Part shown: positions 1 through 64,000 of the stretch, one piece after another
How positions within the stretch are numbered: position 1 is the stretch's first letter
Layout of the letters: the number at the start of each line of letters is the position of its first letter
NCBI RefSeq assembly: GCF_016758195.1
Contig: NZ_QYAC01000001.1
Coordinates: 409,423 to 473,422, forward strand
DNA length: 64,000 bases
DNA from: Leucobacter chromiireducens subsp. solipictus
GTDB taxonomy: Bacteria; Actinomycetota; Actinomycetes; Actinomycetales; Microbacteriaceae
Reading direction: 5' to 3'
The notes under the pieces: generated by a model
What the model was told of the DNA's origin: nothing
Database searches by the model: none
The model's input: only the letters and a program-made list of their open reading frames with translations
Made by a program: the position numbers and the translations under genes

Positions 1-85
1 CACGCAACACCGTGAGGTCCCCGAATGACTTCTCGAGCCCGCGCACGCGGATGGCGAATTCACCGGGATCGCTGCGGCTAGCCAT
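1..85 (-). CDS. ABC transporter ATP-binding protein, N-terminal fragment (cut by window edge)
   Basis: Only the first 28 codons are inside the window. The peptide reads MASRSDPGEFAIRVRGLEKS and then FGDLTVLR, the usual opening of an ABC ATPase (beta-strand, then G-L-x-K-x-F-G before the Walker A loop, which lies outside). The ATG is at 85-83, inside the end of the DUF1048 gene (8-bp overlap), so translation is probably coupled. It is the third gene of a PadR-DUF1048-ABC operon, an arrangement common in Firmicutes and Actinobacteria for drug or peptide efflux systems. Substrate cannot be told from this fragment. Confidence 0.8.
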   Translation of the reverse strand, partial: MASRSDPGEFAIRVRGLEKSFGDLTVLR

Positions 86-449
86 GACGTTGCTCCCCGC
101 TCGCGACGTCGACGGCCGCGATCAGTCGCGCCCGTTCCTTGTCGATCCATTCCTTTCCGGCGTAGGACCGCGCGAACGTTTCGGCGAACTCCACGGGGTC
201 GTCACCGACCACATCGCGGACCGGGGTATCGTCGACGGCGGCCCGCTCCCAGAGATCGACGTGGTCGCTGAGCAGTTGCACGAGGGTGTCGCCGTCGGTG
301 AAACCCGCCCAGTACGTGAAGTAGCGCTGGAACGCTTTCGCCGCGGCGCGATAGGGCTCCGGCAGGGCCTCGAGCCTGGCGGTGTCGGCCCGGTACTGCT
401 TCTTCTGCTCGAGCGAACCGACGAGCGTGTCCATCCATTTGGGGATCAT
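78..449 (-). CDS. DUF1048 family protein
   Basis: Soluble 123-residue protein starting MIPKWMDTLVGSLEQKKQYR. The composition (helical, KKQYR, aromatic Y-F-T-Y-W patch, D-rich second half) matches DUF1048 proteins, which are nearly always encoded with a PadR regulator. Their biochemical role is not established. An upstream in-frame ATG at 488 would add 13 residues, but the ATG at 449 has a GGAG ribosome binding site seven bases away and the familiar MIPKWM-type N-terminus, so I chose it. It is the middle gene of the PadR-DUF1048-ABC operon, overlapping the ATPase start. No membrane segment or signal peptide is visible. Confidence 0.75.
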   Translation of the reverse strand: MIPKWMDTLVGSLEQKKQYRADTARLEALPEPYRAAAKAFQRYFTYWAGFTDGDTLVQLLSDHVDLWERAAVDDTPVRDVVGDDPVEFAETFARSYAGKEWIDKERARLIAAVDVASGEQRHG

Positions 450-547
450 GAGGTGTCTCCTAAGCCAGAGGTCTTGCGCTTGGCGCAAGCGAGTGAGTGA
501 GTGTTGCGGTGCCCGTGGGCGGGTGCGCGGCGGGTGCGCGGGCGGGA

Positions 548-898
548 TCAGCCGCGCAGCTGCGTGATGCGCGCAGAGAGGGTCGTCCAGGTGTCCCAGA
601 ACTCGGCGAGCTGCGTCCGGCCGGCGGGGTTCAGGGAATACACCTTGCGCGGCGGGCCTTTTTCGGAGGGCACCTTCTCGACGTCAACCAGGCCCTTCTG
701 CTCGATCCTGATGAGCAGCGCGTAGACCGTCCCCTCCGCGATGTTCTCGAACCCCTCGTCGCGCAGTCGGGACGTGATCTCGGCACCGTAGGCCGGCTGA
801 TCCTGCAGGATCGCGAGCACGATGCCCTCGAGCGTCCCCTTGAGCATTTCGGTCATTACCGATGCCACAGCTCCCCTTTCCCGAGTCGGGACCGCCAT
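548..898 (-). CDS. PadR family transcriptional regulator
   Basis: 116 residues with the PadR winged-helix fold: TEMLKGTLEGIVLAIL, then YGAEITSRL (recognition region), EGTVYALLIRIEQKGLV and a wing with KVYSLNPAGR. Members repress neighbouring transporter genes and release DNA when a drug-like or phenolic ligand binds. A GGGAG motif eight bases before the ATG at 898 supports this start; MTEMLKG, 14 codons later, is the usual N-terminus in relatives and remains possible. The gene is first in the operon with the DUF1048 gene and the ABC ATPase. The short repeats just upstream are probable operators, so it likely controls its own operon. Confidence 0.85.
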   Translation of the reverse strand: MAVPTRERGAVASVMTEMLKGTLEGIVLAILQDQPAYGAEITSRLRDEGFENIAEGTVYALLIRIEQKGLVDVEKVPSEKGPPRKVYSLNPAGRTQLAEFWDTWTTLSARITQLRG

Positions 899-912
899 TC
901 GAGCGACTCCCT

Positions 913-974
913 AGCGTTACTACCTACCACTAGACAGTAACACTAGGTACCGGTACTTGGCAACACTAGCTACC
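913..974. promoter_or_regulatory. Probable PadR operator region
   Basis: An A/T-richer stretch directly upstream of padR. It holds a direct repeat, AACACTAGGTACC at 939-951 and AACACTAGCTACC at 962-974, 23 bp apart (about two helical turns), and a further related stretch, ACTACCTACCACTAG, at about 919-933. Two adjacent repeats at a regulator's own promoter are typical of a PadR autoregulatory operator. The assignment rests on position and repetition only. Confidence 0.5.
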
Positions 975-1290
975 GTACAGATTCGTCGTCCGCGAATTGC
1001 CCACGACACCCGTGCCACGCGCAAGCCGTCGCCGATCACCAGCACCGCTGCGGGCGAGGATCGGACGCCGTGCGGCCGGGAGAACCCACGTGTCCCAGAT
1101 CAACTCCAGGTTCTGGAGCGCCGTCGCAGTCCCATCGCGGCGCTCAGCTATCGCGCCCTCGGGTCACGCTCGGAGGCGGAGAACACCACTTCAGGAGACC
1201 CCTCGGAGTTGGTTACGGCCCGCGCCGGGCGAACACGCGGCGATCACGCTCACGCACCCGCGGGCGGGGAGACACTGCCACAGCGCTGGG

Positions 1291-1357
1291 GCGAGGTTCG
1301 ATCCGAGCGCATCACCGCCGTGTGGGCGCTGCGCAATCCGGACAAGCTCACCCGGTG
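1291..1357 (+). pseudogene. Possible remnant of an ECF sigma factor C-terminal (SnoaL-like) domain
   Basis: The plus strand encodes GEVRSERITAVWALRNPDKL followed by TRW, which closely resembles the last residues of ECF sigma factors with a SnoaL-like C-terminal extension (ECF41-like; RITAxxxxxNPDKL). Nothing convincing of the rest of such a protein is visible upstream in any frame, and the frame runs on past the motif into the 3' end of the oppositely oriented neighbour. The remaining sequence from 975 to 1366 shows no gene that I can support on either strand. Confidence 0.3.
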
Positions 1358-1366
1358 GGGCGGCCG

Positions 1367-2026
1367 CTATTCCCGCTCTTTGCGCTTAAAGAAGCGCACC
1401 TTCTCCGGCTTGCTCTCCGCGGGCGTCGCGTGACCCTTCATGAGTTCCGTGAGATCCTTCTCGATGAGCTGCTGGATCCGGCTGTCGCGCGCTTCCTGGT
1501 ACTCCTCGGAGTCCCCACCGCTGTAGTAGGGGTGCGTAGCGCGCTCCTTCAGCGAATCGCCAATCTCGTGCCACGCGAGATCGCGCGCCCGGAGGGCGGT
1601 CGCCTGCAACCCGGCCTCGTCAGCGGCCTTAGCGTGCAGCTCTTCGGCGACGCGCTCGTAGACCTCCTGACGGTGCCGCAGCGTGCGATTGTCGTCGTTG
1701 CCGTAGTCCGATTCGCTCCAAGAGCTGCGGCCCGTGTCCCGGATCTCGCCGCGCATCCGGGCGATGTGCTTGGCGTCGCGCTCGCGCTCGCGCGCGAGAT
1801 CCTCCGTCGCTTCGCGGACCATCTCCACGATCTGCGCCTCGTCGTAGTCGACGTGCTTCTGCAGGGCATTCATGATGATCGCGTTTTTCACCGTCATCCG
1901 GATCGCGACGTCGGCGACCAGGAGCCCCTGCTCCACGATCTCCTCCACCGGCGCCAGCACACGCTTCGGCAGTCGTCGCAGCGGGCGCGATCCGCCACGC
2001 TTGCGCTTCTTTGACCAGCCGAACAC
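1367..2026 (-). CDS. Conserved hypothetical protein, highly charged and helical
   Basis: 219 residues starting at a GTG (2026) behind a GAGAGGAG ribosome binding site; longer frames reach 2350 but have no supporting site and poor codon use. The N-terminus is basic (WSKKRKRGGSRPLRRLPKR), followed by a hydrophobic stretch (APVEEIVEQGLLVADVAIRM) and then a long E/D/R/K-rich helical region with coiled-coil character (ATEDLARERERDAKHIARM). The C-terminus is basic. No enzymatic motif is recognisable. It is monocistronic and faces away from the guanidinium export unit. I do not assign a function. Confidence 0.65.
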   Translation of the reverse strand: MFGWSKKRKRGGSRPLRRLPKRVLAPVEEIVEQGLLVADVAIRMTVKNAIIMNALQKHVDYDEAQIVEMVREATEDLARERERDAKHIARMRGEIRDTGRSSWSESDYGNDDNRTLRHRQEVYERVAEELHAKAADEAGLQATALRARDLAWHEIGDSLKERATHPYYSGGDSEEYQEARDSRIQQLIEKDLTELMKGHATPAESKPEKVRFFKRKERE

Positions 2027-2198
2027 CGTGCTCCTCTCGCGCGCCCGGGAGGGCACTCCCCCATTATCCCGGATTTCACGCCCGTTACGCAGTCCCCACT
2101 CCGGGCGAGTCTGTCGCCACCGTTCTCCTCGCATGGCATCCCGATGTGCGCTGGCTGGAACGGTGTGAGAAACTCCCAGACGACCCCGCACACGGGGT

Positions 2199-2235
2199 GC
2201 GGACGAGGGAGCAGTACCCGCACAGTGACGACTGC
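2199..2235 (+). promoter_or_regulatory. Guanidine-III riboswitch (ykkC-III class)
   Basis: Fifteen bases before the first SMR start codon. The RNA carries the conserved blocks of the class: GGACGAGG at 2201-2208, GTACCCG at 2214-2220 and CAGTGACGA at 2223-2231. Both helices of the pseudoknot form with window-specific pairs: GCGG 2199-2202 with CCGC 2218-2221, and GCAGT 2211-2215 with ACTGC 2231-2235. The class senses free guanidinium and usually turns on export or degradation genes by exposing the ribosome binding region. It sits almost on top of the start here, which fits translational control. Identified by eye against the published consensus as I remember it; not scored with a covariance model. 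Confidence 0.85.
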
Positions 2236-2249
2236 CAGAAAGCACCACC

Positions 2250-2570
2250 ATGACGCTTGCCTGGATCGTGCTGATCCTGAGCGGACTGCTCGAAGCGGTC
2301 TGGGCGACAGCGCTCGACGCCTCCCGCGGATTCCGGAGGCTCTGGCCCACCGTCGTCTTCGTCGTGAGCTACCTTGCGAGCATGCTCGGGCTCGCGTACG
2401 GCATGACCGAGATCGCCGTTGGCACGGCGTACGCGGTCTGGGTCGGGATCGGGGCGGTCCTCACCGCCGCCTGGGCGATGCTGACCCGGAAGGATCGGGC
2501 GACCGTGCTCCGGGTGGTGCTGCTGGCCGGGCTCATCGCCTGCGTCGTCGGCCTGAAGGTGGTGAGCTGA
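2250..2570 (+). CDS. SMR transporter subunit 1 (guanidinium exporter, Gdx-like)
   Basis: 106-residue protein with four transmembrane helices. The first helix has the essential glutamate in LLEAVWATALDASRGF, and helix 3 has GTAYAVWVGIGAV, the SMR signature. SMR proteins exchange cations for protons as antiparallel dimers. The WAxxLxxSxGF pattern after the glutamate is shared with Gdx-type guanidinium exporters rather than broad EmrE-type drug pumps. A guanidine-III riboswitch immediately upstream supports guanidinium as the substrate. The following gene encodes a second SMR protein two bases after the stop codon, so the working unit is probably a heterodimer like YkkCD. Confidence 0.9.
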   Translation: MTLAWIVLILSGLLEAVWATALDASRGFRRLWPTVVFVVSYLASMLGLAYGMTEIAVGTAYAVWVGIGAVLTAAWAMLTRKDRATVLRVVLLAGLIACVVGLKVVS

Positions 2571-2572
2571 TC

Positions 2573-2947
2573 ATGGCAGCACCGAGTCAGCGCAGCCCCA
2601 AGGTGGCGGGCACCCGACACTGGGTGGTGTTGCTCGCGAGCGCGGTCCTCGAAGCCGTGTGGGCGCTCGCCCTCAAGGAGTCCCAGGGATTCACCCAGCT
2701 CGGCCCCTCCGTCGTGTTCGCGATCACCAACCCGCTCAGCATGGTCGGGCTCGGCTATGCGATGCGGGGACTCCCGGTGAGCGTGGCCTACGCGATCTGG
2801 ACGGGCCTCGGTGCCGCGCTCACCGTTGGCGCGTCGATCCTGCTCGGGATGGAGGCTCCGTCGGTGCTCAAGCTCTGCTTCCTGGGCGGGATCGTCGCGT
2901 GCGTGATCGGGCTGAAGTTCGCGAAGGATCCCGCGGCGAGCGCCTAG
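2573..2947 (+). CDS. SMR transporter subunit 2 (guanidinium exporter, Gdx-like)
   Basis: 124 residues with four transmembrane helices, preceded by a polar N-terminal tail of about 14 residues. Helix 1 carries the catalytic glutamate in VLEAVWALALKESQGF, and helix 3 reads VAYAIWTGLGAAL. It starts two bases after the stop of the first SMR gene, with the GGTGGTGAG end of that gene acting as ribosome binding site, so the two are translated together. Paired SMR genes generally make obligate heterodimers in which each subunit takes a fixed orientation. The 180 bp after the stop hold no gene; they contain a short direct repeat GTCACGGCTGGGCGG. Confidence 0.9.
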   Translation: MAAPSQRSPKVAGTRHWVVLLASAVLEAVWALALKESQGFTQLGPSVVFAITNPLSMVGLGYAMRGLPVSVAYAIWTGLGAALTVGASILLGMEAPSVLKLCFLGGIVACVIGLKFAKDPAASA

Positions 2948-3128
2948 TGCGCGGCTGCCGCCGGGCGCGCGTCGCTCAAACGGCAGGAGATTCACGAAGT
3001 CCTAGGAGATGTTCTCCGGGAAACCGGACCTGGACGCAGGATCTCCGTGGTTTTGGTGGTCACGGCTGGGCGGGGGTCACGGCTGGGCGGCTGCACCTCG
3101 GGTACACTGCCAGGCCGGCACCAGACGC

Positions 3129-3824
3129 CTAGGCGAGGGGTGCGTCGAGGCCGTGGACGGACACCCACATCGAGGCCGCGGCGGCGGGCCCCAAACTCAC
3201 GGGGTCGGCCGAGCCGGCGACCCGCACAAGCACGGCCTCGGAGTACGGTTCGCCGGGCAGGACCTCAAGCTCCGCGTCGACCACGAGGCCTCGGCTCGCG
3301 AAGTACTGCAGCATGGCGGTGTCCGAGTCGGAGATTCGCTCCACCCGCACGCGCGCCGGGGCCTCGACCGCGGCGAGGATCACGGCGTCCGGCCGGTGCA
3401 CGCGGCCATCGGCGCTCGGGATCGGGTCGCCGTGCGGATCGCGGGTGGGATACCCGAGCGCCCGATCGACCCGGTTGATCAGTTCATCCGAGACCGCGTG
3501 TTCCAGCCGGTCGGCCTCCGCGTGCACCTCGTCCCACTCGTAGCCGAGCGCCTGCACCAGGAACGTCTCGAGGAGCCGGTGCCGCCGGATCATCGAGACC
3601 GCGTTCTCGCGGCCCGTGTCGGTCAGCGTTACGCTGCCGTACCGGGCGTGGCCGATCAGTTCCAGGTCGGAGAGTTTCCGCAGCGCGTCGGAGACCGTCG
3701 AGAGCCGCACCCCCGCGGACTCAGCGATCGCGGAGTTCGAGACAGGCGCGTCGGACCACTCCTGCAGCCCCCAGATGACCTTGAGGTAGTTCTGCATACT
3801 CGGGGAAAGATTGTCGACGCTCAC
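3129..3824 (-). CDS. DtxR/MntR family metal-dependent transcriptional regulator
   Basis: 231 residues with the three parts of long DtxR-type repressors. An N-terminal winged helix has SNSAIAESAGVRLSTVSDAL as its helix-turn-helix. A metal-binding dimerisation domain follows (RRHRLLETFLVQALGYEWDEVH, then EADRLEHAVSDELINRV, with DPHGDPIP). The C-terminal SH3/FeoA-like domain covers about residues 150-225. Proteins of this size bind Fe(II) or Mn(II) and repress uptake genes. The start is a GTG (3824); TATCCT lies six bases before it with no Shine-Dalgarno sequence, so the mRNA is probably leaderless. No metal transporter is adjacent, so the target genes and preferred metal are unknown. Confidence 0.9.
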   Translation of the reverse strand: MSVDNLSPSMQNYLKVIWGLQEWSDAPVSNSAIAESAGVRLSTVSDALRKLSDLELIGHARYGSVTLTDTGRENAVSMIRRHRLLETFLVQALGYEWDEVHAEADRLEHAVSDELINRVDRALGYPTRDPHGDPIPSADGRVHRPDAVILAAVEAPARVRVERISDSDTAMLQYFASRGLVVDAELEVLPGEPYSEAVLVRVAGSADPVSLGPAAAASMWVSVHGLDAPLA

Positions 3825-3903
3825 GCACTCAGGATAGCCTGCCCGCTGTGGCCGGGCCCGGGCAGATCCCCGTGATTCCGGGCGAGTTGCCCCTGCTCAG
3901 AAT

Positions 3904-3919
3904 GCTGAATCGATTTGGC
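3904..3919. promoter_or_regulatory. Putative LacI-family operator upstream of the prenyl synthase/lacI pair
   Basis: GCTGAATCGATTTGGC is an imperfect palindrome centred on CG. It resembles four other boxes at 7706, 7760, 9754 and 9797, which share a GAAACGNTT core. Its place before the operon that encodes the LacI-type regulator suggests autoregulation. It is the most divergent of the five. Confidence 0.45.
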
Positions 3920-3980
3920 ACACCGCTTCCGGCACCCCTACGCTGGAGGAATCCACCCCGAGGACGAGGAGAGCACCCGA

Positions 3981-5054
3981 ATGGCAGCCCCGCACCAGCC
4001 GCAGCTCCGCCCCGAACCGGCCCCCGGGATCCGGGACGCGGGGCGGCCACACACCGCGGACACCGCGAACACCGCGGCCGAGGTGGACGCGCTCCTCGCG
4101 GCGACGGTGCGCACCATGGCGGGAATCGTTTCGGACCGCGTGGCGCGCAGCCCCTGGGCGCAAGACAACCCCGCGGGGCTCCCGCCGTTGACCGGCGGCA
4201 AGTATGTCCGGGCGCGGGCGTTTCTCACGGCAGCGAGCGCGTACGGCGCCCTGCACCGCCCGGGCGCTCAGGACGCGCTCGTCGGGATCGCTGCCGCGCT
4301 CGAACTGCTCCACACCGCCTCGCTGGTGCACGACGACATCATCGACGCATCCTCCACGCGCCGCGGCGCGCCAGCCCTGCACCGGCTCACCAGCCCCGCC
4401 ACCGCGATCCTGGTGGGCGACCAGGTCTTTGCGCTCGCACTCGCACACAGCGCGCCGTACGGCGTGACCGTCACTGCCGCGCTCACCCGCGCATTTGCGG
4501 ACCTCTGCGAGGGTCAGCTGCTGGAGTCCGCGCTCCGCTGGGACGCGGATGCCCTCCCGGTACTCGAACGATACGGCTCCCTGAAGACGGGTGCCCTGTT
4601 CGGTGCCGCCTTCGAGCTTGCTGCGCATGTTGCCGGGCTTCCGGACCCCGAACAGCTCAGCGCGCGCGACGCCGGGATCCGGCTCGGCCTGGCCTTCCAG
4701 TTCGCCGATGACCTGCTCGACATCCACGGCGACCTTGCCGAGCTGGGCAAGGACCACGGTGCCGATCTGCGCAATGGCGTGCCCTCGTTCCCGCTGTGGC
4801 TGGCCTCGCAGCAGCTCGCGACGGAGGTCGGGCTCGCCCACCCCACCGACCTGGACGCGCTCGCCGCGACGGCAAGTTCGGCATCGATCGATGCCCGCAC
4901 CCGCACCCGCATTGCCGAGTTGGTCGCGGAGGCACGATCCTCGCTCCCCGCAGCACCGGATCCGGAGCTCCTCGAGGCAGCGATTCACGCGGTGGTCGCA
5001 GTTCCGCTCAGCGCTCCGGCCCCATCGACGACCACCGAATCCGAGGAATCATGA
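3981..5054 (+). CDS. Polyprenyl synthetase family protein
   Basis: 357-residue member of the all-helical trans-isoprenyl diphosphate synthases, which join isopentenyl diphosphate to an allylic primer in the cytoplasm. It has the GGKYVRAR opening, the first aspartate-rich motif HDDIIDAS followed by TRRG, GQLLE, and the second aspartate-rich motif FADDLLDIHGD. The start at 3981 has GAGGAG upstream; an ATG at 3915 lacks such a site. The stop codon overlaps the ATG of the LacI-type regulator (ATGA). Chain length cannot be decided from sequence alone. Coupling to a catabolic-type regulator is unusual; menaquinone side-chain or carotenoid synthesis would be the normal guesses, but no such genes are nearby. 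Confidence 0.85.
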   Translation: MAAPHQPQLRPEPAPGIRDAGRPHTADTANTAAEVDALLAATVRTMAGIVSDRVARSPWAQDNPAGLPPLTGGKYVRARAFLTAASAYGALHRPGAQDALVGIAAALELLHTASLVHDDIIDASSTRRGAPALHRLTSPATAILVGDQVFALALAHSAPYGVTVTAALTRAFADLCEGQLLESALRWDADALPVLERYGSLKTGALFGAAFELAAHVAGLPDPEQLSARDAGIRLGLAFQFADDLLDIHGDLAELGKDHGADLRNGVPSFPLWLASQQLATEVGLAHPTDLDALAATASSASIDARTRTRIAELVAEARSSLPAAPDPELLEAAIHAVVAVPLSAPAPSTTTESEES

Positions 5055-6079
5055 AGCAGCGTCGCACCACCATCAAGGACGTCGCTCACGAGGCGGGGGT
5101 CTCGATCGCCACGGCGTCGGAGGCGCTCAATGGCAAGGGGCGCGTCGCTGCGACAACCCGGCAACACGTGATCGACACGGCGGCTCGGCTCGGGTACACC
5201 GCGAACCGGCTCGCCAAGAACCTGAATGCGGGCCGCACCGGCTCCCTGGTGCTCTCGGTCTCGCCGATGTCCGCGAACACGACGGCGTCGGGAGTCCAGC
5301 CCGAGTGGGATATTGACTACTACTTCCGCGTCCTGAGCGGGGCGTCTGCGCACGCATTCCAGCGGGGCTTTCTGCTGTCCATGCTGCCGTCGAGCAGCCC
5401 GTCCCCCGCGTTTCTGTCGGCGGCGGATGGCCTGATCGTCGTCGACCCCAGCGAGAACGATCCGCTCGTCCGCGCCGCCACCGCGGCCGGTCTCGCGTGC
5501 GTGACGATCGGCCGCAACTGGGACGACCTCTCCTGGGTCGACAACGATTTCGCTGCGGGAACGCTGACGGCGCTGAGCCACCTGAGCGAGGTGCGCGCCG
5601 CACGCCCGGCGCTCTTCCTGAGCGAGACCAGTTCCTCCTACGTGCGCGATGAGCTCTCCGCCTACCTCGACTGGTGCTCATCTGCCGGGGTCGATCCGGT
5701 GATCCTGCGCTCCCCCGGCCCGCGCGTCGACGAGGCCGAGGCGACCATTCGCACGGCACTCGCCGCCCCGGATCGCCGCTTCGACGCGGTGGTCACGACG
5801 CTCGACACGCTGGCGCACGCGACCGAGCGCAGCGCGCAGGCGCTCGGGCTGCGCATTCCGGAGGATCTGCAGCTCGTGAGCCTCACCGATAGCCGTTCGC
5901 TCGACTACGGGCTGAACACGCCCGTCACCGCGCTCGACCTGCAGCCGATCCGCCTGGGCGAACTCGCCGTCGATCTCCTCCTGGCGGGGCTCGACGGCAC
6001 GGCGGAGCGCCGCCGAGAACTGGTCCCGACGGCGCTCACGGTGCGCGGTTCGACGCTGCAGCCGGGGCGCGCGGACTAG
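5051..6079 (+). CDS. LacI family transcriptional regulator
   Basis: 342 residues. Residues 7-26 form the LacI helix-turn-helix (TIKDVAHEAGVSIATASEAL), followed by a hinge (ANRLAKNLNAGRTGS) and a periplasmic-binding-protein-like ligand domain ending near GSTLQP. The ATG overlaps the stop of the polyprenyl synthetase gene. Downstream it meets the permease gene tail to tail with a 4-bp overlap of stop codons. Related palindromes at 3904, 7706, 7760, 9754 and 9797 fit its expected binding sites, so it probably represses its own operon, the permease, the C-N hydrolase and the ureohydrolase. The ligand is unknown; a guanidino compound, an amine or an amide is the reasonable guess from the neighbours. 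Confidence 0.9.
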   Translation: MKQRRTTIKDVAHEAGVSIATASEALNGKGRVAATTRQHVIDTAARLGYTANRLAKNLNAGRTGSLVLSVSPMSANTTASGVQPEWDIDYYFRVLSGASAHAFQRGFLLSMLPSSSPSPAFLSAADGLIVVDPSENDPLVRAATAAGLACVTIGRNWDDLSWVDNDFAAGTLTALSHLSEVRAARPALFLSETSSSYVRDELSAYLDWCSSAGVDPVILRSPGPRVDEAEATIRTALAAPDRRFDAVVTTLDTLAHATERSAQALGLRIPEDLQLVSLTDSRSLDYGLNTPVTALDLQPIRLGELAVDLLLAGLDGTAERRRELVPTALTVRGSTLQPGRAD

Positions 6080-7593
6080 CCGCGAGCCGCCGCGGACGAT
6101 GCCCGAGCGCGCGCACCGGGACGCTCCGCGTCATCCTCCGCATCGTCCTCGGATTCGTCGCGCTCGAAGACCACGATCGTGGATCCCGTGGTGGCGGCAT
6201 GGAGGCGCTTGCGATGCACCCAGCGTTCGACGATCACGCCCAGCACGCCGACCGCGGCGACGCCGATCACCGTGGACCAGTCGCTCGCCCACCCGGCACC
6301 GCTCTCGCGGGGCCACGCGACATTCACGATCTGGAACACGAGCCAGACGAGCGCGAGCAGACTCACCGTTTTCCCGGCGCGCCCGAGGAACAGGCTCGGG
6401 TCGTCGCTCCAGCGGCCGCGGATCCGAGCCACGGCGAGCCCCAGCACAGGGAACAGGAACGAGAGGAAGAACCCGACCGACGAGAAGGAGATGAGGGCCA
6501 TCTGGATCCCCTCGCTCTGGAACGGGATGAACAACAGCGCGGCGATGACCGCCGCGATGAGCACCGCGCGTCGGGGCAACCCGGTCTCCCCCGAAAGCTT
6601 CGTCAGGAACCGCGCGAACGGGAGCTCCCCGTTTCGCGCCGTCGCCCAGATGATGCGGGACACCGTGATCTGAATGGTCATCAGGCTCGCGGCGAACGCA
6701 ATGACGAAGAGGGCGAGAATGCCACGGAACACCGGTTCCGGGAACGTCGCGGCGATGATCGCCACGGCCGGATCGGCAGCGTTGTCCGGATCCTGCAGGA
6801 ACGCGTCGTTCGGGACGGCGAGGGTAAAGGCGAGGGTGCTGAGGAGCACGATTCCCATGATGGCGAAAAACGACACCACCATGGCTTTCGGCACGGCCTT
6901 CTTGGGGCGCTTCACCTCCTCGGCGATAGAGCTCGCGCTCTCAAATCCGATGGCAAAGTAGCTCGAGAAGGCGATGGCCATCACGAGGGGCGCGGCGAAG
7001 AACGCTCCGCGGTAGTCCCCGAGCGATTCGGGCGACAGATACTCGAGCCCCTGGTGCCGCTGGAAGAACAGCAGCCAGACCGCGACGCCGATGGATCCCA
7101 CGGCTTCCGCCACAATGACGGTGACCATCAGGATCTTGATGAAGACGCGGCCCGCGAGGTTCACGAGCGTGCTGAACACCAGCATCCCGACCGCGAACCA
7201 GGTGACGATCTCCGGACCTGCGGACGGCATGTCGAAGATGGGCGGGATCAGCACGGCACCGGCGTACGCCACGGCCGGAAGCGTGATGAGGAGCGTCCAA
7301 ATGTACGTCCACGAGGCGAACCAGCCGTAGCGGTGTCCGAGCAGTCGACGCGACCACTGGTAGATCCCGCCCGAGTCCGCCCACTTGGACGCGAGCATAC
7401 CGAGGGTGAGGACCACGATGAACTGGCCCGCGTACAGAATCAGCCCGCCCCAGATGAACGCCGGGCCCGAGGTCGCAAGCCCCACTCCGAGGACGCTGTA
7501 GACCGCCACGATCGGCGAGACGAAGGCAAATGCCACGGACAGGGCAGAGAACATGGTGAATTCACGTTTCATCACCGTCGGCGCCGTACTCAT
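6076..7593 (-). CDS. APC superfamily amino acid/polyamine permease
   Basis: 505-residue integral membrane protein with about 12 hydrophobic segments. It opens with SALSVAFAFVSPIVAVYSVLG, the discontinuous first helix of amino acid/polyamine/organocation transporters, then ADSGGIYQWSRRLLG and, in helix 6, AIGFESASSIAEEVKRPKKA. About 55 polar, acid-rich residues form a C-terminal cytoplasmic tail. The start has a GGGAG site six bases away. The gene diverges from the C-N hydrolase gene, and two LacI-type boxes lie between them (7706 and 7760). Substrate is inferred as a guanidino compound, polyamine or amino acid consumed by the neighbouring hydrolases. Confidence 0.88.
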   Translation of the reverse strand: MSTAPTVMKREFTMFSALSVAFAFVSPIVAVYSVLGVGLATSGPAFIWGGLILYAGQFIVVLTLGMLASKWADSGGIYQWSRRLLGHRYGWFASWTYIWTLLITLPAVAYAGAVLIPPIFDMPSAGPEIVTWFAVGMLVFSTLVNLAGRVFIKILMVTVIVAEAVGSIGVAVWLLFFQRHQGLEYLSPESLGDYRGAFFAAPLVMAIAFSSYFAIGFESASSIAEEVKRPKKAVPKAMVVSFFAIMGIVLLSTLAFTLAVPNDAFLQDPDNAADPAVAIIAATFPEPVFRGILALFVIAFAASLMTIQITVSRIIWATARNGELPFARFLTKLSGETGLPRRAVLIAAVIAALLFIPFQSEGIQMALISFSSVGFFLSFLFPVLGLAVARIRGRWSDDPSLFLGRAGKTVSLLALVWLVFQIVNVAWPRESGAGWASDWSTVIGVAAVGVLGVIVERWVHRKRLHAATTGSTIVVFERDESEDDAEDDAERPGARARASSAAARG

Positions 7594-7705
7594 AGAAACT
7601 CCCTTGCTTCACATCGGCGACGGGCGCGACACCCATTGGCGCGCCCGGAGGTGGATCGTCCGCGCCGGAGTGGCCCCCGTCGCGGTCGAGAGTCACGCTA
7701 CCCTG

Positions 7706-7774
7706 GCCGAAACGTTTTAGCAAGTGGCAAACTGGCCTGCTATCGCCTAGAGTCAGCTAGTGAAACGATTTGGC
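7706..7774. promoter_or_regulatory. Divergent promoter region with two LacI-type operator boxes
   Basis: Between the permease and C-N hydrolase starts lie GCCGAAACGTTTTAGC (7706-7721) and GTGAAACGATTTGGC (7760-7774). Their centres are about 53 bp apart, close to five helical turns. Both share the AAACGNTTT core with the boxes at 3904, 9754 and 9797. Paired sites between divergent genes would let one LacI-type protein control both directions. Confidence 0.55.
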
Positions 7775-7853
7775 ACTGTGCCCGGTCACCACCCCCAAAC
7801 TCGAGCGAGTCGCGCGCCCGTGCGCGGTCCGCCCGCCACACCCGAGGAGCCCC

Positions 7854-8654
7854 ATGCACCCCCGCACGCTGCACGTCACGGTGATCCAAGACGCGCCCCG
7901 GTCCCGCGACCTTGCCGAGAATCTCCGCCGAGTCACCGCGGCCCTCGCCGCGCACCCAGACACGGATCTCCTCCTGTTCCCGGAGCTGTTCCTCAGCGGG
8001 TATCAGACCACCGCGCTTGCGGAACTCGCGCTCACGCGCAACGACCCGCGAGTCCGTGCGCTCGCCGCGGCCTGCCGAAACGCGAACACCGCGCTCATCG
8101 TCGGCTGCATCGAGGCGGCCCCCGACGGCGCGTACGACGCGATGCTCGCCATCGATCGCGACGGATCCGTGCGCGAGATGGTGCGCAAGACTCACCTCTT
8201 CGGCACCGAACGCGACGCCTTCGCCGTCGGCGACACGCTCGCCTCGGTCACCCTCTGCGACGTGTCCGTCGGCATCGTCAACTGCTTCGAACTCGAGTTC
8301 CCCGAGGTCTCCCGCACACTCGCGCTCCGCGGCGCGCAACTCATCGCGGCGGGATCGGCCAACATGCACCCTTACGCGCTCGACCACCGCATTGCGGCCA
8401 CCGCTCGAGCGCTGGAGAACCGGGTTCCGGTCGCCTACGCAAACCGCATCGGCACCGAATCCGGGCACGCGTTCTGCGGCGGGAGCCGGATCGTCCTCCC
8501 GGACGGCGACACCCTCGCGGAACTGGATGCGGATGAGGCGGGATCCATCGCGGGCCAGCTCGCGATCGACACGCGCGGCACGAGCGCGACACCGGCCTCG
8601 ACCACCCCGACGGACATGCTCGCCCAGCGCAGGCCGGAACTCTACGCGCACTAG
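7854..8654 (+). CDS. Carbon-nitrogen hydrolase (nitrilase superfamily amidase)
   Basis: 266 residues with the complete nitrilase-superfamily triad: Glu44 in LLFPELFLSGY, Lys112 in VRKTHLF and Cys144 in GIVNCFELEFPEV. Enzymes with this triad in the small, single-domain form hydrolyse amides or N-carbamoyl amines rather than nitriles. The ATG at 7854 follows GAGGAG closely. It is divergent from the permease and convergent with the ureohydrolase, and all share LacI-type boxes. Two known pathways fit: 4-guanidinobutyramide amidase before guanidinobutyrase in the arginine oxidase route, or an N-carbamoylputrescine amidase. The sequence does not decide between them. Confidence 0.85.
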   Translation: MHPRTLHVTVIQDAPRSRDLAENLRRVTAALAAHPDTDLLLFPELFLSGYQTTALAELALTRNDPRVRALAAACRNANTALIVGCIEAAPDGAYDAMLAIDRDGSVREMVRKTHLFGTERDAFAVGDTLASVTLCDVSVGIVNCFELEFPEVSRTLALRGAQLIAAGSANMHPYALDHRIAATARALENRVPVAYANRIGTESGHAFCGGSRIVLPDGDTLAELDADEAGSIAGQLAIDTRGTSATPASTTPTDMLAQRRPELYAH

Positions 8655-8663
8655 CCCCCCGGC

Positions 8664-8712
8664 ACGCCTCGGCCCCACCCCGTCGTCACTGCACGGGGTG
8701 GGGCCGAGGCGT
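8664..8712. terminator. Bidirectional terminator hairpin
   Basis: A perfect 20-bp inverted repeat (ACGCCTCGGCCCCACCCCGT at 8664-8683 with its complement at 8693-8712) and a 9-base loop, placed between the convergent C-N hydrolase and ureohydrolase genes. It lacks a strong U-tract on either strand, as is common in high-GC actinobacteria. Confidence 0.8.
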
Positions 8713-8720
8713 CGACGGGG

Positions 8721-9710
8721 CTAGCCGATGTAAATGGGCTCGCTCGGCGATCCCGCGTGGAACGCGAGCGCTTCGAGGGCGAGCCGGCCCGCGATCAGCT
8801 GGGTGCGGGTGGAGTGATCCAGCGAGGGCGCGGGCTCCGCGATGTCCAGGCCGATGAGCCCGGCCGGGGAGATACCCCGGACGATCTCGAAGGCCTCCCG
8901 GATCGTCATGCCGCCCGGTGTCGGCGCGCAGGTGCCCGGCGCAAACGCGGCGTCGAGCGCGTCAATGTCGAAGGTCAGATAGAACCCCTCTTCGCCGACT
9001 CGCTCGAGGATCTGCTCGACGGCCCACGCCGTGCCCTTCGCCCAGATGTCCTCGAGCCAGATCACCCGGATGCCGTGGTCACGGCAGTACTGGAGCTCGG
9101 TCTTCGGATTCATCCAGCCGTTGATGCCCACGAGCACCATCTTTGCCGGGTCGTAGCCGTTGTCGACCGCGCGAGTGATCGTGCAGCAGTGGCTGAGCAG
9201 CTCACCGCCGACGTCCGGTGCGCTGTCGAGGTGGGTGTCGAACTGCACCCAGCCCGGGCTGGTCCCCGGCTTCTTGGCCGCGTTCCCGACCGGGATACTG
9301 ACCGAGTGGTCGCCGCCGAACACGACGGGGATTGCTCCGCCCGCAACGATCTCGGCGATGTCAGCCTCGACTCGCGCAAAGGTCTTCGGCGTATTCCCGA
9401 GCGCGACGTGGCAGTCGCCCCCGTCGAACAGCGGCAGGTGCTCGAAGAGATCGAAGCCGAAGGTGGCCTGGAAGTTGGTGTACTGCACCGACGTCTCGCG
9501 GATCGCGCGGGGGCCGTAGTTCGCCCCGCTCCGGCTGATCGTGGTCGCATCGAAGGGGAAGCCGTACACGACCGCCTTCGCCCCCGACGCCGCGATCGCC
9601 TCGCGCGTCAGCTCTACCCGAGGCACCCCCATAAAGGTGCCGCCCAAGCCGCCGTGCAGCAGCCCATTCCACATCGTCTCGTCCACCGATACCGACGTCT
9701 CTTCACTCAT
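8721..9710 (-). CDS. Agmatinase/guanidinobutyrase-family ureohydrolase
   Basis: 329-residue binuclear metal ureohydrolase that releases urea from a guanidino substrate. Metal ligands are all present: His135 in FGGDHS, Asp158/His160/Asp162 in FDTHLDS and Asp248/Asp250 in FDIDALD. Two small departures are DTHLD where DAHxD is usual and DALDAAFAPG where DxLDPxxAPG is usual. An N-terminal arm of about 45 residues (MWNGLLHGGLGGTFMGVP) precedes the fold. Candidates are agmatine, 4-guanidinobutyrate, guanidinopropionate or free guanidine; the adjacent amidase and permease favour a guanidino acid or amine taken up and used as a nitrogen source. Two LacI-type boxes lie upstream (9754, 9797). Not arginase, judging by the overall sequence. 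Confidence 0.88.
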   Translation of the reverse strand: MSEETSVSVDETMWNGLLHGGLGGTFMGVPRVELTREAIAASGAKAVVYGFPFDATTISRSGANYGPRAIRETSVQYTNFQATFGFDLFEHLPLFDGGDCHVALGNTPKTFARVEADIAEIVAGGAIPVVFGGDHSVSIPVGNAAKKPGTSPGWVQFDTHLDSAPDVGGELLSHCCTITRAVDNGYDPAKMVLVGINGWMNPKTELQYCRDHGIRVIWLEDIWAKGTAWAVEQILERVGEEGFYLTFDIDALDAAFAPGTCAPTPGGMTIREAFEIVRGISPAGLIGLDIAEPAPSLDHSTRTQLIAGRLALEALAFHAGSPSEPIYIG

Positions 9711-9753
9711 GGTTTCCTCATTTCACGTGTCTCGCGGCACACCGCGCATCATT

Positions 9754-9812
9754 GATGAAACGTTTTGGAGCGCCATTGCTCAGCAAGGGCTGCACTGCCG
9801 AAACGCTTCGGC
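9754..9812. promoter_or_regulatory. Two LacI-type operator boxes upstream of the ureohydrolase
   Basis: GATGAAACGTTTTGGA (9754-9769) and TGCCGAAACGCTTCGGCA (9795-9812) lie 44-102 bp before the ureohydrolase start. The second is a near-perfect 18-bp palindrome and the best of the five boxes in this region. Their centres are about 43 bp apart, near four helical turns. The remaining 200 bp up to 10012 hold no gene that I can support, only GC-rich low-complexity sequence with CCCCGGAAGAACTCC-like repeats. Confidence 0.6.
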
Positions 9813-10012
9813 AAGCGTAGCAAGAGGCACCCGGGAAAGTCCAGCCCGTCTCACTTCGGAGATGAGGCACGTCGCGAAACTCGCGCGAACATCGACGTCC
9901 GGAAGCCGCTCCCGCCTGGAAACCGCTCCCCGCCCCGGACCCCGCGCGGACGCGCGGAACTCGCCGCCCCGGAAGAACTCCCCGCCCGGGACGCCCCGCG
10001 GGCGGGCGAAAA

Positions 10013-11452
10013 CTATCCGTCGAGGATCCCGCGCAACCGCACGAGCGCGCGGTCAAACTCGGCGTCGTCGGGGCCACCCACGCCCAGCACCAGGCCGGCC
10101 AGGCCGGGCGTCCGGTCTCGCTGCTGCCAGTACCCCGCGAGGCCCTGCACCCCGAGCCCGGCCGCGTGCGCCGCCGCGAGCACCGCCGCCTCCCGCGCTG
10201 GGCCGTCGGCGCTCGTGAACTCGATCACCGTGTGGAGGCCGCCATCCATCGGGCGGACGCGCACCCCGCGCGCCGCGGCCAGGCGATCCGACACCGCGTC
10301 GCGTCGCGCCGCGTAGCGCCGCAACATCCGCGCGGTGTGCCGCCGCAGCTCTCCGCTCGCGAGGTAGTCGGCGAGCGCCGCCTGCACCACCCCGGACACG
10401 GGGCCGCCAAGCTCCCGCCGCAGCGGCTCGATCCGGGCACGCAGCCCGGCCGGCGCGAGCAGGTACCCCGCAGCCAGGCTCGGGGCCAGCGTGCGCGAAA
10501 ACGTGCCGAGCAGCACCACGGATCCCTGCGCCGGATCGTCGAGCGCCGCGAGCGTCGGCAGCGCGCTGCCCGTATAGCGCAGCTCCGAATCGAAGTCGTC
10601 CTCGATCACCACCACACCCGTGCGCCGCGCCCACGCGAGCAGCTCGCGCCGCCGCGGCAGCGGCAGCGAGCCTCCCAACGGGTACTGGTGACTCGGCGTG
10701 ACGATCACCGCGTCGAGCATGCCGCTCGGCAACCGGGCGGTGTCGAGGCCCTCCGCGTCCGTCGGCAGGGCCACGATCCGCGCGCCGTGCGCCTGCACCA
10801 CGCCCCGCAACGAAGGCAGTCCCGGATCCTCGACCCCCACGACCAGCTCTCGGCCCCGGCCGCCGCCGAGCGCCGCAAGCAACAGCCCCAGGCCGTCCCG
10901 GGTGCCGGCGGTGACCAACACGTCGCTCGCCGCGCGTGCGGTGCCACGCATGCGCCGCAGGTGCTCGGAGATCTCGTGCCGCAGCGCGGGGTCCCCGAGC
11001 GCGGGCGGTGCCACGTCGACCCGCCCCGCCGCGCTCCGCCAGGCGGTGCGCCAGGACGGACTCACGACGGTGTCGGTGATCGGTTGCCCGGGCGTGAGCG
11101 CCGCCGGGACGGCGACGGGTTCCGGCGCCGATGCGCCTGGCACCGCCGCGCGCGTGGCGGAGCTCGGTTCCACGAGCTCCAGCGCGGGGTTCACGCGCGT
11201 CCCCTGCCCGTGCGTGGCCACGAGATATCCCTCGGCGACGAGCTGCTCGTAGGCCACCACGACGACCCCCCGCGCGACCCCGAGCCGCCGCGCGAGCTCC
11301 CGCGTCGCGGGAACCGTTTCTCCGGGCCGGAGCGTGGCCGCGTCGATCGCTTCGCGCAGTGCGGCCGCGAGTTGCACGGTGAGCGGGGCCTCCGCGCCGC
11401 GGTCGAGGTGCACGGGGAACCCCGCAGTGCCGCCGCGTTCGAGCTCGGTCAT
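10013..11452 (-). CDS. MocR-type (GntR/aminotransferase-like) regulator lacking the PLP lysine
   Basis: 479 residues: a GntR winged helix at about 20-85 (PLTVQLAAALREAI, then VPATRELARRLGVARGVVVVAYEQL) joined to a fold-type I aminotransferase domain (about 130-479). The cofactor pocket shows TPSHQYPLGG and IEDDFDSELRY. The lysine that normally forms the Schiff base (GTFSK-LAP) is replaced: the sequence is GTFSRTLAPSLAAGY, with Arg320 (codon at 10493-10495). The ATG at 11452 overlaps the stop of the methyltransferase gene (ATGA), so translation is coupled. PdxR-like MocR proteins activate pyridoxal phosphate synthesis genes, but no pdxS/pdxT is nearby. How this one senses a ligand is unknown. 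Confidence 0.85.
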   Translation of the reverse strand: MTELERGGTAGFPVHLDRGAEAPLTVQLAAALREAIDAATLRPGETVPATRELARRLGVARGVVVVAYEQLVAEGYLVATHGQGTRVNPALELVEPSSATRAAVPGASAPEPVAVPAALTPGQPITDTVVSPSWRTAWRSAAGRVDVAPPALGDPALRHEISEHLRRMRGTARAASDVLVTAGTRDGLGLLLAALGGGRGRELVVGVEDPGLPSLRGVVQAHGARIVALPTDAEGLDTARLPSGMLDAVIVTPSHQYPLGGSLPLPRRRELLAWARRTGVVVIEDDFDSELRYTGSALPTLAALDDPAQGSVVLLGTFSRTLAPSLAAGYLLAPAGLRARIEPLRRELGGPVSGVVQAALADYLASGELRRHTARMLRRYAARRDAVSDRLAAARGVRVRPMDGGLHTVIEFTSADGPAREAAVLAAAHAAGLGVQGLAGYWQQRDRTPGLAGLVLGVGGPDDAEFDRALVRLRGILDG

Positions 11453-12297
11453 GCGAACCTCACGTCCTGATCCGCGAAGCGCTCGCGCATCACGTCGATT
11501 GCCTCGGGGTTGTCGTCGATCAGGACGAAGCGGCGATCGAGCTCCGCCGCGGCGGCCCCCGTCGTCCCGCTCCCGGCAAAGGCGTCGAGCACCCAGTCCC
11601 CCGGCCGCGACGAGGCCTGCACGATCCGGCGCAGGATCCCGACGGGCTTCTGCGTCGGATAGCCGGTGCGTTCGAGCCCCGTCGGCGAGACGATGGTGTG
11701 CCACCAGGTGTCCGTCGGGAGCTTGCCCCGCGCGGCCTGCTCGGGCGTCACCAGCCCGGGGGCCATGTACGGCTCGCGATCCACCGCCTCCGCATCGAAG
11801 TAGTAGAAGTCCGGCAGCTTCGCGTAGACCAGAATGTTGTCGTGCTTCGCGGGCCAGCGTCGCTTCGTCCGTGCCCCGTAGTCGTAGGCCCAGATGATCT
11901 CGTTGATGAAGCATTCCGGCCCGAACATCGCGTCGAGCAGCACTTTCGCGTAGTGCACTTCGCGGTAGTCGAGGTGCAGGTAGAGCAGTCCGTCCGGCGA
12001 CAGCACGCGCCACGCCTCTTCCAGCCGAGGCTCGAGAAAGTCCCAGTAGTCACGGAATCGGTCGTCATAGGCAAGCGTCATCTCGCGCGTCACGTCGTAG
12101 CCCTGTCCGCGGAACCCGAGTCGGCCGCCCTCTGCGCGCACCCCCGTCACCCGCTCGGCCTGCCGGGACCGGCCCGTGTTGAAGGGCGGATCGAGGTAGA
12201 CCGTTGCGAAGGCGCTCCCCGGCAGGCGCCGCAGGATCGGCAGATTGTCGCCCGCGTAGACCACGCTCGGGCCGTGGGGGTCCCAGGGTTCGCGCAT
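11449..12297 (-). CDS. Orphan DNA methyltransferase (N6-adenine/N4-cytosine, DPPF type)
   Basis: 282 residues. The catalytic motif IV, YLDPPFNTG, is at about 34-42 and the SAM-binding motif I, LDAFAGSGTTG, at about 237-247, so the order is that of beta-class amino-methyltransferases. A central region (YWDFLEPRLEEAWRVLSPDG, then LHLDYREVHYAK) is usual for the family, and YPTQKPVGIL precedes motif I. DPPF suggests N6-adenine or N4-cytosine methylation in DNA. No restriction endonuclease is adjacent, so it may be a solitary epigenetic methylase. TACGCT lies six bases before the ATG, giving a probable leaderless transcript that continues into the MocR gene. Confidence 0.87.
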   Translation of the reverse strand: MREPWDPHGPSVVYAGDNLPILRRLPGSAFATVYLDPPFNTGRSRQAERVTGVRAEGGRLGFRGQGYDVTREMTLAYDDRFRDYWDFLEPRLEEAWRVLSPDGLLYLHLDYREVHYAKVLLDAMFGPECFINEIIWAYDYGARTKRRWPAKHDNILVYAKLPDFYYFDAEAVDREPYMAPGLVTPEQAARGKLPTDTWWHTIVSPTGLERTGYPTQKPVGILRRIVQASSRPGDWVLDAFAGSGTTGAAAAELDRRFVLIDDNPEAIDVMRERFADQDVRFA

Positions 12298-12435
12298 CGT
12301 CCCAGCGTACCGGGCCGGATCGCGCGGGGTCCCGGCAGACGCGCGGTGCCGAATCCCGAACGTTTCGTCAACGTGCCCTTCCCGCTACGGTACAAGGAGT
12401 GGGCGGCGACGGCGGCCCGGACCCCGGAGGACACC

Positions 12436-12792
12436 ATGATCAGACTCAGCATGATCACCATCGACACGCCAGATGCGCGGGCGCTCGCGGCCTGGTGGGC
12501 GGATCGCCTGGGCGGGGAGGTCGTGCAGGACGTGGACGGCTGGTTCTGCATGGTGCAGGCCCCGAGCAGCCCGGTCGCGCTCGGTTTCCAGAAGGTCGAC
12601 ACCCCCACCCCGGGGAAGAACCGCGTGCACCTCGACCTGGACCGTACGCCCGACATCGATCGTGACGCGCTCGTGGCCGAGTGGACCGGCGCGGGCGCCA
12701 CACACCTCGGACGCCGCGGCGAGGAGGGCTTCTCCTGGGACACCTTCGCCGACCCGGACGGCAACGAATTCTGCATCGGGGACCCGCACTAG
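12436..12792 (+). CDS. VOC family (glyoxalase-like) protein
   Basis: 118 residues forming the paired beta-alpha-beta-beta-beta units of the vicinal oxygen chelate fold: IRLSMITIDTPDARALAAWW, then NRVHLDLDRTPDIDRDALVAEW and WDTFADPDGNEFCIGDPH. The His in HLDL and the Glu in GNEFCI are the usual metal-ligand positions of this actinobacterial subgroup, whose substrates are largely unknown. The ATG has CGGAGG six bases upstream. It starts a run of three plus-strand genes but the spacing does not prove an operon. Confidence 0.8.
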   Translation: MIRLSMITIDTPDARALAAWWADRLGGEVVQDVDGWFCMVQAPSSPVALGFQKVDTPTPGKNRVHLDLDRTPDIDRDALVAEWTGAGATHLGRRGEEGFSWDTFADPDGNEFCIGDPH

Positions 12793-12830
12793 CTCGGCGA
12801 CGGACCGGCACACACCGAGAGGACACCCCA

Positions 12831-13193
12831 GTGGGCACACGAAAGACCCCCGAAGAACGCGCGGCGGAAGCGCAGCGGTACATTCGCGCGCAGGGTGCCA
12901 GCTCGGACGCCGAGCTCGCACCGTTCCTGACGGACCCGAACCAGTCGATCCGGAACGCGGCGGCGCTGAATCCCGACGCGAGCCCGGCGATCCTTGCCCA
13001 GTTCGCGGCTGACCGTTTCTGGAGCGTGCGCGTCGCCGTCGCGGAGCATCCGAACACCTCGCGGGAGACGCTGCTCGGCATGCTCGAGGCGACCCCCGCC
13101 CGGCGCGGCGTTGTCCACCACGCGGCCCGTGAGCGCCTCGAGCGCGAGGGGGTCCGTTTCGGGGAGGATGGCCTGCCGAACGCGGCCGACTGA
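12831..13193 (+). CDS. Variant leucine-rich (LRV/HEAT-like) repeat protein
   Basis: 120 residues starting at GTG with AGAGGAC upstream. After a charged N-terminus come repeats of the form DPNQSIRNAAALNPDASPAI, then DRFWSVRVAVAEHPNTSRET. These match the variant leucine-rich repeat, whose units have WxVRxxVAxNPNTPxxxL spacing and stack into a right-handed solenoid. Such repeats normally bind other proteins. No enzyme domain is present and the partner is unknown. Confidence 0.65.
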   Translation: MGTRKTPEERAAEAQRYIRAQGASSDAELAPFLTDPNQSIRNAAALNPDASPAILAQFAADRFWSVRVAVAEHPNTSRETLLGMLEATPARRGVVHHAARERLEREGVRFGEDGLPNAAD

Positions 13194-13251
13194 GCGCGAC
13201 CCCCGGGCCCCGCCGGATAGTGTGGAAGCCTCACCGAAGAGAGGACGTCAC

Positions 13252-13767
13252 ATGGGAACCACGCGCGTGCGCGAACACCTGAGCGCGCAGGGCTGGACGG
13301 GCGAGATCCTGGAATTTGCAGAGTCGAGCGCCACCGTTGAGCTCGCCGCGGAGAAGGTCGGCACGGCACCCGGGCGGATCGCCAAAACGCTCGGATTCTC
13401 CGATCCGGCGGACCCCAGCCGCGCCATCATGGTGGTGGTCGCGGGCGATGCGCGAGTCCACGGCGGACAGTTCAAGCGCGCGTTCGGCGCGAAGCCCCGG
13501 ATGCTCCAGGGCGAGGAGGTGCTCGCGCTCACCGGCTACCCGATCGGCGGGGTGTGTCCGTTTGCGCCGGCCGAGCGCGCCCGCGTGTTCCTGGACGAGT
13601 CCCTGCGGCGCTTCCCCTCGGTGTTCCCGGCGGCCGGCACCGCGACGTCCGCGGTCGAGATTCCGATCGACGCGCTCGCACGGCTCTCCGGGGCCGAGGG
13701 CTGGGTGGACGTGTCGCGCGGCTGGCAGGAGCCGGCACCCGAGGCGGAGCCGACACCCGGAGCGTAG
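13252..13767 (+). CDS. YbaK/EbsC-type aminoacyl-tRNA deacylase
   Basis: 171 residues of the YbaK/ProX superfamily, whose members hydrolyse misacylated tRNA such as Cys-tRNA(Pro) or Ala-tRNA(Pro). Visible family features are the FAESSATVELAAEKVG segment, IAKTLGF, VVAGDARVHGGQFKRAFGAK with the lysine-containing helix, and the GYPIGGVCPFA loop. The tail after residue 155 is a short Pro/Glu-rich repeat (PAPEAEPTPGA). The ATG at 13252 follows a GAGAGG site. Specificity for a given aminoacyl-tRNA cannot be read from the sequence. Confidence 0.85.
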   Translation: MGTTRVREHLSAQGWTGEILEFAESSATVELAAEKVGTAPGRIAKTLGFSDPADPSRAIMVVVAGDARVHGGQFKRAFGAKPRMLQGEEVLALTGYPIGGVCPFAPAERARVFLDESLRRFPSVFPAAGTATSAVEIPIDALARLSGAEGWVDVSRGWQEPAPEAEPTPGA

Positions 13768-13841
13768 CCGGCACCCGGGGCAGAACCGCTCCCCGAGGCA
13801 GCGCCGGCACTCTGGGCAGCGCCCGCCCTCGCCCCTCAGTG

Positions 13842-14984
13842 CTACGCCGCGGCGGGCAGCGCCGGATCGAGGTCGAGCGGCTCTTCGCCGGCCGCGAAGG
13901 CGGGATCCAGGATCGCGTCGAGCTCGGCGACATCCAGCTGCTCGATCGTCGCGGGCACCCAGACCGGAGTGCGGTCCTTGTCGATCACCTGCGCCCGCAC
14001 CCCCTCCGTGAAGTTCGGCATCGGGGCGAGGCGTCCCAGCACCCGCAAATCGTCCGTCAAGACGGCGGCGAGGTCCAGGCCCGCTGCCCGAGTCCGCGCG
14101 AGCTGCGCGAGGGTGACGGCGACCGAGGTCGGGCACATTGCGCGGATCGTCGCCGCCGCGGCCTGAGCCTCAGCACGATCGCTGGCCTCGAGGCCAGCGA
14201 TCAGACGTGCCGCCGCCGCCGCAGCGGCCGCCCCGAGCGATCCGCCAGCCGGTGCGTCCGCGCCGAGCGCGCGCTCCGCGATCGGATCCCACCACTCGGC
14301 CGCGGCGAGCACCGCGGAGCGCTCCGGGGCGGGTTCCGAGAACCGCGCGCACGCGGCACCCGGCTCCTCGCCTGCGGCGAGCGCTGCCCGGAGCGCGTCG
14401 AGGCGCTCGCTCGGCACAAAGTAATCGGCGAAGCCCAGCGCGAGCGCGTCCGCGCCGGTCATCTCCCCCGCGGTTGCCGCGAGCAGTTCTCCGAGCCGGC
14501 CCGGGACCCGGGCGAGCAACAGGTGCCCGCCGACATCCGGCGCGATCCCGATGCGGACCTCGGGCATCGCCAGGCGGCTGCGCTCGGTCACCACGCGATG
14601 CGAGGCGTGCCCGCCGAGCCCGATTCCGCCGCCCATCGCGATGCCGTCCATGATCGCAACGACGGGGACGGGCGCGGTGGCGACCCAGTGGTCGACGGCG
14701 TATTCCAGGGCCAGAATGCGCGGTGCGTCCTTGCCCGAGAGTTCCTTGATGTCGCCACCGCCGCAGAAGCCGCGCTCCCCCGCGCCGTCGATCACCACGG
14801 CACCGGGTGCGGACTGGCCCGCGGCGACCGCCTCCCGCACCTCGCGAAGCGCCTCCGCAAGCATGCGGAACATCTCCCCGGACAGCGCGTTGATGGCGCG
14901 TGGCCGGTTCAGGGTGAGGTGCGTGACCGCGCCGGAACGACGGGCGAGGACGAGCGGTTCGGGTGCGGAGGCGTCGGTGCTCAT
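13842..14984 (-). CDS. Enoyl-CoA hydratase/isomerase family protein (3-hydroxyisobutyryl-CoA hydrolase-like)
   Basis: 380 residues, longer than a simple enoyl-CoA hydratase (about 260) and close to 3-hydroxyisobutyryl-CoA hydrolases. Crotonase motifs are HLTLNRPRAINALSGEM, the oxyanion loop ERGFCGGGDIKEL, and GIAMGGGIGLGGHASHRVVT. MPEVRIGIAPDVGGHLLLAR carries the acidic residue positions, and PNFTEGVRAQVIDKDRTPVW at the C-terminus is the HIBYL-CoA hydrolase signature. The role would be valine catabolism: thioester hydrolysis of 3-hydroxyisobutyryl-CoA. TACGGT lies six bases before the ATG with no ribosome binding site, so probably leaderless. It stands alone, without other valine genes. Confidence 0.85.
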   Translation of the reverse strand: MSTDASAPEPLVLARRSGAVTHLTLNRPRAINALSGEMFRMLAEALREVREAVAAGQSAPGAVVIDGAGERGFCGGGDIKELSGKDAPRILALEYAVDHWVATAPVPVVAIMDGIAMGGGIGLGGHASHRVVTERSRLAMPEVRIGIAPDVGGHLLLARVPGRLGELLAATAGEMTGADALALGFADYFVPSERLDALRAALAAGEEPGAACARFSEPAPERSAVLAAAEWWDPIAERALGADAPAGGSLGAAAAAAAARLIAGLEASDRAEAQAAAATIRAMCPTSVAVTLAQLARTRAAGLDLAAVLTDDLRVLGRLAPMPNFTEGVRAQVIDKDRTPVWVPATIEQLDVAELDAILDPAFAAGEEPLDLDPALPAAA

Positions 14985-15025
14985 GTCAGCACCGTAGCAG
15001 TTTCCGTACCGCAGCAATCCCGCCG

Positions 15026-16348
15026 CTACGGCGTCGGGTGATGCGCGTCGTAACGCATGAAGCCGCGCGCCGTGCGCGCCAGGACCAGCATCGTGCCGCA
15101 GATCACGAGCCCGCCGAGCAGCGGCGGTGCCCAGAGCGCGATGAGCGTGGCCACGCCCCCGGCCAGCAGGTCGCCGACCCGCGGCCCGCCCGCGACCACC
15201 ACGTAGAAGAGCCCCTGCATGCGGCCACGCACGTCGTCCGGGGCGGCGGTCTGCAGGATCGTGGTCCGGAACACCGCGCTCGCGTTGTCCGCAGCTCCCG
15301 TCCCGGCGAGCGCGATCCCCGCGAGCACGATCGCCAGGGCGAGCGGCCGATCCGGCGGGGTATCGCCCCGTATCAGCATGGTGCCGAGGAGGACCACCCC
15401 GAACAGCGCCGTACACGCTCCGAACGCGGCGATCGCGAGCGTCACGGCGCGGCCCTGCTGCCGCACGCCACCGAGCGGACCGGAGAACAGGCCGCTCAGG
15501 AGCGCCCCGACCGCGAAGGACGCGGTGAGGATCCCCACGGTGACGGGGCCGCCGCCCAGCACGAGCGCACCCGCCGCAGGAAACACCACGCGCGGGGACC
15601 CGAAGATCATGGCGACGAGATCCCACAGGAACGTCGCGCGCACGTTCGGTGCGGTGCGGAGAAATCGCAGGCTTTCCAGCACGGAACCGAGGCCCAGCGC
15701 TCGGCGTTCTCCGTCGGGCACCATCGCGGGCAGGCTCAGGATCCCGAGAAACGCCCCGGAGAAGAGCACCGCGTCGAGCAGATAGGTCCAGGAAAAACCG
15801 ACCGTGGCGACGAGAACGCCCGCGACCGCCGGGCCCACGGTGATCGCCAGCCCCATCGTGATCCCGCTCAGGGCGGCGGCAGCCGGGAGCAGCTGCGGGG
15901 GCAGGAGGCGCGGCAGGATCGCGCCGCGCGTCGCCCCCAGGATCGTCGCGGACGCCGCGTTCACGGCGGCGAGGGCATAGTACGGCCAAGTCGCGGTGAC
16001 CCCCAGAAACGCGATCACGGTCATGGTGCATATGCTGCCCCAGGCGATCAGCGCGGTGACGAGCGAAACGAGCCGCCGGTCGAAGGTGTCCGCGAGCGCA
16101 CCGCCGACAAATCCGGCGAGGATCATCGGGCCGAGCGCCCAGAGTGCCACGAACGACACCGCGAGCGTCGAGCCGGTGAGCGCGTAGACGTGCAGGCCCA
16201 CCGCGACAATCGTGACCTGCGCACCGATCTGCGCCACCGAGGTCCCCGTCCAGAGCCGCGCGAAGGCGGGGCTCTCCCGGAGCGGACTCAGGTCCACGAA
16301 CACGGATCTCCGCGGCTGGGGAACCCGGTCGTCGTCGTTGCTGCTCAC
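15026..16348 (-). CDS. MFS transporter (EntS-like exporter family)
   Basis: 440 residues with about 11-12 hydrophobic helices. The N-terminus reads SPAFARLWTGTSVAQIGAQV, the helix 2-3 loop has GGALADTFDRRLVS, and the C-half has VRGRMQGLFYVVVAGGPRVGDLLAGG, all typical of the EntS/MFS-3 group, which exports siderophores or drugs. The GTG start at 16348 is preceded at six bases by TAGCGT, so the message is probably leaderless. It diverges from the DUF3097 gene, with both start sites within 45 bp. The substrate is unknown; no siderophore biosynthesis genes are present. Confidence 0.85.
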   Translation of the reverse strand: MSSNDDDRVPQPRRSVFVDLSPLRESPAFARLWTGTSVAQIGAQVTIVAVGLHVYALTGSTLAVSFVALWALGPMILAGFVGGALADTFDRRLVSLVTALIAWGSICTMTVIAFLGVTATWPYYALAAVNAASATILGATRGAILPRLLPPQLLPAAAALSGITMGLAITVGPAVAGVLVATVGFSWTYLLDAVLFSGAFLGILSLPAMVPDGERRALGLGSVLESLRFLRTAPNVRATFLWDLVAMIFGSPRVVFPAAGALVLGGGPVTVGILTASFAVGALLSGLFSGPLGGVRQQGRAVTLAIAAFGACTALFGVVLLGTMLIRGDTPPDRPLALAIVLAGIALAGTGAADNASAVFRTTILQTAAPDDVRGRMQGLFYVVVAGGPRVGDLLAGGVATLIALWAPPLLGGLVICGTMLVLARTARGFMRYDAHHPTP

Positions 16349-16354
16349 CGCTGT

Positions 16355-16385
16355 ACGCTATCAGGCACCCCAGAACGGCTAGGAT
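16355..16385. promoter_or_regulatory. Back-to-back -10 boxes of two divergent leaderless genes
   Basis: TAGCGT on the minus strand (16360-16355) ends six bases before the MFS GTG. TAGGAT on the plus strand (16380-16385) ends seven bases before the DUF3097 GTG. Neither gene has a Shine-Dalgarno sequence. The two promoters therefore overlap, with each -35 region inside the other gene's promoter. Confidence 0.6.
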
Positions 16386-16392
16386 TTGGGTC

Positions 16393-17229
16393 GTGTTCGA
16401 TGAGCGGTATGACGGCGATCCCCTGGCCCGCATGAAGCCCCGGCGGGGTCCCGTGGAGCGACGCGAGGTGCCGCTCGCGCGCGGCCTCGTGCTCGAACAC
16501 ACCGAGACCGAGTTCTGCGGTGCCGTCGTGGGCGCGCGCGATGGCCTGGTGCAGCTTGAAGATTTCGGTGGCGCGGTCCGGGCCTTTGCGCTGAGCGACG
16601 GATTCTTGATCGACGGCCTGCCGGTGCGGCTCGTCATGCCGCAGCGCGCGCCCGCGGGCCGGCAGCGCACCGCGTCCGGATCCTTCGCGGTCGAGCAGCA
16701 GCGGGCAAAGGTCGCCATGCCGAGCCGGATCTTTGTGGAGGGCAAACACGACGCCGAGCTCGTCGAGCAGGTCTGGGGCGACGACCTCCGCGTCGAGGGC
16801 GTGGTCGTGGAACTCCTGCAGGGTGCCGACAACCTTGCGGAGGTGCTCGCCGAGTTCCGGCCGGGTCCCGAACGCCGCGCCGGCGTGCTGCTCGACCATC
16901 TGGTGGAGCGCAGCAAGGAGTCCCGCATCGCCGAGTCGATCGCGCGCGGCCCGCACGGCGCACATGTCCTCATCGTGGGGCACCCGTTCGTCGATATTTG
17001 GCAGGCGGTGAAGCCCGCCCGGGTGGGGCTTGAGGCGTGGCCGACGATCCCCCGCAGCATTGAGTGGAAAAAGGGCATCTGCCTGGCGCTGGGCTGGCCA
17101 GCCGACGAACAGGCGGATATCGCCGACGCCTGGTCGCGGATTCGGGGACGTGTGCGCAACTTCCGGGATCTTGAGCCGGAGCTGGTGGGTCGCGTCGAGC
17201 ACCTCATCGATTTCGTCACCGTCGGGTAG
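16393..17229 (+). CDS. DUF3097 family protein
   Basis: 278-residue protein of a family found almost only in actinobacteria. Recognisable features are the RRGPVERREVPLARGLVLEH opening, RIFVEGKHDAELVEQVWGDD followed by VVVELLQGADNL, and VGHPFVDIWQAVKP. VEGKHDAELV resembles the nucleic-acid-binding Toprim-like motif EGKxDA, and the ExK followed by later DxD-like acidic residues would fit a degenerate Toprim domain; that is inference, the family function is not known. The GTG start follows a TAGGAT box by seven bases without a ribosome binding site. Confidence 0.8.
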   Translation: MFDERYDGDPLARMKPRRGPVERREVPLARGLVLEHTETEFCGAVVGARDGLVQLEDFGGAVRAFALSDGFLIDGLPVRLVMPQRAPAGRQRTASGSFAVEQQRAKVAMPSRIFVEGKHDAELVEQVWGDDLRVEGVVVELLQGADNLAEVLAEFRPGPERRAGVLLDHLVERSKESRIAESIARGPHGAHVLIVGHPFVDIWQAVKPARVGLEAWPTIPRSIEWKKGICLALGWPADEQADIADAWSRIRGRVRNFRDLEPELVGRVEHLIDFVTVG

Positions 17230-17331
17230 CGGCCGCGCGTTCGCCCCGCGCGTACCGGGCACCCGGCTCCGCGGGTCGCGGCGACCCCCGGAGTACGATG
17301 GGACCCTGAACACACGTGCAGGGAGGTCCCG

Positions 17332-18204
17332 GTGTCACAACCCGCATTTCTGGTGATGCCCGAGTGGCAGGGTTCGTCCTCATCGCGCGCCATGCGCATC
17401 GCGGAGGGTGCCGCGCTCCTGCGCGAAGATCTCCCGCTCGCCGCGCGCACCGACGTCCCGGTGCCGCTCGAGGCGGGCGACGCCCTCGGCACGCCGGTCG
17501 CCCGGCTCAGCAGCCTGATGCACGCGCGCGCGTCCGCCCGCACCGCGATCGCGGCGAGCGCCGCGAACGGCTACGACGTTCCGATCGTGCTCGGGGGTGA
17601 CTGCGCCGCCTCACTCGCTGGCCTCGAAGTCGCGGCCGAAACCGCGGCAGCCGAGTCGGGCCGCCTCGCGGTGCTCTGGTTCGACGCGCACCCCGATCTC
17701 CAGCACCCCAGCACGTCACCCTCCGGCGCGGCATCGGGCATGACGCTGCGCCACGCGCTGGGTGACGGCGCTCCGGATCTCGCTTCGGCCCACCCGATCG
17801 ATCCGGCGCGCACCGTGCTCGTCGGCACCCGCGAGATCGACCCGGAGGAGCGCACCGAGATCGTGCAGCGCGGGATCCGGCAGCTCGCAGCGCACGGCGA
17901 CGCGGACACGCTTGCCGCCGCTGTCCTTGCGGCCATCGACGGCGCGGATCGGCTGTACATCCACATCGACCTCGACGTTCTGGACCCTGCCGAATTCATG
18001 TCCGTGCACACCGCGGTGCCCTTCGGGCTGAGCGTGTCGCAACTCACCACCGCGGTGCGCGCGGCCGTTGCCGCCGTCCCCCTGGTGGGCGCTGCGATCA
18101 GCGAGTTCGCGCCGGCGAGCCCCGAGGCGGCGGCTGATGATCAGCCGACCGTACTGCGCATCTTGGCCGCCCTCACCTCCGGCAGCGCGCGGGCGGCCGC
18201 GTGA
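17332..18204 (+). CDS. Arginase/agmatinase superfamily protein with Cys at the first metal ligand
   Basis: 290 residues with the ureohydrolase fold. Metal-ligand motifs are WFDAHPDLQ (Asp118, His120, Asp122) and HIDLDVLDP (Asp213, Asp215). The first ligand motif, usually GGDH, is GGDC (Cys91). The second gene of this superfamily in the window (8721) keeps the histidine, so the two are not recent duplicates. Activity towards arginine is possible but the changed ligand makes that uncertain. The GTG start has GGGAGG six bases upstream. The stop overlaps the GTG of the next gene (GTGA), so the two are co-translated. Confidence 0.82.
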   Translation: MSQPAFLVMPEWQGSSSSRAMRIAEGAALLREDLPLAARTDVPVPLEAGDALGTPVARLSSLMHARASARTAIAASAANGYDVPIVLGGDCAASLAGLEVAAETAAAESGRLAVLWFDAHPDLQHPSTSPSGAASGMTLRHALGDGAPDLASAHPIDPARTVLVGTREIDPEERTEIVQRGIRQLAAHGDADTLAAAVLAAIDGADRLYIHIDLDVLDPAEFMSVHTAVPFGLSVSQLTTAVRAAVAAVPLVGAAISEFAPASPEAAADDQPTVLRILAALTSGSARAAA

Positions 18205-18617
18205 GCCCGGCAGCTCCGACCCCGCCGCTGCGCACGCGCGTCACGGCCGGTCGCCGACCGCTCCCGTTCGCGCGGCTGGGCTATGGCTACGCGAGCTTCG
18301 TGGGATTCGTCTGGGGCGCGATCTGGAGTACCGGGCGGGTGGAGCGGCACGACGGCCTGTGGGTGTTCCGTGGCATGCCGAAGTGGACGTTCGGACGCGG
18401 TGGCAGCTGCGTCGGATCGTGCTACCTGACCGACCAGAACGTCAGCCCCGCGGTGCTCCGTCACGAGCGGGTGCACCGGGAGCAGTGGCGCCACTACGGT
18501 CTCGCGCTGCCGCTGCTCTACGCGCTCGCGGGCAGAAATCCGCTGCGCAACCGCTTCGAGGTCGAGGCGGGGCTGCGCGATGGCGGGTACGTGCGGGGGC
18601 GAAACCCCCTACACTGA
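18201..18617 (+). CDS. Putative zinc metallopeptidase-like protein (HExxH and EVEA motifs)
   Basis: 138 residues of unknown function. VLRHERVHREQWRHYG contains His88-Glu89-x-x-His92, and 27 residues later comes NRFEVEAGLRDGG with a possible third ligand (Glu120 or Glu122), the layout of small gluzincin-like proteins. A hydrophobic stretch (ASFVGFVWGAIW) lies at about 31-42, and two cysteines (C70, C74) precede the motif. No signal peptide is clear. Annotations as Fe-S oxidoreductase for such proteins have no motif support here. Translation is coupled to the arginase-family gene by a GTGA overlap. Confidence 0.55.
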   Translation: MSPAAPTPPLRTRVTAGRRPLPFARLGYGYASFVGFVWGAIWSTGRVERHDGLWVFRGMPKWTFGRGGSCVGSCYLTDQNVSPAVLRHERVHREQWRHYGLALPLLYALAGRNPLRNRFEVEAGLRDGGYVRGRNPLH

Positions 18618-18621
18618 GCGC

Positions 18622-19599
18622 ATGAGCAGCGACGTTCGCCCCGGCCCGGACACCGACGACGAGTTCCGCTTCCTCGTGAGCGATGCGGCGCGGGTAGCGC
18701 GCGCCGCACCACTCCCGGAGGTCCGGCGGATCACGGTGCCCGTGAGCGACGGGCGTGTGCTCAGCGGGCTCGCCTTCGATCCGGCGCAGCCGCCGCGCCT
18801 CGTCGTGCTGCACGGTGCCGGGCTGAACGCGCACAGTTTCGACCCCGTGCTGCTCGCGCTCGACGTACCCGCGCTCGCCATCGACCTGCCCGGGCACGGG
18901 CGCAGCGATTGGCGCGCCGACGCCGACTACCGCCCGGATCATCTCGCGATCGACATCGCGACCGCGCTCGAAACGCTCGCCCCTGAGCCGGTCGTGCTCC
19001 TCGGGCACTCGCTCGGTGGCCTCACCGCGGCGCTCGTCGCGGCGGCCCGCCCCGAGCTGGTGCGGGAGCTCGTGATCGTTGATATTACCCCCGGGGTGTC
19101 GCCGGGCGGCGATGCCGGGGCGGTCGCCGAGTTCATCGGCGGCCAGCGTGATTTCGGCAGCATCGACGAGATCGTTGACCGCGCGGTGCGCTTCGGGATC
19201 GGCTCCGACCGTGCGGCGCTGACCCGCGGCGTCGCGCTGAACACTCGACGCCGTCCCGACGGCCGACTCGAGTGGACGCACCACTTCGCGCACCTGAACG
19301 GGATCTCGGCGAGCGACGACCCGTTCCCGTACGCGCCGGTCTGGGGTTCGCTACAGTCGCTCGAGCTGCCCATCACGCTCGTGCGCGCCAGCGCCGGCAT
19401 GGTGAGCGCGGCGCTGGCGGCGGAGTGGACGGCGCAGTTGCCGGCGAGCACGCTCGTCGAGGTGCCCGGGCCGCACAATCTACACGAGGCCGCACCGACC
19501 GAACTCGCGGCGGTGCTCCGGCCGCTGCTCGGCCCGGATCTCGGTGCCGGCCCGGCGCGGCCATCGCACGACGCACCTGGCCGGGTGTCCGGCGCGTAG
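18622..19599 (+). CDS. Alpha/beta hydrolase
   Basis: 325 residues with the alpha/beta hydrolase core: LVVLHGAGLNAHSFDPVL (oxyanion loop), AIDLPGHGRSDW, the nucleophile elbow LLGHSLGG (Ser130) and a late histidine in VPGPHNLHEAAP. The acid residue is expected near ITLVRASAG. The substrate is unknown; the family includes esterases, haloperoxidase-like enzymes and C-C hydrolases. TACACT ends six bases before the ATG and no ribosome binding site is present, so this gene probably has its own leaderless transcript despite the tight spacing after the previous gene. The last five codons lie inside a 24-bp tandem repeat. Confidence 0.85.
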   Translation: MSSDVRPGPDTDDEFRFLVSDAARVARAAPLPEVRRITVPVSDGRVLSGLAFDPAQPPRLVVLHGAGLNAHSFDPVLLALDVPALAIDLPGHGRSDWRADADYRPDHLAIDIATALETLAPEPVVLLGHSLGGLTAALVAAARPELVRELVIVDITPGVSPGGDAGAVAEFIGGQRDFGSIDEIVDRAVRFGIGSDRAALTRGVALNTRRRPDGRLEWTHHFAHLNGISASDDPFPYAPVWGSLQSLELPITLVRASAGMVSAALAAEWTAQLPASTLVEVPGPHNLHEAAPTELAAVLRPLLGPDLGAGPARPSHDAPGRVSGA

Positions 19600-19680
19600 C
19601 CGGCCCGGGTGTGCCGCGCGTAGCCAGCCCAGGTGTCCGGCGCGTAGCCGGCCCGGGTGTGCCGCGCTTAACCCGCGCGG
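19585..19680. repeat. 24-bp tandem repeat, four units, over two convergent 3' ends
   Basis: Units at 19585-19608, 19609-19632, 19633-19656 and 19657-19680. Units 1 and 3 are identical, unit 2 differs at five positions and unit 4 is decayed. The consensus begins GTGTCCGGCGCGTAGCC. The stop codon of the alpha/beta hydrolase is the TAG of unit 1, and the stop of the anti-sigma gene is in unit 4. The array is GC-rich and could fold, so it may act as a terminator between the convergent genes. Confidence 0.85.
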
Positions 19681-19910
19681 AGGTTGTTCAGGATCGCGTC
19701 GCGCAGGTCGACGGGGGCGCTGTCCGCGCGTTCGTCCTCGCAGGTGCGCCGAACCACCTCGGTGAGCCGTTCGCACACGCTCTGCTCGTTCTGGCATCCC
19801 GGGCACTGCTCGATGTGCTCGCGAATCGGCGCGGACTCTTCCGCGCACAGCTCACCGCGCAGCACCTCGTACAGATTCTTCTGGGCTGTCTCGCAATCGC
19901 AATCGCTCAT
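19668..19910 (-). CDS. Mycothiol-system type anti-sigma factor (RsrA-like)
   Basis: 80-residue zinc-associated anti-sigma factor. It carries [11 protein letters not shown] (His32, Cys36, Cys39), the HxxxCxxC zinc motif, with further cysteines near the N-terminus (C4, C6, C22) and one at position 46. In this family, disulfide stress oxidises the cysteines, expels zinc and frees the sigma factor. The ATG overlaps the stop of the sigma gene (ATGA), giving matched production. The gene order sigma, anti-sigma, then divergent aroA and rsgA is typical of actinobacteria with SigR/SigH. Confidence 0.9.
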
Positions 19911-20530
19911 CGCGCGTCTCCCTTCGCTGCGGTTGATTTCTGTGCACGTTCCGTAGTAAGTCCAACGCCTTGCTCACGCGCGTATTCCCCGAGCGACTTC
20001 CGGAGCCGCGCGCGGCCGCGATGCAAGCGACTCATCACGGTCCCGATCGGCACTTCGGCGATGTCGGCAATCTCCTGATAGCTGAACCCTTCCACGTCCG
20101 CCAGGTACACGGCCATCCGGAAATCCTCGGGAAGCGCGTTCAGCGCGTCCGAGACCACCGTGTCCGGCGTTCGGTCGATCGCTTCGGCTTCCGCGGAGCG
20201 GGAGGACATCGCCGTCGTCGATTCCGCGCCGCCCAGTTGCCAGTCTTCGAGCTCCTCGACGACACCGAGGTAGGGTTCGCGCTGCTTCTTGCGATACGTG
20301 TTGATGTAAGCGTTGGTCATGATCCGGTAGAGCCACGCCTTGAGGTTCGTGCCCTCCTGGAACGACGCGAAGGCGGCGAATGCCTTGGCAAACGTCTCCT
20401 GCACGAGGTCCTGCGCGTCCTGCGGGTTGCGCGTCATCTTCATGGCAGCGCCATACAGCTGATCGAGCAAGGGCAGCGCCTCGTCGGTGAAGCGGCGTTC
20501 GAGCGTCGCCTGATCTGCAGTCTCAGTCAC
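19907..20530 (-). CDS. sigH: ECF RNA polymerase sigma factor, SigR/SigH type
   Basis: 207 residues. Region 2 reads [20 protein letters not shown] and then [20 protein letters not shown] with [20 protein letters not shown]; region 4 reads [20 protein letters not shown]. The spacing and the RKKQREP end of region 2 are those of SigR (Streptomyces) or SigH (mycobacteria), which direct the thiol-oxidative stress regulon. The co-translated zinc anti-sigma gene supports this. The start is a GTG with TAAGAT seven bases upstream and no ribosome binding site. I did not find a clear autoregulatory -35 GGAAT element in the 66-bp gap to aroA. Confidence 0.92.
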
Positions 20531-20537
20531 ACCACCG

Positions 20538-20588
20538 ATCTTACTCGGAGGCCGACTGGGAGGCGCGGACGAGGGGAGCCGGTAGACT
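20538..20588. promoter_or_regulatory. Divergent -10 boxes for the sigma factor and aroA
   Basis: TAAGAT on the minus strand (20543-20538) lies seven bases before the sigma factor GTG. TAGACT on the plus strand (20583-20588) lies eight bases before the aroA ATG. Both genes lack a convincing Shine-Dalgarno sequence, so both mRNAs are probably leaderless or nearly so. Confidence 0.55.
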
Positions 20589-20596
20589 CAGTGGGG

Positions 20597-22087
20597 ATGC
20601 TGATAGGAAAACTGAACCCTGGCAAAGACGGCGACGCGGTACGGGCTGGCGAAGGCACCCCCGAGGCCGTGGCGCACTGGCCCGCCCCCACCGCTGCGGG
20701 CCCCATCAGCGCGCGCGTCGCGCTCCCCGGATCGAAGTCGTTGACCGGGCGAGAACTGGTGCTCGCCGCGCTCGCCGACGGCCCCGGGATCCTGCGCGCC
20801 CCCCTGCACTCCCGCGACTCCGCCCTCATGATCGACGCTCTCCGCGCGCTCGGGACCGACATCGCGGAAATCCCCAGCGACCGCGCGTTTGGCGCGGATC
20901 TGCGGATCATCCCGGCGGCGGAGCTCACCGGCTCCACCAGCATCGGCTGCGGTCTCGCCGGCACCGTGATGCGGTTCGTGCCGCCGCTCGCGGCGCTCGC
21001 GCTCGGCCCGGTCGCGTTCGACGGCGATCCCTACGCGCGCAAGCGCCCCATGCGCCCCCTGCTCGACGCGCTCCGCGCGCTGGGCGCTGACATCGCGGAC
21101 GAGGGCCGCGGCGCGCTCCCCTTCACCGTGCACGGTGCCGGATCGCTCCGCGGCGGTCGGGTGGAGCTCGACGCGTCGCTGTCGAGCCAGTTCGTGTCCG
21201 CGTTGCTGCTCGCCGGTGCCCGGTTCGACGAGGGCGTGCACGTCGTGCACACCGGAGACCGGCTCCCGAGCGTGCCGCACATCGAGATGACGCTCGCCGC
21301 ACTCCGCGCCCGCGGCGTCGCGGCAGACTCCCCCGCGCCCGGCGAGTGGCGCGTGGCGCCCGGCCCGATCGGGGCGCTCGACATCACCATCGAACCGGAC
21401 CTCTCGAACGCCGCCCCGTTCCTCGCGGCGGCGCTCGCCGTGGGCGGCAGCGTCACCGTCCCGAACTGGCCCGGCACCACCACGCAGGTGGGCGATCAGC
21501 TGCGCACGCTGCTCCCGGAGTTCGGCGCGGACCTCATCACGAACCCCGACGGCTCCGTCACGGCAACGGGCGACGGCACCCTGCGCAGCGTCACGCTCGA
21601 CATCCCCGAGGCGGGAGAGCTCGCCCCCACGCTGATCGGCCTTGCCGCGCTCGCGGCCCACGGGACGGACGGGACCGACGGCGTGGCCAGCGAGATCACC
21701 GGGATCGGCCACATCCGACACCACGAAACCGATCGCATCGCCGCGCTCGTCGCGGAGATCCGCGGGATCGGCGGCGACGCCGAGGAACTCCCCGACGGGA
21801 TCCGGATCGCTCCCGCCGCGCTGCACGGCGGGGTGTGGCACAGCTACGCCGATCACCGCATGGCGACCACCGGTGCGCTCATCGGGCTGCGCGTGCCCGG
21901 CGTCGAGGTCGAAGACATCGCGAGTACCGGGAAGACGCTGCCGGAGTTCCCGCAACTGTGGGCGCGGATGCTCGGGCATGAGTCCTGGAACGGTGCCGCT
22001 GTCGTCGAAGCCGCAGCGCCGGCGGCTGACTTCAGCGCGATCGGCATCGCGGGCCGCGCGGCCCGCTCCTTCCTCGAGGGTATCTAG
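20597..22087 (+). CDS. aroA: 3-phosphoshikimate 1-carboxyvinyltransferase (EPSP synthase)
   Basis: 496 residues; somewhat longer than the usual 430-450 because of an N-terminal extension of about 35 residues. It joins shikimate 3-phosphate and phosphoenolpyruvate in the aromatic amino acid pathway. Motifs are LPGSKSLTGRELVLAALADG (substrate phosphate), GLAGTVMRFVPPLAAL, DGDPYARKRPMRPLLDAL, SSQFVSALLLAG, the catalytic EPDLSNAAPFLAAAL and HHETDRIAAL. LAGTVMRF replaces the NAGTAMRP form of many bacteria and is common in actinobacteria. The ATG at 20597 follows a TAGACT box. The stop is two bases before the rsgA GTG, so the two form an operon. Confidence 0.95.
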   Translation: MLIGKLNPGKDGDAVRAGEGTPEAVAHWPAPTAAGPISARVALPGSKSLTGRELVLAALADGPGILRAPLHSRDSALMIDALRALGTDIAEIPSDRAFGADLRIIPAAELTGSTSIGCGLAGTVMRFVPPLAALALGPVAFDGDPYARKRPMRPLLDALRALGADIADEGRGALPFTVHGAGSLRGGRVELDASLSSQFVSALLLAGARFDEGVHVVHTGDRLPSVPHIEMTLAALRARGVAADSPAPGEWRVAPGPIGALDITIEPDLSNAAPFLAAALAVGGSVTVPNWPGTTTQVGDQLRTLLPEFGADLITNPDGSVTATGDGTLRSVTLDIPEAGELAPTLIGLAALAAHGTDGTDGVASEITGIGHIRHHETDRIAALVAEIRGIGGDAEELPDGIRIAPAALHGGVWHSYADHRMATTGALIGLRVPGVEVEDIASTGKTLPEFPQLWARMLGHESWNGAAVVEAAAPAADFSAIGIAGRAARSFLEGI

Positions 22088-22089
22088 AC

Positions 22090-23151
22090 GTGAGCTGGCT
22101 GACCCCGGACGAAGACGACGAGGACGTTCCCTACGGCGAATACGCCGACCACCGGGTGCGTGAGCGCCCGAACCCCAAGGCGAACCGGCCGCGAACCAAG
22201 CGCCGCCCCGATCACGATGACGCCGTGATCGGGATGGTCACCGGCGTCGATCGCGGACGCTACGCGGCGCTCGTGCCCGCGGGATCCGACCCCGCTGATC
22301 CGAGCGAACGCGACATCGTCGCCGCACGAGCCCGCGAACTGCGACGCACGCCGATCGTGATTGGGGATCGCGCCCAGCTCGTGGGCAACACGAGCGGCGA
22401 CGAGGGGACGCTCGCGCGCATCGTCGGCATCGAGGAACGCCGCACCCTGCTGCGCCGCAGCGCGGACGATAGCGATCAGGTGGAGCGGATCATGGTCGCG
22501 AACGCCGATCAGATGCTCATCGTCGTGGCCGCGGCGAACCCGGAACCCCGGGTGCGACTCGTGGACCGATACCTGGTCGCCGCCTACGACGCCGGGATCC
22601 AGCCGCTCATTTGCATCACCAAGGTGGACCTTGCCGATCCCGAGCCGTTCCTCGCCCACTTCGCGGCGCTCGAGGTGCCCGTGTTCCGTTCCGCGCAGGG
22701 TGCCGAGCCGCTCGCCGCGATCCGGGAGGTGCTCGCCGGGAAAACCACGGTGTTTGTGGGCCACTCCGGGGTCGGAAAGTCGACGCTCATCAACGCCCTC
22801 GTGCCCGAGGCCGGGCGGGCCACCGGCCACGTCAACGAGGTCACCGGCCGCGGCCGCCACACCTCCTCGTCCTCCGTCGCGCTGCGCGCCGCAACCCCGG
22901 GGGCAGTGGGCGGCGAGGCGGGCTGGGTGATCGACACCCCGGGCGTGCGCTCATTTGGACTCGGACACGTTACCAGCGACGGGATCCTGCGCGGTTTCAC
23001 GGACCTCGCGGAGCTGATCCTGCGGTGCCCGCGCGGCTGCACGCACCAGGACGATGCCCCGGACTGCGAGCTCGACGCCGCGATCGCGGACGGCAGGCTG
23101 GACGAGATGGGGGCGCTGCGCGTGGAGTCGCTGCGCCGCCTCCTGAAGTAG
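22090..23151 (+). CDS. rsgA: Small ribosomal subunit biogenesis GTPase RsgA
   Basis: 353-residue circularly permuted GTPase that acts in late 30S maturation. The G4 motif TKVD (177-180) precedes the G1 motif GHSGVGKS (224-231) and G3 DTPG, which is the permuted order. An OB-fold lies at about 45-125 before the G domain, and the C-terminal zinc finger is CPRGCTHQDDAPDC. The first 42 residues are acidic and then basic, probably disordered. It starts with GTG two bases after aroA. This aroA-rsgA pairing is usual in actinobacteria. Confidence 0.95.
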   Translation: MSWLTPDEDDEDVPYGEYADHRVRERPNPKANRPRTKRRPDHDDAVIGMVTGVDRGRYAALVPAGSDPADPSERDIVAARARELRRTPIVIGDRAQLVGNTSGDEGTLARIVGIEERRTLLRRSADDSDQVERIMVANADQMLIVVAAANPEPRVRLVDRYLVAAYDAGIQPLICITKVDLADPEPFLAHFAALEVPVFRSAQGAEPLAAIREVLAGKTTVFVGHSGVGKSTLINALVPEAGRATGHVNEVTGRGRHTSSSSVALRAATPGAVGGEAGWVIDTPGVRSFGLGHVTSDGILRGFTDLAELILRCPRGCTHQDDAPDCELDAAIADGRLDEMGALRVESLRRLLK

Positions 23152-23186
23152 CCCGCCGTGTCGGCGGCGCTCGCTAGGCTGGGAGC

Positions 23187-23669
23187 ATGACTGCACGTGT
23201 GATTCTCGAACCCGGCCAGGCCGCTCCCGATTTCTCGCTCCCCGACCAGGACGGGGTGACCCGTTCGCTTTCCGACTACCGCGGCGAGAAGGTCATCCTG
23301 TTCGTCTATCCGCAGGCCATGACGCCCGCGTGCACCACGGAAGCCTGCGAATTTCAGGAGTCCACGGCCCCGCTGGCCGCGGCCGGGTACCGGGTGCTGG
23401 GCCTGTCCCGGGACTCGGTCGAGAAGCTGCGCCGCTTCGCGGACCGGGACGCGCTGGAGTATCCGCTCCTCAGCGATCCGGAGCACGCCGTGCACGAGGC
23501 ATATGGGGCCTACGGCGAAAAGAACAGCTACGGCCGGATCGTCGAGGGCGTCATCCGCTCGACCTTTGTCATCGATGAGGCGGGGAAGATCGAGCACGCG
23601 CTCTACAACATCAAGGCGACGGGACACGTCGCCCGTGTGCGGAAGCTCGTCGGGGCCGACGCCGCGTAG
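23187..23669 (+). CDS. bcp: Peroxiredoxin (BCP/PrxQ type)
   Basis: 160 residues with the thioredoxin-fold peroxiredoxin motif YPQAMTPACTTEACEF: peroxidatic Cys49 and Cys54 four residues later, the PrxQ arrangement for an intramolecular disulfide. It reduces hydroperoxides using thioredoxin-like donors. Pro-Gln-Ala replaces the usual Pro-Lys/Ala at the start of the motif, which is a minor change. TAGGCT lies six bases before the ATG with GGGAG in between, so either leaderless or SD-led initiation is possible. Its place beside the redox sigma/anti-sigma block suggests a shared role in thiol stress. Confidence 0.92.
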   Translation: MTARVILEPGQAAPDFSLPDQDGVTRSLSDYRGEKVILFVYPQAMTPACTTEACEFQESTAPLAAAGYRVLGLSRDSVEKLRRFADRDALEYPLLSDPEHAVHEAYGAYGEKNSYGRIVEGVIRSTFVIDEAGKIEHALYNIKATGHVARVRKLVGADAA

Positions 23670-23731
23670 CCGAGGCCGCGTAACCGGTGCCGCAGAGCCG
23701 GCACCGCAGAGCCGGCACCGGGCTGCCCCGC

Positions 23732-23760
23732 CGCCCGAGGGGGCTACTCCCCCTCGGGCG
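23732..23760. terminator. Terminator hairpin overlapping a stop codon
   Basis: A 12-bp perfect stem (CGCCCGAGGGGG at 23732-23743 with its complement at 23749-23760) and a 5-base loop. The loop contains the stop codon of the minus-strand membrane protein. It separates the convergent peroxiredoxin and membrane protein genes. The 60 bp before it contain a 14-bp direct repeat, CGCAGAGCCGGCAC. Confidence 0.7.
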
Positions 23761-24160
23761 CTTCCGGCGCGTCCGGGCGCGCGAGCAGGGCGGCGACGAA
23801 GCCGACAAACGCGAGCACGAGCAGTTCGAGGCCCAGCACCGTCTGCGGGCCGATCAGCCCCTGCAGGATCCCGGTCGCCGCAGCGAAGAGCAGCACGTGG
23901 ATCGTGATCGCGGAACTGCGGACCCAGCCCGGGCGCGCGCGCCGCGCACCCCAGGCGGTGATTAGGATCCAGCCCCACCAGAGGGCTGCGGCGATGAGGA
24001 GGATGATCCGGTCGCCGATCGGCTCGTCACCGGCGGCAAACATGCCCTGCACCACGTTCCACACGAGCCAGGCACCGCCGATCGCTTCAAGCACCAGCAC
24101 GATGCGCAGCGCGATCCAGCCCGCGCGGATTCGCGGGTAAGCGGGAGGTGTCGCGGTCAT
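23744..24160 (-). CDS. Small integral membrane protein of unknown function
   Basis: 138 residues with four predicted helices: WIALRIVLVLEAIGGAWLVW, then IILLIAAALWWGWILITAW, SSAITIHVLLFAAATGILQG and LGLELLVLAFVGFVAALLAR, with a short acidic tail. The ATG at 24160 has AGAGAG six bases upstream; an in-frame ATG nine codons earlier lacks one. No family signature is recognisable. It is divergent from whiB across 193 bp of unusually A/T-rich sequence (24175-24240), which holds no gene that I can support. Confidence 0.7.
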   Translation of the reverse strand: MTATPPAYPRIRAGWIALRIVLVLEAIGGAWLVWNVVQGMFAAGDEPIGDRIILLIAAALWWGWILITAWGARRARPGWVRSSAITIHVLLFAAATGILQGLIGPQTVLGLELLVLAFVGFVAALLARPDAPEAPEGE

Positions 24161-24353
24161 TTCGGCTCTCTTTCCAGACAATTGCAAATTGGCTATTGAT
24201 TTGCATCTGTATCCGTGAAACTATATATTCCGTCGAGTTTCGCGCACACCGACGTGAGCATTCTCAGCCACGTATCAGGTAATCGCGGCGCGAATTCTAG
24301 ACTATCCAGTCTCTGCTGATTCGCGCGTGTGCGTCGTACTAAGGAGAACACAA

Positions 24354-24602
24354 ATGGATTGGCGTGAACAGGCCGCGTGCCTCACTGTAGACCCCGAGCT
24401 CTTCTTCCCGGTCGGGAACACGGGCCCGGCGGTCGAGCAGATCGAGCGTGCGAAGTCGGTGTGCGCCCGGTGCACCGTGACGGAGATGTGCCTCCAGTAC
24501 GCGATGGACACCGGCCAGGACTCGGGCGTGTGGGGCGGCCTCAGCGAGGATGAGCGCCGCGCACTGAAGCGTCGCGCAGCTCGCGCCCGCCGCGCCTCCT
24601 AA
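24354..24602 (+). CDS. whiB1: WhiB family iron-sulfur transcriptional regulator, WhiB1-like
   Basis: 82 residues starting MDWREQAACLTVDPELFFPV. The four cluster-binding cysteines are Cys9, Cys37, Cys40 and Cys46, followed by the GVWGG turn (DSGVWGGLSEDERRALKRR) and a basic C-terminus that contacts DNA. The sequence is very close to WhiB1, the essential nitric oxide-responsive [4Fe-4S] protein that binds region 4 of the housekeeping sigma factor. AAGGAG lies seven bases before the ATG. The long A/T-rich upstream region suggests complex control. A strong hairpin follows directly. Confidence 0.93.
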   Translation: MDWREQAACLTVDPELFFPVGNTGPAVEQIERAKSVCARCTVTEMCLQYAMDTGQDSGVWGGLSEDERRALKRRAARARRAS

Positions 24603-24609
24603 GGTTTGA

Positions 24610-24651
24610 TGCGTGTGGCCCCGGATCTCTCGAGATCCGGGGCCACACGCA
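24610..24651. terminator. Bidirectional terminator hairpin
   Basis: A perfect 19-bp inverted repeat (TGCGTGTGGCCCCGGATCT and its complement) with a CTCG loop. It lies seven bases after the whiB stop and 17 bases after the convergent EamA gene. Serves both genes. Confidence 0.85.
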
Positions 24652-24667
24652 TGTTTCCACGCCTGGG

Positions 24668-25540
24668 CTAGGCGGGCTCGATCTGTTGCCGCGGCTCGCG
24701 CCCGCCGGATCGAGACGCGCCGATCCCCGCGACGATCACCAACACGAGGCCGAGCACCGCGAGTGGCTGCGGGACCTGGGCGAGCGCGACGAAGCCGACG
24801 AGCAGCGCGATTGCGGGTTCGAGGCTCATCAGCGTGCCGAAGGTCGCGGCGTCGAGGCGGCGAAGCGCCAAGAACTCGAGCGAGAACGGCACCACCGGCA
24901 GCAGGAGCGCGAGCCCGAAGCCAGCGGCGAGCATCGGCCAGGTGAGCAGCGGAAACAGCTCGGGCGTAATCGTGAAACTCGACACGAGGGCGGCGGTCGG
25001 GAAGGAAATCGCGAGCGCCTGCAGCCCGGTGACCGTGTCCCCGGCGCGCTGCGTGAGGATGATGTACCCGGCCCAGCACACGGCCGCGGCCAGGGCGAAG
25101 CCGATGCCCAGCGCGTCAACGGTTCCCTTCCAGGGTTCAGTCAATGCCAGGACTCCGGCCGCGGCCACGAGCGCCCACAGGCGGCCGCGGCCACGGCCCC
25201 GCGCGACGGCGACCCCGAGCGGCCCGAGAAACTCGAGGGCGCTCGCCGTCCCCAGCGGGATCCGCATCACCGCGGCCATGAAGAAGATCGTCATGCCCGC
25301 GCTCGCGATGCCGAGCAGCACGCAGGTCAGGAGCGACCGGCGCGTGAAGCGCGCCCGCCACGGGCGCGCAACGACGAGGAGGATCAGGGCCGCGAACACC
25401 AGGCGGAGCCACACGACGCCGGTCGCGCCGAGGGTATGTGCGAGGTCGACGGAGACCGCAAGTCCCACCTGCACGCACCCCATCGATCCAACCGCGAGGG
25501 CCGTGCCCACCCGTGCATTGCGCGAAGAAGTTGCTGCCAT
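24668..25540 (-). CDS. EamA/DMT family exporter (RhtA-like)
   Basis: 290 residues with ten hydrophobic helices in two EamA repeats. The WLRLVFAALILL and ALEFLGPLGVAV segments of the first half and RRLDAATFGTLMSLEPAIAL of the second half resemble RhtA, the threonine/homoserine exporter. LEPAxALLxG is the family signature at helix 9. It is divergent from the LysR regulator, a very common pairing in which the regulator controls the exporter. Substrate inferred to be an amino acid or related metabolite. Confidence 0.87.
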   Translation of the reverse strand: MAATSSRNARVGTALAVGSMGCVQVGLAVSVDLAHTLGATGVVWLRLVFAALILLVVARPWRARFTRRSLLTCVLLGIASAGMTIFFMAAVMRIPLGTASALEFLGPLGVAVARGRGRGRLWALVAAAGVLALTEPWKGTVDALGIGFALAAAVCWAGYIILTQRAGDTVTGLQALAISFPTAALVSSFTITPELFPLLTWPMLAAGFGLALLLPVVPFSLEFLALRRLDAATFGTLMSLEPAIALLVGFVALAQVPQPLAVLGLVLVIVAGIGASRSGGREPRQQIEPA

Positions 25541-25622
25541 GCGCCCAGTAGATCAAATCTCGCCGTCCACGTCCACGTGACGGAACTGGACGATATGTTC
25601 GAGAATCCTGGACAATGTGAGC

Positions 25623-26633
25623 ATGGATACACGTCGTCTCTCCTTCCTCCTGGAGCTGTCCCGTCTCGGGTCCATGCGCGCGGTCGCCGACGAGCTCGGC
25701 ACGTCAACCTCCACGGTCTCGCAGCAGATCGCGGCCCTCGCGCAGGAGTTCGGGACGGAGCTGGTGTTCCCCGTGGGCCGTGGGGTGCGCCTCACCCCGG
25801 CCGGCAAGCGGCTCGCGGAGCACGCGGCGAAGATTCTCGCCGAAGTGCAGCGCGCGCGGCTGACCCTCGACCCCGCCGGTGAGCCCTTCGGGACGGTCCG
25901 CGTAGCCGGATTCGCCGGCGCGATCCGGCGTACCGTGTTGCCTGTGGTGCGTGAACTCACCCGCACACATCCCGCGGTGAGCGTCGAAATCCACGAGTAT
26001 GAGCCGCGGGAGGCGCTCGGTTTCCTCGCCTCCGACGCCGTCGACATCGCACTCACCTACGACTACGACCTGGCGCCCATGCCCGAATCCACGGAGTGGC
26101 ACACGGCCCCACTCTGGGAAACCCCGTGGGGGTTGGGCGTCCCGAGCACGGCGGCCGAGACGGGCACCGGTACGACGGCCGCAGCGGGCACTGGCATGAC
26201 GGTCCCAGCGGGCAGCGGCACGGCGGTCCCCACCCCGGGCCGCCCGCTGTCCGCGTATCAGGGGCACACGTGGATCGGGAACTCGCGGAACACGGCCGAC
26301 GAGGACGCACTGCGGATCCTCGCCTCGCTGGAGGGGTTCCCCCTCCGAATTACGCACAAGGTCGACAACATTGAGCTGGCGCAGGAGCTCATCCGGTCAG
26401 GAATGGGCGTCGGGCTCCTCCCCGAGGACCGGACTCTCCTCCCCGGGGTCACGCTCCTTCCGCTGCGCGCCCCCGGCGTCACGCTCCGCGCCTTCGTGCA
26501 CGCCCGAGTGGGGCGCGATACCTGGCCCGCACTCGCGCTCGTGCGTGATCGCATCATCGCGCACGCGGGGAACGGAGCCGGAGTTGCTTTCGGAACCGAA
26601 CCCAGGACCGGAGTAGGAGCAGGACCGGAGTAA
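25623..26633 (+). CDS. LysR family transcriptional regulator with a low-complexity insert
   Basis: 336 residues. The N-terminal helix-turn-helix is FLLELSRLGSMRAVADELGT followed by STSTVSQQIAALAQEFGTEL, and the effector domain covers about 90-320. Within the effector domain, a stretch of about 30 residues near 178-210 is built from Thr/Gly/Ala/Pro repeats (TGTGTTAAAGTGMTVPAGSG) and looks like an inserted, disordered loop. The C-terminal 20 residues are also repeat-derived; the stop codon is inside a 17-bp tandem repeat. A GTG at 25617 is an alternative start; neither has a clear ribosome binding site. Divergent from the EamA exporter, its likely target. Confidence 0.85.
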   Translation: MDTRRLSFLLELSRLGSMRAVADELGTSTSTVSQQIAALAQEFGTELVFPVGRGVRLTPAGKRLAEHAAKILAEVQRARLTLDPAGEPFGTVRVAGFAGAIRRTVLPVVRELTRTHPAVSVEIHEYEPREALGFLASDAVDIALTYDYDLAPMPESTEWHTAPLWETPWGLGVPSTAAETGTGTTAAAGTGMTVPAGSGTAVPTPGRPLSAYQGHTWIGNSRNTADEDALRILASLEGFPLRITHKVDNIELAQELIRSGMGVGLLPEDRTLLPGVTLLPLRAPGVTLRAFVHARVGRDTWPALALVRDRIIAHAGNGAGVAFGTEPRTGVGAGPE

Positions 26634-26671
26634 GAGCAGGACCGGAGTAGGAGCAGGACCGGAGTAAGAGC
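26604..26671. repeat. 17-bp tandem repeat, four units, at the lysR 3' end
   Basis: Four adjoining units (26604, 26621, 26638, 26655). Units 1 and 3 read AGGACCGGAGTAGGAGC, and units 2 and 4 read AGGACCGGAGTAAGAGC. The TAA that ends lysR is in unit 2. Alternating identical units suggest duplication of a 34-bp block. The remaining sequence to 26781 shows no gene. Confidence 0.9.
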
Positions 26672-26781
26672 ACGAGCTGAGGCCGGGGATGCTCGCTTGG
26701 GACGGGGAAGCCTCACCACGGGGATGCCCGACCAAGCTGCGGCGATTTCGCGCGGGGAATGCCCCCTCAGCGCGTGGTTCG

Positions 26782-28554
26782 TCAGAACGGGTGTTCTGTG
26801 TCGGATGGGCCGCTTCCCGGACGCGGCGCGTCCTGGGGTGGTGCGCCCGGGCCCCGTGGTGTCCGCACTTCGGAGGGGTGTACCGGGAGCGACACAAACC
26901 GCACGCGGCCCGGTGGTCGCTGCACATAGCCGCGCCCCGTCGGGCTCACCCACCGCACCGTCCCGGCCCTGTCCTGGGTCACGTCCCACCCACCATGATG
27001 CTTCACCACGTGGTGGCCGCGGCACAGATGCGCGAGGTTGTCGGTACTCGTCGCGCCGCCACGCGCCGCATCCACGGTGTGGTCCAGATCGCAACGGATC
27101 GCAGGCACCCGACACCCCGGTGCTCGGCAGTGCACATCCTCTGCGCGCTTCCGCCGCCGAATCTCGGCTCTCGGCACATACCGTTCCACCCGCAACACGG
27201 CCCCCTCACCAGTCACCGCGACCCGCTCTCGGTCCTGCTCCCGCGCACCGATCGCGAGCCGAGCCGCGGTCTCCGCGTCGATCACCCCGTGCCCCACCAA
27301 CTCCCCAACCCGCGCCAGTGAACGCTTGGGCGCAGCACGCTCGGGCGCAGCACGCTCGGGCGCAGCACGCTCCAAAGTCGGCACGGTGTCAGCGGTCTCC
27401 GCCGGCGGATCCAGCCCCGATGCCACCGGGAGCCCGGAACTCGGCTGCCGGGGATGCATTGGCCCATCGTCGGCCGGCTCCGTGAGCAGCGTCTCTGGGA
27501 CAATCACCTGGATATGTCCACGTATGCCCTCGCTGCCTGGCACATCGCGGCCCAGCAGCAGGTCCCGCAGTACGTCAGCGCGAATATGATCCAGCGTCCG
27601 CGCGTCTCGCCCCGACACCACATCGGTGCCGGCATCAGCACCGGCATCGGCACCGGCATCAGCACGGGCACCGGCATCAGGACCGGCACCGGCAGAGTCC
27701 TCCGCGGCGTCGACGTTCGCAGCTTCGTGGACCCGGACCACCGCGTTCTTCGCGAGGCGAGTCACCCGGTCCTTCACCGCGACCGCGTCCTCGGCCGCCA
27801 GCCGCACAATCAGATCCGCCATCCCGTCGCCCGCGTCCACGATCCGCACTCCGCGCAGCAGCAACGCCTCACGGTGCCGCTCAACCAGCGTCATCTCACA
27901 CAGTGCCGCGGCAATCCGCTGCGCGATCGGTCGTAGGCGATTCGGCGTTTCCTCCCCCGCGACCCGCAACACCTCACACTCATACCGGGAACGCCGCTCC
28001 CGTTCCCCGCGGGATTCGCCCTGGCCGAGCACCCGCCCGGCATCCGCAATAACTTGCACGTGCTCTCTCGAGACCACACCCGACTTCAACGCAGCGAGGG
28101 TCCCCGGAAATTGCTGTGTCGACGAAAATGCGAGCGACAACAGGCGATCCACCATGTGCTCGCTCTGTCCCAGGGCCGCCGAGAGCTCAAGCCGCAGTGA
28201 GCGATGCGATACCTCGCCGCCCACGCCAAAACCCCGCACGATATCTTCGGCATCGTCCCGGAGCGGATCGGTCTCGCCATCAGCATTGTCATCGCCATCA
28301 GCATCGCCATCAGCACCAGCATCCAACTGAGCAGCGGACTCGGCACCCGCGGAAGGCTGGGACCCTGCGTCCCCGTCCCTGGAGTTCAGCGCCACCTCTC
28401 GCAGTCGTTCCACCAGCACCAACTGCTCCGCGTCCGTCGCCCGGCGCCGCGCCTCAAGCTCTTCAAGCTCCCCCAGCAACGCATCAGCCGTCCGCACACG
28501 CGCCGCAGCGCGAGCCCGCTGCTGCGGCGTCTGACGTCCTCGGGTCCTGGCCAT
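26782..28554 (-). CDS. DUF222 (13E12 repeat) HNH endonuclease-like protein
   Basis: 590 residues. DUF222 covers roughly residues 85-400 (RSLRLELSAALGQSEHMVDR, then VAGEETPNRLRPIAQRIAAA), and a C-terminal HNH nuclease domain reads CRAPGCRVPAIRCDLDHTVD, followed by NLAHLCRGHHVVKHHGGW. Such proteins are multicopy in Microbacteriaceae and mycobacteria and vary in repeat content; their function is not established, and mobility has been suggested. Low-complexity segments occur: a DAGADAGADAG run and a triple APERA repeat. The ATG at 28554 begins MARTRGR; one 11 codons earlier is possible. Neither has a clear ribosome binding site. Confidence 0.87.
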   Translation of the reverse strand: MARTRGRQTPQQRARAAARVRTADALLGELEELEARRRATDAEQLVLVERLREVALNSRDGDAGSQPSAGAESAAQLDAGADGDADGDDNADGETDPLRDDAEDIVRGFGVGGEVSHRSLRLELSAALGQSEHMVDRLLSLAFSSTQQFPGTLAALKSGVVSREHVQVIADAGRVLGQGESRGERERRSRYECEVLRVAGEETPNRLRPIAQRIAAALCEMTLVERHREALLLRGVRIVDAGDGMADLIVRLAAEDAVAVKDRVTRLAKNAVVRVHEAANVDAAEDSAGAGPDAGARADAGADAGADAGTDVVSGRDARTLDHIRADVLRDLLLGRDVPGSEGIRGHIQVIVPETLLTEPADDGPMHPRQPSSGLPVASGLDPPAETADTVPTLERAAPERAAPERAAPKRSLARVGELVGHGVIDAETAARLAIGAREQDRERVAVTGEGAVLRVERYVPRAEIRRRKRAEDVHCRAPGCRVPAIRCDLDHTVDAARGGATSTDNLAHLCRGHHVVKHHGGWDVTQDRAGTVRWVSPTGRGYVQRPPGRVRFVSLPVHPSEVRTPRGPGAPPQDAPRPGSGPSDTEHPF

Positions 28555-28694
28555 GCAACAAGTACAGCAGCAGCCACCGACATTCACGGCCTGAAAACCG
28601 TTGAAAACACGAGGAACTCGGGCTCACCGCAGCGGGGTTCGAAAGACCCCCTGATGGGATCAAGCAGACTCAAGGCAGGGAGTTTTTCGACACC

Positions 28695-28726
28695 GTGCCC
28701 GGGACGCATGAACGCGCCCCGGGCAC
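28695..28726. terminator. Possible terminator hairpin after the SLH gene
   Basis: GTGCCCGGG (28695-28703) pairs with CCCGGGCAC (28718-28726). It lies 22 bp beyond the SLH protein stop, with no U-tract on the minus strand. The rest of 28588-28747 shows nothing further. Confidence 0.45.
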
Positions 28727-28747
28727 CGTCACACCCCGCGCCTTCGA

Positions 28748-31036
28748 CTAGCGCTGTGCGGCCCGGTAGAGGAACGCCGCCATCGCTTCACGCGAGACCT
28801 TCCCCTTCGGCTGGTACACCGCGCCCTTCGCGCTCTGACTTCCGGTCGAGATCCCGCTTGAACGCATCCAAGCGATCTCCTTGGCGAACTTGTGTGACCT
28901 CGGCACATCCACGAAGGGTGCCTGTGCGGGTGCTTTCCCGGCACCGGGACCCTGCAGGCGGTACAGGAACGCGGCCATGGCCTCGCGCGACACCGCGGCT
29001 CCGGGCTCGTAGTATCGCTTGCCGTTCTTGGTCACTCCCGTCGAAATCTTCGCGTGGGCCATCCACGAGATCTCCCGATAGAACTTGTGATTCGTGGGCA
29101 CGTCCACGAACGGCGAAACACGCGGTGCCGTGAACGATTTGGGAGCACTCTGACGGAACAGGAACGCCGCCATCGCTTCACGCGACACCGCTGCCTGGGG
29201 CTGGTAGGCCAGGCCCCGGGAGGTCTTCACACCCGTTGTGCGCCCGGTGCTCCGCATCCACTCGATCTCCGTGAAGAACTTGTGGTTCTTGGGCACATCG
29301 ACAAACGCGGGCTTGGTGTCCTTGCGCAGCAGCGACACAGTGAGCCGGTATTCCTCGCCGATATACGCATCAGAGCTGGGGATCACGGACACGTAGGCGA
29401 TGCCGCGAGGGAGTCGAACGTCGACCGTCTTCCCACGCCAGTCACCGGCCTTCACCGCCCACCGCTTGATCTGGTCACCCCTCGAGTTCAGCGCGGCCAC
29501 GGTGTAGTAATCCGTCGACGCGGGATCGTACGCATTCCCGAAGGAAATCTTCACGCGGTACACGCCGGCTTCGGCCTTCACCGAGTAGAAGTCCTTGTCG
29601 TAACTCAGCCCGATATGCCCACACAACGTCGCCCCCAACGGCAACGCATTCGGCCGGTACGTACTATCGTTCCCGTCCCAACCATTGGGATTCTCACCCT
29701 CTGCCAGGCACCCCTCCCCGCTCGGCGGAGTATTCGCCGCGGCACCCGACACCTTCGCCACACTCACGGTGTACTTCTTCCCCACCACCTTGTCGTCCAA
29801 CGGCGTAATCGCCAGGTACCCGCCGCCATTGCTCAGCGTGGAGATCTGCTTCGCGAGCCACGCGCCGTTCCCGGCCGAACCCGTCAGGTTCCAGGACTTC
29901 AGGAAATTCGCCTTGCCGTCATACAGCCACACCTTGTAGGCGTTGCCCTTCACCTTCGGATCATCGAACGTGAAGCTGACGCGATACCGGCCATCACCGT
30001 TGCCAAATTGGTAGAAGTCCTTGTCGTAGCTCAGGCCGATATGCCCACACAACGTCGCCCCCAACGGCAACGCATTCGGCCGGTACGTACTATCGTTCCC
30101 GTCCCAACCATTGGGATTCTCACCCTCTGCCAGGCACCCCTCCCCGCTCGGCGGAGTATTCGCCGCGGCACCCGACACCTTCGCCACACTCACGGTGTAC
30201 TTCTTCCCCACCACCTTGTCATTCAGCGGCGTCACCGCAATGAACGATGTCCCGCTCGGGAATCGGGTCAGCTGCTTCGCGATCCACCCGCCGCTTCCGG
30301 CAGTCCCGGTGAGGTTCCAAGATGCGAGGTAGCGCTGGTTCGCGTCATATGCCCACACCTTGTACGCGTTGCCCGTCGTGTTCGGCGTGTCGAAGCTGAA
30401 GGAAATCCGGTGGGTACCCGCCGAACTCGCGAATTTGTAGAAGTCCTTGTCGTACGTGGTGCCAATCCGGCCGCAGGTGCCAGTCCCGAGCGTCAGCGTG
30501 GTGGCTGCACTCAGACTGTCGTTCTGTCCGGACTGATTTGCCTGCTCCGCTTCGGAAGTCTTGCACGTCGCCGCAGCATTGGGGACGGCGTCGGAAATCG
30601 GCCCGGGCGTGGGCACCTCTTGACCAGTCTCCGAGCCGGAGGTTCCCGCCGCGTCTCCGCCTGCGGCAGGGTCGGGCAAGACGTCCTCTTCGGGGCTCGG
30701 TGCCACGGGCTCAGGCAGTTCCGGCTCGCTGCCAAGATCGCTGGCCCCGTCGGGATCCTGCGAGGGATCTTCGCTCGGTTCGCCGTCTACTCCCCCGGCT
30801 TCGTCGGTGGGGAGCGGTTCCACGTCCGGGGCCACTTCCTCCCCGACATTCACCGGGTCAAGTGTTTCGGCCTGGACTGACTCGGCGGTGGTGGGGCTGA
30901 GCTCGCGCTCCGGGATCTGCGGCGCAAACGTCAGCGCTGACATCGCGATCACGGCGGAGGAGACCACTCCTACGCTGCCACGGAGAACTCGCCGCGCACC
31001 CCACCTCGAAACAACAACTTCACCTTTGAAACCCAA
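28748..31036 (-). CDS. Secreted surface protein with three PPC-like repeats and three SLH-type domains
   Basis: 762 residues. A signal peptide is seen at about 11-40 (RRVLRGSVGVVSSAVIAMSA), followed by an acidic, Pro/Glu/Asp-rich linker to about 155. Then come three repeats with CG-IG--YDKDFY motifs (near 188, 330 and 472), resembling bacterial pre-peptidase C-terminal beta-sandwich domains. The last 185 residues contain three S-layer homology-like units, each with FVDVP-xx-HKF and SREAMAAFL-R. Such units are common at the C-termini of exported Microbacteriaceae proteins. No catalytic domain is visible, so it is probably structural or adhesive. TTG start with GGGGGAC just before it. Repeats 1-2 and 2-3 are joined by an identical 185-bp DNA segment. 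Confidence 0.82.
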   Translation of the reverse strand: MGFKGEVVVSRWGARRVLRGSVGVVSSAVIAMSALTFAPQIPERELSPTTAESVQAETLDPVNVGEEVAPDVEPLPTDEAGGVDGEPSEDPSQDPDGASDLGSEPELPEPVAPSPEEDVLPDPAAGGDAAGTSGSETGQEVPTPGPISDAVPNAAATCKTSEAEQANQSGQNDSLSAATTLTLGTGTCGRIGTTYDKDFYKFASSAGTHRISFSFDTPNTTGNAYKVWAYDANQRYLASWNLTGTAGSGGWIAKQLTRFPSGTSFIAVTPLNDKVVGKKYTVSVAKVSGAAANTPPSGEGCLAEGENPNGWDGNDSTYRPNALPLGATLCGHIGLSYDKDFYQFGNGDGRYRVSFTFDDPKVKGNAYKVWLYDGKANFLKSWNLTGSAGNGAWLAKQISTLSNGGGYLAITPLDDKVVGKKYTVSVAKVSGAAANTPPSGEGCLAEGENPNGWDGNDSTYRPNALPLGATLCGHIGLSYDKDFYSVKAEAGVYRVKISFGNAYDPASTDYYTVAALNSRGDQIKRWAVKAGDWRGKTVDVRLPRGIAYVSVIPSSDAYIGEEYRLTVSLLRKDTKPAFVDVPKNHKFFTEIEWMRSTGRTTGVKTSRGLAYQPQAAVSREAMAAFLFRQSAPKSFTAPRVSPFVDVPTNHKFYREISWMAHAKISTGVTKNGKRYYEPGAAVSREAMAAFLYRLQGPGAGKAPAQAPFVDVPRSHKFAKEIAWMRSSGISTGSQSAKGAVYQPKGKVSREAMAAFLYRAAQR
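29610..29794. repeat. 185-bp direct repeat, copy 1 (inside SLH gene)
   Basis: Identical base for base with 30036-30220, and 426 bp apart (142 codons, in frame). It encodes the second half of one PPC-like repeat (KVVGKKYTVSVAKVSGAAAN) through the linker to CGHIG of the next. Confidence 0.95.
30036..30220. repeat. 185-bp direct repeat, copy 2 (inside SLH gene)
   Basis: Second copy of the repeat at 29610-29794. Flanking parts of the same domains have diverged clearly, so the identity is restricted to this block. Confidence 0.95.
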
Positions 31037-31268
31037 TTGTCCCCCACGAAACTCACAAAGCCTATTAATAGCCCTTTCATCTTAGGGGGCGCGACGGCTC
31101 CGTGCGGACCGAGAGGTTACGCTCCCCGAGCCTGCCAGGATCCCTCTGCTCCCCGAGCCTGCCCGGGCCCATCCGCCTCCTGAGGCTGCCGGGCCCCCGC
31201 TCCCCGCCGCCGAGGTTCGGCGGGAGTTCCCGGTTCGCTCACCTCGGACAACGGTCCACGCCCCACGC

Positions 31269-31312
31269 AGCACTGCGGCCCCGCACCCAGAAGGGTGCGG
31301 GGCCGCAGTGCT
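31269..31312. terminator. Terminator hairpin downstream of argG
   Basis: A perfect 20-bp stem (AGCACTGCGGCCCCGCACCC and its complement) with an AGAA loop, 36 bp after the argG stop. Between here and the SLH gene start (31037-31268) is GC-rich sequence with short GAGCCTGCC repeats and no gene that I can support; it must contain the SLH gene promoter. Confidence 0.85.
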
Positions 31313-31348
31313 GTCCAGCGAAGCGCCCGGCGTCGCGGGCGGCGGAAT

Positions 31349-32827
<1,479 letters not shown>

Positions 32828-32863
32828 TCATTTCTGCGGCGGACGGCCGCAGCGCTGGCCGCG

Positions 32864-38815
<5,952 letters not shown>

Positions 38816-38837
<22 letters not shown>

Positions 38838-39838
38838 GCCGTGGTGGTGCCGGACCCCGGCCGGACGCTGCCGAAACCGTTGACCTCGCGGCCCAGGTGG
38901 CGGTAGAGCCGGAGCATCGTCATCCGGCTTTTCACTTCCATCTCCGGCACGAGCTGGGCGAGCCCGATCTCCGCGCTGAGCAGCCCCGGGCGATCCCGCG
39001 CGCCCATCGCGAGGATCACGTTGGCGGGCCCCGTGGACACCGCCGCGAACTGGATCGCCTTCACCGAGATAATCTTTTCCAGCGCGCTCGCCACCCGCGG
39101 CGCCGGAAGCTGCAGGAATAGCCAGTTCACCGCGGGGTACGGGGTGAAGCGCTCGGACATGTCCGCGCGCAGTTGCAGGAGGCCCTGCTGCCGCAGCCGG
39201 GCTAGCGAGTCCGCCGCGCGCTGGGCGCTGATCCCGACGCGCCGCCCGAGCTCGCCCACGGGCATGCGCACATCGTCCTGGAGCGTCTCACGCAACGCGA
39301 TGGCGAGCCGGGGGTCGACGTGTTTCGCGGCCCCCGCGCGCGGCGGTCGCGGGGCCGGGATCCGTCGCGCCTGCGCCTCGCTCAGCGCTTGCACCGTCCA
39401 TTCGGAGCCCTCGCGCACCACCTGGCTCACAAGGTGCGCACGCACGCCTCGGATCTCGGGGATCTCGCCGATCTGCTCCAGGAGGAACCCCGCGAGCGCG
39501 TCGTCGTTCTCCGCGAACAGGGTGACAAACAGATCGCAGGCCCCCGTTGACAGCTCGATCGACGCCACCCCGGGGAGCACCGCGATGGCCTCCGCCGCAC
39601 GCAGCACCTGCCCCGGAAAACTGTCGACTTCGATGAGCGCCAGGGCGTCCAGTTGTTTCACGCCGTGCAGCGCGGTCAGCCAGGCGGCCCCGCCCGCTTC
39701 GATCCGTTCCCAGCGCCGCGCGAGCGTGTGCGCGTCCACCCCGAGCACGTCGGCGAGCGCGACCCAGCGCACTCTCGGGTCGATTTGCAGTCCGTGGATA
39801 ATCTGGAAATCAAGCTCGTCCAACGTGAGTTCCGGCAT
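38816..39838 (-). CDS. Lrp/AsnC family regulator with two tandem Lrp modules
   Basis: 340 residues, twice the normal Lrp length. Module 1 begins LDELDFQIIHGLQIDPRVRW with its HTH and a RAM domain (QLDALALIEVDSFPGQVLRA). Module 2 begins VDPRLAIALRETLQDDVRMP with a second HTH (VGELGRRVGISAQRAADSLA) and RAM domain. Lrp proteins respond to amino acids or related metabolites. The ATG at 39838 is preceded by AGGGGAG at a short distance; a start at 39913 would add 25 residues. It diverges from the MFS exporter/M20 amidohydrolase operon across about 110 bp, so those are its likely targets. Confidence 0.85.
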
Positions 39839-39948
39839 TTTCTCCCCTGAATTGCGGTATTTCGGCATCTGAACTGAATTCTTGCACGTTCTGCCAGAGT
39901 ACCGATTCGTCACCTATTCGCCATTTTCCCGTCAGGATTCAGCGCCCC

Positions 39949-41424
39949 ATGACCATTGACAGTGCCGTCACCACCGCCCCGCCCGTCCACTGGCAGGCGC
40001 GGCTTCTCGTCCCCACCTTCATCGCCATCGAACTCTGCGCCGGCCTGATCCAGGGCTGGATCATGCCGCTGCTCGGCGAGATCGCCGCATTCCACGGCGT
40101 CCCCGCTGGATCGATCAGCCTCTACTTCATGGTGACGATGCTCTCGTCCGCGATGTGCGTGCCGTTCCTCTCCATGCTCGCCGACCGCTACGGGAAGCGG
40201 CTGCTCCTCGTGATCGCCGTGCTCTGCACCGCCATCGGGTCCGCGATGATCGCGTTCGCGCCGTCCTTCGGATTCGTGCTCGTCGGTGCCGCCGTCCAGG
40301 GGCCGGTCGCCGCGCTGCTCCCCATCGAGATGGGGATCGTCAAGCAGCAGCGCCCCGGGCAGGCGAATCGGATCGTGAGCGCGCTCGTCGGCACCCTGAC
40401 GTTCGGGATCGCCCTCGGGAGCCTCCTCGCCGGCGCGATCATGGACGCCAGCGGGGATCTGGTGCTCACGCAGGCGATTCCCGCCGTCCCGCTCTTCATC
40501 CTCGCCGCCGCCGTGGTGATCGCCCTGCCCCGCGATGCCGGCAACCGCACGAGCACGGTCGACTGGTGGGGCGCGGTGCTCTTCAGCGCCTCCCTCGGCG
40601 GCCTCATGTACGGGCTCACGGCGGGCACCGAGCTCGGCTGGGCGCACCCCGCCACGCTCGCCGCCCTCGTCGGCGGCGTACTCGGCAGCGCCCTCTTCCT
40701 CTGGGTCGAGTCCCGGGCCGCCGCACCGCTGCTCGATTTCACCGTGCTGCGACGCGTCAAGCTGGGCGTGCCGATGGTCCTCGGCTTCCTCGTCGCGCTC
40801 ACCGCGTTCGGCATGTCCACCCCCACCACGCTCTACCTCACCGCCCACCCCGGCACCGTGGGATACGGAGCCGGCATGAGCACCGGCAACGCCGGCCTCA
40901 TCGTCTCCCTCGTGTTCCTCAGCTCCAGCCTCGGCGCGTTCCTCGCGCCGCTCGCCGTGCGCCTGCTCGGCACGGCCTGGGCGATCAGCGTGGCCGCGGC
41001 GCTCTCCGCCGCGTCGCTCCTCGTGCTGATGACCGCGCCCGCCTCACCCCTCTTCGTGACGGTCCTGCTCGCGATCAACTCGCTCACGGCGTGGGTGGTG
41101 CTCGGGATCCTGCCCGGCGTGATCGTGGCGCGCGCCCCGCTCAGCGTCGCCACCACGCTGAGCGGCCTCTACAACTGTCTCCGCTCGCTCGGCGGCTCGG
41201 TCGCCGGCGCGCTGGTCGCCGCGGTCATGGCCACGCTCGTCCTCGCCCAGCCCGAGCCCAGCGCCGTCGCCGTCCCGGCGCTCAGCTCGTTCCAGGTGAT
41301 CTGGGGGGTCTTCGCGGCCTGCCTGCTCGCGACCGCCGCGCTCGCGCTCCTGCTATCGCGCCGCCCCTCGCAGCAGACCGAGGCGGTCATGACAGCCCCG
41401 GCCGAGCCCCTCGTCACCCCGTAA
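39949..41424 (+). CDS. MFS transporter, DHA2 (14-helix) type
   Basis: 491 residues with about 14 hydrophobic segments. The helix 2-3 loop is LSMLADRYGKRLLLVIAVLC, and motif C-like sequences are AAAVQGPVAALLPIEMG and TFGIALGSLLAGAIMD. The 14-helix layout is that of DHA2 exporters for drugs, dyes or metabolites. It starts 110 bp from the divergent Lrp-type regulator and is followed after 40 bp by an M20 amidohydrolase in the same direction, so transport and hydrolysis probably act on related compounds. Direction of transport is inferred as export from family membership. Confidence 0.87.
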   Translation: MTIDSAVTTAPPVHWQARLLVPTFIAIELCAGLIQGWIMPLLGEIAAFHGVPAGSISLYFMVTMLSSAMCVPFLSMLADRYGKRLLLVIAVLCTAIGSAMIAFAPSFGFVLVGAAVQGPVAALLPIEMGIVKQQRPGQANRIVSALVGTLTFGIALGSLLAGAIMDASGDLVLTQAIPAVPLFILAAAVVIALPRDAGNRTSTVDWWGAVLFSASLGGLMYGLTAGTELGWAHPATLAALVGGVLGSALFLWVESRAAAPLLDFTVLRRVKLGVPMVLGFLVALTAFGMSTPTTLYLTAHPGTVGYGAGMSTGNAGLIVSLVFLSSSLGAFLAPLAVRLLGTAWAISVAAALSAASLLVLMTAPASPLFVTVLLAINSLTAWVVLGILPGVIVARAPLSVATTLSGLYNCLRSLGGSVAGALVAAVMATLVLAQPEPSAVAVPALSSFQVIWGVFAACLLATAALALLLSRRPSQQTEAVMTAPAEPLVTP

Positions 41425-41464
41425 CCCCACGCCCCTCCGACCGCCCACTCGAGAAAGCAGCACC

Positions 41465-42718
41465 ATGACCACGCTCTCCCCCGCGCAGCAGCGCGCCGCC
41501 CAGTCCATCCGCGACGCCGAGGCGGCGCTGCTCGGCCTCAGTCACGCGATCGGCGCGGACCCCGAGCTGGGCTTCGCCGAACACCGGGCCGCCGCGCGCG
41601 TCGCGGCGGAACTGGACCGCGCAGGATTCGCGGTGGAGACCGGCGCGTACGGCCTGCCGACCGCGATCGAGGCCGTCTTCGGCTCGGGGGACGTGACCAT
41701 CACCGTGGTGGGCGAATACGACGCGCTCCCCGGCGTGGGGCACGCCTGCGGCCACAACATCATCGCGGCCGCCGGGGTGGGTGCCGCACTCGGCCTGCGG
41801 GCCGTCGCCGACGAGCTCGGATGCCGGATCCAGTTTCTCGGCACCCCCGCCGAGGAGAACGGCGGCGGGAAGGTCATCATGCTGGAGCGCGGTGCCTGGG
41901 ACCGCAGCACGTTCTCGCTCATGGTGCACGCGGCGGGACGCGGCCAGATCCGCACGGCGGGCGGCAGCAGCCAGGCCCTCGACTACTGCGAGGCCACGTT
42001 CCGCGGCAAGCCCGCACACGCGGCCTTCGCACCGCAAGAGGGCATCAATGCGGGCAGCGCCGTCACGCTCACCGAGGTGGGGATCGGGCTCCTCCGGCAG
42101 CACCTCCCCAGCGATGCGATCATCTCCTCGGTGTCCACCACGCCCTCCGCGGTGAACGTGATCCCCGAGACCGCGACGATCCAGCTCGAGGTCCGCGGCA
42201 ACCACGCCGATACCTGGGCGGTCACCAAGGAGCGGGTGCGCCAGGTGGTTGCCGGCGCGGCCCTCGCCGCGGGCTGCGAGGTAGACATCGCCGTTCCCAC
42301 CCCGGGCTACGCCCCACTGGTGCAGGATCCCGAACTCGCGGAGTTCTTCGACACCGCCCTCGCCGAGCTGCGGGGCGACGACGCGGCCGACTGGGGACCG
42401 GGGATGACGCTCGGCTCCACCGACATGGGTGACGTGTCGCAGTACCTCCCGTCGATCCACCCGATGATCGCGCTCGACGGCACCGACGCGACTCCGCATC
42501 AGCACGAGTTCACCGCCGCCGCGGTGTCGGAGCTCGGCGACACGGCCGTCATGCACGGTGCGCTGGCGCTGGCCCGCGCGGCGATCGCCGCGGTCGAGAC
42601 CGATGCGGTGCGTGAGCGCTTGCGTGCGCAGCAGCGCGACCGCGCGCCCTATCCCCGGGGCGTGTGGACGGACGCCCCGGTCCCCGGCGACGCCGCCCCG
42701 GCGGCGAGCGCCGGGTAG
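41465..42718 (+). CDS. M20 family amidohydrolase (AbgB/PM20D2-like)
   Basis: 417 residues. The M20 metal-binding motif GEYDALPGVGHACGHN is the form seen in aminobenzoyl-glutamate utilisation protein AbgB and in PM20D2-type dipeptidases. Further metal ligands are in PAEENGGGK, HAAGRG and the later DATPHQHEFTAAAV. A dimerisation domain with GSAVTLTEVGIGLL lies between the halves. Likely substrates are N-acyl or dipeptide-like amides such as beta-alanyl or gamma-glutamyl conjugates. It is co-directional with the MFS gene and under the tandem Lrp-type regulator. The last 40 residues are Ala/Pro-rich. Confidence 0.87.
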   Translation: MTTLSPAQQRAAQSIRDAEAALLGLSHAIGADPELGFAEHRAAARVAAELDRAGFAVETGAYGLPTAIEAVFGSGDVTITVVGEYDALPGVGHACGHNIIAAAGVGAALGLRAVADELGCRIQFLGTPAEENGGGKVIMLERGAWDRSTFSLMVHAAGRGQIRTAGGSSQALDYCEATFRGKPAHAAFAPQEGINAGSAVTLTEVGIGLLRQHLPSDAIISSVSTTPSAVNVIPETATIQLEVRGNHADTWAVTKERVRQVVAGAALAAGCEVDIAVPTPGYAPLVQDPELAEFFDTALAELRGDDAADWGPGMTLGSTDMGDVSQYLPSIHPMIALDGTDATPHQHEFTAAAVSELGDTAVMHGALALARAAIAAVETDAVRERLRAQQRDRAPYPRGVWTDAPVPGDAAPAASAG

Positions 42719-42722
42719 CCCG

Positions 42723-43670
42723 CTACTCGGCGCTCGCGAGCGGGAACGTGCGCTCGCTCGTGAGGTGCCGGGCGGTGCCATCGATGGGGTCGGGGAAGCG
42801 AAGCTCGCTGGCGAGCAATTGCAGCGGGGTCGTGAAGTCGTCGATCGCGACGTCCGCGACCTCCGGGTACAGCGGGTCCCCGGCGATCGGCACCCCCAGG
42901 CCCCACATGTGCAGGCGCAGTTGGTGCGTTTTGCCGGTGCGCGGGGTCAGCCGGTAGACCCCGCGGCGTCCCGAACTCCCATCCGCCGCCGGCAACTCGC
43001 GCTCAAGCTCGATCAGGGATTCCGCGTTCACCGGCGCACCGGGCACGACCTCGCCCTGCCAGATCCCGCGCTCCTTGCGCAGATGATTCCGCACGGTCGC
43101 CGGGAGGACGAGGTCGTCGCGAATATCCGCGAGCGCCCGATACGTTTTCCGGACCTCGCCCGGGCGCATAAACATGCTCTGGTAGGCGCCGCGCCAGCGC
43201 CGCTCCGTCGCCATGAGCAGCAGTCCGGAGGTCACGCGGTCGAGGCGGTGCATCGGGGTGAGCTCGGGGAGGCCCAGCTGATCCCGCATGCGAACCACGA
43301 CGCTCTCGCGGATGTGCGTGCCGCGCGGGATCGTGGACAGGAACGCGGGCTTGTCCACCACCACGATGCGCTCGTCCCGGTACACCACGCGAACCTCGCC
43401 CGGCACCGGGGCTTCCGGTGCGAGATCCCGGTGGAACCAGACAAAGGTGTTCGCCCGATACGGGGCGTCCGCCGGCAGCGGCGTGCCGTCCTGCTGCACG
43501 AATCGGTCGGCCGCGAGGAAAGCGTCCACGTCAATGTGCTCCGCCAGACGATGGTGCAGCCAGTCGCGCATCGTGGACCACGGCCGCGGATGGTGCGGGG
43601 TGCTGTCGAGCGTGCGCAGCCACGCTGCGTCGAGGCCGAAACGCTGCGGGAGGGGGGAACGCGGGGGCAC
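42723..43670 (-). CDS. RluA family pseudouridine synthase
   Basis: 315 residues of the RluA branch. The catalytic motif is MHRLDRVTSGLLLMA with the active-site aspartate; the downstream VVDKPAFLSTIPRG and LTPRTGKTHQLRLHMWGLGV motifs are canonical. A cryptic N-terminal region (RPWSTMRDWLHHRL) replaces a clear S4 domain. It isomerises a uridine in rRNA or tRNA; the target is not predictable. Starts with GTG at 43670. Convergent with the M20 gene, leaving only 4 bp between them. Confidence 0.88.
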   Translation of the reverse strand: MPPRSPLPQRFGLDAAWLRTLDSTPHHPRPWSTMRDWLHHRLAEHIDVDAFLAADRFVQQDGTPLPADAPYRANTFVWFHRDLAPEAPVPGEVRVVYRDERIVVVDKPAFLSTIPRGTHIRESVVVRMRDQLGLPELTPMHRLDRVTSGLLLMATERRWRGAYQSMFMRPGEVRKTYRALADIRDDLVLPATVRNHLRKERGIWQGEVVPGAPVNAESLIELERELPAADGSSGRRGVYRLTPRTGKTHQLRLHMWGLGVPIAGDPLYPEVADVAIDDFTTPLQLLASELRFPDPIDGTARHLTSERTFPLASAE

Positions 43671-43710
43671 CCACCGAGTCTAGTGCGCGGGCCGGTGTGC
43701 CGGCCCCCGC

Positions 43711-43796
43711 CGGCCCCCACCCCACGCGACGGCTGCGCCCAGACCCGGCCCACCCCACACGACGACTGCGCCCAGGACCGGCCCACCCCACACGAG
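43711..43796. repeat. 33-34-bp tandem repeat, about 2.5 copies, in a gene-free gap
   Basis: Units begin at 43711, 43746 and 43779 with CGGCCCACCCCACACGA-type sequence, ending in a partial copy. The whole gap 43671-44021 holds no gene. It also contains an A/T-richer section at 43797-43855 and a G-rich stretch complementary in style to the repeat (GGGATGGGGTGGGGTGGGCC, 43901-43920). A weak TTGACA at 43940-43945 could be the -35 of the next gene. Confidence 0.75.
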
Positions 43797-44021
43797 GCAA
43801 TTTATCTACCCCGAGCCAAATACCGCAGAATTTGACTCGCTTTCGAGAAAATGCCTCGGTATGGGCAGGGGCCGGTATGGGCGGGGGCGGGGCTGGGCGT
43901 CGGGATGGGGTGGGGTGGGCCGAATCCGGCGTGCGGGGCTTGACACGCACCCCCAGCGACGGGGATCGTTGCTCATGACCGGGCTGCGGCGCGCACGCCC
44001 GGGCCGCCAGGACGAACGGGG

Positions 44022-44693
44022 ATGGTCATGATCCAAGTCACCACACAGATTGACGCGGTGACCCGCGAGCTCGAAGACACCACCCACGACGGCGAAGCCG
44101 CTCGCGTGCAGCGCTTGACCCAGGAGCTGCCGGCCTCGCTCGCGGAGGCCTGGGCCGCGGTGTCGGATCAGGCGCGGATCACGGCCTGGTTCCAGCCGGT
44201 CACCGGCGATCTCGCGCTCGGCGGCCGCTACCAGATCGAGGGCAACGCGGGAGGAACGATCCTCGCCTGCGATCCGCCGCATGATGGCCGCGCGGAGTAC
44301 CTGGTGACGTGGGAGTTCGGCGGCAACGTCTCCTGGCTGGCGGTGCGGCTCCGGGCGGTGACGCCGGATCGTACCCGGGTCGAACTCGCCCACACCGCCC
44401 CGCTCGCGAGCGTGCCCGCGGACATGTGGCGAACGTACGGCCCGGGCGCGACGGGCGTCGGCTGGGACGGCGGCATGCTGGGCCTCGCGCTGCACCTGGG
44501 CGCGCAGGACGCCACGCTCTCCCCCGCCGAGGCCGAGGCCTGGGCGCTCAGCCCCGAGGGGCACGAGTTTTACCGCGCCTCGGCCGACCGCTGGGCCGCG
44601 GCGCACGAGGCATCCGGAGCAGACCGGGACACGGCAGCCCGCGCCGCGGACGCGACGTACCGGTTCTACACCGGCCAGCCCGAAGCGGACTAG
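44022..44693 (+). CDS. SRPBCC (AHSA1-like) domain protein
   Basis: 223 residues. The first 145 form a START/Bet v1-like SRPBCC domain: RVQRLTQELPASLAEAWAAV, then ITAWFQPVTGDLALGGRYQI with EGNAGGTILACDPP, and VTWEF with RVELAHTAPL; this is the AHSA1 form typical of polyketide-cyclase/ATPase-activator-like proteins. The C-terminal 75 residues are helical (EAEAWALSPEGHEFYRASAD) and found in relatives encoded beside ArsR regulators, although none is here. The function is unknown; ligand binding is likely. Two ATGs are possible (44022 and 44028). Confidence 0.75.
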   Translation: MVMIQVTTQIDAVTRELEDTTHDGEAARVQRLTQELPASLAEAWAAVSDQARITAWFQPVTGDLALGGRYQIEGNAGGTILACDPPHDGRAEYLVTWEFGGNVSWLAVRLRAVTPDRTRVELAHTAPLASVPADMWRTYGPGATGVGWDGGMLGLALHLGAQDATLSPAEAEAWALSPEGHEFYRASADRWAAAHEASGADRDTAARAADATYRFYTGQPEAD

Positions 44694-44716
44694 CGCGGCG
44701 CGCGGCGCGCGGCGCG

Positions 44717-45217
44717 CTACTGCTGGGCCGAGTCCGTCAGTACTCGCCGCGCCTCGTGCACGAGTTCGGGCGAAGTGATGAGATCGTAGCGGCTCGCGAC
44801 CATCTGCATCACCGAGGAGAAGTCGCGACGGTTGCGGTTCATCGCGTACGAGAGCACGCCGAACAGCATGCCAAACCCCGCGCCGATCGCGACCGCGGCG
44901 AGGAACACCCCGAAGATCGCCGAGTTATCGGGTTGGAAGATGAACAGCAGCAGGCCCAGGAAGAGACCGAGGTAGGCCCCCGAGAGGGCCCCCATCAGCG
45001 CGACCCGGCCGTAGGTGAGCCGGCCCGTGACCCGCTCGACGCTGCGCACGTCGTTGCCGACGATGCTGATCTGCTGCACGGGGAAACTCGCACGCGCGAG
45101 CACATCCACGGCGTGCTTGGCGTCCTCGTAGCGATCGTATGTGGAGACGATGTCACCCTTGGGGATCTCCGGCATCGCCGGCAGACGGGAGGCGGAAAGC
45201 GGCCTGGGATTACTCAT
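44717..45217 (-). CDS. General stress protein-like membrane protein (GSP17M family)
   Basis: 166 residues. The N-terminal part (IVSTYDRYEDAKHAVDVLAR, then FPVQQISIVGNDV) is the ferredoxin-like domain of the general stress protein 17M/YflT group. A two-helix hairpin follows (ALSGAYLGLFLGLLLFIF and AIGAGFGMLFGVLSYAM), and the C-terminus returns to the cytoplasm. Such proteins are widespread in actinobacteria; the function is not known. No ribosome binding site is visible; a TTGAAT lies six bases before the ATG, so a leaderless start is possible. Confidence 0.75.
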   Translation of the reverse strand: MSNPRPLSASRLPAMPEIPKGDIVSTYDRYEDAKHAVDVLARASFPVQQISIVGNDVRSVERVTGRLTYGRVALMGALSGAYLGLFLGLLLFIFQPDNSAIFGVFLAAVAIGAGFGMLFGVLSYAMNRNRRDFSSVMQMVASRYDLITSPELVHEARRVLTDSAQQ

Positions 45218-45274
45218 GTGTTGATTCAACCACTCTCGGGCGGCCCCCGCACTCAGGCTGCCCGCGCGGCCGCG

Positions 45275-46483
45275 TTATTGGCCGGGAAAACTCACGATGG
45301 CCTGGGGGTATCCGGGGACGGGAAGCTCCCTGCTGGGGGCGGCACCCGGTGCATCGAGTGGGACGAGGGTGATCCCGTCCCACCCCTCTTCGCGGGTGTT
45401 GCCGCCCGCGACCGCCGCGAATTCGGCACCGGCCGCATCCCGCCACACGGCGACGGTCTCGTGCGGGACGCGCAACGGCACGACCCACTCACTGGTCGCA
45501 CGGAGTTCCGGGACCGCGGTGTCGCGCACCGAGAGGTTCGGGCCGCCGGTCGCGGATCCGAAGTCGCCGGTGCCCACGGTGAGCAAGCGGGTCCCCGCCA
45601 GGGCGGTACCGTGCGCGTGCGAGTTCGCGGCGCTCGAGATCGTCTCCGTGCGCCCGCTGCGGGGGTCCAGCCGGACGATCACCTGGCCCTGCACGGGGAG
45701 CAGGATCGTGCCGGCGGGCTCGACCACCCCGTAGTGGGTCTTTTCCCAGGAGGCGAGGCCTCCCTCCGTCCCAAACGGCGCCACCTCGTGCGTGGTCACC
45801 GCGAGCGTCTCCGCGTCGACCACCGTGACGGTGAAGCTGTCGTGGTCCACGCTCGCGGCCCAGCTGCCGTCCGGCGCGACGAGCACATCGAACGGGCGCG
45901 TCCCGACGGGGACGCTCCCGATCCAGCCCGCGCTCGCCGTGTCGAAGACCTCGAGGAACGCGGCACCGGTGTCCGGCATGACCGCCACGTACACGCGCGA
46001 GCCGTCGGGCGCGACCGCGAGGCCCAGGCCGCCGGGGCGGTACTCGCCCTGCCCGATCCGCGCGGCGGGGTGCAGGTAGGGCACGAGCGCGGTGCGCCGC
46101 GCCGCGGCGGGATCCTGCACCGCGAGGTCCACCACCGCGAGGCCCTCCGCGGTCGCGACATAGCCGGTGCTCGCGCCGTCCGCCGCCGTGTGCACGCCCA
46201 CGCCCCACGGCGCGGCCCCGACCTCGATCTCCCGCACGGCCTCCGCGTCGGGGCGGGCGGGATCGATCACCGCCACTGCGCTGCGGTGCGCGAGCGAGGC
46301 GAGGAGCAGCGTGGCCGCTTCGGTGGGCGGTGCCCCGTCCGCGGCCGGATCGGGTTCCGGTGCGGGTGACGGGCTGGGCCGAGACGGTGCCTCCGGTTCT
46401 GGCGCGCAGCCGAGCAGTCCGAGCGCCAGCGTGGCGGGCACGGCGAGGAGGAGGCTACGGCGGGACGGCGCGAAACGGGACAT
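45275..46483 (-). CDS. Lipoprotein with a beta-propeller (YVTN/40-bladed-type) fold
   Basis: 402 residues. The lipobox LALGLLGC (cleavage before Cys, about residue 26) follows an arginine-rich n-region, so the protein is anchored on the outer face of the membrane. A Pro/Ser/Glu linker precedes repeats such as LLASLAHRSAVAVIDPARPD, GLGLAVAPDGSRVYVAVMPD, FDVLVAPDGSWAASVDHDSF and VTVVDAETLAV, which match WD40/YVTN-like propeller blades. No catalytic residues are recognisable. These proteins bind or display; the partner is unknown. It is monocistronic and divergent from the PRC/CBS gene. Confidence 0.82.
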   Translation of the reverse strand: MSRFAPSRRSLLLAVPATLALGLLGCAPEPEAPSRPSPSPAPEPDPAADGAPPTEAATLLLASLAHRSAVAVIDPARPDAEAVREIEVGAAPWGVGVHTAADGASTGYVATAEGLAVVDLAVQDPAAARRTALVPYLHPAARIGQGEYRPGGLGLAVAPDGSRVYVAVMPDTGAAFLEVFDTASAGWIGSVPVGTRPFDVLVAPDGSWAASVDHDSFTVTVVDAETLAVTTHEVAPFGTEGGLASWEKTHYGVVEPAGTILLPVQGQVIVRLDPRSGRTETISSAANSHAHGTALAGTRLLTVGTGDFGSATGGPNLSVRDTAVPELRATSEWVVPLRVPHETVAVWRDAAGAEFAAVAGGNTREEGWDGITLVPLDAPGAAPSRELPVPGYPQAIVSFPGQ

Positions 46484-46603
46484 GTGCCGAGTGTGCCGGA
46501 AGTGAGCTGGGTGCGGACCGAAAAGCCGCGCTGAGGTGAGCTTTCCTCCAGCTTTCACCGCCGGAGACCCCCAGCATTCATCCGGGCGCGCTAGCGTAGA
46601 GGT

Positions 46604-47917
46604 GTGAGGACTTCAAGGGTATTCGTGGGGCGGTTGGCCGGGCGGAACGTGTTCGACCCGGTCGGGGACCGGATCGGTCGCGTCCGCGACGTCCTGGTCG
46701 TCTTCCGCGCGACAGCCGCGCCGCGCGTCGTCGGGCTGATCGTCGAGATTCCCGGGAAGCGACGGGTGTTCGTGCCGATCAGCCGCGTCACCTCGATTGG
46801 TTCCGGCCAGGTCATCACCACCGGCCTCATCAATGTGCGCCGCTTCGAACAGCGCGGCGGGGAAACCCGCATGATTGCGGAGCTGATCGGCCGCGACGTG
46901 CAGCTCGCGCCCGACACCCCCGGCGCGGCACCCCTCACCGCGCGGATCGAGGACGCGGCCATCGAGCGCGGCCGCGCAGGCGAGTGGCTCGTCTCGGAGG
47001 TGTTCGTGCGGCTCCCGAAGCCCGCGGCCCCGTTCAGCCGCGGCGACACCCGCACGGTGCGCTGGTCGGACGTGCGGCTCCCCAGCAGCGGCGCGCAGTC
47101 CGCGGAGCTCCTCATCCAGACCCTCGTCGATCTGAAGCCCGCCGATCTCGCCGAGAACCTGCTCGAACTCCCCCTCGCCCGCATGGTCGAGGTGGTGGGC
47201 GAGCTTCCCGATGAGCGAGTGGCCGACGCCCTCGAGGAGATGTCCGAGCAGGATCAGCTCGCCCTCCTCGCGAACCTGCGCCCGGACCGCACCGCGGACG
47301 TCCTCGACCGGATGGAACCCGACGACGCGGCCGACCTCATCTCCGCCCTGCCCGCGGCGAAGGGCGAGGAGCTCCTCGACCTCATGGAGCCCGAGGAGGC
47401 CGAGGACGTGCGCCGCCTCCTCGAGTACGACGCGGATACCGCGGGCGGCCTGATGAGCCCGTCACCGATCGTGCTCTCCGCAGAGTCGAGCATCGCCGAG
47501 GGCCTCGCCATGATCCGGCGGGCCGAGATCCCGCCCGCCATGGCATCCGCTGTATACGTGACGCACCCACCGTACGAGACACCGACCGGCGAGTTCCTCG
47601 GAATGGCGCACTTTCAGCGGATGCTGCGCTTCCCGCCGCACGAACGCCTCGTGACCCTCGTCGACACCGAGATCGAGCCGGTCACCGTACACGCGAGCGC
47701 CGCCGAGGTGTCTCGTCGACTCGCGAGCTACGACCTCGTGGCGCTCCCCGTCGTCGACGACCAGTACCGCCTTGTCGGCGTGGTGACCGTCGACGACGTG
47801 CTCGACCATCTCCTGCCCGACGACTGGCGGCACGCGGATGACGACGACGATCCGCGCCCGGCGAGCGCCGCCAATCGCGTCTCCGGGCGCACCATCATTC
47901 CGGGGAGCGCGCGATGA
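46604..47917 (+). CDS. Soluble PRC-barrel / MgtE_N / CBS domain protein
   Basis: 437 residues. Residues 5-75 resemble a PRC-barrel (FDPVGDRIGRVRDVLVVFRA). Residues 165-285 form an MgtE N-terminal-like helical domain (LLELPLARMVEVVGELPDER, DVLDRMEPDDAADLISALPA). Two CBS motifs follow at about 285-415 (GGLMSPSPIVL and VVDDQYRLVGVVTVDDVLDH). The membrane channel domain of MgtE is absent, so this is not the magnesium channel itself but shares its cytosolic sensor. It likely senses Mg2+ or adenosine nucleotides. GTG start six bases after TAGCGT. Its stop overlaps the DUF1003 gene start (ATGA). Confidence 0.82.
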   Translation: MRTSRVFVGRLAGRNVFDPVGDRIGRVRDVLVVFRATAAPRVVGLIVEIPGKRRVFVPISRVTSIGSGQVITTGLINVRRFEQRGGETRMIAELIGRDVQLAPDTPGAAPLTARIEDAAIERGRAGEWLVSEVFVRLPKPAAPFSRGDTRTVRWSDVRLPSSGAQSAELLIQTLVDLKPADLAENLLELPLARMVEVVGELPDERVADALEEMSEQDQLALLANLRPDRTADVLDRMEPDDAADLISALPAAKGEELLDLMEPEEAEDVRRLLEYDADTAGGLMSPSPIVLSAESSIAEGLAMIRRAEIPPAMASAVYVTHPPYETPTGEFLGMAHFQRMLRFPPHERLVTLVDTEIEPVTVHASAAEVSRRLASYDLVALPVVDDQYRLVGVVTVDDVLDHLLPDDWRHADDDDDPRPASAANRVSGRTIIPGSAR

Positions 47918-48576
47918 AGCTGTTTCGGCGCGATCCCGGCCTCGACGCGCCCCGCAGCGCCGGCGCGCGCGGCCCCGGCGCGAAAACCGGCGTCAGCAGC
48001 AACGAGCGCTTCGGACGCTGGACCGAGAGCATTGCCCGCGGCATGGGCACCCCCTGGTTCCTCCTGATTCTCACCTGCGTGTGCATTGCCTGGCTCGCGT
48101 GGAACACCTTCGGGCCCGAGCGGTGGCGCTTCGACTCCGCCGCACTCGGCTTCACCGCGCTCACGCTCATCCTGTCGCTGCAGGCGTCCTACGCCGCGCC
48201 CATGATCCTGCTCGCGCAGAATCGGCAGGACGACCGCGACCGCGTGCAGATGGAGCAGGATCGGCAGCGTTCCGAGCGCGCGCTCGCCGATACCGAGTTC
48301 CTGGCGCGCGAGGTCGTGGCGCTGCGGCTCGCGATGAAGGACCTTCCGGACCGGGAGTTCCTGCGCGCCGAGTTGCGCGCGCTGCTCGCGGAGCTCGAGA
48401 CGGATCCCCGGCTCGACGCAACGCCCCTCCCGGTCGGCACTGCGCCCAGCGCGGCGTCCGGCGCGGAGCCCGGCGTCGAGTCCGGCTCCGAGGCAGGTGC
48501 CGATGCTCGCCCGACCACAAACACGAACACGACCACGACCACGAACACGACCACGTCGCACAAGGACCCCGCATGA
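47914..48576 (+). CDS. DUF1003 family membrane protein
   Basis: 220 residues with two transmembrane helices (WFLLILTCVCIAWLAWNTF and AALGFTALTLILSLQASYAA) and then APMILLAQNRQDDRDRVQME, the hallmark of DUF1003. A predicted coiled coil follows (EQDRQRSERALADTEFLARE). The C-terminal 50 residues are a Thr/Asn-rich low-complexity tail (TTNTNTTTTTNTTT). DUF1003 proteins commonly follow PRC/MgtE_N/CBS genes in actinobacteria, implying a functional pair, perhaps in magnesium response. It overlaps both neighbours by ATGA. Confidence 0.85.
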   Translation: MKLFRRDPGLDAPRSAGARGPGAKTGVSSNERFGRWTESIARGMGTPWFLLILTCVCIAWLAWNTFGPERWRFDSAALGFTALTLILSLQASYAAPMILLAQNRQDDRDRVQMEQDRQRSERALADTEFLAREVVALRLAMKDLPDREFLRAELRALLAELETDPRLDATPLPVGTAPSAASGAEPGVESGSEAGADARPTTNTNTTTTTNTTTSHKDPA

Positions 48577-49757
48577 CCACCGACGACTTCGCCACCGGGC
48601 GTGCGAACGCCACCGCACAGGAACGGGCCGTCTGGGACGCGCTCGACCGGGTCCGGGACCCGGAGATCCTGCGCCCCATCACGGAGCTCGGGATGGTGCA
48701 AGAGGTCACCGTCGCGGAAGACGGCACCGCCGCGGTGTCGATCCTCCTCACGATCGCCGGCTGCCCGGCGGCGCGGCGCATCGAGGCCGACACCCTCGCG
48801 GCCGCGGCGAGCGCCCCCGGCGTCACCGACGCGGCCGTCACCGTCGGCGTCATGTCACCCGAGGAGCGGCGCGCGTTCACCGAGCGCGTGCGCGGCCCCG
48901 GGGGCACCCGGCCGCAACAGTTCGGCCCCGACACGCTGACCCGCGTCATCACGGTGACCAGCGGCAAGGGCGGCGTCGGAAAATCGTCGCTGACGGCCGG
49001 CCTCGCCGTGGCGCTCGCGCAGCAGGGCTTGTCGGTCGGGCTCATCGACGCGGATATCTTCGGTTTCTCGATCCCGGGCATCCTCGGCCTGAGCCGCGAC
49101 GGCCACGTCACCCAGCCCACCCGCGTGGACGACATGATCCTGCCCCCCGTCGCGCACGGCGTGAAGGTGATCTCGATCGGCATGTTCCTCGGTGAGGCCG
49201 ACCCCCGCACCACCGCGGTCTCGTGGCGCGGGCCGATGCTGCATCGCACCATCGAGCAGTTCCTGCGGGACGTCTGGTTTGGCGACCTCGACGTACTGCT
49301 GCTCGATCTCCCGCCGGGCACCGGCGACATCGCGATCAGCGTGGGACAGCTCCTCCCGCACGCGGAGGTGCTCGTCGTTACGACGCCGCAGGAGGCGGCC
49401 GCCGACGTCGCGGTGCGCAGCGCCCTCGTCGCCCGGCAGACCGGGCAGCGCGTCATCGGCGTCGTCGAGAACATGGCCGGACTGGTGCAGCCCGACGGCA
49501 GCGTCATCGACATCTTCGGCACCGGCGGCGGCGCGCTCGTCGCTGAGCGCCTCAGCGACGAGGAGCACGGCACGGTGCCGCTGCTCGGGAGCGTGCCGCT
49601 CAGTCCCGGGTTTCGCGCCGGCGGGGACTCGGGCGATCCCGCCGTGCTCACCGACCCCTCGGATCCCGCCGCCGCGCAGGTGATCCGCGTCGCGCAGCGC
49701 GTCGCCGGGCTGGGGCGCGGCTTGGCCGGACGCTCGCTCGGCATCGCGACTCGCTAG
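48573..49757 (+). CDS. mrp: Mrp/NBP35 family P-loop ATPase (iron-sulfur carrier-type)
   Basis: 394 residues. The N-terminal MIP18/DUF59 domain covers residues 15-95 (VWDALDRVRDPEILRPITEL). The deviant Walker A SGKGGVGKS is at 130-138, with LIDADIFGFSIPGILG and LLLDLPPGTGDIAISVGQLL as the ATPase motifs. Family members bind and pass on [4Fe-4S] clusters through a CxxC pair. Here the region that would hold it reads ENMAGLVQPDGSVIDIFGTG, with no cysteines, as in other actinobacterial Mrp proteins. The gene is the third of an overlapping operon with the PRC/CBS and DUF1003 genes. Confidence 0.9.
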   Translation: MTTDDFATGRANATAQERAVWDALDRVRDPEILRPITELGMVQEVTVAEDGTAAVSILLTIAGCPAARRIEADTLAAAASAPGVTDAAVTVGVMSPEERRAFTERVRGPGGTRPQQFGPDTLTRVITVTSGKGGVGKSSLTAGLAVALAQQGLSVGLIDADIFGFSIPGILGLSRDGHVTQPTRVDDMILPPVAHGVKVISIGMFLGEADPRTTAVSWRGPMLHRTIEQFLRDVWFGDLDVLLLDLPPGTGDIAISVGQLLPHAEVLVVTTPQEAAADVAVRSALVARQTGQRVIGVVENMAGLVQPDGSVIDIFGTGGGALVAERLSDEEHGTVPLLGSVPLSPGFRAGGDSGDPAVLTDPSDPAAAQVIRVAQRVAGLGRGLAGRSLGIATR

Positions 49758-49836
49758 GCCCGCACCGTCGTATCGGTGCCCGGCGCCCGGCGCCGCCACG
49801 CCGGACGCAGCCACGCGGGCACCGCGTGCGCCGCGG

Positions 49837-51645
49837 CTACGCCGTGAGGATCATCTCCCCGATCGGCCGCGGCCGCCCAAACAAGTACCCTTGGAACGCG
49901 TCCACCCCGATCTCGCGGAGCTTCGCGAACTGTCCTTCGGTCTCCACGCCCTCGGCGACGATCTGGAGATTGAAGGCGCGCCCCAGCCACACGATCGTCT
50001 CCGCGATCGCGGCGGCCTGCGCGTCCTCGACCACGCTCGACACGAAGGAACGGTCGATCTTGAGCTGCTGCACGGGCAGCTGCTGCAGATAGCTGAGTGA
50101 CGAGTATCCGGTCCCGAAATCATCCAGCGAGGACTTCACACCCTGGCGCCGCAGCATGCCCAGCAGCCCCACGGTACGGTCGAGATCCGTGTGGAGCACG
50201 CTCTCGGTGAGCTCGAGCGTCAGCCGGTCCGGACGCACGCCGTGCCGGTCGATGATCTCGCTGACGCGCTCGCCAAAACCGTCGACGCGCAGCTGTCGCT
50301 CGCTCAGGTTCACGGAGAAGGTGAGATCCGTCAGCGCGGGGTCGATGCTCCAGTCGGAGAGGGTCCGGCAGGCCTGTTCCAGCACCCACTCGCCGATCTC
50401 CACGATCGCGCCGGTCTGCTCCGCGAGCGGAATGAAATCCGCGGGCGCGACCGTGCCGAGCGCGCTGCTGAACCACCGGATCAGGCCTTCCTCGCCGATC
50501 ACCCGGCGTTCGCGGTCCACGATGGGCTGCGCGAACAGGCGCAGTTCGCCGCGCTCGATCCCCCGGTGCAATTCGGAAATGAGCCGTACCCGATCCCGAG
50601 CCTCGTGCAGCATGCGCTGCTCGAACTGGCGCACCCGATGGGTTCCGCCCTCGCGGCGCACGCGCTTGCGCGCGATCTCCGAGCACTTCACGACCTCGTG
50701 CGGGTCATCGCTCACAATGTAATCGTTGGCCGGGCACCGCGTGCCCCCGGTGTGCACCGGCTCGGGACCGATCCCCACCCCGGTCCAGACGACATATCCC
50801 ACGCTGGCAGACACGTCCACGAGCACGTCCGAGGCGAGTTCCATCGGCCCGGACAGTGCCGCCAGAACCCGGTCGATCAGCGCGCGGCACGCGACCGCCG
50901 CGGCCAGACAATCAGCTCCGAGATCCGGAAGGAGCACGCCAAAGGTGTTCGAACCGATCCGCCCAATCGTCGCGCCGCTCATGTCGGCCTCGCTGAGCCG
51001 GTGGGCGGACTCCAGCAGCAGCCGATCCCCCGCTTCGAAGCCGAAGGCGTCGTTCACCACGGACAGCTCGTCCACGCTCACCGAGACAAAGGCGTGGAAC
51101 CCCGCGCCAGCCCCGACCGAGAACACCGAATCGATGGTGCGCAGCATTGACTCGCGGTTCACGAGCCCGGTCACCGAGTCGAAGTAGGCGAGACGACGCA
51201 CGCGTTCCTCGGCCTCGTGCCGCTGCGTTTCCTCCGTGCGGATCGACACATAGCGCTCGGGCTTCCCGCGCTCGTCGAGGAGCGGGATGATCGTCGTATC
51301 GACCCAGTACTCCGAGCCGTCTTTGGCCCGGTTGCAAATCTCGTTCTTCCAGACCTCGCCGCGACCGATCACGCGCCACATCTCCTTGAAGAATTCCTTC
51401 GGGTGATGCCCCGAATTGATGATGTTGTGCGTCTGGCCCAGCAGTTCTTCGCGACGGTACTGCGAGATTTCGCAGAACCGATCATTCACATGTGTCAGGA
51501 TGCCGCGGCGATCCGTGATCGCGACGATCGACGTCGTGTCGAGCGCGTACATGATCTCGTCGAGCACCTGCGCCGACGCTGTGTGCTGCGATCTCAAGGG
51601 CGGGAACGGCCCCGTCGCCTCCCCGTCACCACTGTGTGCGTTCAC
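49837..51645 (-). CDS. PAS-GGDEF-EAL protein, probable c-di-GMP phosphodiesterase
   Basis: 602 residues. The PAS/PAC domain is at about 25-140 (ITDRRGILTHVNDRFCEISQ, then VSIRTEETQRHEAEERV), the GGDEF-type domain at 150-330 and EAL at 345-600. The cyclase motif is lost: GGDEF is replaced by GSNTF in RIGSNTFGVLL, so synthesis of c-di-GMP is unlikely. The EAL motif is EEGLIRW (ExLxR kept), and DDFGTGYSSLSYL, KIDRSFV and EGVET are intact, so hydrolysis of c-di-GMP is likely, with GGDEF as a regulatory domain. No signal peptide; probably cytoplasmic. Convergent with mrp. Confidence 0.85.
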   Translation of the reverse strand: MNAHSGDGEATGPFPPLRSQHTASAQVLDEIMYALDTTSIVAITDRRGILTHVNDRFCEISQYRREELLGQTHNIINSGHHPKEFFKEMWRVIGRGEVWKNEICNRAKDGSEYWVDTTIIPLLDERGKPERYVSIRTEETQRHEAEERVRRLAYFDSVTGLVNRESMLRTIDSVFSVGAGAGFHAFVSVSVDELSVVNDAFGFEAGDRLLLESAHRLSEADMSGATIGRIGSNTFGVLLPDLGADCLAAAVACRALIDRVLAALSGPMELASDVLVDVSASVGYVVWTGVGIGPEPVHTGGTRCPANDYIVSDDPHEVVKCSEIARKRVRREGGTHRVRQFEQRMLHEARDRVRLISELHRGIERGELRLFAQPIVDRERRVIGEEGLIRWFSSALGTVAPADFIPLAEQTGAIVEIGEWVLEQACRTLSDWSIDPALTDLTFSVNLSERQLRVDGFGERVSEIIDRHGVRPDRLTLELTESVLHTDLDRTVGLLGMLRRQGVKSSLDDFGTGYSSLSYLQQLPVQQLKIDRSFVSSVVEDAQAAAIAETIVWLGRAFNLQIVAEGVETEGQFAKLREIGVDAFQGYLFGRPRPIGEMILTA

Positions 51646-51660
51646 GCCCGCTCCTTTGAG

Positions 51661-52032
51661 TCACGTGGCTTCCTCGTCAAAGTAGACGCCACCCTCCGGC
51701 GGAACCGCGGCTGCGGCCGCGCTCCGTTTCGCTGACGCCTCGGCAATCCGGGCGCGTCGAGCTTCCGCATGCGCCTCGCGCTCATCCTCAACGAGCGCGT
51801 CCCGGATGATCCGGCGCGGATCGTACTGGCGCGGATCAAGCTGTCGCCAGTCGACCTCGTCGAACTCGGGCCCCATCTCGTCCTTCAGCCGGTCTTTGGC
51901 CCCATCAGCCATTCGCTTCAGGTTTCGGACGAGTTCGCCGAGCTTTTTCGCGTAGACCGGCAGACGATCAGGACCCAGCAAAAAGAGGGCGATCAGCATG
52001 ATCACCATAATCTTTTCGAAGTTGAGTCCCAT
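51661..52032 (-). CDS. tatB: Sec-independent translocase component TatB-like
   Basis: 123 residues. One N-terminal transmembrane helix (MGLNFEKIMVIMLIALFLLG) is followed by GPDRLP, then an amphipathic helix (YAKKLGELVRNLKRMADGAK) and a charged C-terminal tail. GPDRLP is the conserved hinge motif of TatA/TatB proteins, and the length suits TatB of actinobacteria. TatB forms the substrate receptor with TatC. No tatA or tatC is adjacent. TACGAT lies eight bases before the ATG without a ribosome binding site, so probably leaderless. Confidence 0.88.
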   Translation of the reverse strand: MGLNFEKIMVIMLIALFLLGPDRLPVYAKKLGELVRNLKRMADGAKDRLKDEMGPEFDEVDWRQLDPRQYDPRRIIRDALVEDEREAHAEARRARIAEASAKRSAAAAAVPPEGGVYFDEEAT

Positions 52033-52224
52033 GGCTGTCCATCGTACCGCTCGGACGTCCACGCACGCGGAACACGCGGGGGTGAATTCCGCAGCGTACA
52101 GGCGTGGGGCGACCCGTTTCGGTTTCCGCGCCCCTACGCTAGGATCAACGCGCCCCGGGGTTCCCCACCGAGTCCCGGGCAATGCCGGAGTTCCGGACGG
52201 CGCAGGGATCATCCGGAGGGAACC

Positions 52225-52857
52225 GTGAGCAAGCTCGAACGCAACTGGCAGTACGCCGAACAGTACCCGGAGGAGACGGCCACGCTCGTGCGCGCCCGGC
52301 GCCTCTCCCTCGAGCTTGGCATCGAACCCGTGAGCCGCTCCATCGGGGCGCAACTGTCCGGCCTCGCCGCGCTCACGCGGGCCCAGGCCATCTGCGAGGT
52401 CGGGACGGGGGTCGGCGTCAGCGGCCTGTCGCTTCTCCGCCACGCGCCCGAGGCGACACTGACCTCGATCGAGATCGAGGCGGAATACCTGCGTGAGGCC
52501 CGAAACATGTTTGCGGAGGCCGGCGTTCCGGCCGCGCGGCTGCGCCTGATCGAGGGCGACGCCCGGCACGTGATGCCGCGGCTCAATCTGGATTCCTACG
52601 ATCTCGTGTTGCTCGACGCGGATCCCGCGCAGTTGCTCGAGCACTTCGAGTACGCGCTCGGCATCGTGCGGCCGGGCGGCTGCATCGTCGTCCCGGGAGC
52701 GTTCTCGCACGGCCGGGTGCCGGATCCCGCGGCCCGAGACGCCGAAACCCAGGCGGTGCGCGACCTGCTGACCCTCGTCGCGGAGTCGAGCGCCATCGCG
52801 CCCATGCTCTCCCCCGCGGGCGACGGGCTGCTCACGCTCGTCCGCCTCGACGGCTAA
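52225..52857 (+). CDS. SAM-dependent O-methyltransferase
   Basis: 210 residues of the caffeoyl-CoA O-methyltransferase (Methyltransf_3) type. Motif I is ICEVGTGVGVSGLSLLRH, then TSIEIEAEYLREARNMFAEAG, and VLLDADPAQLLEHFEYALGI carries the metal-binding Asp region. GTG start with GGAGGG four bases upstream. It is near tatB in divergent orientation, a conserved neighbourhood in actinobacteria where the gene often sits beside the sigma-E/anti-sigma/tat cluster. Substrate unknown. Confidence 0.87.
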   Translation: MSKLERNWQYAEQYPEETATLVRARRLSLELGIEPVSRSIGAQLSGLAALTRAQAICEVGTGVGVSGLSLLRHAPEATLTSIEIEAEYLREARNMFAEAGVPAARLRLIEGDARHVMPRLNLDSYDLVLLDADPAQLLEHFEYALGIVRPGGCIVVPGAFSHGRVPDPAARDAETQAVRDLLTLVAESSAIAPMLSPAGDGLLTLVRLDG

Positions 52858-52997
52858 CACTCTCGCCCGCCAGGGTCTGGGGGTCTTCGGGACCTCGGGA
52901 CCTCGGGGTCTTGGGCATTTAAGCACTTGGCGGGCCATGGAGTCTCGGCCAAGAGGGAGCGCCTCCCCAGGTCCACCCCCGAGCTCCCACCCCCTGA

Positions 52998-53093
52998 AGC
53001 CCCACCCGCATCGGCGCCGAGCACGCGATTTCGCACATTTTCAGCGCCAGAACGGTGCCACAGTGCGTGCTCAGTGGAGATGTGGGTGGGGCT
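52998..53093. repeat. 96-bp imperfect inverted repeat
   Basis: The outer arms AGCCCCACCCGCATC (52998-53012) and GATGTGGGTGGGGCT (53079-53093) match at 14 of 15 positions, and inner arms GAGCACGC/GCGTGCTC pair perfectly at the same spacing. The whole gap 52858-53129 shows no gene. The structure could be a terminator, a small RNA or a small non-autonomous element. Confidence 0.55.
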
Positions 53094-53129
53094 TTGTGGG
53101 GGCAGCGGCCCGGGAGGGGTGTGGCGTGG

Positions 53130-55313
53130 TTACTCGGCCCCGCCACCCGCACGACGCAGGCGCGCAGCCAGGAAGGTGCCAGCACCAGCGAGGATCGCGA
53201 GCACGGCCCCGCCGACCAGCAGCCCCGGAAGCGCGTCGCCACCGGTCACCGCGAGCTTCGCGCCCGCCGTGGTCCCCGCGTCGGCCCCGCCCGTCGGCGT
53301 GGTGCCGGGCGTCGGCTTCAGACCGCCGTCGGTGCTGGGGTCGGTCCCCGGCGTCACGCCAGGTTCGGTCCCGGGATCAGTGCCCGGATCAGTGCCCGGG
53401 TCAGTCCCGGGATCGGTGCCCGGATCGGTCCCAGGATCGGTGCCCGGATCAGTGCCCGGATCGGTCCCGGGATCAGTGCCCGGATCCACCACCGGCGTCA
53501 CGGACAGGGGCTGGGTGATCTCGGTCCCGTCCGCTCGGAGGAGCGCGAGCGTGTGCTCGCCGGCGGCGGTGTCCGCGGGAATCGTCAGCCCCGTGGCGAA
53601 GCCGCCCGCGCTGTCCGCCGTGATCGTGCCGAGGCTCACCGGCGTGGAGCGAAGCTCGACCGAGACCGATTCCTCGGGCGCGAAGCCGGTGCCGGTCGCG
53701 GTAATCACGCCTCCCGCGGCCACGCTCGGAGCGGACAGCGTCACCGTCGCCGGAGCGACGGGCGCGTCGGGCTGGCTGACCCGCAGCTGGTCGATCACCC
53801 AGAACGCCGAGTTATTGCCCGAGTACGAGAACTGCAGGCTCATCGTCTGCGGCAGCGCGCCGTGCTCGTCGCGCGGCAGCTCGATCGTGTGACGTTCCAC
53901 CGCGTTCACGGGGTTCTCGCGGGTGCCGTCGGCCTGGTAATCGAGCAGCTTCTGGCGCGGGATCCCGGACGCCTCGTCGAAGGTCAGCCACACGCTCGCG
54001 CCCTGCGGGCCGTCGACGGCGTAGTCGGAGACGAACGAGACGTCCGCGGTCGCCGCACCGTTAAGCGGGTACGCGGGGCTCACGAGGGTGGAGTCGAACT
54101 GATTGCCGCCGCGCGGGGTGACGTCCGCCCACTCGTCCGAGTCGGCCACGGCGAACACGTCGCGCGAGCGCACGTTGTTTTCCCGGTGCTGCCCGAGCTC
54201 CACGTTCGAGAAGAAATCGTCGGTCATGAACGTCCAGCCGCGGAATTCCGGGGCGCCGCCGCTCGGCATCCGGGAGTTATCGACGCTCCAGCCGTCGGGG
54301 GCCACGTCGGTCCAGCCCAGCAGCTGCTCCGGGCCCTGCTCCTGGACGGCCGTGCGCAGCTGCGGGCGCAGCGTGTCGAAATCGTCGGGCATGATCTCGG
54401 GCACGTTGAGCCCGTCGAGATCCCAGGCGGGGTCCGCCGCGAGGCCGACGTGCGACAGCACGGTCGGGGCGATATCCGAGATCCGCACATCGTGTCGCAC
54501 CGAGCCCGGCGCGAACTCGCCGCCCTGCGCGACCACGTAGGTCTGGCGCTCGAGTTTGGTGGAGCCGCCGTGACCGCCGCGCGGCGTGTGCCCGTGGTCG
54601 GAGGTGACGATGATGAGCCAGTCCTCGGTCGCGGCCTCGGGGCGTGCCTGCACCGCCGCGATCATCTCGCCGATCTGCGCATCCGCCTTCTCCAGTGCGG
54701 CCAGGTAGGCGGCAGAGCTCGAACCACTGCTGTGGCCCGCCCCGTCGACCTCATCGAGGTGCACAAACACGTCGTCGGTCTCCGGCTTCTGCAGTTCCTC
54801 GACGACGCGCGCGGTCGTGGCCGCGTCGCCCGCGCCCCGCTCCCGCAGGTCGACGGCCGGGCCGAACACGGTCGTGGAGATCGGGCCCCAGGTGCCGATC
54901 GCCGCGGTCGCGCGATCCGGCGCCGCGGTCTCGATGCGCGTCAGGTAGTCCGGGTACTGCGCGTAGTTCGGGGCCGTGAAGTTGTTGTCTACGACGTTGT
55001 GCTTGTCGGGCCACACGCCCGTCGCAATCGTCGACCATCCGGCGCCCGAGACGGTGGGGGCCATCGGGTTGCCCGGCAGGTTGCTGGCGGCGGTGAGTCC
55101 GCCGGCCTGCAGCGCCTGCACGTTCGGCATGCTGGCCCCGGCCATCGTGCCGAACGTCGCACCATCAACGCCGATCACCAGGGTCTTCGGTGCGGCAGGT
55201 TCCCCGGCGGCCGCGCCGGGGGCCGCCATCGCCGCGGGGGCGACTCCGGCGCACACACCGGTCACCCCCAGCGCGATGGCCCCCAGCGACGCCGCAAATG
55301 CGTGTTTCCTCAC
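53130..55313 (-). CDS. Exported alkaline phosphatase superfamily (type I phosphodiesterase-like) protein with sorting signal
   Basis: 727 residues. A signal peptide is seen at about 1-31 (ending PAAMAAPG). The phosphatase/phosphodiesterase domain follows, with the metal/nucleophile motif GVDGATFGTM (Asp50, Thr53), HLDEVDGAGHSSG and SDHGHTPRGGHGG. Residues 330-480 look like a beta-sandwich region, then an Ig-like repeat (APSVAAGGVITATGTGFAPE). An (PGTD)n linker of about 12 repeats leads to LAVTGGDALPG, a hydrophobic helix and ARLRR: an LAxTG-type sortase motif. It should be cell-wall anchored. Starts with GTG at 55313. Substrate is unknown; a phosphodiester or nucleotide is likely. The linker DNA (53362-53492) is a 12-bp tandem repeat. 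Confidence 0.85.
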   Translation of the reverse strand: MRKHAFAASLGAIALGVTGVCAGVAPAAMAAPGAAAGEPAAPKTLVIGVDGATFGTMAGASMPNVQALQAGGLTAASNLPGNPMAPTVSGAGWSTIATGVWPDKHNVVDNNFTAPNYAQYPDYLTRIETAAPDRATAAIGTWGPISTTVFGPAVDLRERGAGDAATTARVVEELQKPETDDVFVHLDEVDGAGHSSGSSSAAYLAALEKADAQIGEMIAAVQARPEAATEDWLIIVTSDHGHTPRGGHGGSTKLERQTYVVAQGGEFAPGSVRHDVRISDIAPTVLSHVGLAADPAWDLDGLNVPEIMPDDFDTLRPQLRTAVQEQGPEQLLGWTDVAPDGWSVDNSRMPSGGAPEFRGWTFMTDDFFSNVELGQHRENNVRSRDVFAVADSDEWADVTPRGGNQFDSTLVSPAYPLNGAATADVSFVSDYAVDGPQGASVWLTFDEASGIPRQKLLDYQADGTRENPVNAVERHTIELPRDEHGALPQTMSLQFSYSGNNSAFWVIDQLRVSQPDAPVAPATVTLSAPSVAAGGVITATGTGFAPEESVSVELRSTPVSLGTITADSAGGFATGLTIPADTAAGEHTLALLRADGTEITQPLSVTPVVDPGTDPGTDPGTDPGTDPGTDPGTDPGTDPGTDPGTDPGTEPGVTPGTDPSTDGGLKPTPGTTPTGGADAGTTAGAKLAVTGGDALPGLLVGGAVLAILAGAGTFLAARLRRAGGGAE

Positions 55314-55575
55314 AGTGAGTCACTCCAGATGTCTTGAGAAGCAGTGGATCGGCGCTCCTCGTGCGAGAACCGCCACTTCCCAGTCTCCGCATCGGATCGC
55401 AACCCGGACGCGACACGCATTGCGGCTACGCACCCTTCGCCCCGGGGTCACCCGGCGTTCAGTTGTCCACACAACTCTGGGTGCCGCGATAGCCCAATAC
55501 TCGGCCCGTCCCGGCGAGGTTCCCAGTTCGCGGGATCGCCACGGTGTGCGGATACACGCGGCCGGGAAACGACAC

Positions 55576-55604
55576 GGCCCCGAGGCTCAGTGAGCCTCGG
55601 GGCC
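55576..55604. terminator. Terminator hairpin downstream of the DUF3117 gene
   Basis: GGCCCCGAGGCTCA (55576-55589) pairs with TGAGCCTCGGGGCC (55591-55604), 35 bp after the DUF3117 stop. The rest of 55314-55638 holds the phosphatase promoter region and no gene that I can support. It includes one TTGTCCACA at 55463-55471. Confidence 0.7.
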
Positions 55605-55638
55605 GAATCGTTTCCGGGCTGCATCCCGGTGACGGTGA

Positions 55639-55809
55639 TTAGCCGTCGAGTACTCCAGCGAGCACGTCTCGCAGCTCCGCCGCTTCCTGGTCGTTCACCG
55701 AGACGACAAGACGTCCACCGCCCTCGAGCGGAACCCGAACGACGATCAGCCTGCTTTCACGCACCGCCTCCATGGGTCCATCCCCAGTCCTCGGTTTCAT
55801 TGCAGCCAT
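55639..55809 (-). CDS. DUF3117 family small protein
   Basis: 56 residues, beginning MAAMKPRTGDGPMEAVRESR and then LIVVRVPLEGGGRLVVSVND. This matches the DUF3117 family, strongly conserved in actinobacteria and of unknown function. The ATG at 55809 has GGAGG four bases upstream; a longer frame to 55908 exists but is not supported by a binding site. Convergent terminator downstream, and dapE follows upstream in the same orientation, in the usual neighbourhood. Confidence 0.9.
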   Translation of the reverse strand: MAAMKPRTGDGPMEAVRESRLIVVRVPLEGGGRLVVSVNDQEAAELRDVLAGVLDG

Positions 55810-55929
55810 GACGCCTCCTCGCATAGTTTGGTGGTTCGAATCCATTTTATCGGTGCGCGAGGTGCCAAGGCGAACCCGTGCAATAAACCGTGATGTCTGG
55901 GCGCGCATTCCGAGCTCCCCGCAGCGGGA

Positions 55930-57045
55930 TTACGGCTGCGTCAGCCACGCGCGCAGCGCCGCCGCGCTCGCCTCGATCTGCGCCACGGGAACGCGCTCGT
56001 CGTCCGCGTGTGCCAGCAGGGCGTTCCCCGGCCCAAAGTTCACGGCGGGGATGCCGAGCGCGGCGAAGCGTGCCACGTCCGTCCAGCCGAGCTTCGCGGT
56101 GGGCACGGCGCCGACCGCGGCCACAAACTTCTGTGCGAGCGGCGCGTCCAGGCCCGGCCGGGCACCGGGCGAGAGGTCGACGATCTCGACGGCATCGGCG
56201 TCGGCGAAGCACTCACGCACCACCGCGATCGCCTCCTCCGCGGAGCGGCTCGGGGCGAAGCGATAGTTCACCTCGATCGCGCAGCGATCTGGAATGACGT
56301 TCCCCGCGACTCCGCCCTCGATCCGCACCGCGTTGAGGCCCTCACGGTATTCGAGGCCATCGACCACGATCCGTGCGGCCTCCCATGAGGCCAGCCGCTC
56401 GAGCAGGGCCCCCGCGCGGTGGATCGCGTTGACTCCCATCCAGCTCCGGGCCGAGTGCGCGCGCGTGCCGTGCAGCTCCACGCGCGCGCGGAGCGTGCCG
56501 TTGCAGCCGCCCTCGATCGTGCCGTTCGAGGGTTCGCCGAGGATCGCGAAGTCCGCGTCGAACAGCCGTGGGTGGTTCCGCATCGCCCGCCCGAGACCGC
56601 TCAGCTCCGAGGCGACCTCCTCGTGGTCGTACCAGATCCAGGTGAGATCCACCGCGGGATCCGTGAGCTCGACGGCGAGCGCGAGCTGCACGGCGACGCC
56701 GGCCTTCATGTCGACGGTGCCGCGCCCCCAGATCACGGCCTCTCCCGTGTGCGGGTCGGTCTCGTCGCGCACGGGAAGGTTCTCGTTGATCGGCACGGTG
56801 TCGAGGTGTCCGGCGATCGCGACCCGCCGCTCCCGCCCCAGTTCCGTCCGCGCGATGAGCGTGTCCCCGTCCCGGGTCAGGCGCAGGTGCGGCGCGTGCA
56901 CCCGCAGCATGGCCTCGACCGCATCGGCGATCCGCCGCTCGTCGCCGGAGACCGAGGGAATGTTGCACAGCTGCCGGGTGAGTGCCACGGCGCCGGCGCT
57001 CGGATCGAGTTCGGGGTGCGGGTGCGAGGCGTCCGAGACGGTCAT
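55930..57045 (-). CDS. dapE: Succinyl-diaminopimelate desuccinylase
   Basis: 371-residue M20-family zinc enzyme that removes succinate from N-succinyl-LL-diaminopimelate in lysine and peptidoglycan synthesis. Zinc motifs are [15 protein letters not shown] with the His-x-Asp, then [23 protein letters not shown] and [17 protein letters not shown] later histidine is in [19 protein letters not shown]. Starts with ATG six bases after TAGTCT, without a ribosome binding site, so leaderless. It is divergent from dapD: the two succinylase-pathway genes share a 75-bp promoter region. Confidence 0.93.
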
Positions 57046-57051
57046 CGGTCC

Positions 57052-57112
57052 AGACTACGTGTTTCGCTCCGTGTCCGGCGCGTATCCGCGCGGACTTTCG
57101 CGCCATTACCAT
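57052..57112. promoter_or_regulatory. Divergent dapE/dapD promoter region
   Basis: TAGTCT on the minus strand (57057-57052) lies six bases before the dapE ATG. TACCAT on the plus strand (57107-57112) lies seven bases before the dapD ATG at 57120. Neither start has a Shine-Dalgarno sequence, so both transcripts are likely leaderless. Confidence 0.55.
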
Positions 57113-57119
57113 GGGATGC

Positions 57120-58076
57120 ATGACAGACTCTCGCATCGCCTGGGCCGCCGGAATCGCCACGATCGCTGCCGATGGCACGACACTTGACGCCTGGTACCCC
57201 GATCCCGTGCTCGGGAAGCGCCCGGCCGATCGGGATCCGTGGATCGCTCCCGCGGAACTCGCGGGGCTCACCGGGACCGACTCCGCCCGCGGTGTGGAGT
57301 TGCGCTTCGTGAACCTGGAGATCGATCTGGACGTCGCCCCCGCGTCCACGGAGGACGCCTACCTCAGGCTGCACCTGCTCTCGCACTGCCTGGTGCTCCC
57401 CAACTCCCTGAACCTGGAGGGGATCTTCGGCAAGCTCCCGAACGTCGCCTGGACCACGGCCGGCCCGATGCTGCCGCAGGACTACGCTGCGCGGCTGCCG
57501 CTGCTCAAGCGCGCGGGGATCACCGCCGTCGGCGTCGACAAGTTCCCCCGCCTCACGGACTACGTCGTGCCGGAGGGGGTGCGGATCGCCGACGCCTCGC
57601 GTGTGCGGCTCGGCGCGCACTTGGCCCCGGGCACGACGGTGATGCACGAGGGTTTTGTGAACTTCAACGCGGGCACCCTGGGCGCGTCGATGGTGGAGGG
57701 CCGGATCTCGCAGGGCGTGGTCGTCGGCGACGGTTCGGACATCGGTGGCGGCGCGTCGATCATGGGCACGCTCTCGGGTGGGGGGACGCAGCGGATCACG
57801 ATCGGCGAGCGCACCCTGCTCGGAGCGAACTCGGGCATCGGGATCTCGCTCGGCGACGACAGCGTCGTCGAGGCGGGCCTGTACGTGACCGCGGGCACCA
57901 AGGTGCACCTGCCGCGCGGCACCGCCGCCTCTGCGGGCGAGGCGCTCGAGGTGAAGGCACTTGAGCTGTCCGGGGTGCCGCAGCTCCTCTTCCGGCGCAA
58001 CTCGCGCTCCGGCGCGGTTGAGGCGCTCCCCCGCGAGGGCAGCGGGATCGTCCTGAACGCGGCACTGCACGCGTAG
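57120..58076 (+). CDS. dapD: 2,3,4,5-tetrahydropyridine-2,6-dicarboxylate N-succinyltransferase
   Basis: 318 residues, the actinobacterial DapD type with a long N-terminal domain and a left-handed beta-helix made of hexapeptide repeats ([20 protein letters not shown], then [20 protein letters not shown]). It transfers succinate to tetrahydrodipicolinate. The catalytic region [14 protein letters not shown] and [14 protein letters not shown] are characteristic. An ATG at 57111 is possible; the one at 57120 fits the -10 box spacing and the usual [11 protein letters not shown] start. A strong hairpin follows the stop. Confidence 0.93.
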
Positions 58077-58096
58077 CTCCCGCGACCACACGCGAC

Positions 58097-58130
58097 GGCG
58101 GGCCACCCGGATGCCTCCGGGTGGCCCGCC
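58097..58130. terminator. Terminator hairpin between dapD and the LTD protein gene
   Basis: A perfect 15-bp stem (GGCGGGCCACCCGGA and its complement) with a TGCC loop, 20 bp after the dapD stop and 16 bp from the stop of the convergent gene. Confidence 0.8.
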
Positions 58131-58145
58131 GCTGCGTGCGGGAGG

Positions 58146-60341
58146 CTAGTCGCCGACAACCGGCAGCACGCGCGTGCGCGCGTGGCCCCGCGCGCCGCGC
58201 CGGCCGCCGAAGGCGAGCGCCCCGGTGCCCACGACGCCCAGCACCGCGGCCGCGAGCAGCGCGAATCCGGCCGGATCCCCGCCCGTCTTCGCGAGGGTGC
58301 CCGCGGCCCGTGCGTCCGCGGCTTTCGGGGCGGCAACCGGCGTCTGCGTTCCCGGCGTCTGCGTTCCCGGCGTTCCGGTGCCCGGCGTCTCGGTGCCCGG
58401 AGTTTCCGTGCCCGGCGTCTCCGTGCCGTCGGTGGGCGGGACCGTCTCTGACGCGCTGAGCGCCCCCACGTGCAGCGCGCGCGTCGTCACGCCGTCGGTG
58501 AACCACCAGGCGGGGCGGGATCCGGCGCTCGCGAGGGAGGCCGGAGCGGTGGCGAAGCCCTCGTTGTTCGTGTTGGGAAGATTCGCGGGACGCGCGAAGT
58601 GGGCAACGTCCGGTGTGTCGGTCCCGTTGAGCGTGAGGAAGGCGGAGGCACCGTCGCAGCCGTCATCGCAGACGGCCCAGAGCCCGCCACGCACGGTGTC
58701 CCAGTCGAGCGCCATCACGCCCGGGAGGCCCGGCTGTAGCTCGGCGATACGTTGTGCGGTCCCGTCCGTGTTCAGGGCAAACGCGAACACCTGCCCGCCG
58801 TCCTCCAGCGCGACGAAAAACAGGCCGCCACCGTGCAGCGGGTAGCGCGCAGGATCGTAGGCGGTGCCCGTGTTCGCGTCGACGAGTTTTCCGGCCAGAT
58901 CCGCGTCGGCCACCCACTCGACCGCCTCGATGCCAAGGTTGGCGCTCACCTGCGGCAGGAGTGCGGTGAGATCCCACTCGGTGGTGGCGACCACGTCCGG
59001 GCCGCTCGCCTCGGGGTCCAGCTGCAGGACCACGTTGAAGTTCACGCCCTTCGCGCTGTTGTCGCGCTCGGACGCGAGGTAGACGAAGCCGTCATCCGCG
59101 ACGGTGATGCCCTCCGTGTCGGGGCCCGCCGCGCGCGGCTGCTCCGCGTCCTTCTGGAACCGGGCGCGCTTGCCCGTCTCCCACCCGGGGGCAAACGTGG
59201 CGCTCCCGTCGGCCGCGACCCGCAGCTTCCAGAAGCGACCCTCGCCGTTGTCGACGGCCCACAGGAACGTCCCGTCGGCGGTCTCCTGGGTGTCAAGCCC
59301 CGAGCTGTCTTCGAGGAACATCGGGGCCGTGTCGATGGCGGTGGCGTCCGGCGAGCCGGGCCAGGCGGCGGTCTCCAGGGGCGGCTGCTCCGTCCCGCCG
59401 TCGTCACCCGTCACGCACTGATTCGCCGCGCCGGGCGTGGGATGCGCCAGCACAAACGGCCCGGTACCGAGTTCGCACCGCGCGAGCGTCGCCTTGGCGG
59501 CGTCGCCATCGAGCGTGGCGTGCGCGGTCCAGGCCCCGGTGTCGTCGAGGAGCACGCCCGCCGGGTCGAACAGGCGAATCTGATCGGCGCTCCCGATCCC
59601 GATCGCCTCGGGGAACAGTCCGGTCCCCGCCCCGATCACGCCGTGGGAGGTCTCGTCCACGACGAGATACGCTCCCGCCGCGATTGTGCTCCCGGCCGGG
59701 AACTTCCAGCTGTGATCGTCAGAGTTGTCGCGCAGCTCGAAGCCGGAGATATCGAGCGCCTCGGTGCCCGTGTTCACGAGTTCGACCCAGTCCGCGGGCT
59801 GGGAGTCCACCTCGCTCAGACGCAGCGCCGATTCCGGCGTCGCCGGATCGGCGAAGGTGTTCGGTGCGCCCTTGGTGGGACCGCTCGTGTCGCGCCAGTC
59901 GCCGTCCGCCGTGCGGCCGAGCGTGGTCGCGGCGTGCCGCGACCAGGTCACCTCTTCGACAAGCGCGCCCGCGGCGTCGAACAGTCGCACCCGGTCGTCC
60001 TTCCCGAGGCCGAAGTCGAAGTGTCCCGCCCCGGATTTCTGCACCTCGTCAAACACCACATACGCGCCGGGGGCCACGACCGTCCCCGCGGGTATGGCGA
60101 AACTGTGGCTGTCGTCGCTGTCGCGCAGGACCGCCCCCGAGAGATCGACGGGACTCGATCCCGCGTTGAACAGCTCGATCCAATCGCCCGGCTCCCCGCC
60201 GTTCGATTCGATTTCCGAGAGCTGGATGCCGGCGAGGCCGACCGGGGCGACCGCGACGGCGGCGGCCACCGGGCCGAGGGCCAGGCAGCTCGCGCCGAGC
60301 GCGCCAGCGGCGAGAACAGCGAGTGGGCGGTGAGATCTCAA
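58146..60341 (-). CDS. Exported protein with two lamin-tail domains, a propeller-like region and a sortase signal
   Basis: 731 residues. The signal peptide RPLAVLAAGALGASCLALGP is followed by a lamin-tail domain at about 35-150 (IQLSEIESNGGEPGDWIELF) and a second at about 165-290 (LRLSEVDSQPADWVELVNTG). Residues 330-640 resemble an esterase-like/propeller region (EGITVADDGFVYLASERDNS, GIEAVEWVADADLAGK). A PGTxT linker leads to LAKTGGDPAG, a hydrophobic helix and basic residues: an LAxTG sorting signal. Probable wall-anchored binding or phytase-like protein; activity not shown. The TTG start at 60341 follows AAGGAG by six bases, which decides against the longer frame. The second such protein within 8 kb. 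Confidence 0.82.
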   Translation of the reverse strand: MRSHRPLAVLAAGALGASCLALGPVAAAVAVAPVGLAGIQLSEIESNGGEPGDWIELFNAGSSPVDLSGAVLRDSDDSHSFAIPAGTVVAPGAYVVFDEVQKSGAGHFDFGLGKDDRVRLFDAAGALVEEVTWSRHAATTLGRTADGDWRDTSGPTKGAPNTFADPATPESALRLSEVDSQPADWVELVNTGTEALDISGFELRDNSDDHSWKFPAGSTIAAGAYLVVDETSHGVIGAGTGLFPEAIGIGSADQIRLFDPAGVLLDDTGAWTAHATLDGDAAKATLARCELGTGPFVLAHPTPGAANQCVTGDDGGTEQPPLETAAWPGSPDATAIDTAPMFLEDSSGLDTQETADGTFLWAVDNGEGRFWKLRVAADGSATFAPGWETGKRARFQKDAEQPRAAGPDTEGITVADDGFVYLASERDNSAKGVNFNVVLQLDPEASGPDVVATTEWDLTALLPQVSANLGIEAVEWVADADLAGKLVDANTGTAYDPARYPLHGGGLFFVALEDGGQVFAFALNTDGTAQRIAELQPGLPGVMALDWDTVRGGLWAVCDDGCDGASAFLTLNGTDTPDVAHFARPANLPNTNNEGFATAPASLASAGSRPAWWFTDGVTTRALHVGALSASETVPPTDGTETPGTETPGTETPGTGTPGTQTPGTQTPVAAPKAADARAAGTLAKTGGDPAGFALLAAAVLGVVGTGALAFGGRRGARGHARTRVLPVVGD

Positions 60342-60472
60342 GTGTGGCTCCTTCGCGGCGAGTGGATGTCTCCATCGCACCAGCCGCGGGTAGCCGGAAA
60401 CCGACGCGCGGGTAACGCGCGGGTAACGCGGACCCGAAGGTTCCCCGCGTCACCCGCGCGATGCGCCGCGGT

Positions 60473-62125
60473 CTACTGCTGAGCGCTGAGCTTCTCCATG
60501 AGTCCCGGGGCCCGGCGATCGTACAGTGTGCCGCCCCAGCGCACGCCGATCCAGCACACGGCTGCGCCCCAGACGAGCCCGACGCCGAAGGTCAGCCACA
60601 CCCACAGCGGGTCGCCCGTGATGCCCGCGGCGATCGTCAGTGCGGCGACCGGGAGGGTGAGCACGAACAAGGAGCCAAAGTTCGCCGCGGTCCCCACGAG
60701 GCTGAGCACCGCGGCGCCCGGCTTCGACACAAACGGGTTCTCCCCGGATTGCGGGACGGGCATGACGAACAGGGCGGAGCTCACGCTCGCGATTCCGAGC
60801 CCGCTCAGGAGCACCGCACCCGCGAGGCCGAGCAGCGTCGGCAGCTGATCCAGCCGGCCGACGATCACGCTCGTGACCACCGCGACGAGGATCACGAGCG
60901 GGGCGGACACCAGGCCCGTCGCCCAGGCACGGCCGATCCGGTCGTCGATCCCGCGGACCCCGCGGAGCAGGTGGGTGCTGAACGCCGTGCCGTCGTACGA
61001 GAGGTCCGTGAAGGTGGTGAGAGAGATCATCGCCGCGACAAAAATCGTCGAGGCCGGGAGCATGATGGGCTGTTCGGTGCTCCCCGCGAGGAAACCGAAC
61101 ACGACCGGCATGACCAGGACCACGATGAGGCTCTGCAGGTACCGCGGGTCGCGGATCCAGTAGGTGAATGAGCGAGCTGCGATCGCGCCCCGCGGCGTCG
61201 CCGGGAAACGCCCGAACCAGCCCGTGCCCGCCTTGCCCTTGGCCTGGGAACCGCCAGCGAAGGTCCCGAAGTTGGCGAGGTACAGGCCGCGCCAGCCGAA
61301 GAACAGCGCGGCCACCGTCGCGAGCGCAATGAGCAGCTTCAGCGCCGCGATTCCCCAGTTCCCGGCGGCGACCTCGACCGGAACCGACCACACGGCCCCG
61401 AGCGGCGTCCAGCCGAGAACCTGGGCAAAGCCCGGCAGCTGTTCGCTGAACGTCGTCACGCCCGATCCGATCCCCGCGAGCAGCGGGCCGGCGAGCACCA
61501 GCAGGAGCAGCAGGAGCCCGCCGATGATCTCCCGGAACCGGCGGTTCGCGGCGGCTCGGGTCATCAGCGTCATGACGAGCTGGCAGGCGAGCACGCAGGT
61601 CACCGCGGCGAGCGGTGCGAGGACGACCGCGACCACCGCGGCACCGGGGGCGCGCAGCCAGGCGAGTGCCGTGGCGGCCGACACCAGCATCGTCACGATC
61701 CCGGGCACTCCGAACAGGCTCGCCACCGCGATTCCCGCGACCTGCGTGCCCGGACTCATCGGGAACATCACGAGCCGCGCCGGATCGAGGGTGCGATCCA
61801 TGCCCGAAACGAGGATCGGGCCGATCATCCACCCGAGGACCAGCGCGGAGCCGCCCAGCACGAGCGCGGTGCGAGCGAGCCCCGGGTCCGCCCACGACAG
61901 GGCCACGAGCCCCGTCACGGCGAGCGCGAGCAGGCCGAGTCCGTAGAGCGCGCCGATGATCGCACCCACCAGCTGCCAGGGGTGACGGCTCAGGGTGTTC
62001 CACAGCACGCGGAAGCGGAGCGCCACCATGACGCGGATCCGCGCCACGGGCCCGCTCCGCGCCGCGGACACGGCATCGGGATGCGGCGGGAGGACACTCA
62101 CCGGGGTCAGCCCTGGTTCAGCCAC
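60473..62125 (-). CDS. ABC transporter permease (ABC-2 type)
   Basis: 550 residues with about 12 hydrophobic segments in two groups of six, the second beginning near RSFTYWIRDPRYLQSLIVVL. The first group includes DRTLDPARLVMFPMSPGTQV. Such large fused permeases work with one ATPase, given by the overlapping gene upstream, and normally export drugs, peptides or lipids. Starts with GTG inside the ATPase gene (19-bp overlap), so translation is coupled. The substrate is unknown. Confidence 0.85.
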   Translation of the reverse strand: MAEPGLTPVSVLPPHPDAVSAARSGPVARIRVMVALRFRVLWNTLSRHPWQLVGAIIGALYGLGLLALAVTGLVALSWADPGLARTALVLGGSALVLGWMIGPILVSGMDRTLDPARLVMFPMSPGTQVAGIAVASLFGVPGIVTMLVSAATALAWLRAPGAAVVAVVLAPLAAVTCVLACQLVMTLMTRAAANRRFREIIGGLLLLLLVLAGPLLAGIGSGVTTFSEQLPGFAQVLGWTPLGAVWSVPVEVAAGNWGIAALKLLIALATVAALFFGWRGLYLANFGTFAGGSQAKGKAGTGWFGRFPATPRGAIAARSFTYWIRDPRYLQSLIVVLVMPVVFGFLAGSTEQPIMLPASTIFVAAMISLTTFTDLSYDGTAFSTHLLRGVRGIDDRIGRAWATGLVSAPLVILVAVVTSVIVGRLDQLPTLLGLAGAVLLSGLGIASVSSALFVMPVPQSGENPFVSKPGAAVLSLVGTAANFGSLFVLTLPVAALTIAAGITGDPLWVWLTFGVGLVWGAAVCWIGVRWGGTLYDRRAPGLMEKLSAQQ

Positions 62126-62877
62126 GACGGCCCCTCCAGGTGCTGACGGCCGCCGACGAGCTCGACGAAGCGTTCCTCGAGGGTGGAGGCCCCGCGGACT
62201 TCGGCCACCGTGCCGGCGGCCAGCACGCGGCCCTGGGCGATCACCGCGACGTGATCACAGATCCGCTCCACGAGGTCCATCGAGTGGCTCGACACGATGA
62301 CGGTGCCACCGCCGCGCTGGAAGCCCTGCAGGATATCGCGGATATTGGCTGCCGACACCGGATCGACCGACTCGAACGGTTCGTCCAGCACGAGCAGCCG
62401 GGGCGCGTGCACCAGCGCGCACGCGAGCGCGATCTTCTTGGTCATGCCCGCCGAATAGTCGACCACGAGCGTGGTGCCCGCGGACTTCAGATCCAGCATG
62501 TCCAACAGATCCGAGCAGCGGCGGGCCACCGTCTCCGCGTCGAGCCCGGCGAGCAGGCCGTTGTAGGTAATGAGCTGCTCGCCCGTGAGGCGGTCGAACA
62601 GCTTCACCCCGTCGGCGAGCACGCCGACGAGCTGCTTCGCCTCCTGCGGCCGTTCCCAGACGTCGATCCCGGAGATCAGCGCCTGGCCGAACTCGGGGCG
62701 CAACAGCCCCGTGGCCATCGAGAGGGTGGTGGTCTTGCCGGCCCCGTTCGGGCCGACCAGGCCGTAACACGATCCGGAGGGGATCGTCAGCGAGATCCCG
62801 TTGACGGCGATCTTCTCACCGAATCGCTTGGCAAGGCCACGCAGTTCGAGCGCGGGAGGGAGAGGTGCGGAGTCCAT
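62107..62877 (-). CDS. ABC transporter ATP-binding protein
   Basis: 256 residues. Walker A is GPNGAGKT (42-49), the signature is YSAGM (in VVDYSAGMTKKIALA, replacing LSGGQ as in many ABC-2 type ATPases), Walker B is LLVLDEP and the switch histidine is in SSHSMDLVER. It energises the permease encoded next, with 19-bp overlap. TAGGGT lies six bases before the ATG without a Shine-Dalgarno sequence, so the operon transcript is probably leaderless. Confidence 0.92.
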   Translation of the reverse strand: MDSAPLPPALELRGLAKRFGEKIAVNGISLTIPSGSCYGLVGPNGAGKTTTLSMATGLLRPEFGQALISGIDVWERPQEAKQLVGVLADGVKLFDRLTGEQLITYNGLLAGLDAETVARRCSDLLDMLDLKSAGTTLVVDYSAGMTKKIALACALVHAPRLLVLDEPFESVDPVSAANIRDILQGFQRGGGTVIVSSHSMDLVERICDHVAVIAQGRVLAAGTVAEVRGASTLEERFVELVGGRQHLEGPSWLNQG

Positions 62878-62911
62878 GATTCCACCCTACCGAGCCTGAT
62901 CGGCCCGTCAC

Positions 62912-62929
62912 CTCCCCCGCTCGGGGGAG
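62912..62929. terminator. Possible terminator hairpin after gltA
   Basis: CTCCCCC (62912-62918) pairs with GGGGGAG (62923-62929), starting three bases beyond the gltA stop on the minus strand. No U-tract. It could also lie in the promoter of the downstream ABC operon. Confidence 0.4.
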
Positions 62930-62931
62930 AT

Positions 62932-64000
62932 TTAGCGGTCGAGGTGCCGCTCGGGCGAGCCGATGTAGAGCTGCTGCGGCCGGCCGATCTTGGTCTGCGG
63001 ATCCTCGCGCGCTTCACGCCACTGCGCGATCCAGCCGGGGAGCCGGCCGATCGCGAACAGCACGGTGAACATGCGGGTCGGGAAGCCCATCGCCTTGTAG
63101 ATGACACCCGTGTAGAAGTCCACGTTCGGGTAGAGCTTGCGCTCCTTGAAGTAGTCGTCTTCGAGCGCGATCTGCTCAAGCTCGCGAGCGAGGCCGAGCA
63201 GCGGATCGTTCACGCCGAGCTCCGCGAGCACCTTGTCGGCGCTCTCGCGTACGATGCGTGCGCGCGGGTCGTAGTTCTTGTAGACGCGGTGTCCGAAGCC
63301 CATGAGCTTCACCCCGTCCTCCTTGCGCTTGACCTTCTCCACGAAGGTTTCCACGCTCTGGCCGGAGTCGCGGATCTGCGCGAGCATGTCGAGCACGGCC
63401 TCGTTCGCGCCGCCGTGCAGCGGGCCGGAGAGGGCGTTGATGCCGGCCGAGACCGAGGAGAACATGTTCGCGCCGGTGGAACCGACGAGGCGCACCGTCG
63501 AGGTGGAGGCGTTCTGCTCGTGGTCGGCGTGCAGGATGAGGAGCTTGTCGAGCGCGTCGACGAGCACCGGGTTCATCTCGTACTTCTCGGCCTTGTTTCC
63601 GAAGTTCAGGCGGAGGAAGTTCTCGACGAAGTTCAGGTTGTTGTCCGGGTACAGGAACGCCTGACCCACGGACTTCTTGTGCGCGTAGGCCGCGAGCACC
63701 GGAAGCTTCGCCAGCAGGCGGATCGTGTTGACCTCGACGAACTTCGGATCGGTCGTGTCGAGCGAGCTCTCGTAGTAGGTCGACATCGTCTGCAGGCCGC
63801 CGGAGAGCACCGCCATGGGGTGCGCCGTGTGCGGCACGCCCTCGAAGTAGTAGCGCATGTCCTCGTGGAGCAGCGTGTGGCGCCGGATCTCCTCGTCAAA
63901 GGCACCGAGCTGGTCGGCAGTGGGGAGCTCACCGTAGATCAGGAGGTAGGCAACCTCAAGGAACGTGGAGCTCCGCGCGAGCTCCTCGATCGGGTAGCCG
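62932..64000 (-). CDS. gltA: Citrate synthase, type II (5' end outside window)
   Basis: The visible 356 residues (the C-terminal part) contain the catalytic histidine in LHADHEQNASTSTVR, the second histidine in ALSGPLHGGANEAV and the GFGHRVYKNYDPRA block with arginine and aspartate contacts, followed by DFYTGVIYKAMGFP near the end. This is the hexameric type II (GltA) enzyme of the TCA cycle, which condenses acetyl-CoA and oxaloacetate. The frame is open to the right edge (the last bases read G-Y-P-I-E-E-L-A-R), so the start is beyond the window. It stands just upstream of the ABC exporter genes in the same direction. Confidence 0.95.
   Translation of the reverse strand, partial: GYPIEELARSSTFLEVAYLLIYGELPTADQLGAFDEEIRRHTLLHEDMRYYFEGVPHTAHPMAVLSGGLQTMSTYYESSLDTTDPKFVEVNTIRLLAKLPVLAAYAHKKSVGQAFLYPDNNLNFVENFLRLNFGNKAEKYEMNPVLVDALDKLLILHADHEQNASTSTVRLVGSTGANMFSSVSAGINALSGPLHGGANEAVLDMLAQIRDSGQSVETFVEKVKRKEDGVKLMGFGHRVYKNYDPRARIVRESADKVLAELGVNDPLLGLARELEQIALEDDYFKERKLYPNVDFYTGVIYKAMGFPTRMFTVLFAIGRLPGWIAQWREAREDPQTKIGRPQQLYIGSPERHLDR

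Follow-up and report, generated by a model that had tools for sequence, protein, structure and literature searches.

Gene content of the locus

Most of what is known of LacI regulators concerns sugars. A lacI gene of Leucobacter chromiireducens subsp. solipictus lies beside genes for a permease, an amidase and a ureohydrolase, which raises the question of whether these genes form a local regulon and which compound such a regulon would serve. We analysed the 64,000-nucleotide stretch of DNA around this gene (the window). The genes and the palindromic boxes of the locus are as follows.

3981-5054, plus strand: pps, polyprenyl/prenyl diphosphate synthase (PF00348), which opens the lacI operon
5051-6079, plus strand: lacI, LacI-family regulator (HTH PF00356 and Peripla_BP_3)
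6076-7593, minus strand: apc, amino acid/amine permease (PF13520)
7854-8654, plus strand: nit, carbon-nitrogen hydrolase, nitrilase-superfamily amidase
8721-9710, minus strand: ureo, arginase/agmatinase-family ureohydrolase
3903-3920, plus strand: putative operator on the pps-lacI side, TGCTGAATCGATTTGGCA
7705-7722, minus strand: putative operator at the predicted apc promoter, GGCCGAAACGTTTTAGCA
7758-7775, plus strand: putative operator at the predicted nit promoter, TAGTGAAACGATTTGGCA
9753-9770, minus strand: second putative ureo-side operator, upstream of the gene and 43 bp away from the first; the weakest of the five boxes, TGATGAAACGTTTTGGAG
9796-9813, minus strand: first putative operator upstream of ureo, the better conserved ureo box, TGCCGAAACGCTTCGGCA

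The gene calls of the original prediction agreed with ours, except that pps had been omitted: the lacI operon consists of pps followed by lacI, and the two genes overlap by ATGA at 5051-5054. The pps product was identified as a prenyl diphosphate synthase by its PF00348 match (161.9 bits) and by two Asp-rich motifs, DDIID and DDLLD, with D118, D119, D122, D243, D244 and D247 invariant in 15 of 15 sequences. LacI-family membership was given by two domains above the gathering score, PF00356 at 49.2 bits and PF13377 at 79.3 bits. The sensor domain of this LacI reads LD at a position where sugar-binding LacI proteins usually carry ND.

The top NCBIfam match of apc was a urea-carboxylase-system permease, well below the cut-off (166.6 under 740.45). 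The nit product belongs to the C-N hydrolase superfamily (PF00795, 140.4 bits), with E44, K112 and C144 invariant in all 11 aligned sequences, and attained no cut-off among the NCBIfam models. Its top-scoring solved relatives were the nitrilase-superfamily amidases PDB 5jqn and 3hkx (86-87 bits), which have the same E-K-C residues.

Five palindromic boxes and their rarity

The five boxes are 18-bp palindromes with the consensus TGCCGAAACGNTTTGGCA, starting at 3903, 7705, 7758, 9753 and 9796, and direct reading of the sequence showed a central CpG in each. Five palindromes had been predicted here; all are present, each within two bases of its predicted place, and the support for them was stronger than had been claimed. 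The core proposed for them, AAACGNTTT, matched three boxes (chance mean 0.18 per 64 kb) but missed the other two. With up to three mismatches, the consensus recovered four of the five boxes in the 64-kb window as five strand-matches (chance mean 0.11), a number attained by none of the shuffled windows; the box at 9753 was missed by this pattern and required a weight matrix.

Across the whole genome, the same pattern found the four window boxes and two weak 3-mismatch sites, and the reversed-pattern control likewise gave two matches (1+1). A model built from the sequences of 33 distinct boxes alone, whose training set includes the window boxes, returned only the five window boxes from the 3.54-Mb genome at E<=10, with 150 of 1198 first-look candidates scored; the six strand-matches had E values of 0.046-0.59. 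A matrix derived from five distinct mycobacterial sites, which had themselves been located with the window-derived matrix, ranked the window boxes first to fifth (18.2-24.7 bits, next site 14.3). In first-order Markov simulations (100 x 64 kb), 0.02 sites per 64 kb reached the score of the fifth box, and the best scores under the mycobacterial matrix averaged 13.9 with a maximum of 21.7. A genome scan had been named as a check on the boxes; by the pattern with up to three mismatches and by the 33-box model, they are not frequent outside the locus. At up to two mismatches, the pattern matched in 54 of 54 Leucobacter genomes and did not separate genomes with the module from those without it; among the matches listed, exact matches occurred at module loci only.

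A by-eye reading showed that the boxes overlap or adjoin promoter-like hexamers, which are conserved across loci. A sigma-70 promoter scanner reported no promoter between 2000 and 12000. The putative elements are as follows.

3915-3920 and 3939-3944, plus strand: TTGGCA and TACGCT, 18 bp apart, pps-lacI
7723-7718 and 7700-7695, minus strand: TTGCTA and TAGCGT, 17-bp spacer, apc; box 7705-7722 covers part of TTGCTA and the spacer
7725-7730 and 7748-7753, plus strand: TGGCAA and TAGAGT, nit; box 7758-7775 lies just 3' of TAGAGT
9822-9814, minus strand: -10-like TGCTACGCT, ureo; box 9796-9813 lies directly 3'

Co-inheritance of regulator, ureohydrolase and boxes

LacI orthologues were found in 12 of 54 Leucobacter genomes, including the genome studied here (70-93% identity in the other 11, E<=1e-150), and the ureohydrolase orthologue (87-97%) occurred in the same 12. 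Both lay on a single contig in 11 of these genomes and on two small contigs in the twelfth (G461). Orthologues of both were also present in Ruicaihuangia and in five Mycolicibacterium/Mycobacterium genomes, and 18 module loci were compared (12 Leucobacter, 1 Ruicaihuangia, 5 mycobacterial). With the window-derived matrix, the ureo-side box scored at least 21.7 bits at all 18 loci, and the pps/lacI-side box at least 22.6 bits at 16 of the 17 loci covering that region, with 15.5 bits in Ruicaihuangia. The ureo box pair was spaced by 42-44 bp in all 12 Leucobacter loci and the apc-nit pair by 53-56 bp in 11, the exception being G430, which has no nit. The second ureo box scored only 11.4-14.5 bits in four Leucobacter loci; in the mycobacterial loci this box and the nit-side box were weak or missing (<=12 bits), and in one of them (L131) the apc box was weak as well (12.0 bits). 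Conserved CpG palindromes thus stand at the putative promoters of the lacI operon and of its neighbours and are rare elsewhere, the sequence pattern of a local LacI-family regulon. The originally proposed self-regulated LacI regulon covering the permease, C-N hydrolase, ureohydrolase and lacI operon is supported as a prediction.

The ergothioneine genes egtABCDE precede ureo in three of the five mycobacterial loci (L128, L130 and L131). No egt match was found on the L132 stretch or in the 1.7 kb upstream at L129, and we therefore took this arrangement as a place of insertion and not as a link between ergothioneine and the module.

Among five more distant actinobacterial relatives (about 50-59% identity), three keep a divergent lacI (35-38%), the ureo-nit pair and a transporter, which is APC in two and a Pot-type ABC transporter in one. 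Paired related palindromes lie between lacI and ureo in three of the five, and two (L145 and L147) gave no LacI match at E<=1e-3. On a Sulfitobacter plasmid a C-N hydrolase and an ABC transporter accompany a ureohydrolase (47%), and on a Paracoccus plasmid another ureohydrolase (50%) is close to an amidase and an ABC transporter.

An aldehyde dehydrogenase gene is convergent to lacI at two of the distant loci, L143 and L144. With a score of 515.4, the L143 enzyme falls slightly short of the 521 required for succinic-semialdehyde dehydrogenase, and the neighbours of its gene encode a prolyl isomerase and an RNA helicase; the best model for the L144 enzyme was alpha-ketoglutaric semialdehyde dehydrogenase. 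Neither gene is preceded by a box of at least 9 bits. An aldehyde dehydrogenase near lacI would suit a GABA-type (semialdehyde) end step, at which it hints weakly.

The ureohydrolase and a predicted guanidino-amide route

The ureo product matched PF00491 at 243.5 bits, which places it in the ureohydrolase (arginase) superfamily. Its metal-ligand positions H135, D158, H160, D162, D248, D250 and E292 are intact; all of these except E292 make up the six-residue di-metal ligand set, which does not vary among the 12 sequences aligned. Against solved structures it scored 161.9 bits to guanidinobutyrase, 159 to guanidine hydrolase and 143-145 to agmatinases. The best-scoring of these, PDB 3nio, which we take to be guanidinobutyrase GbuA of Pseudomonas aeruginosa, aligns with ureo in the metal-ligand motifs; the active-site loops differ (DTHLDSAPDVGGE in ureo versus DAHADVNDHMFGE; PGTCAPTPGG versus PGTGTPEIGG), and ureo, unlike GbuA, is accompanied by an amidase and a LacI. 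The guanidine hydrolase (PDB 7esr/7oi1, named Probable agmatinase 2 and presumably Sll1077/GdmH) has the GIxGWxxP segment in common with ureo, whereas ureo is shorter (329 residues versus a 392-residue chain) and lacks the Trp of the PGTGWPEPGG loop. This position is Ala in ureo and in its 82-97% orthologues, so that they do not carry the Trp as a GdmH marker, one that we picked from the alignment of 7esr and that is not a published marker. Metformin/dimethylguanidine hydrolase (MetCaCb; MefH/DmgH) is of the same family (141.5 bits to subunit A). Portions of two reports (PMC11399263, PMC11271267) describe paired subunits and adjoining nickel-chaperone genes for these enzymes, whereas ureo is a single gene, and a scan of seven proteins at 3129-11452 showed no nickel-chaperone gene. 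An AlphaFold2 model built with 14 close orthologues had a mean pLDDT of 56, too low for a fold search.

A predicted pathway class that imports a guanidino compound, hydrolyses it with release of urea and includes an amide step has good support. The specific route first proposed, from 4-guanidinobutyramide to GABA, is not established: the guanidinobutyrase and guanidine-hydrolase scores are nearly equal, and G430 lacks the amidase while retaining the other three proteins (LacI, ureohydrolase and permease), which shows that the pathway does not always need the amide step. In that genome apc follows ureo, both being on one strand, with no box of at least 9 bits in between. Neither a GABA aminotransferase nor an arginine oxygenase was found among the scanned locus proteins. 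Of the 54 Leucobacter genomes, one gave a urease alpha match, and it is not among the 12 that bear the module; in those 12, urea is therefore no obvious nitrogen gain. The pair 4-guanidinobutyramide/4-guanidinobutyrate is one candidate for the substrate.

Taken as a whole, the locus is probably a self-contained, substrate-inducible catabolic module for a guanidino-amide route under its own LacI. The LacI-family protein would bind the five palindromes and repress, rather than activate, four promoters, those of pps-lacI, apc, nit and ureo, until they are relieved by an inducer, which is probably either the compound taken up or an intermediate of the pathway. Upon induction, the APC permease would take up a guanidino compound, from which the ureohydrolase may free urea, leaving an amine, and the nitrilase-type amidase may remove an amide group carried by that compound or by one closely derived from it. 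The likeliest single route would lead from 4-guanidinobutyramide or a similar guanidino-amide to a guanidino acid, and then to an amino acid and urea.

Alternative substrates and regulators

Ureo could instead be an ordinary agmatinase for agmatine catabolism, with the amidase acting on something unrelated. It passes the NCBIfam agmatinase equivalog TIGR01230 (190.3 over 174.3 bits), and in one distant relative (L146) Pot-type polyamine ABC genes follow ureo-nit. It fails, however, the agmatinase subfamily NF002564 (206.2 under 302 bits), and the genome encodes two further ureohydrolase paralogues (about 31% identity). The relatives of ureo at about 50% identity and above have recurring motifs of their own, HCC in 11 of 11 and PGTC-PTPGG or close to it in most. 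Agmatine would also leave the recurring amide-hydrolase partner unexplained, because N-carbamoylputrescine amidase is part of the alternative deiminase route. We regard this explanation as unlikely.

The same regulon might also serve guanidine or another small guanidinium compound, tied to two features close to the module:

2179-2239: guanidine-III riboswitch match, full length, 31.0 bits (gathering score of 36 not reached), E 0.0028
2250-2947: SMR guanidinium-exporter-like gene pair, directly after the riboswitch match

An SMR pair lies on the same stretch in 9 of the 12 Leucobacter module loci and beside lacI in Ruicaihuangia. The similarity of ureo to guanidine hydrolase (159 bits and the GIxGWxxP segment) also favours this reading. 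Against it, an SMR gene is present in 39 of 54 Leucobacter genomes, and two genomes with the module (G458 and G459) have no SMR match at E<=1e-20. Since the SMR pair also lies beside mntR in Leucobacter genomes without the module, their adjacency in this genus is independent of it. No box of at least 9 bits precedes the SMR genes of the window. The Ala in place of the guanidine-hydrolase Trp also speaks against guanidine, no nickel-chaperone gene was seen among the seven scanned proteins, and guanidine would offer the amidase no role. We regard guanidine or another small guanidinium as an unlikely substrate.

Riboswitch matches (E<=0.01) occurred in 32 of 54 Leucobacter genomes. On these counts, the SMR-mntR neighbourhoods in module-free genomes and the missing box, we rejected a place in the regulon for the riboswitch and the SMR genes in Leucobacter. 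In Ruicaihuangia the SMR pair stands directly beside lacI without mntR, and there the exclusion of SMR from the regulon is less firm.

That another regulator binds the boxes, or that several LacI paralogues share them, is very improbable: LacI-family sites look alike and the genome has eight LacI-family matches at E<=0.001, seven besides this one, but it is this lacI whose occurrence follows that of the boxes in Leucobacter, Ruicaihuangia and mycobacteria, its own operon is preceded by a box, and the 33-box model reported no further genomic site at E<=10 among the candidates scored.

Relation to known regulons and significance

The predicted guanidino-amide module resembles the local autoregulated LacI regulons surveyed in PMC4052901, as far as the portions consulted describe them, in its LacI HTH and sensor domain, its even-length palindrome with central CpG, and its boxes, which stand both at the operon of the regulator and at transporter and enzyme genes next to it. 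It differs from them in its targets, which here would be guanidino/amide metabolism and pps rather than sugar catabolism; the main text of that survey has no occurrence of agmatin-, amidase or guanidin-. The original prediction knew of no described regulon of such composition, and none was described among the matches listed from the open-licence PMC literature. We take the locus as a new predicted LacI-family regulon, local and of unusual content, and not as a new kind of system.

Why pps belongs to the gene set is a real puzzle, made testable by co-inheritance, and pps may have some role in the pathway. It is conceivable, though we hold it doubtful, that this LacI responds to a guanidino compound, which would make its inducers a class other than sugars, and that pps is functionally tied to guanidino-amide breakdown in a transferable pathway, for example through an isoprenoid-linked substrate or product such as a prenylated guanidine. 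If true, this would be an undescribed metabolic route common to Leucobacter, Ruicaihuangia and mycobacteria.

NCBIfam would label ureo an agmatinase, and its context argues for considering other guanidino substrates. The conserved LacI circuit around the ureohydrolase and amidase, with five boxes and one regulator, provides a genetic handle on an uncharacterised "agmatinase" clade.

Palindromic boxes at the predicted promoters of the module

The five-gene module lies in the 3.54-Mb genome G000 (window at contig C1:409423-473422). The ureohydrolase aligned at 97% identity with its counterpart in Leucobacter sp. 7(1), and the nearest named relatives are Leucobacter. The genes and the 18-bp boxes before them are as follows.

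Genes of the module and the boxes (predicted LacI operators) before them
3981-5054, +, prenyl diphosphate synthase (pps); box 61-78 bp before the gene
5051-6079, +, LacI regulator (lacI), overlapping pps by ATGA
6076-7593, -, APC permease (apc); box 112-129 bp before the gene
7854-8654, +, C-N hydrolase (nit); box 79-96 bp before the gene
8721-9710, -, ureohydrolase (ureo); two boxes, 43-60 bp and 86-103 bp before the gene

The original prediction of five palindromic boxes at these promoters was confirmed, while its proposed core AAACGNTTT matched three of them and missed the other two. An 18-mer pattern with at most 3 mismatches matched four of the five in the window and found two further weak sites genome-wide, the level of the reversed-pattern control. 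Using a matrix from five mycobacterial sites, the boxes were the top five in the 64-kb window, which is a cross-species check and not a blind one, since those sites were originally found with the window-derived matrix. Simulation gave 0.02 expected sites per window at least as strong as the weakest box, and the top score in 100 simulated windows was 21.7, exceeding the two weakest. The boxes were also rare elsewhere: a sequence-only model of 33 distinct boxes, the window's included, returned these five alone at E≤10 in the whole genome (150 of 1198 first-look candidates scored). The boxes are not due to chance. Outside the regulon, the mycobacterial matrix scored highest at 55601-55618 (GGCCGAATCGTTTCCGGG, 14.3 bits); simulated windows averaged nearly as much for their best site (13.9), and this match is probably due to chance.

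The boxes overlapped or abutted promoter-like hexamers, namely TTGGCA-18-TACGCT for pps and TTGCTA-17-TAGCGT for apc (TTG and TA...T positions invariant), and TGnTACGnT stood immediately 5' of the ureo box. This placement would fit repression by occlusion.

Co-inheritance of genes and boxes

A LacI orthologue was present in 12 of 54 genus genomes, and the identical 12 carried the ureohydrolase orthologue; the next-best ureohydrolases were at most 37% identical. Among 398 evenly sampled genomes of the family, three besides G000 had LacI at E≤1e-45: G430, of the same genus, Ruicaihuangia caeni (66% identical), and G141 (35%), which had no other module genes. Among named genomes, five Mycolicibacterium/Mycobacterium loci had the full set, with identities of 82-84% for ureo, 79-81% for apc, 74-75% for lacI, 59-62% for nit and 45-47% for pps. 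Against genome G459, ureo and apc were 97% identical, nit 75% and pps 71%. The permease and ureohydrolase thus appear to evolve slowly, and nit and pps fast. In three of the mycobacterial genomes (L128, L130, L131), the ergothioneine operon egtABCDE stands upstream of the module.

The ureo-side box scored at least 21.7 bits in all 18 module loci, and the pps/lacI-side box at least 22.6 bits in 16 of the 17 scored. Spacing was 42-44 bp for the ureo pair (12/12 Leucobacter loci) and 53-56 bp for the apc-nit pair (11/12). In mycobacterial loci two boxes, the second of ureo and the one on the nit side, were weak or absent (≤12 bits), and a degenerate nit-side copy was still visible in alignment. 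G430 had no box of at least 9 bits between ureo and apc; there apc lies on the same strand, about 0.2 kb behind ureo. Apart from these exceptions the boxes keep their positions, and genes and boxes travel together in inheritance.

G000 has four PF00348 genes, pps among them, and both Asp-rich motifs were found in 15/15 synthase sequences. That pps keeps its place with lacI behind a box in Leucobacter, in Ruicaihuangia and in mycobacteria speaks for its importance; two of the 12 Leucobacter genomes (G430, which also lacks nit, and G004) do without it, which speaks against an essential role in the core.

A MocR-family regulator (10016-11452; 415.2 bits, over the NCBIfam PdxR cut-off of 320) is found on the same stretch as the module in 9 of the 12 Leucobacter genomes. 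At 2179-2947, a guanidine-III riboswitch-like RNA (31.0 bits versus a gathering value of 36) directly precedes an SMR gene pair, presumably of a subtype resembling guanidinium exporters. This pair and mntR occur together in many genus genomes, with or without the LacI module. In R. caeni (L085, 6952-7739), unlike in Leucobacter, an SMR pair directly adjoins lacI and mntR does not intervene, which may point to a functional tie to guanidinium export.

Distant relatives and substrate class

Scanning 396 phylum genomes yielded five more distant ureohydrolases besides G000. In three loci (L143, L144, L146), a LacI protein 35-38% identical was divergent from ureo-nit, and the region between lacI and ureo contained a pair of related palindromes spaced 35-37 bp; the transporter behind ureo-nit was an APC permease in L143 and L144 and a Pot-type ABC transporter in L146. 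L145 and L147 had no LacI match at E≤1e-3. Two alphaproteobacterial plasmids carried a ureohydrolase and an ABC transporter with a C-N hydrolase (Sulfitobacter) or an amidase (Paracoccus); helix-turn-helix regulators are annotated close by, and neither locus gave a LacI match. The core gene set predates the five-gene module. That ureohydrolase, amide hydrolase and transporter recur together with varied regulators and transporters is the main argument for a guanidino substrate whose breakdown includes an amide step. Aldehyde dehydrogenases convergent to lacI in two of the three LacI-bearing loci (L143, L144) hint weakly at a semialdehyde end step.

Downstream of ureo-nit-APC, L144 (13431-15359) encodes another C-N hydrolase together with an M24-peptidase/ectoine-hydrolase-like protein; a protein of the Xaa-Pro peptidase family is annotated in the Paracoccus locus too. 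In L147 (8265-13987), a permease (40% to apc) and two short-chain dehydrogenases lie between a pair of ureohydrolases (50% and 34% to ureo), possibly another guanidino gene set.

The six metal-ligand positions and E292 are intact in ureo. Among relatives at about 50% or above, HCC was found in 11/11, and DTHLD and PGTC-PTPGG or close variants in most. Similarity scores were 161.9 bits to guanidinobutyrase, 159 to guanidine hydrolase and 143-145 to agmatinase, and do not decide among them. Sll1077 was reportedly later demonstrated to be a guanidine hydrolase. Earlier, PMC2242806 had proposed, on the basis of how it grouped, that it is a 4-guanidinobutyrase, a warning for similarity-based substrate calls.

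Urease alpha was absent from all 12 module-bearing Leucobacter genomes and present in one of the 54 genus genomes, some incomplete, so carbon, amine nitrogen or detoxification would be the likelier benefit in Leucobacter. The boxes and gene co-inheritance support, as a prediction, the proposed local LacI regulon over the module, and its metabolic class is probably guanidino-type. The predicted regulon is a new, local one of the LacI family with unusual content; as a kind of system it is not new.
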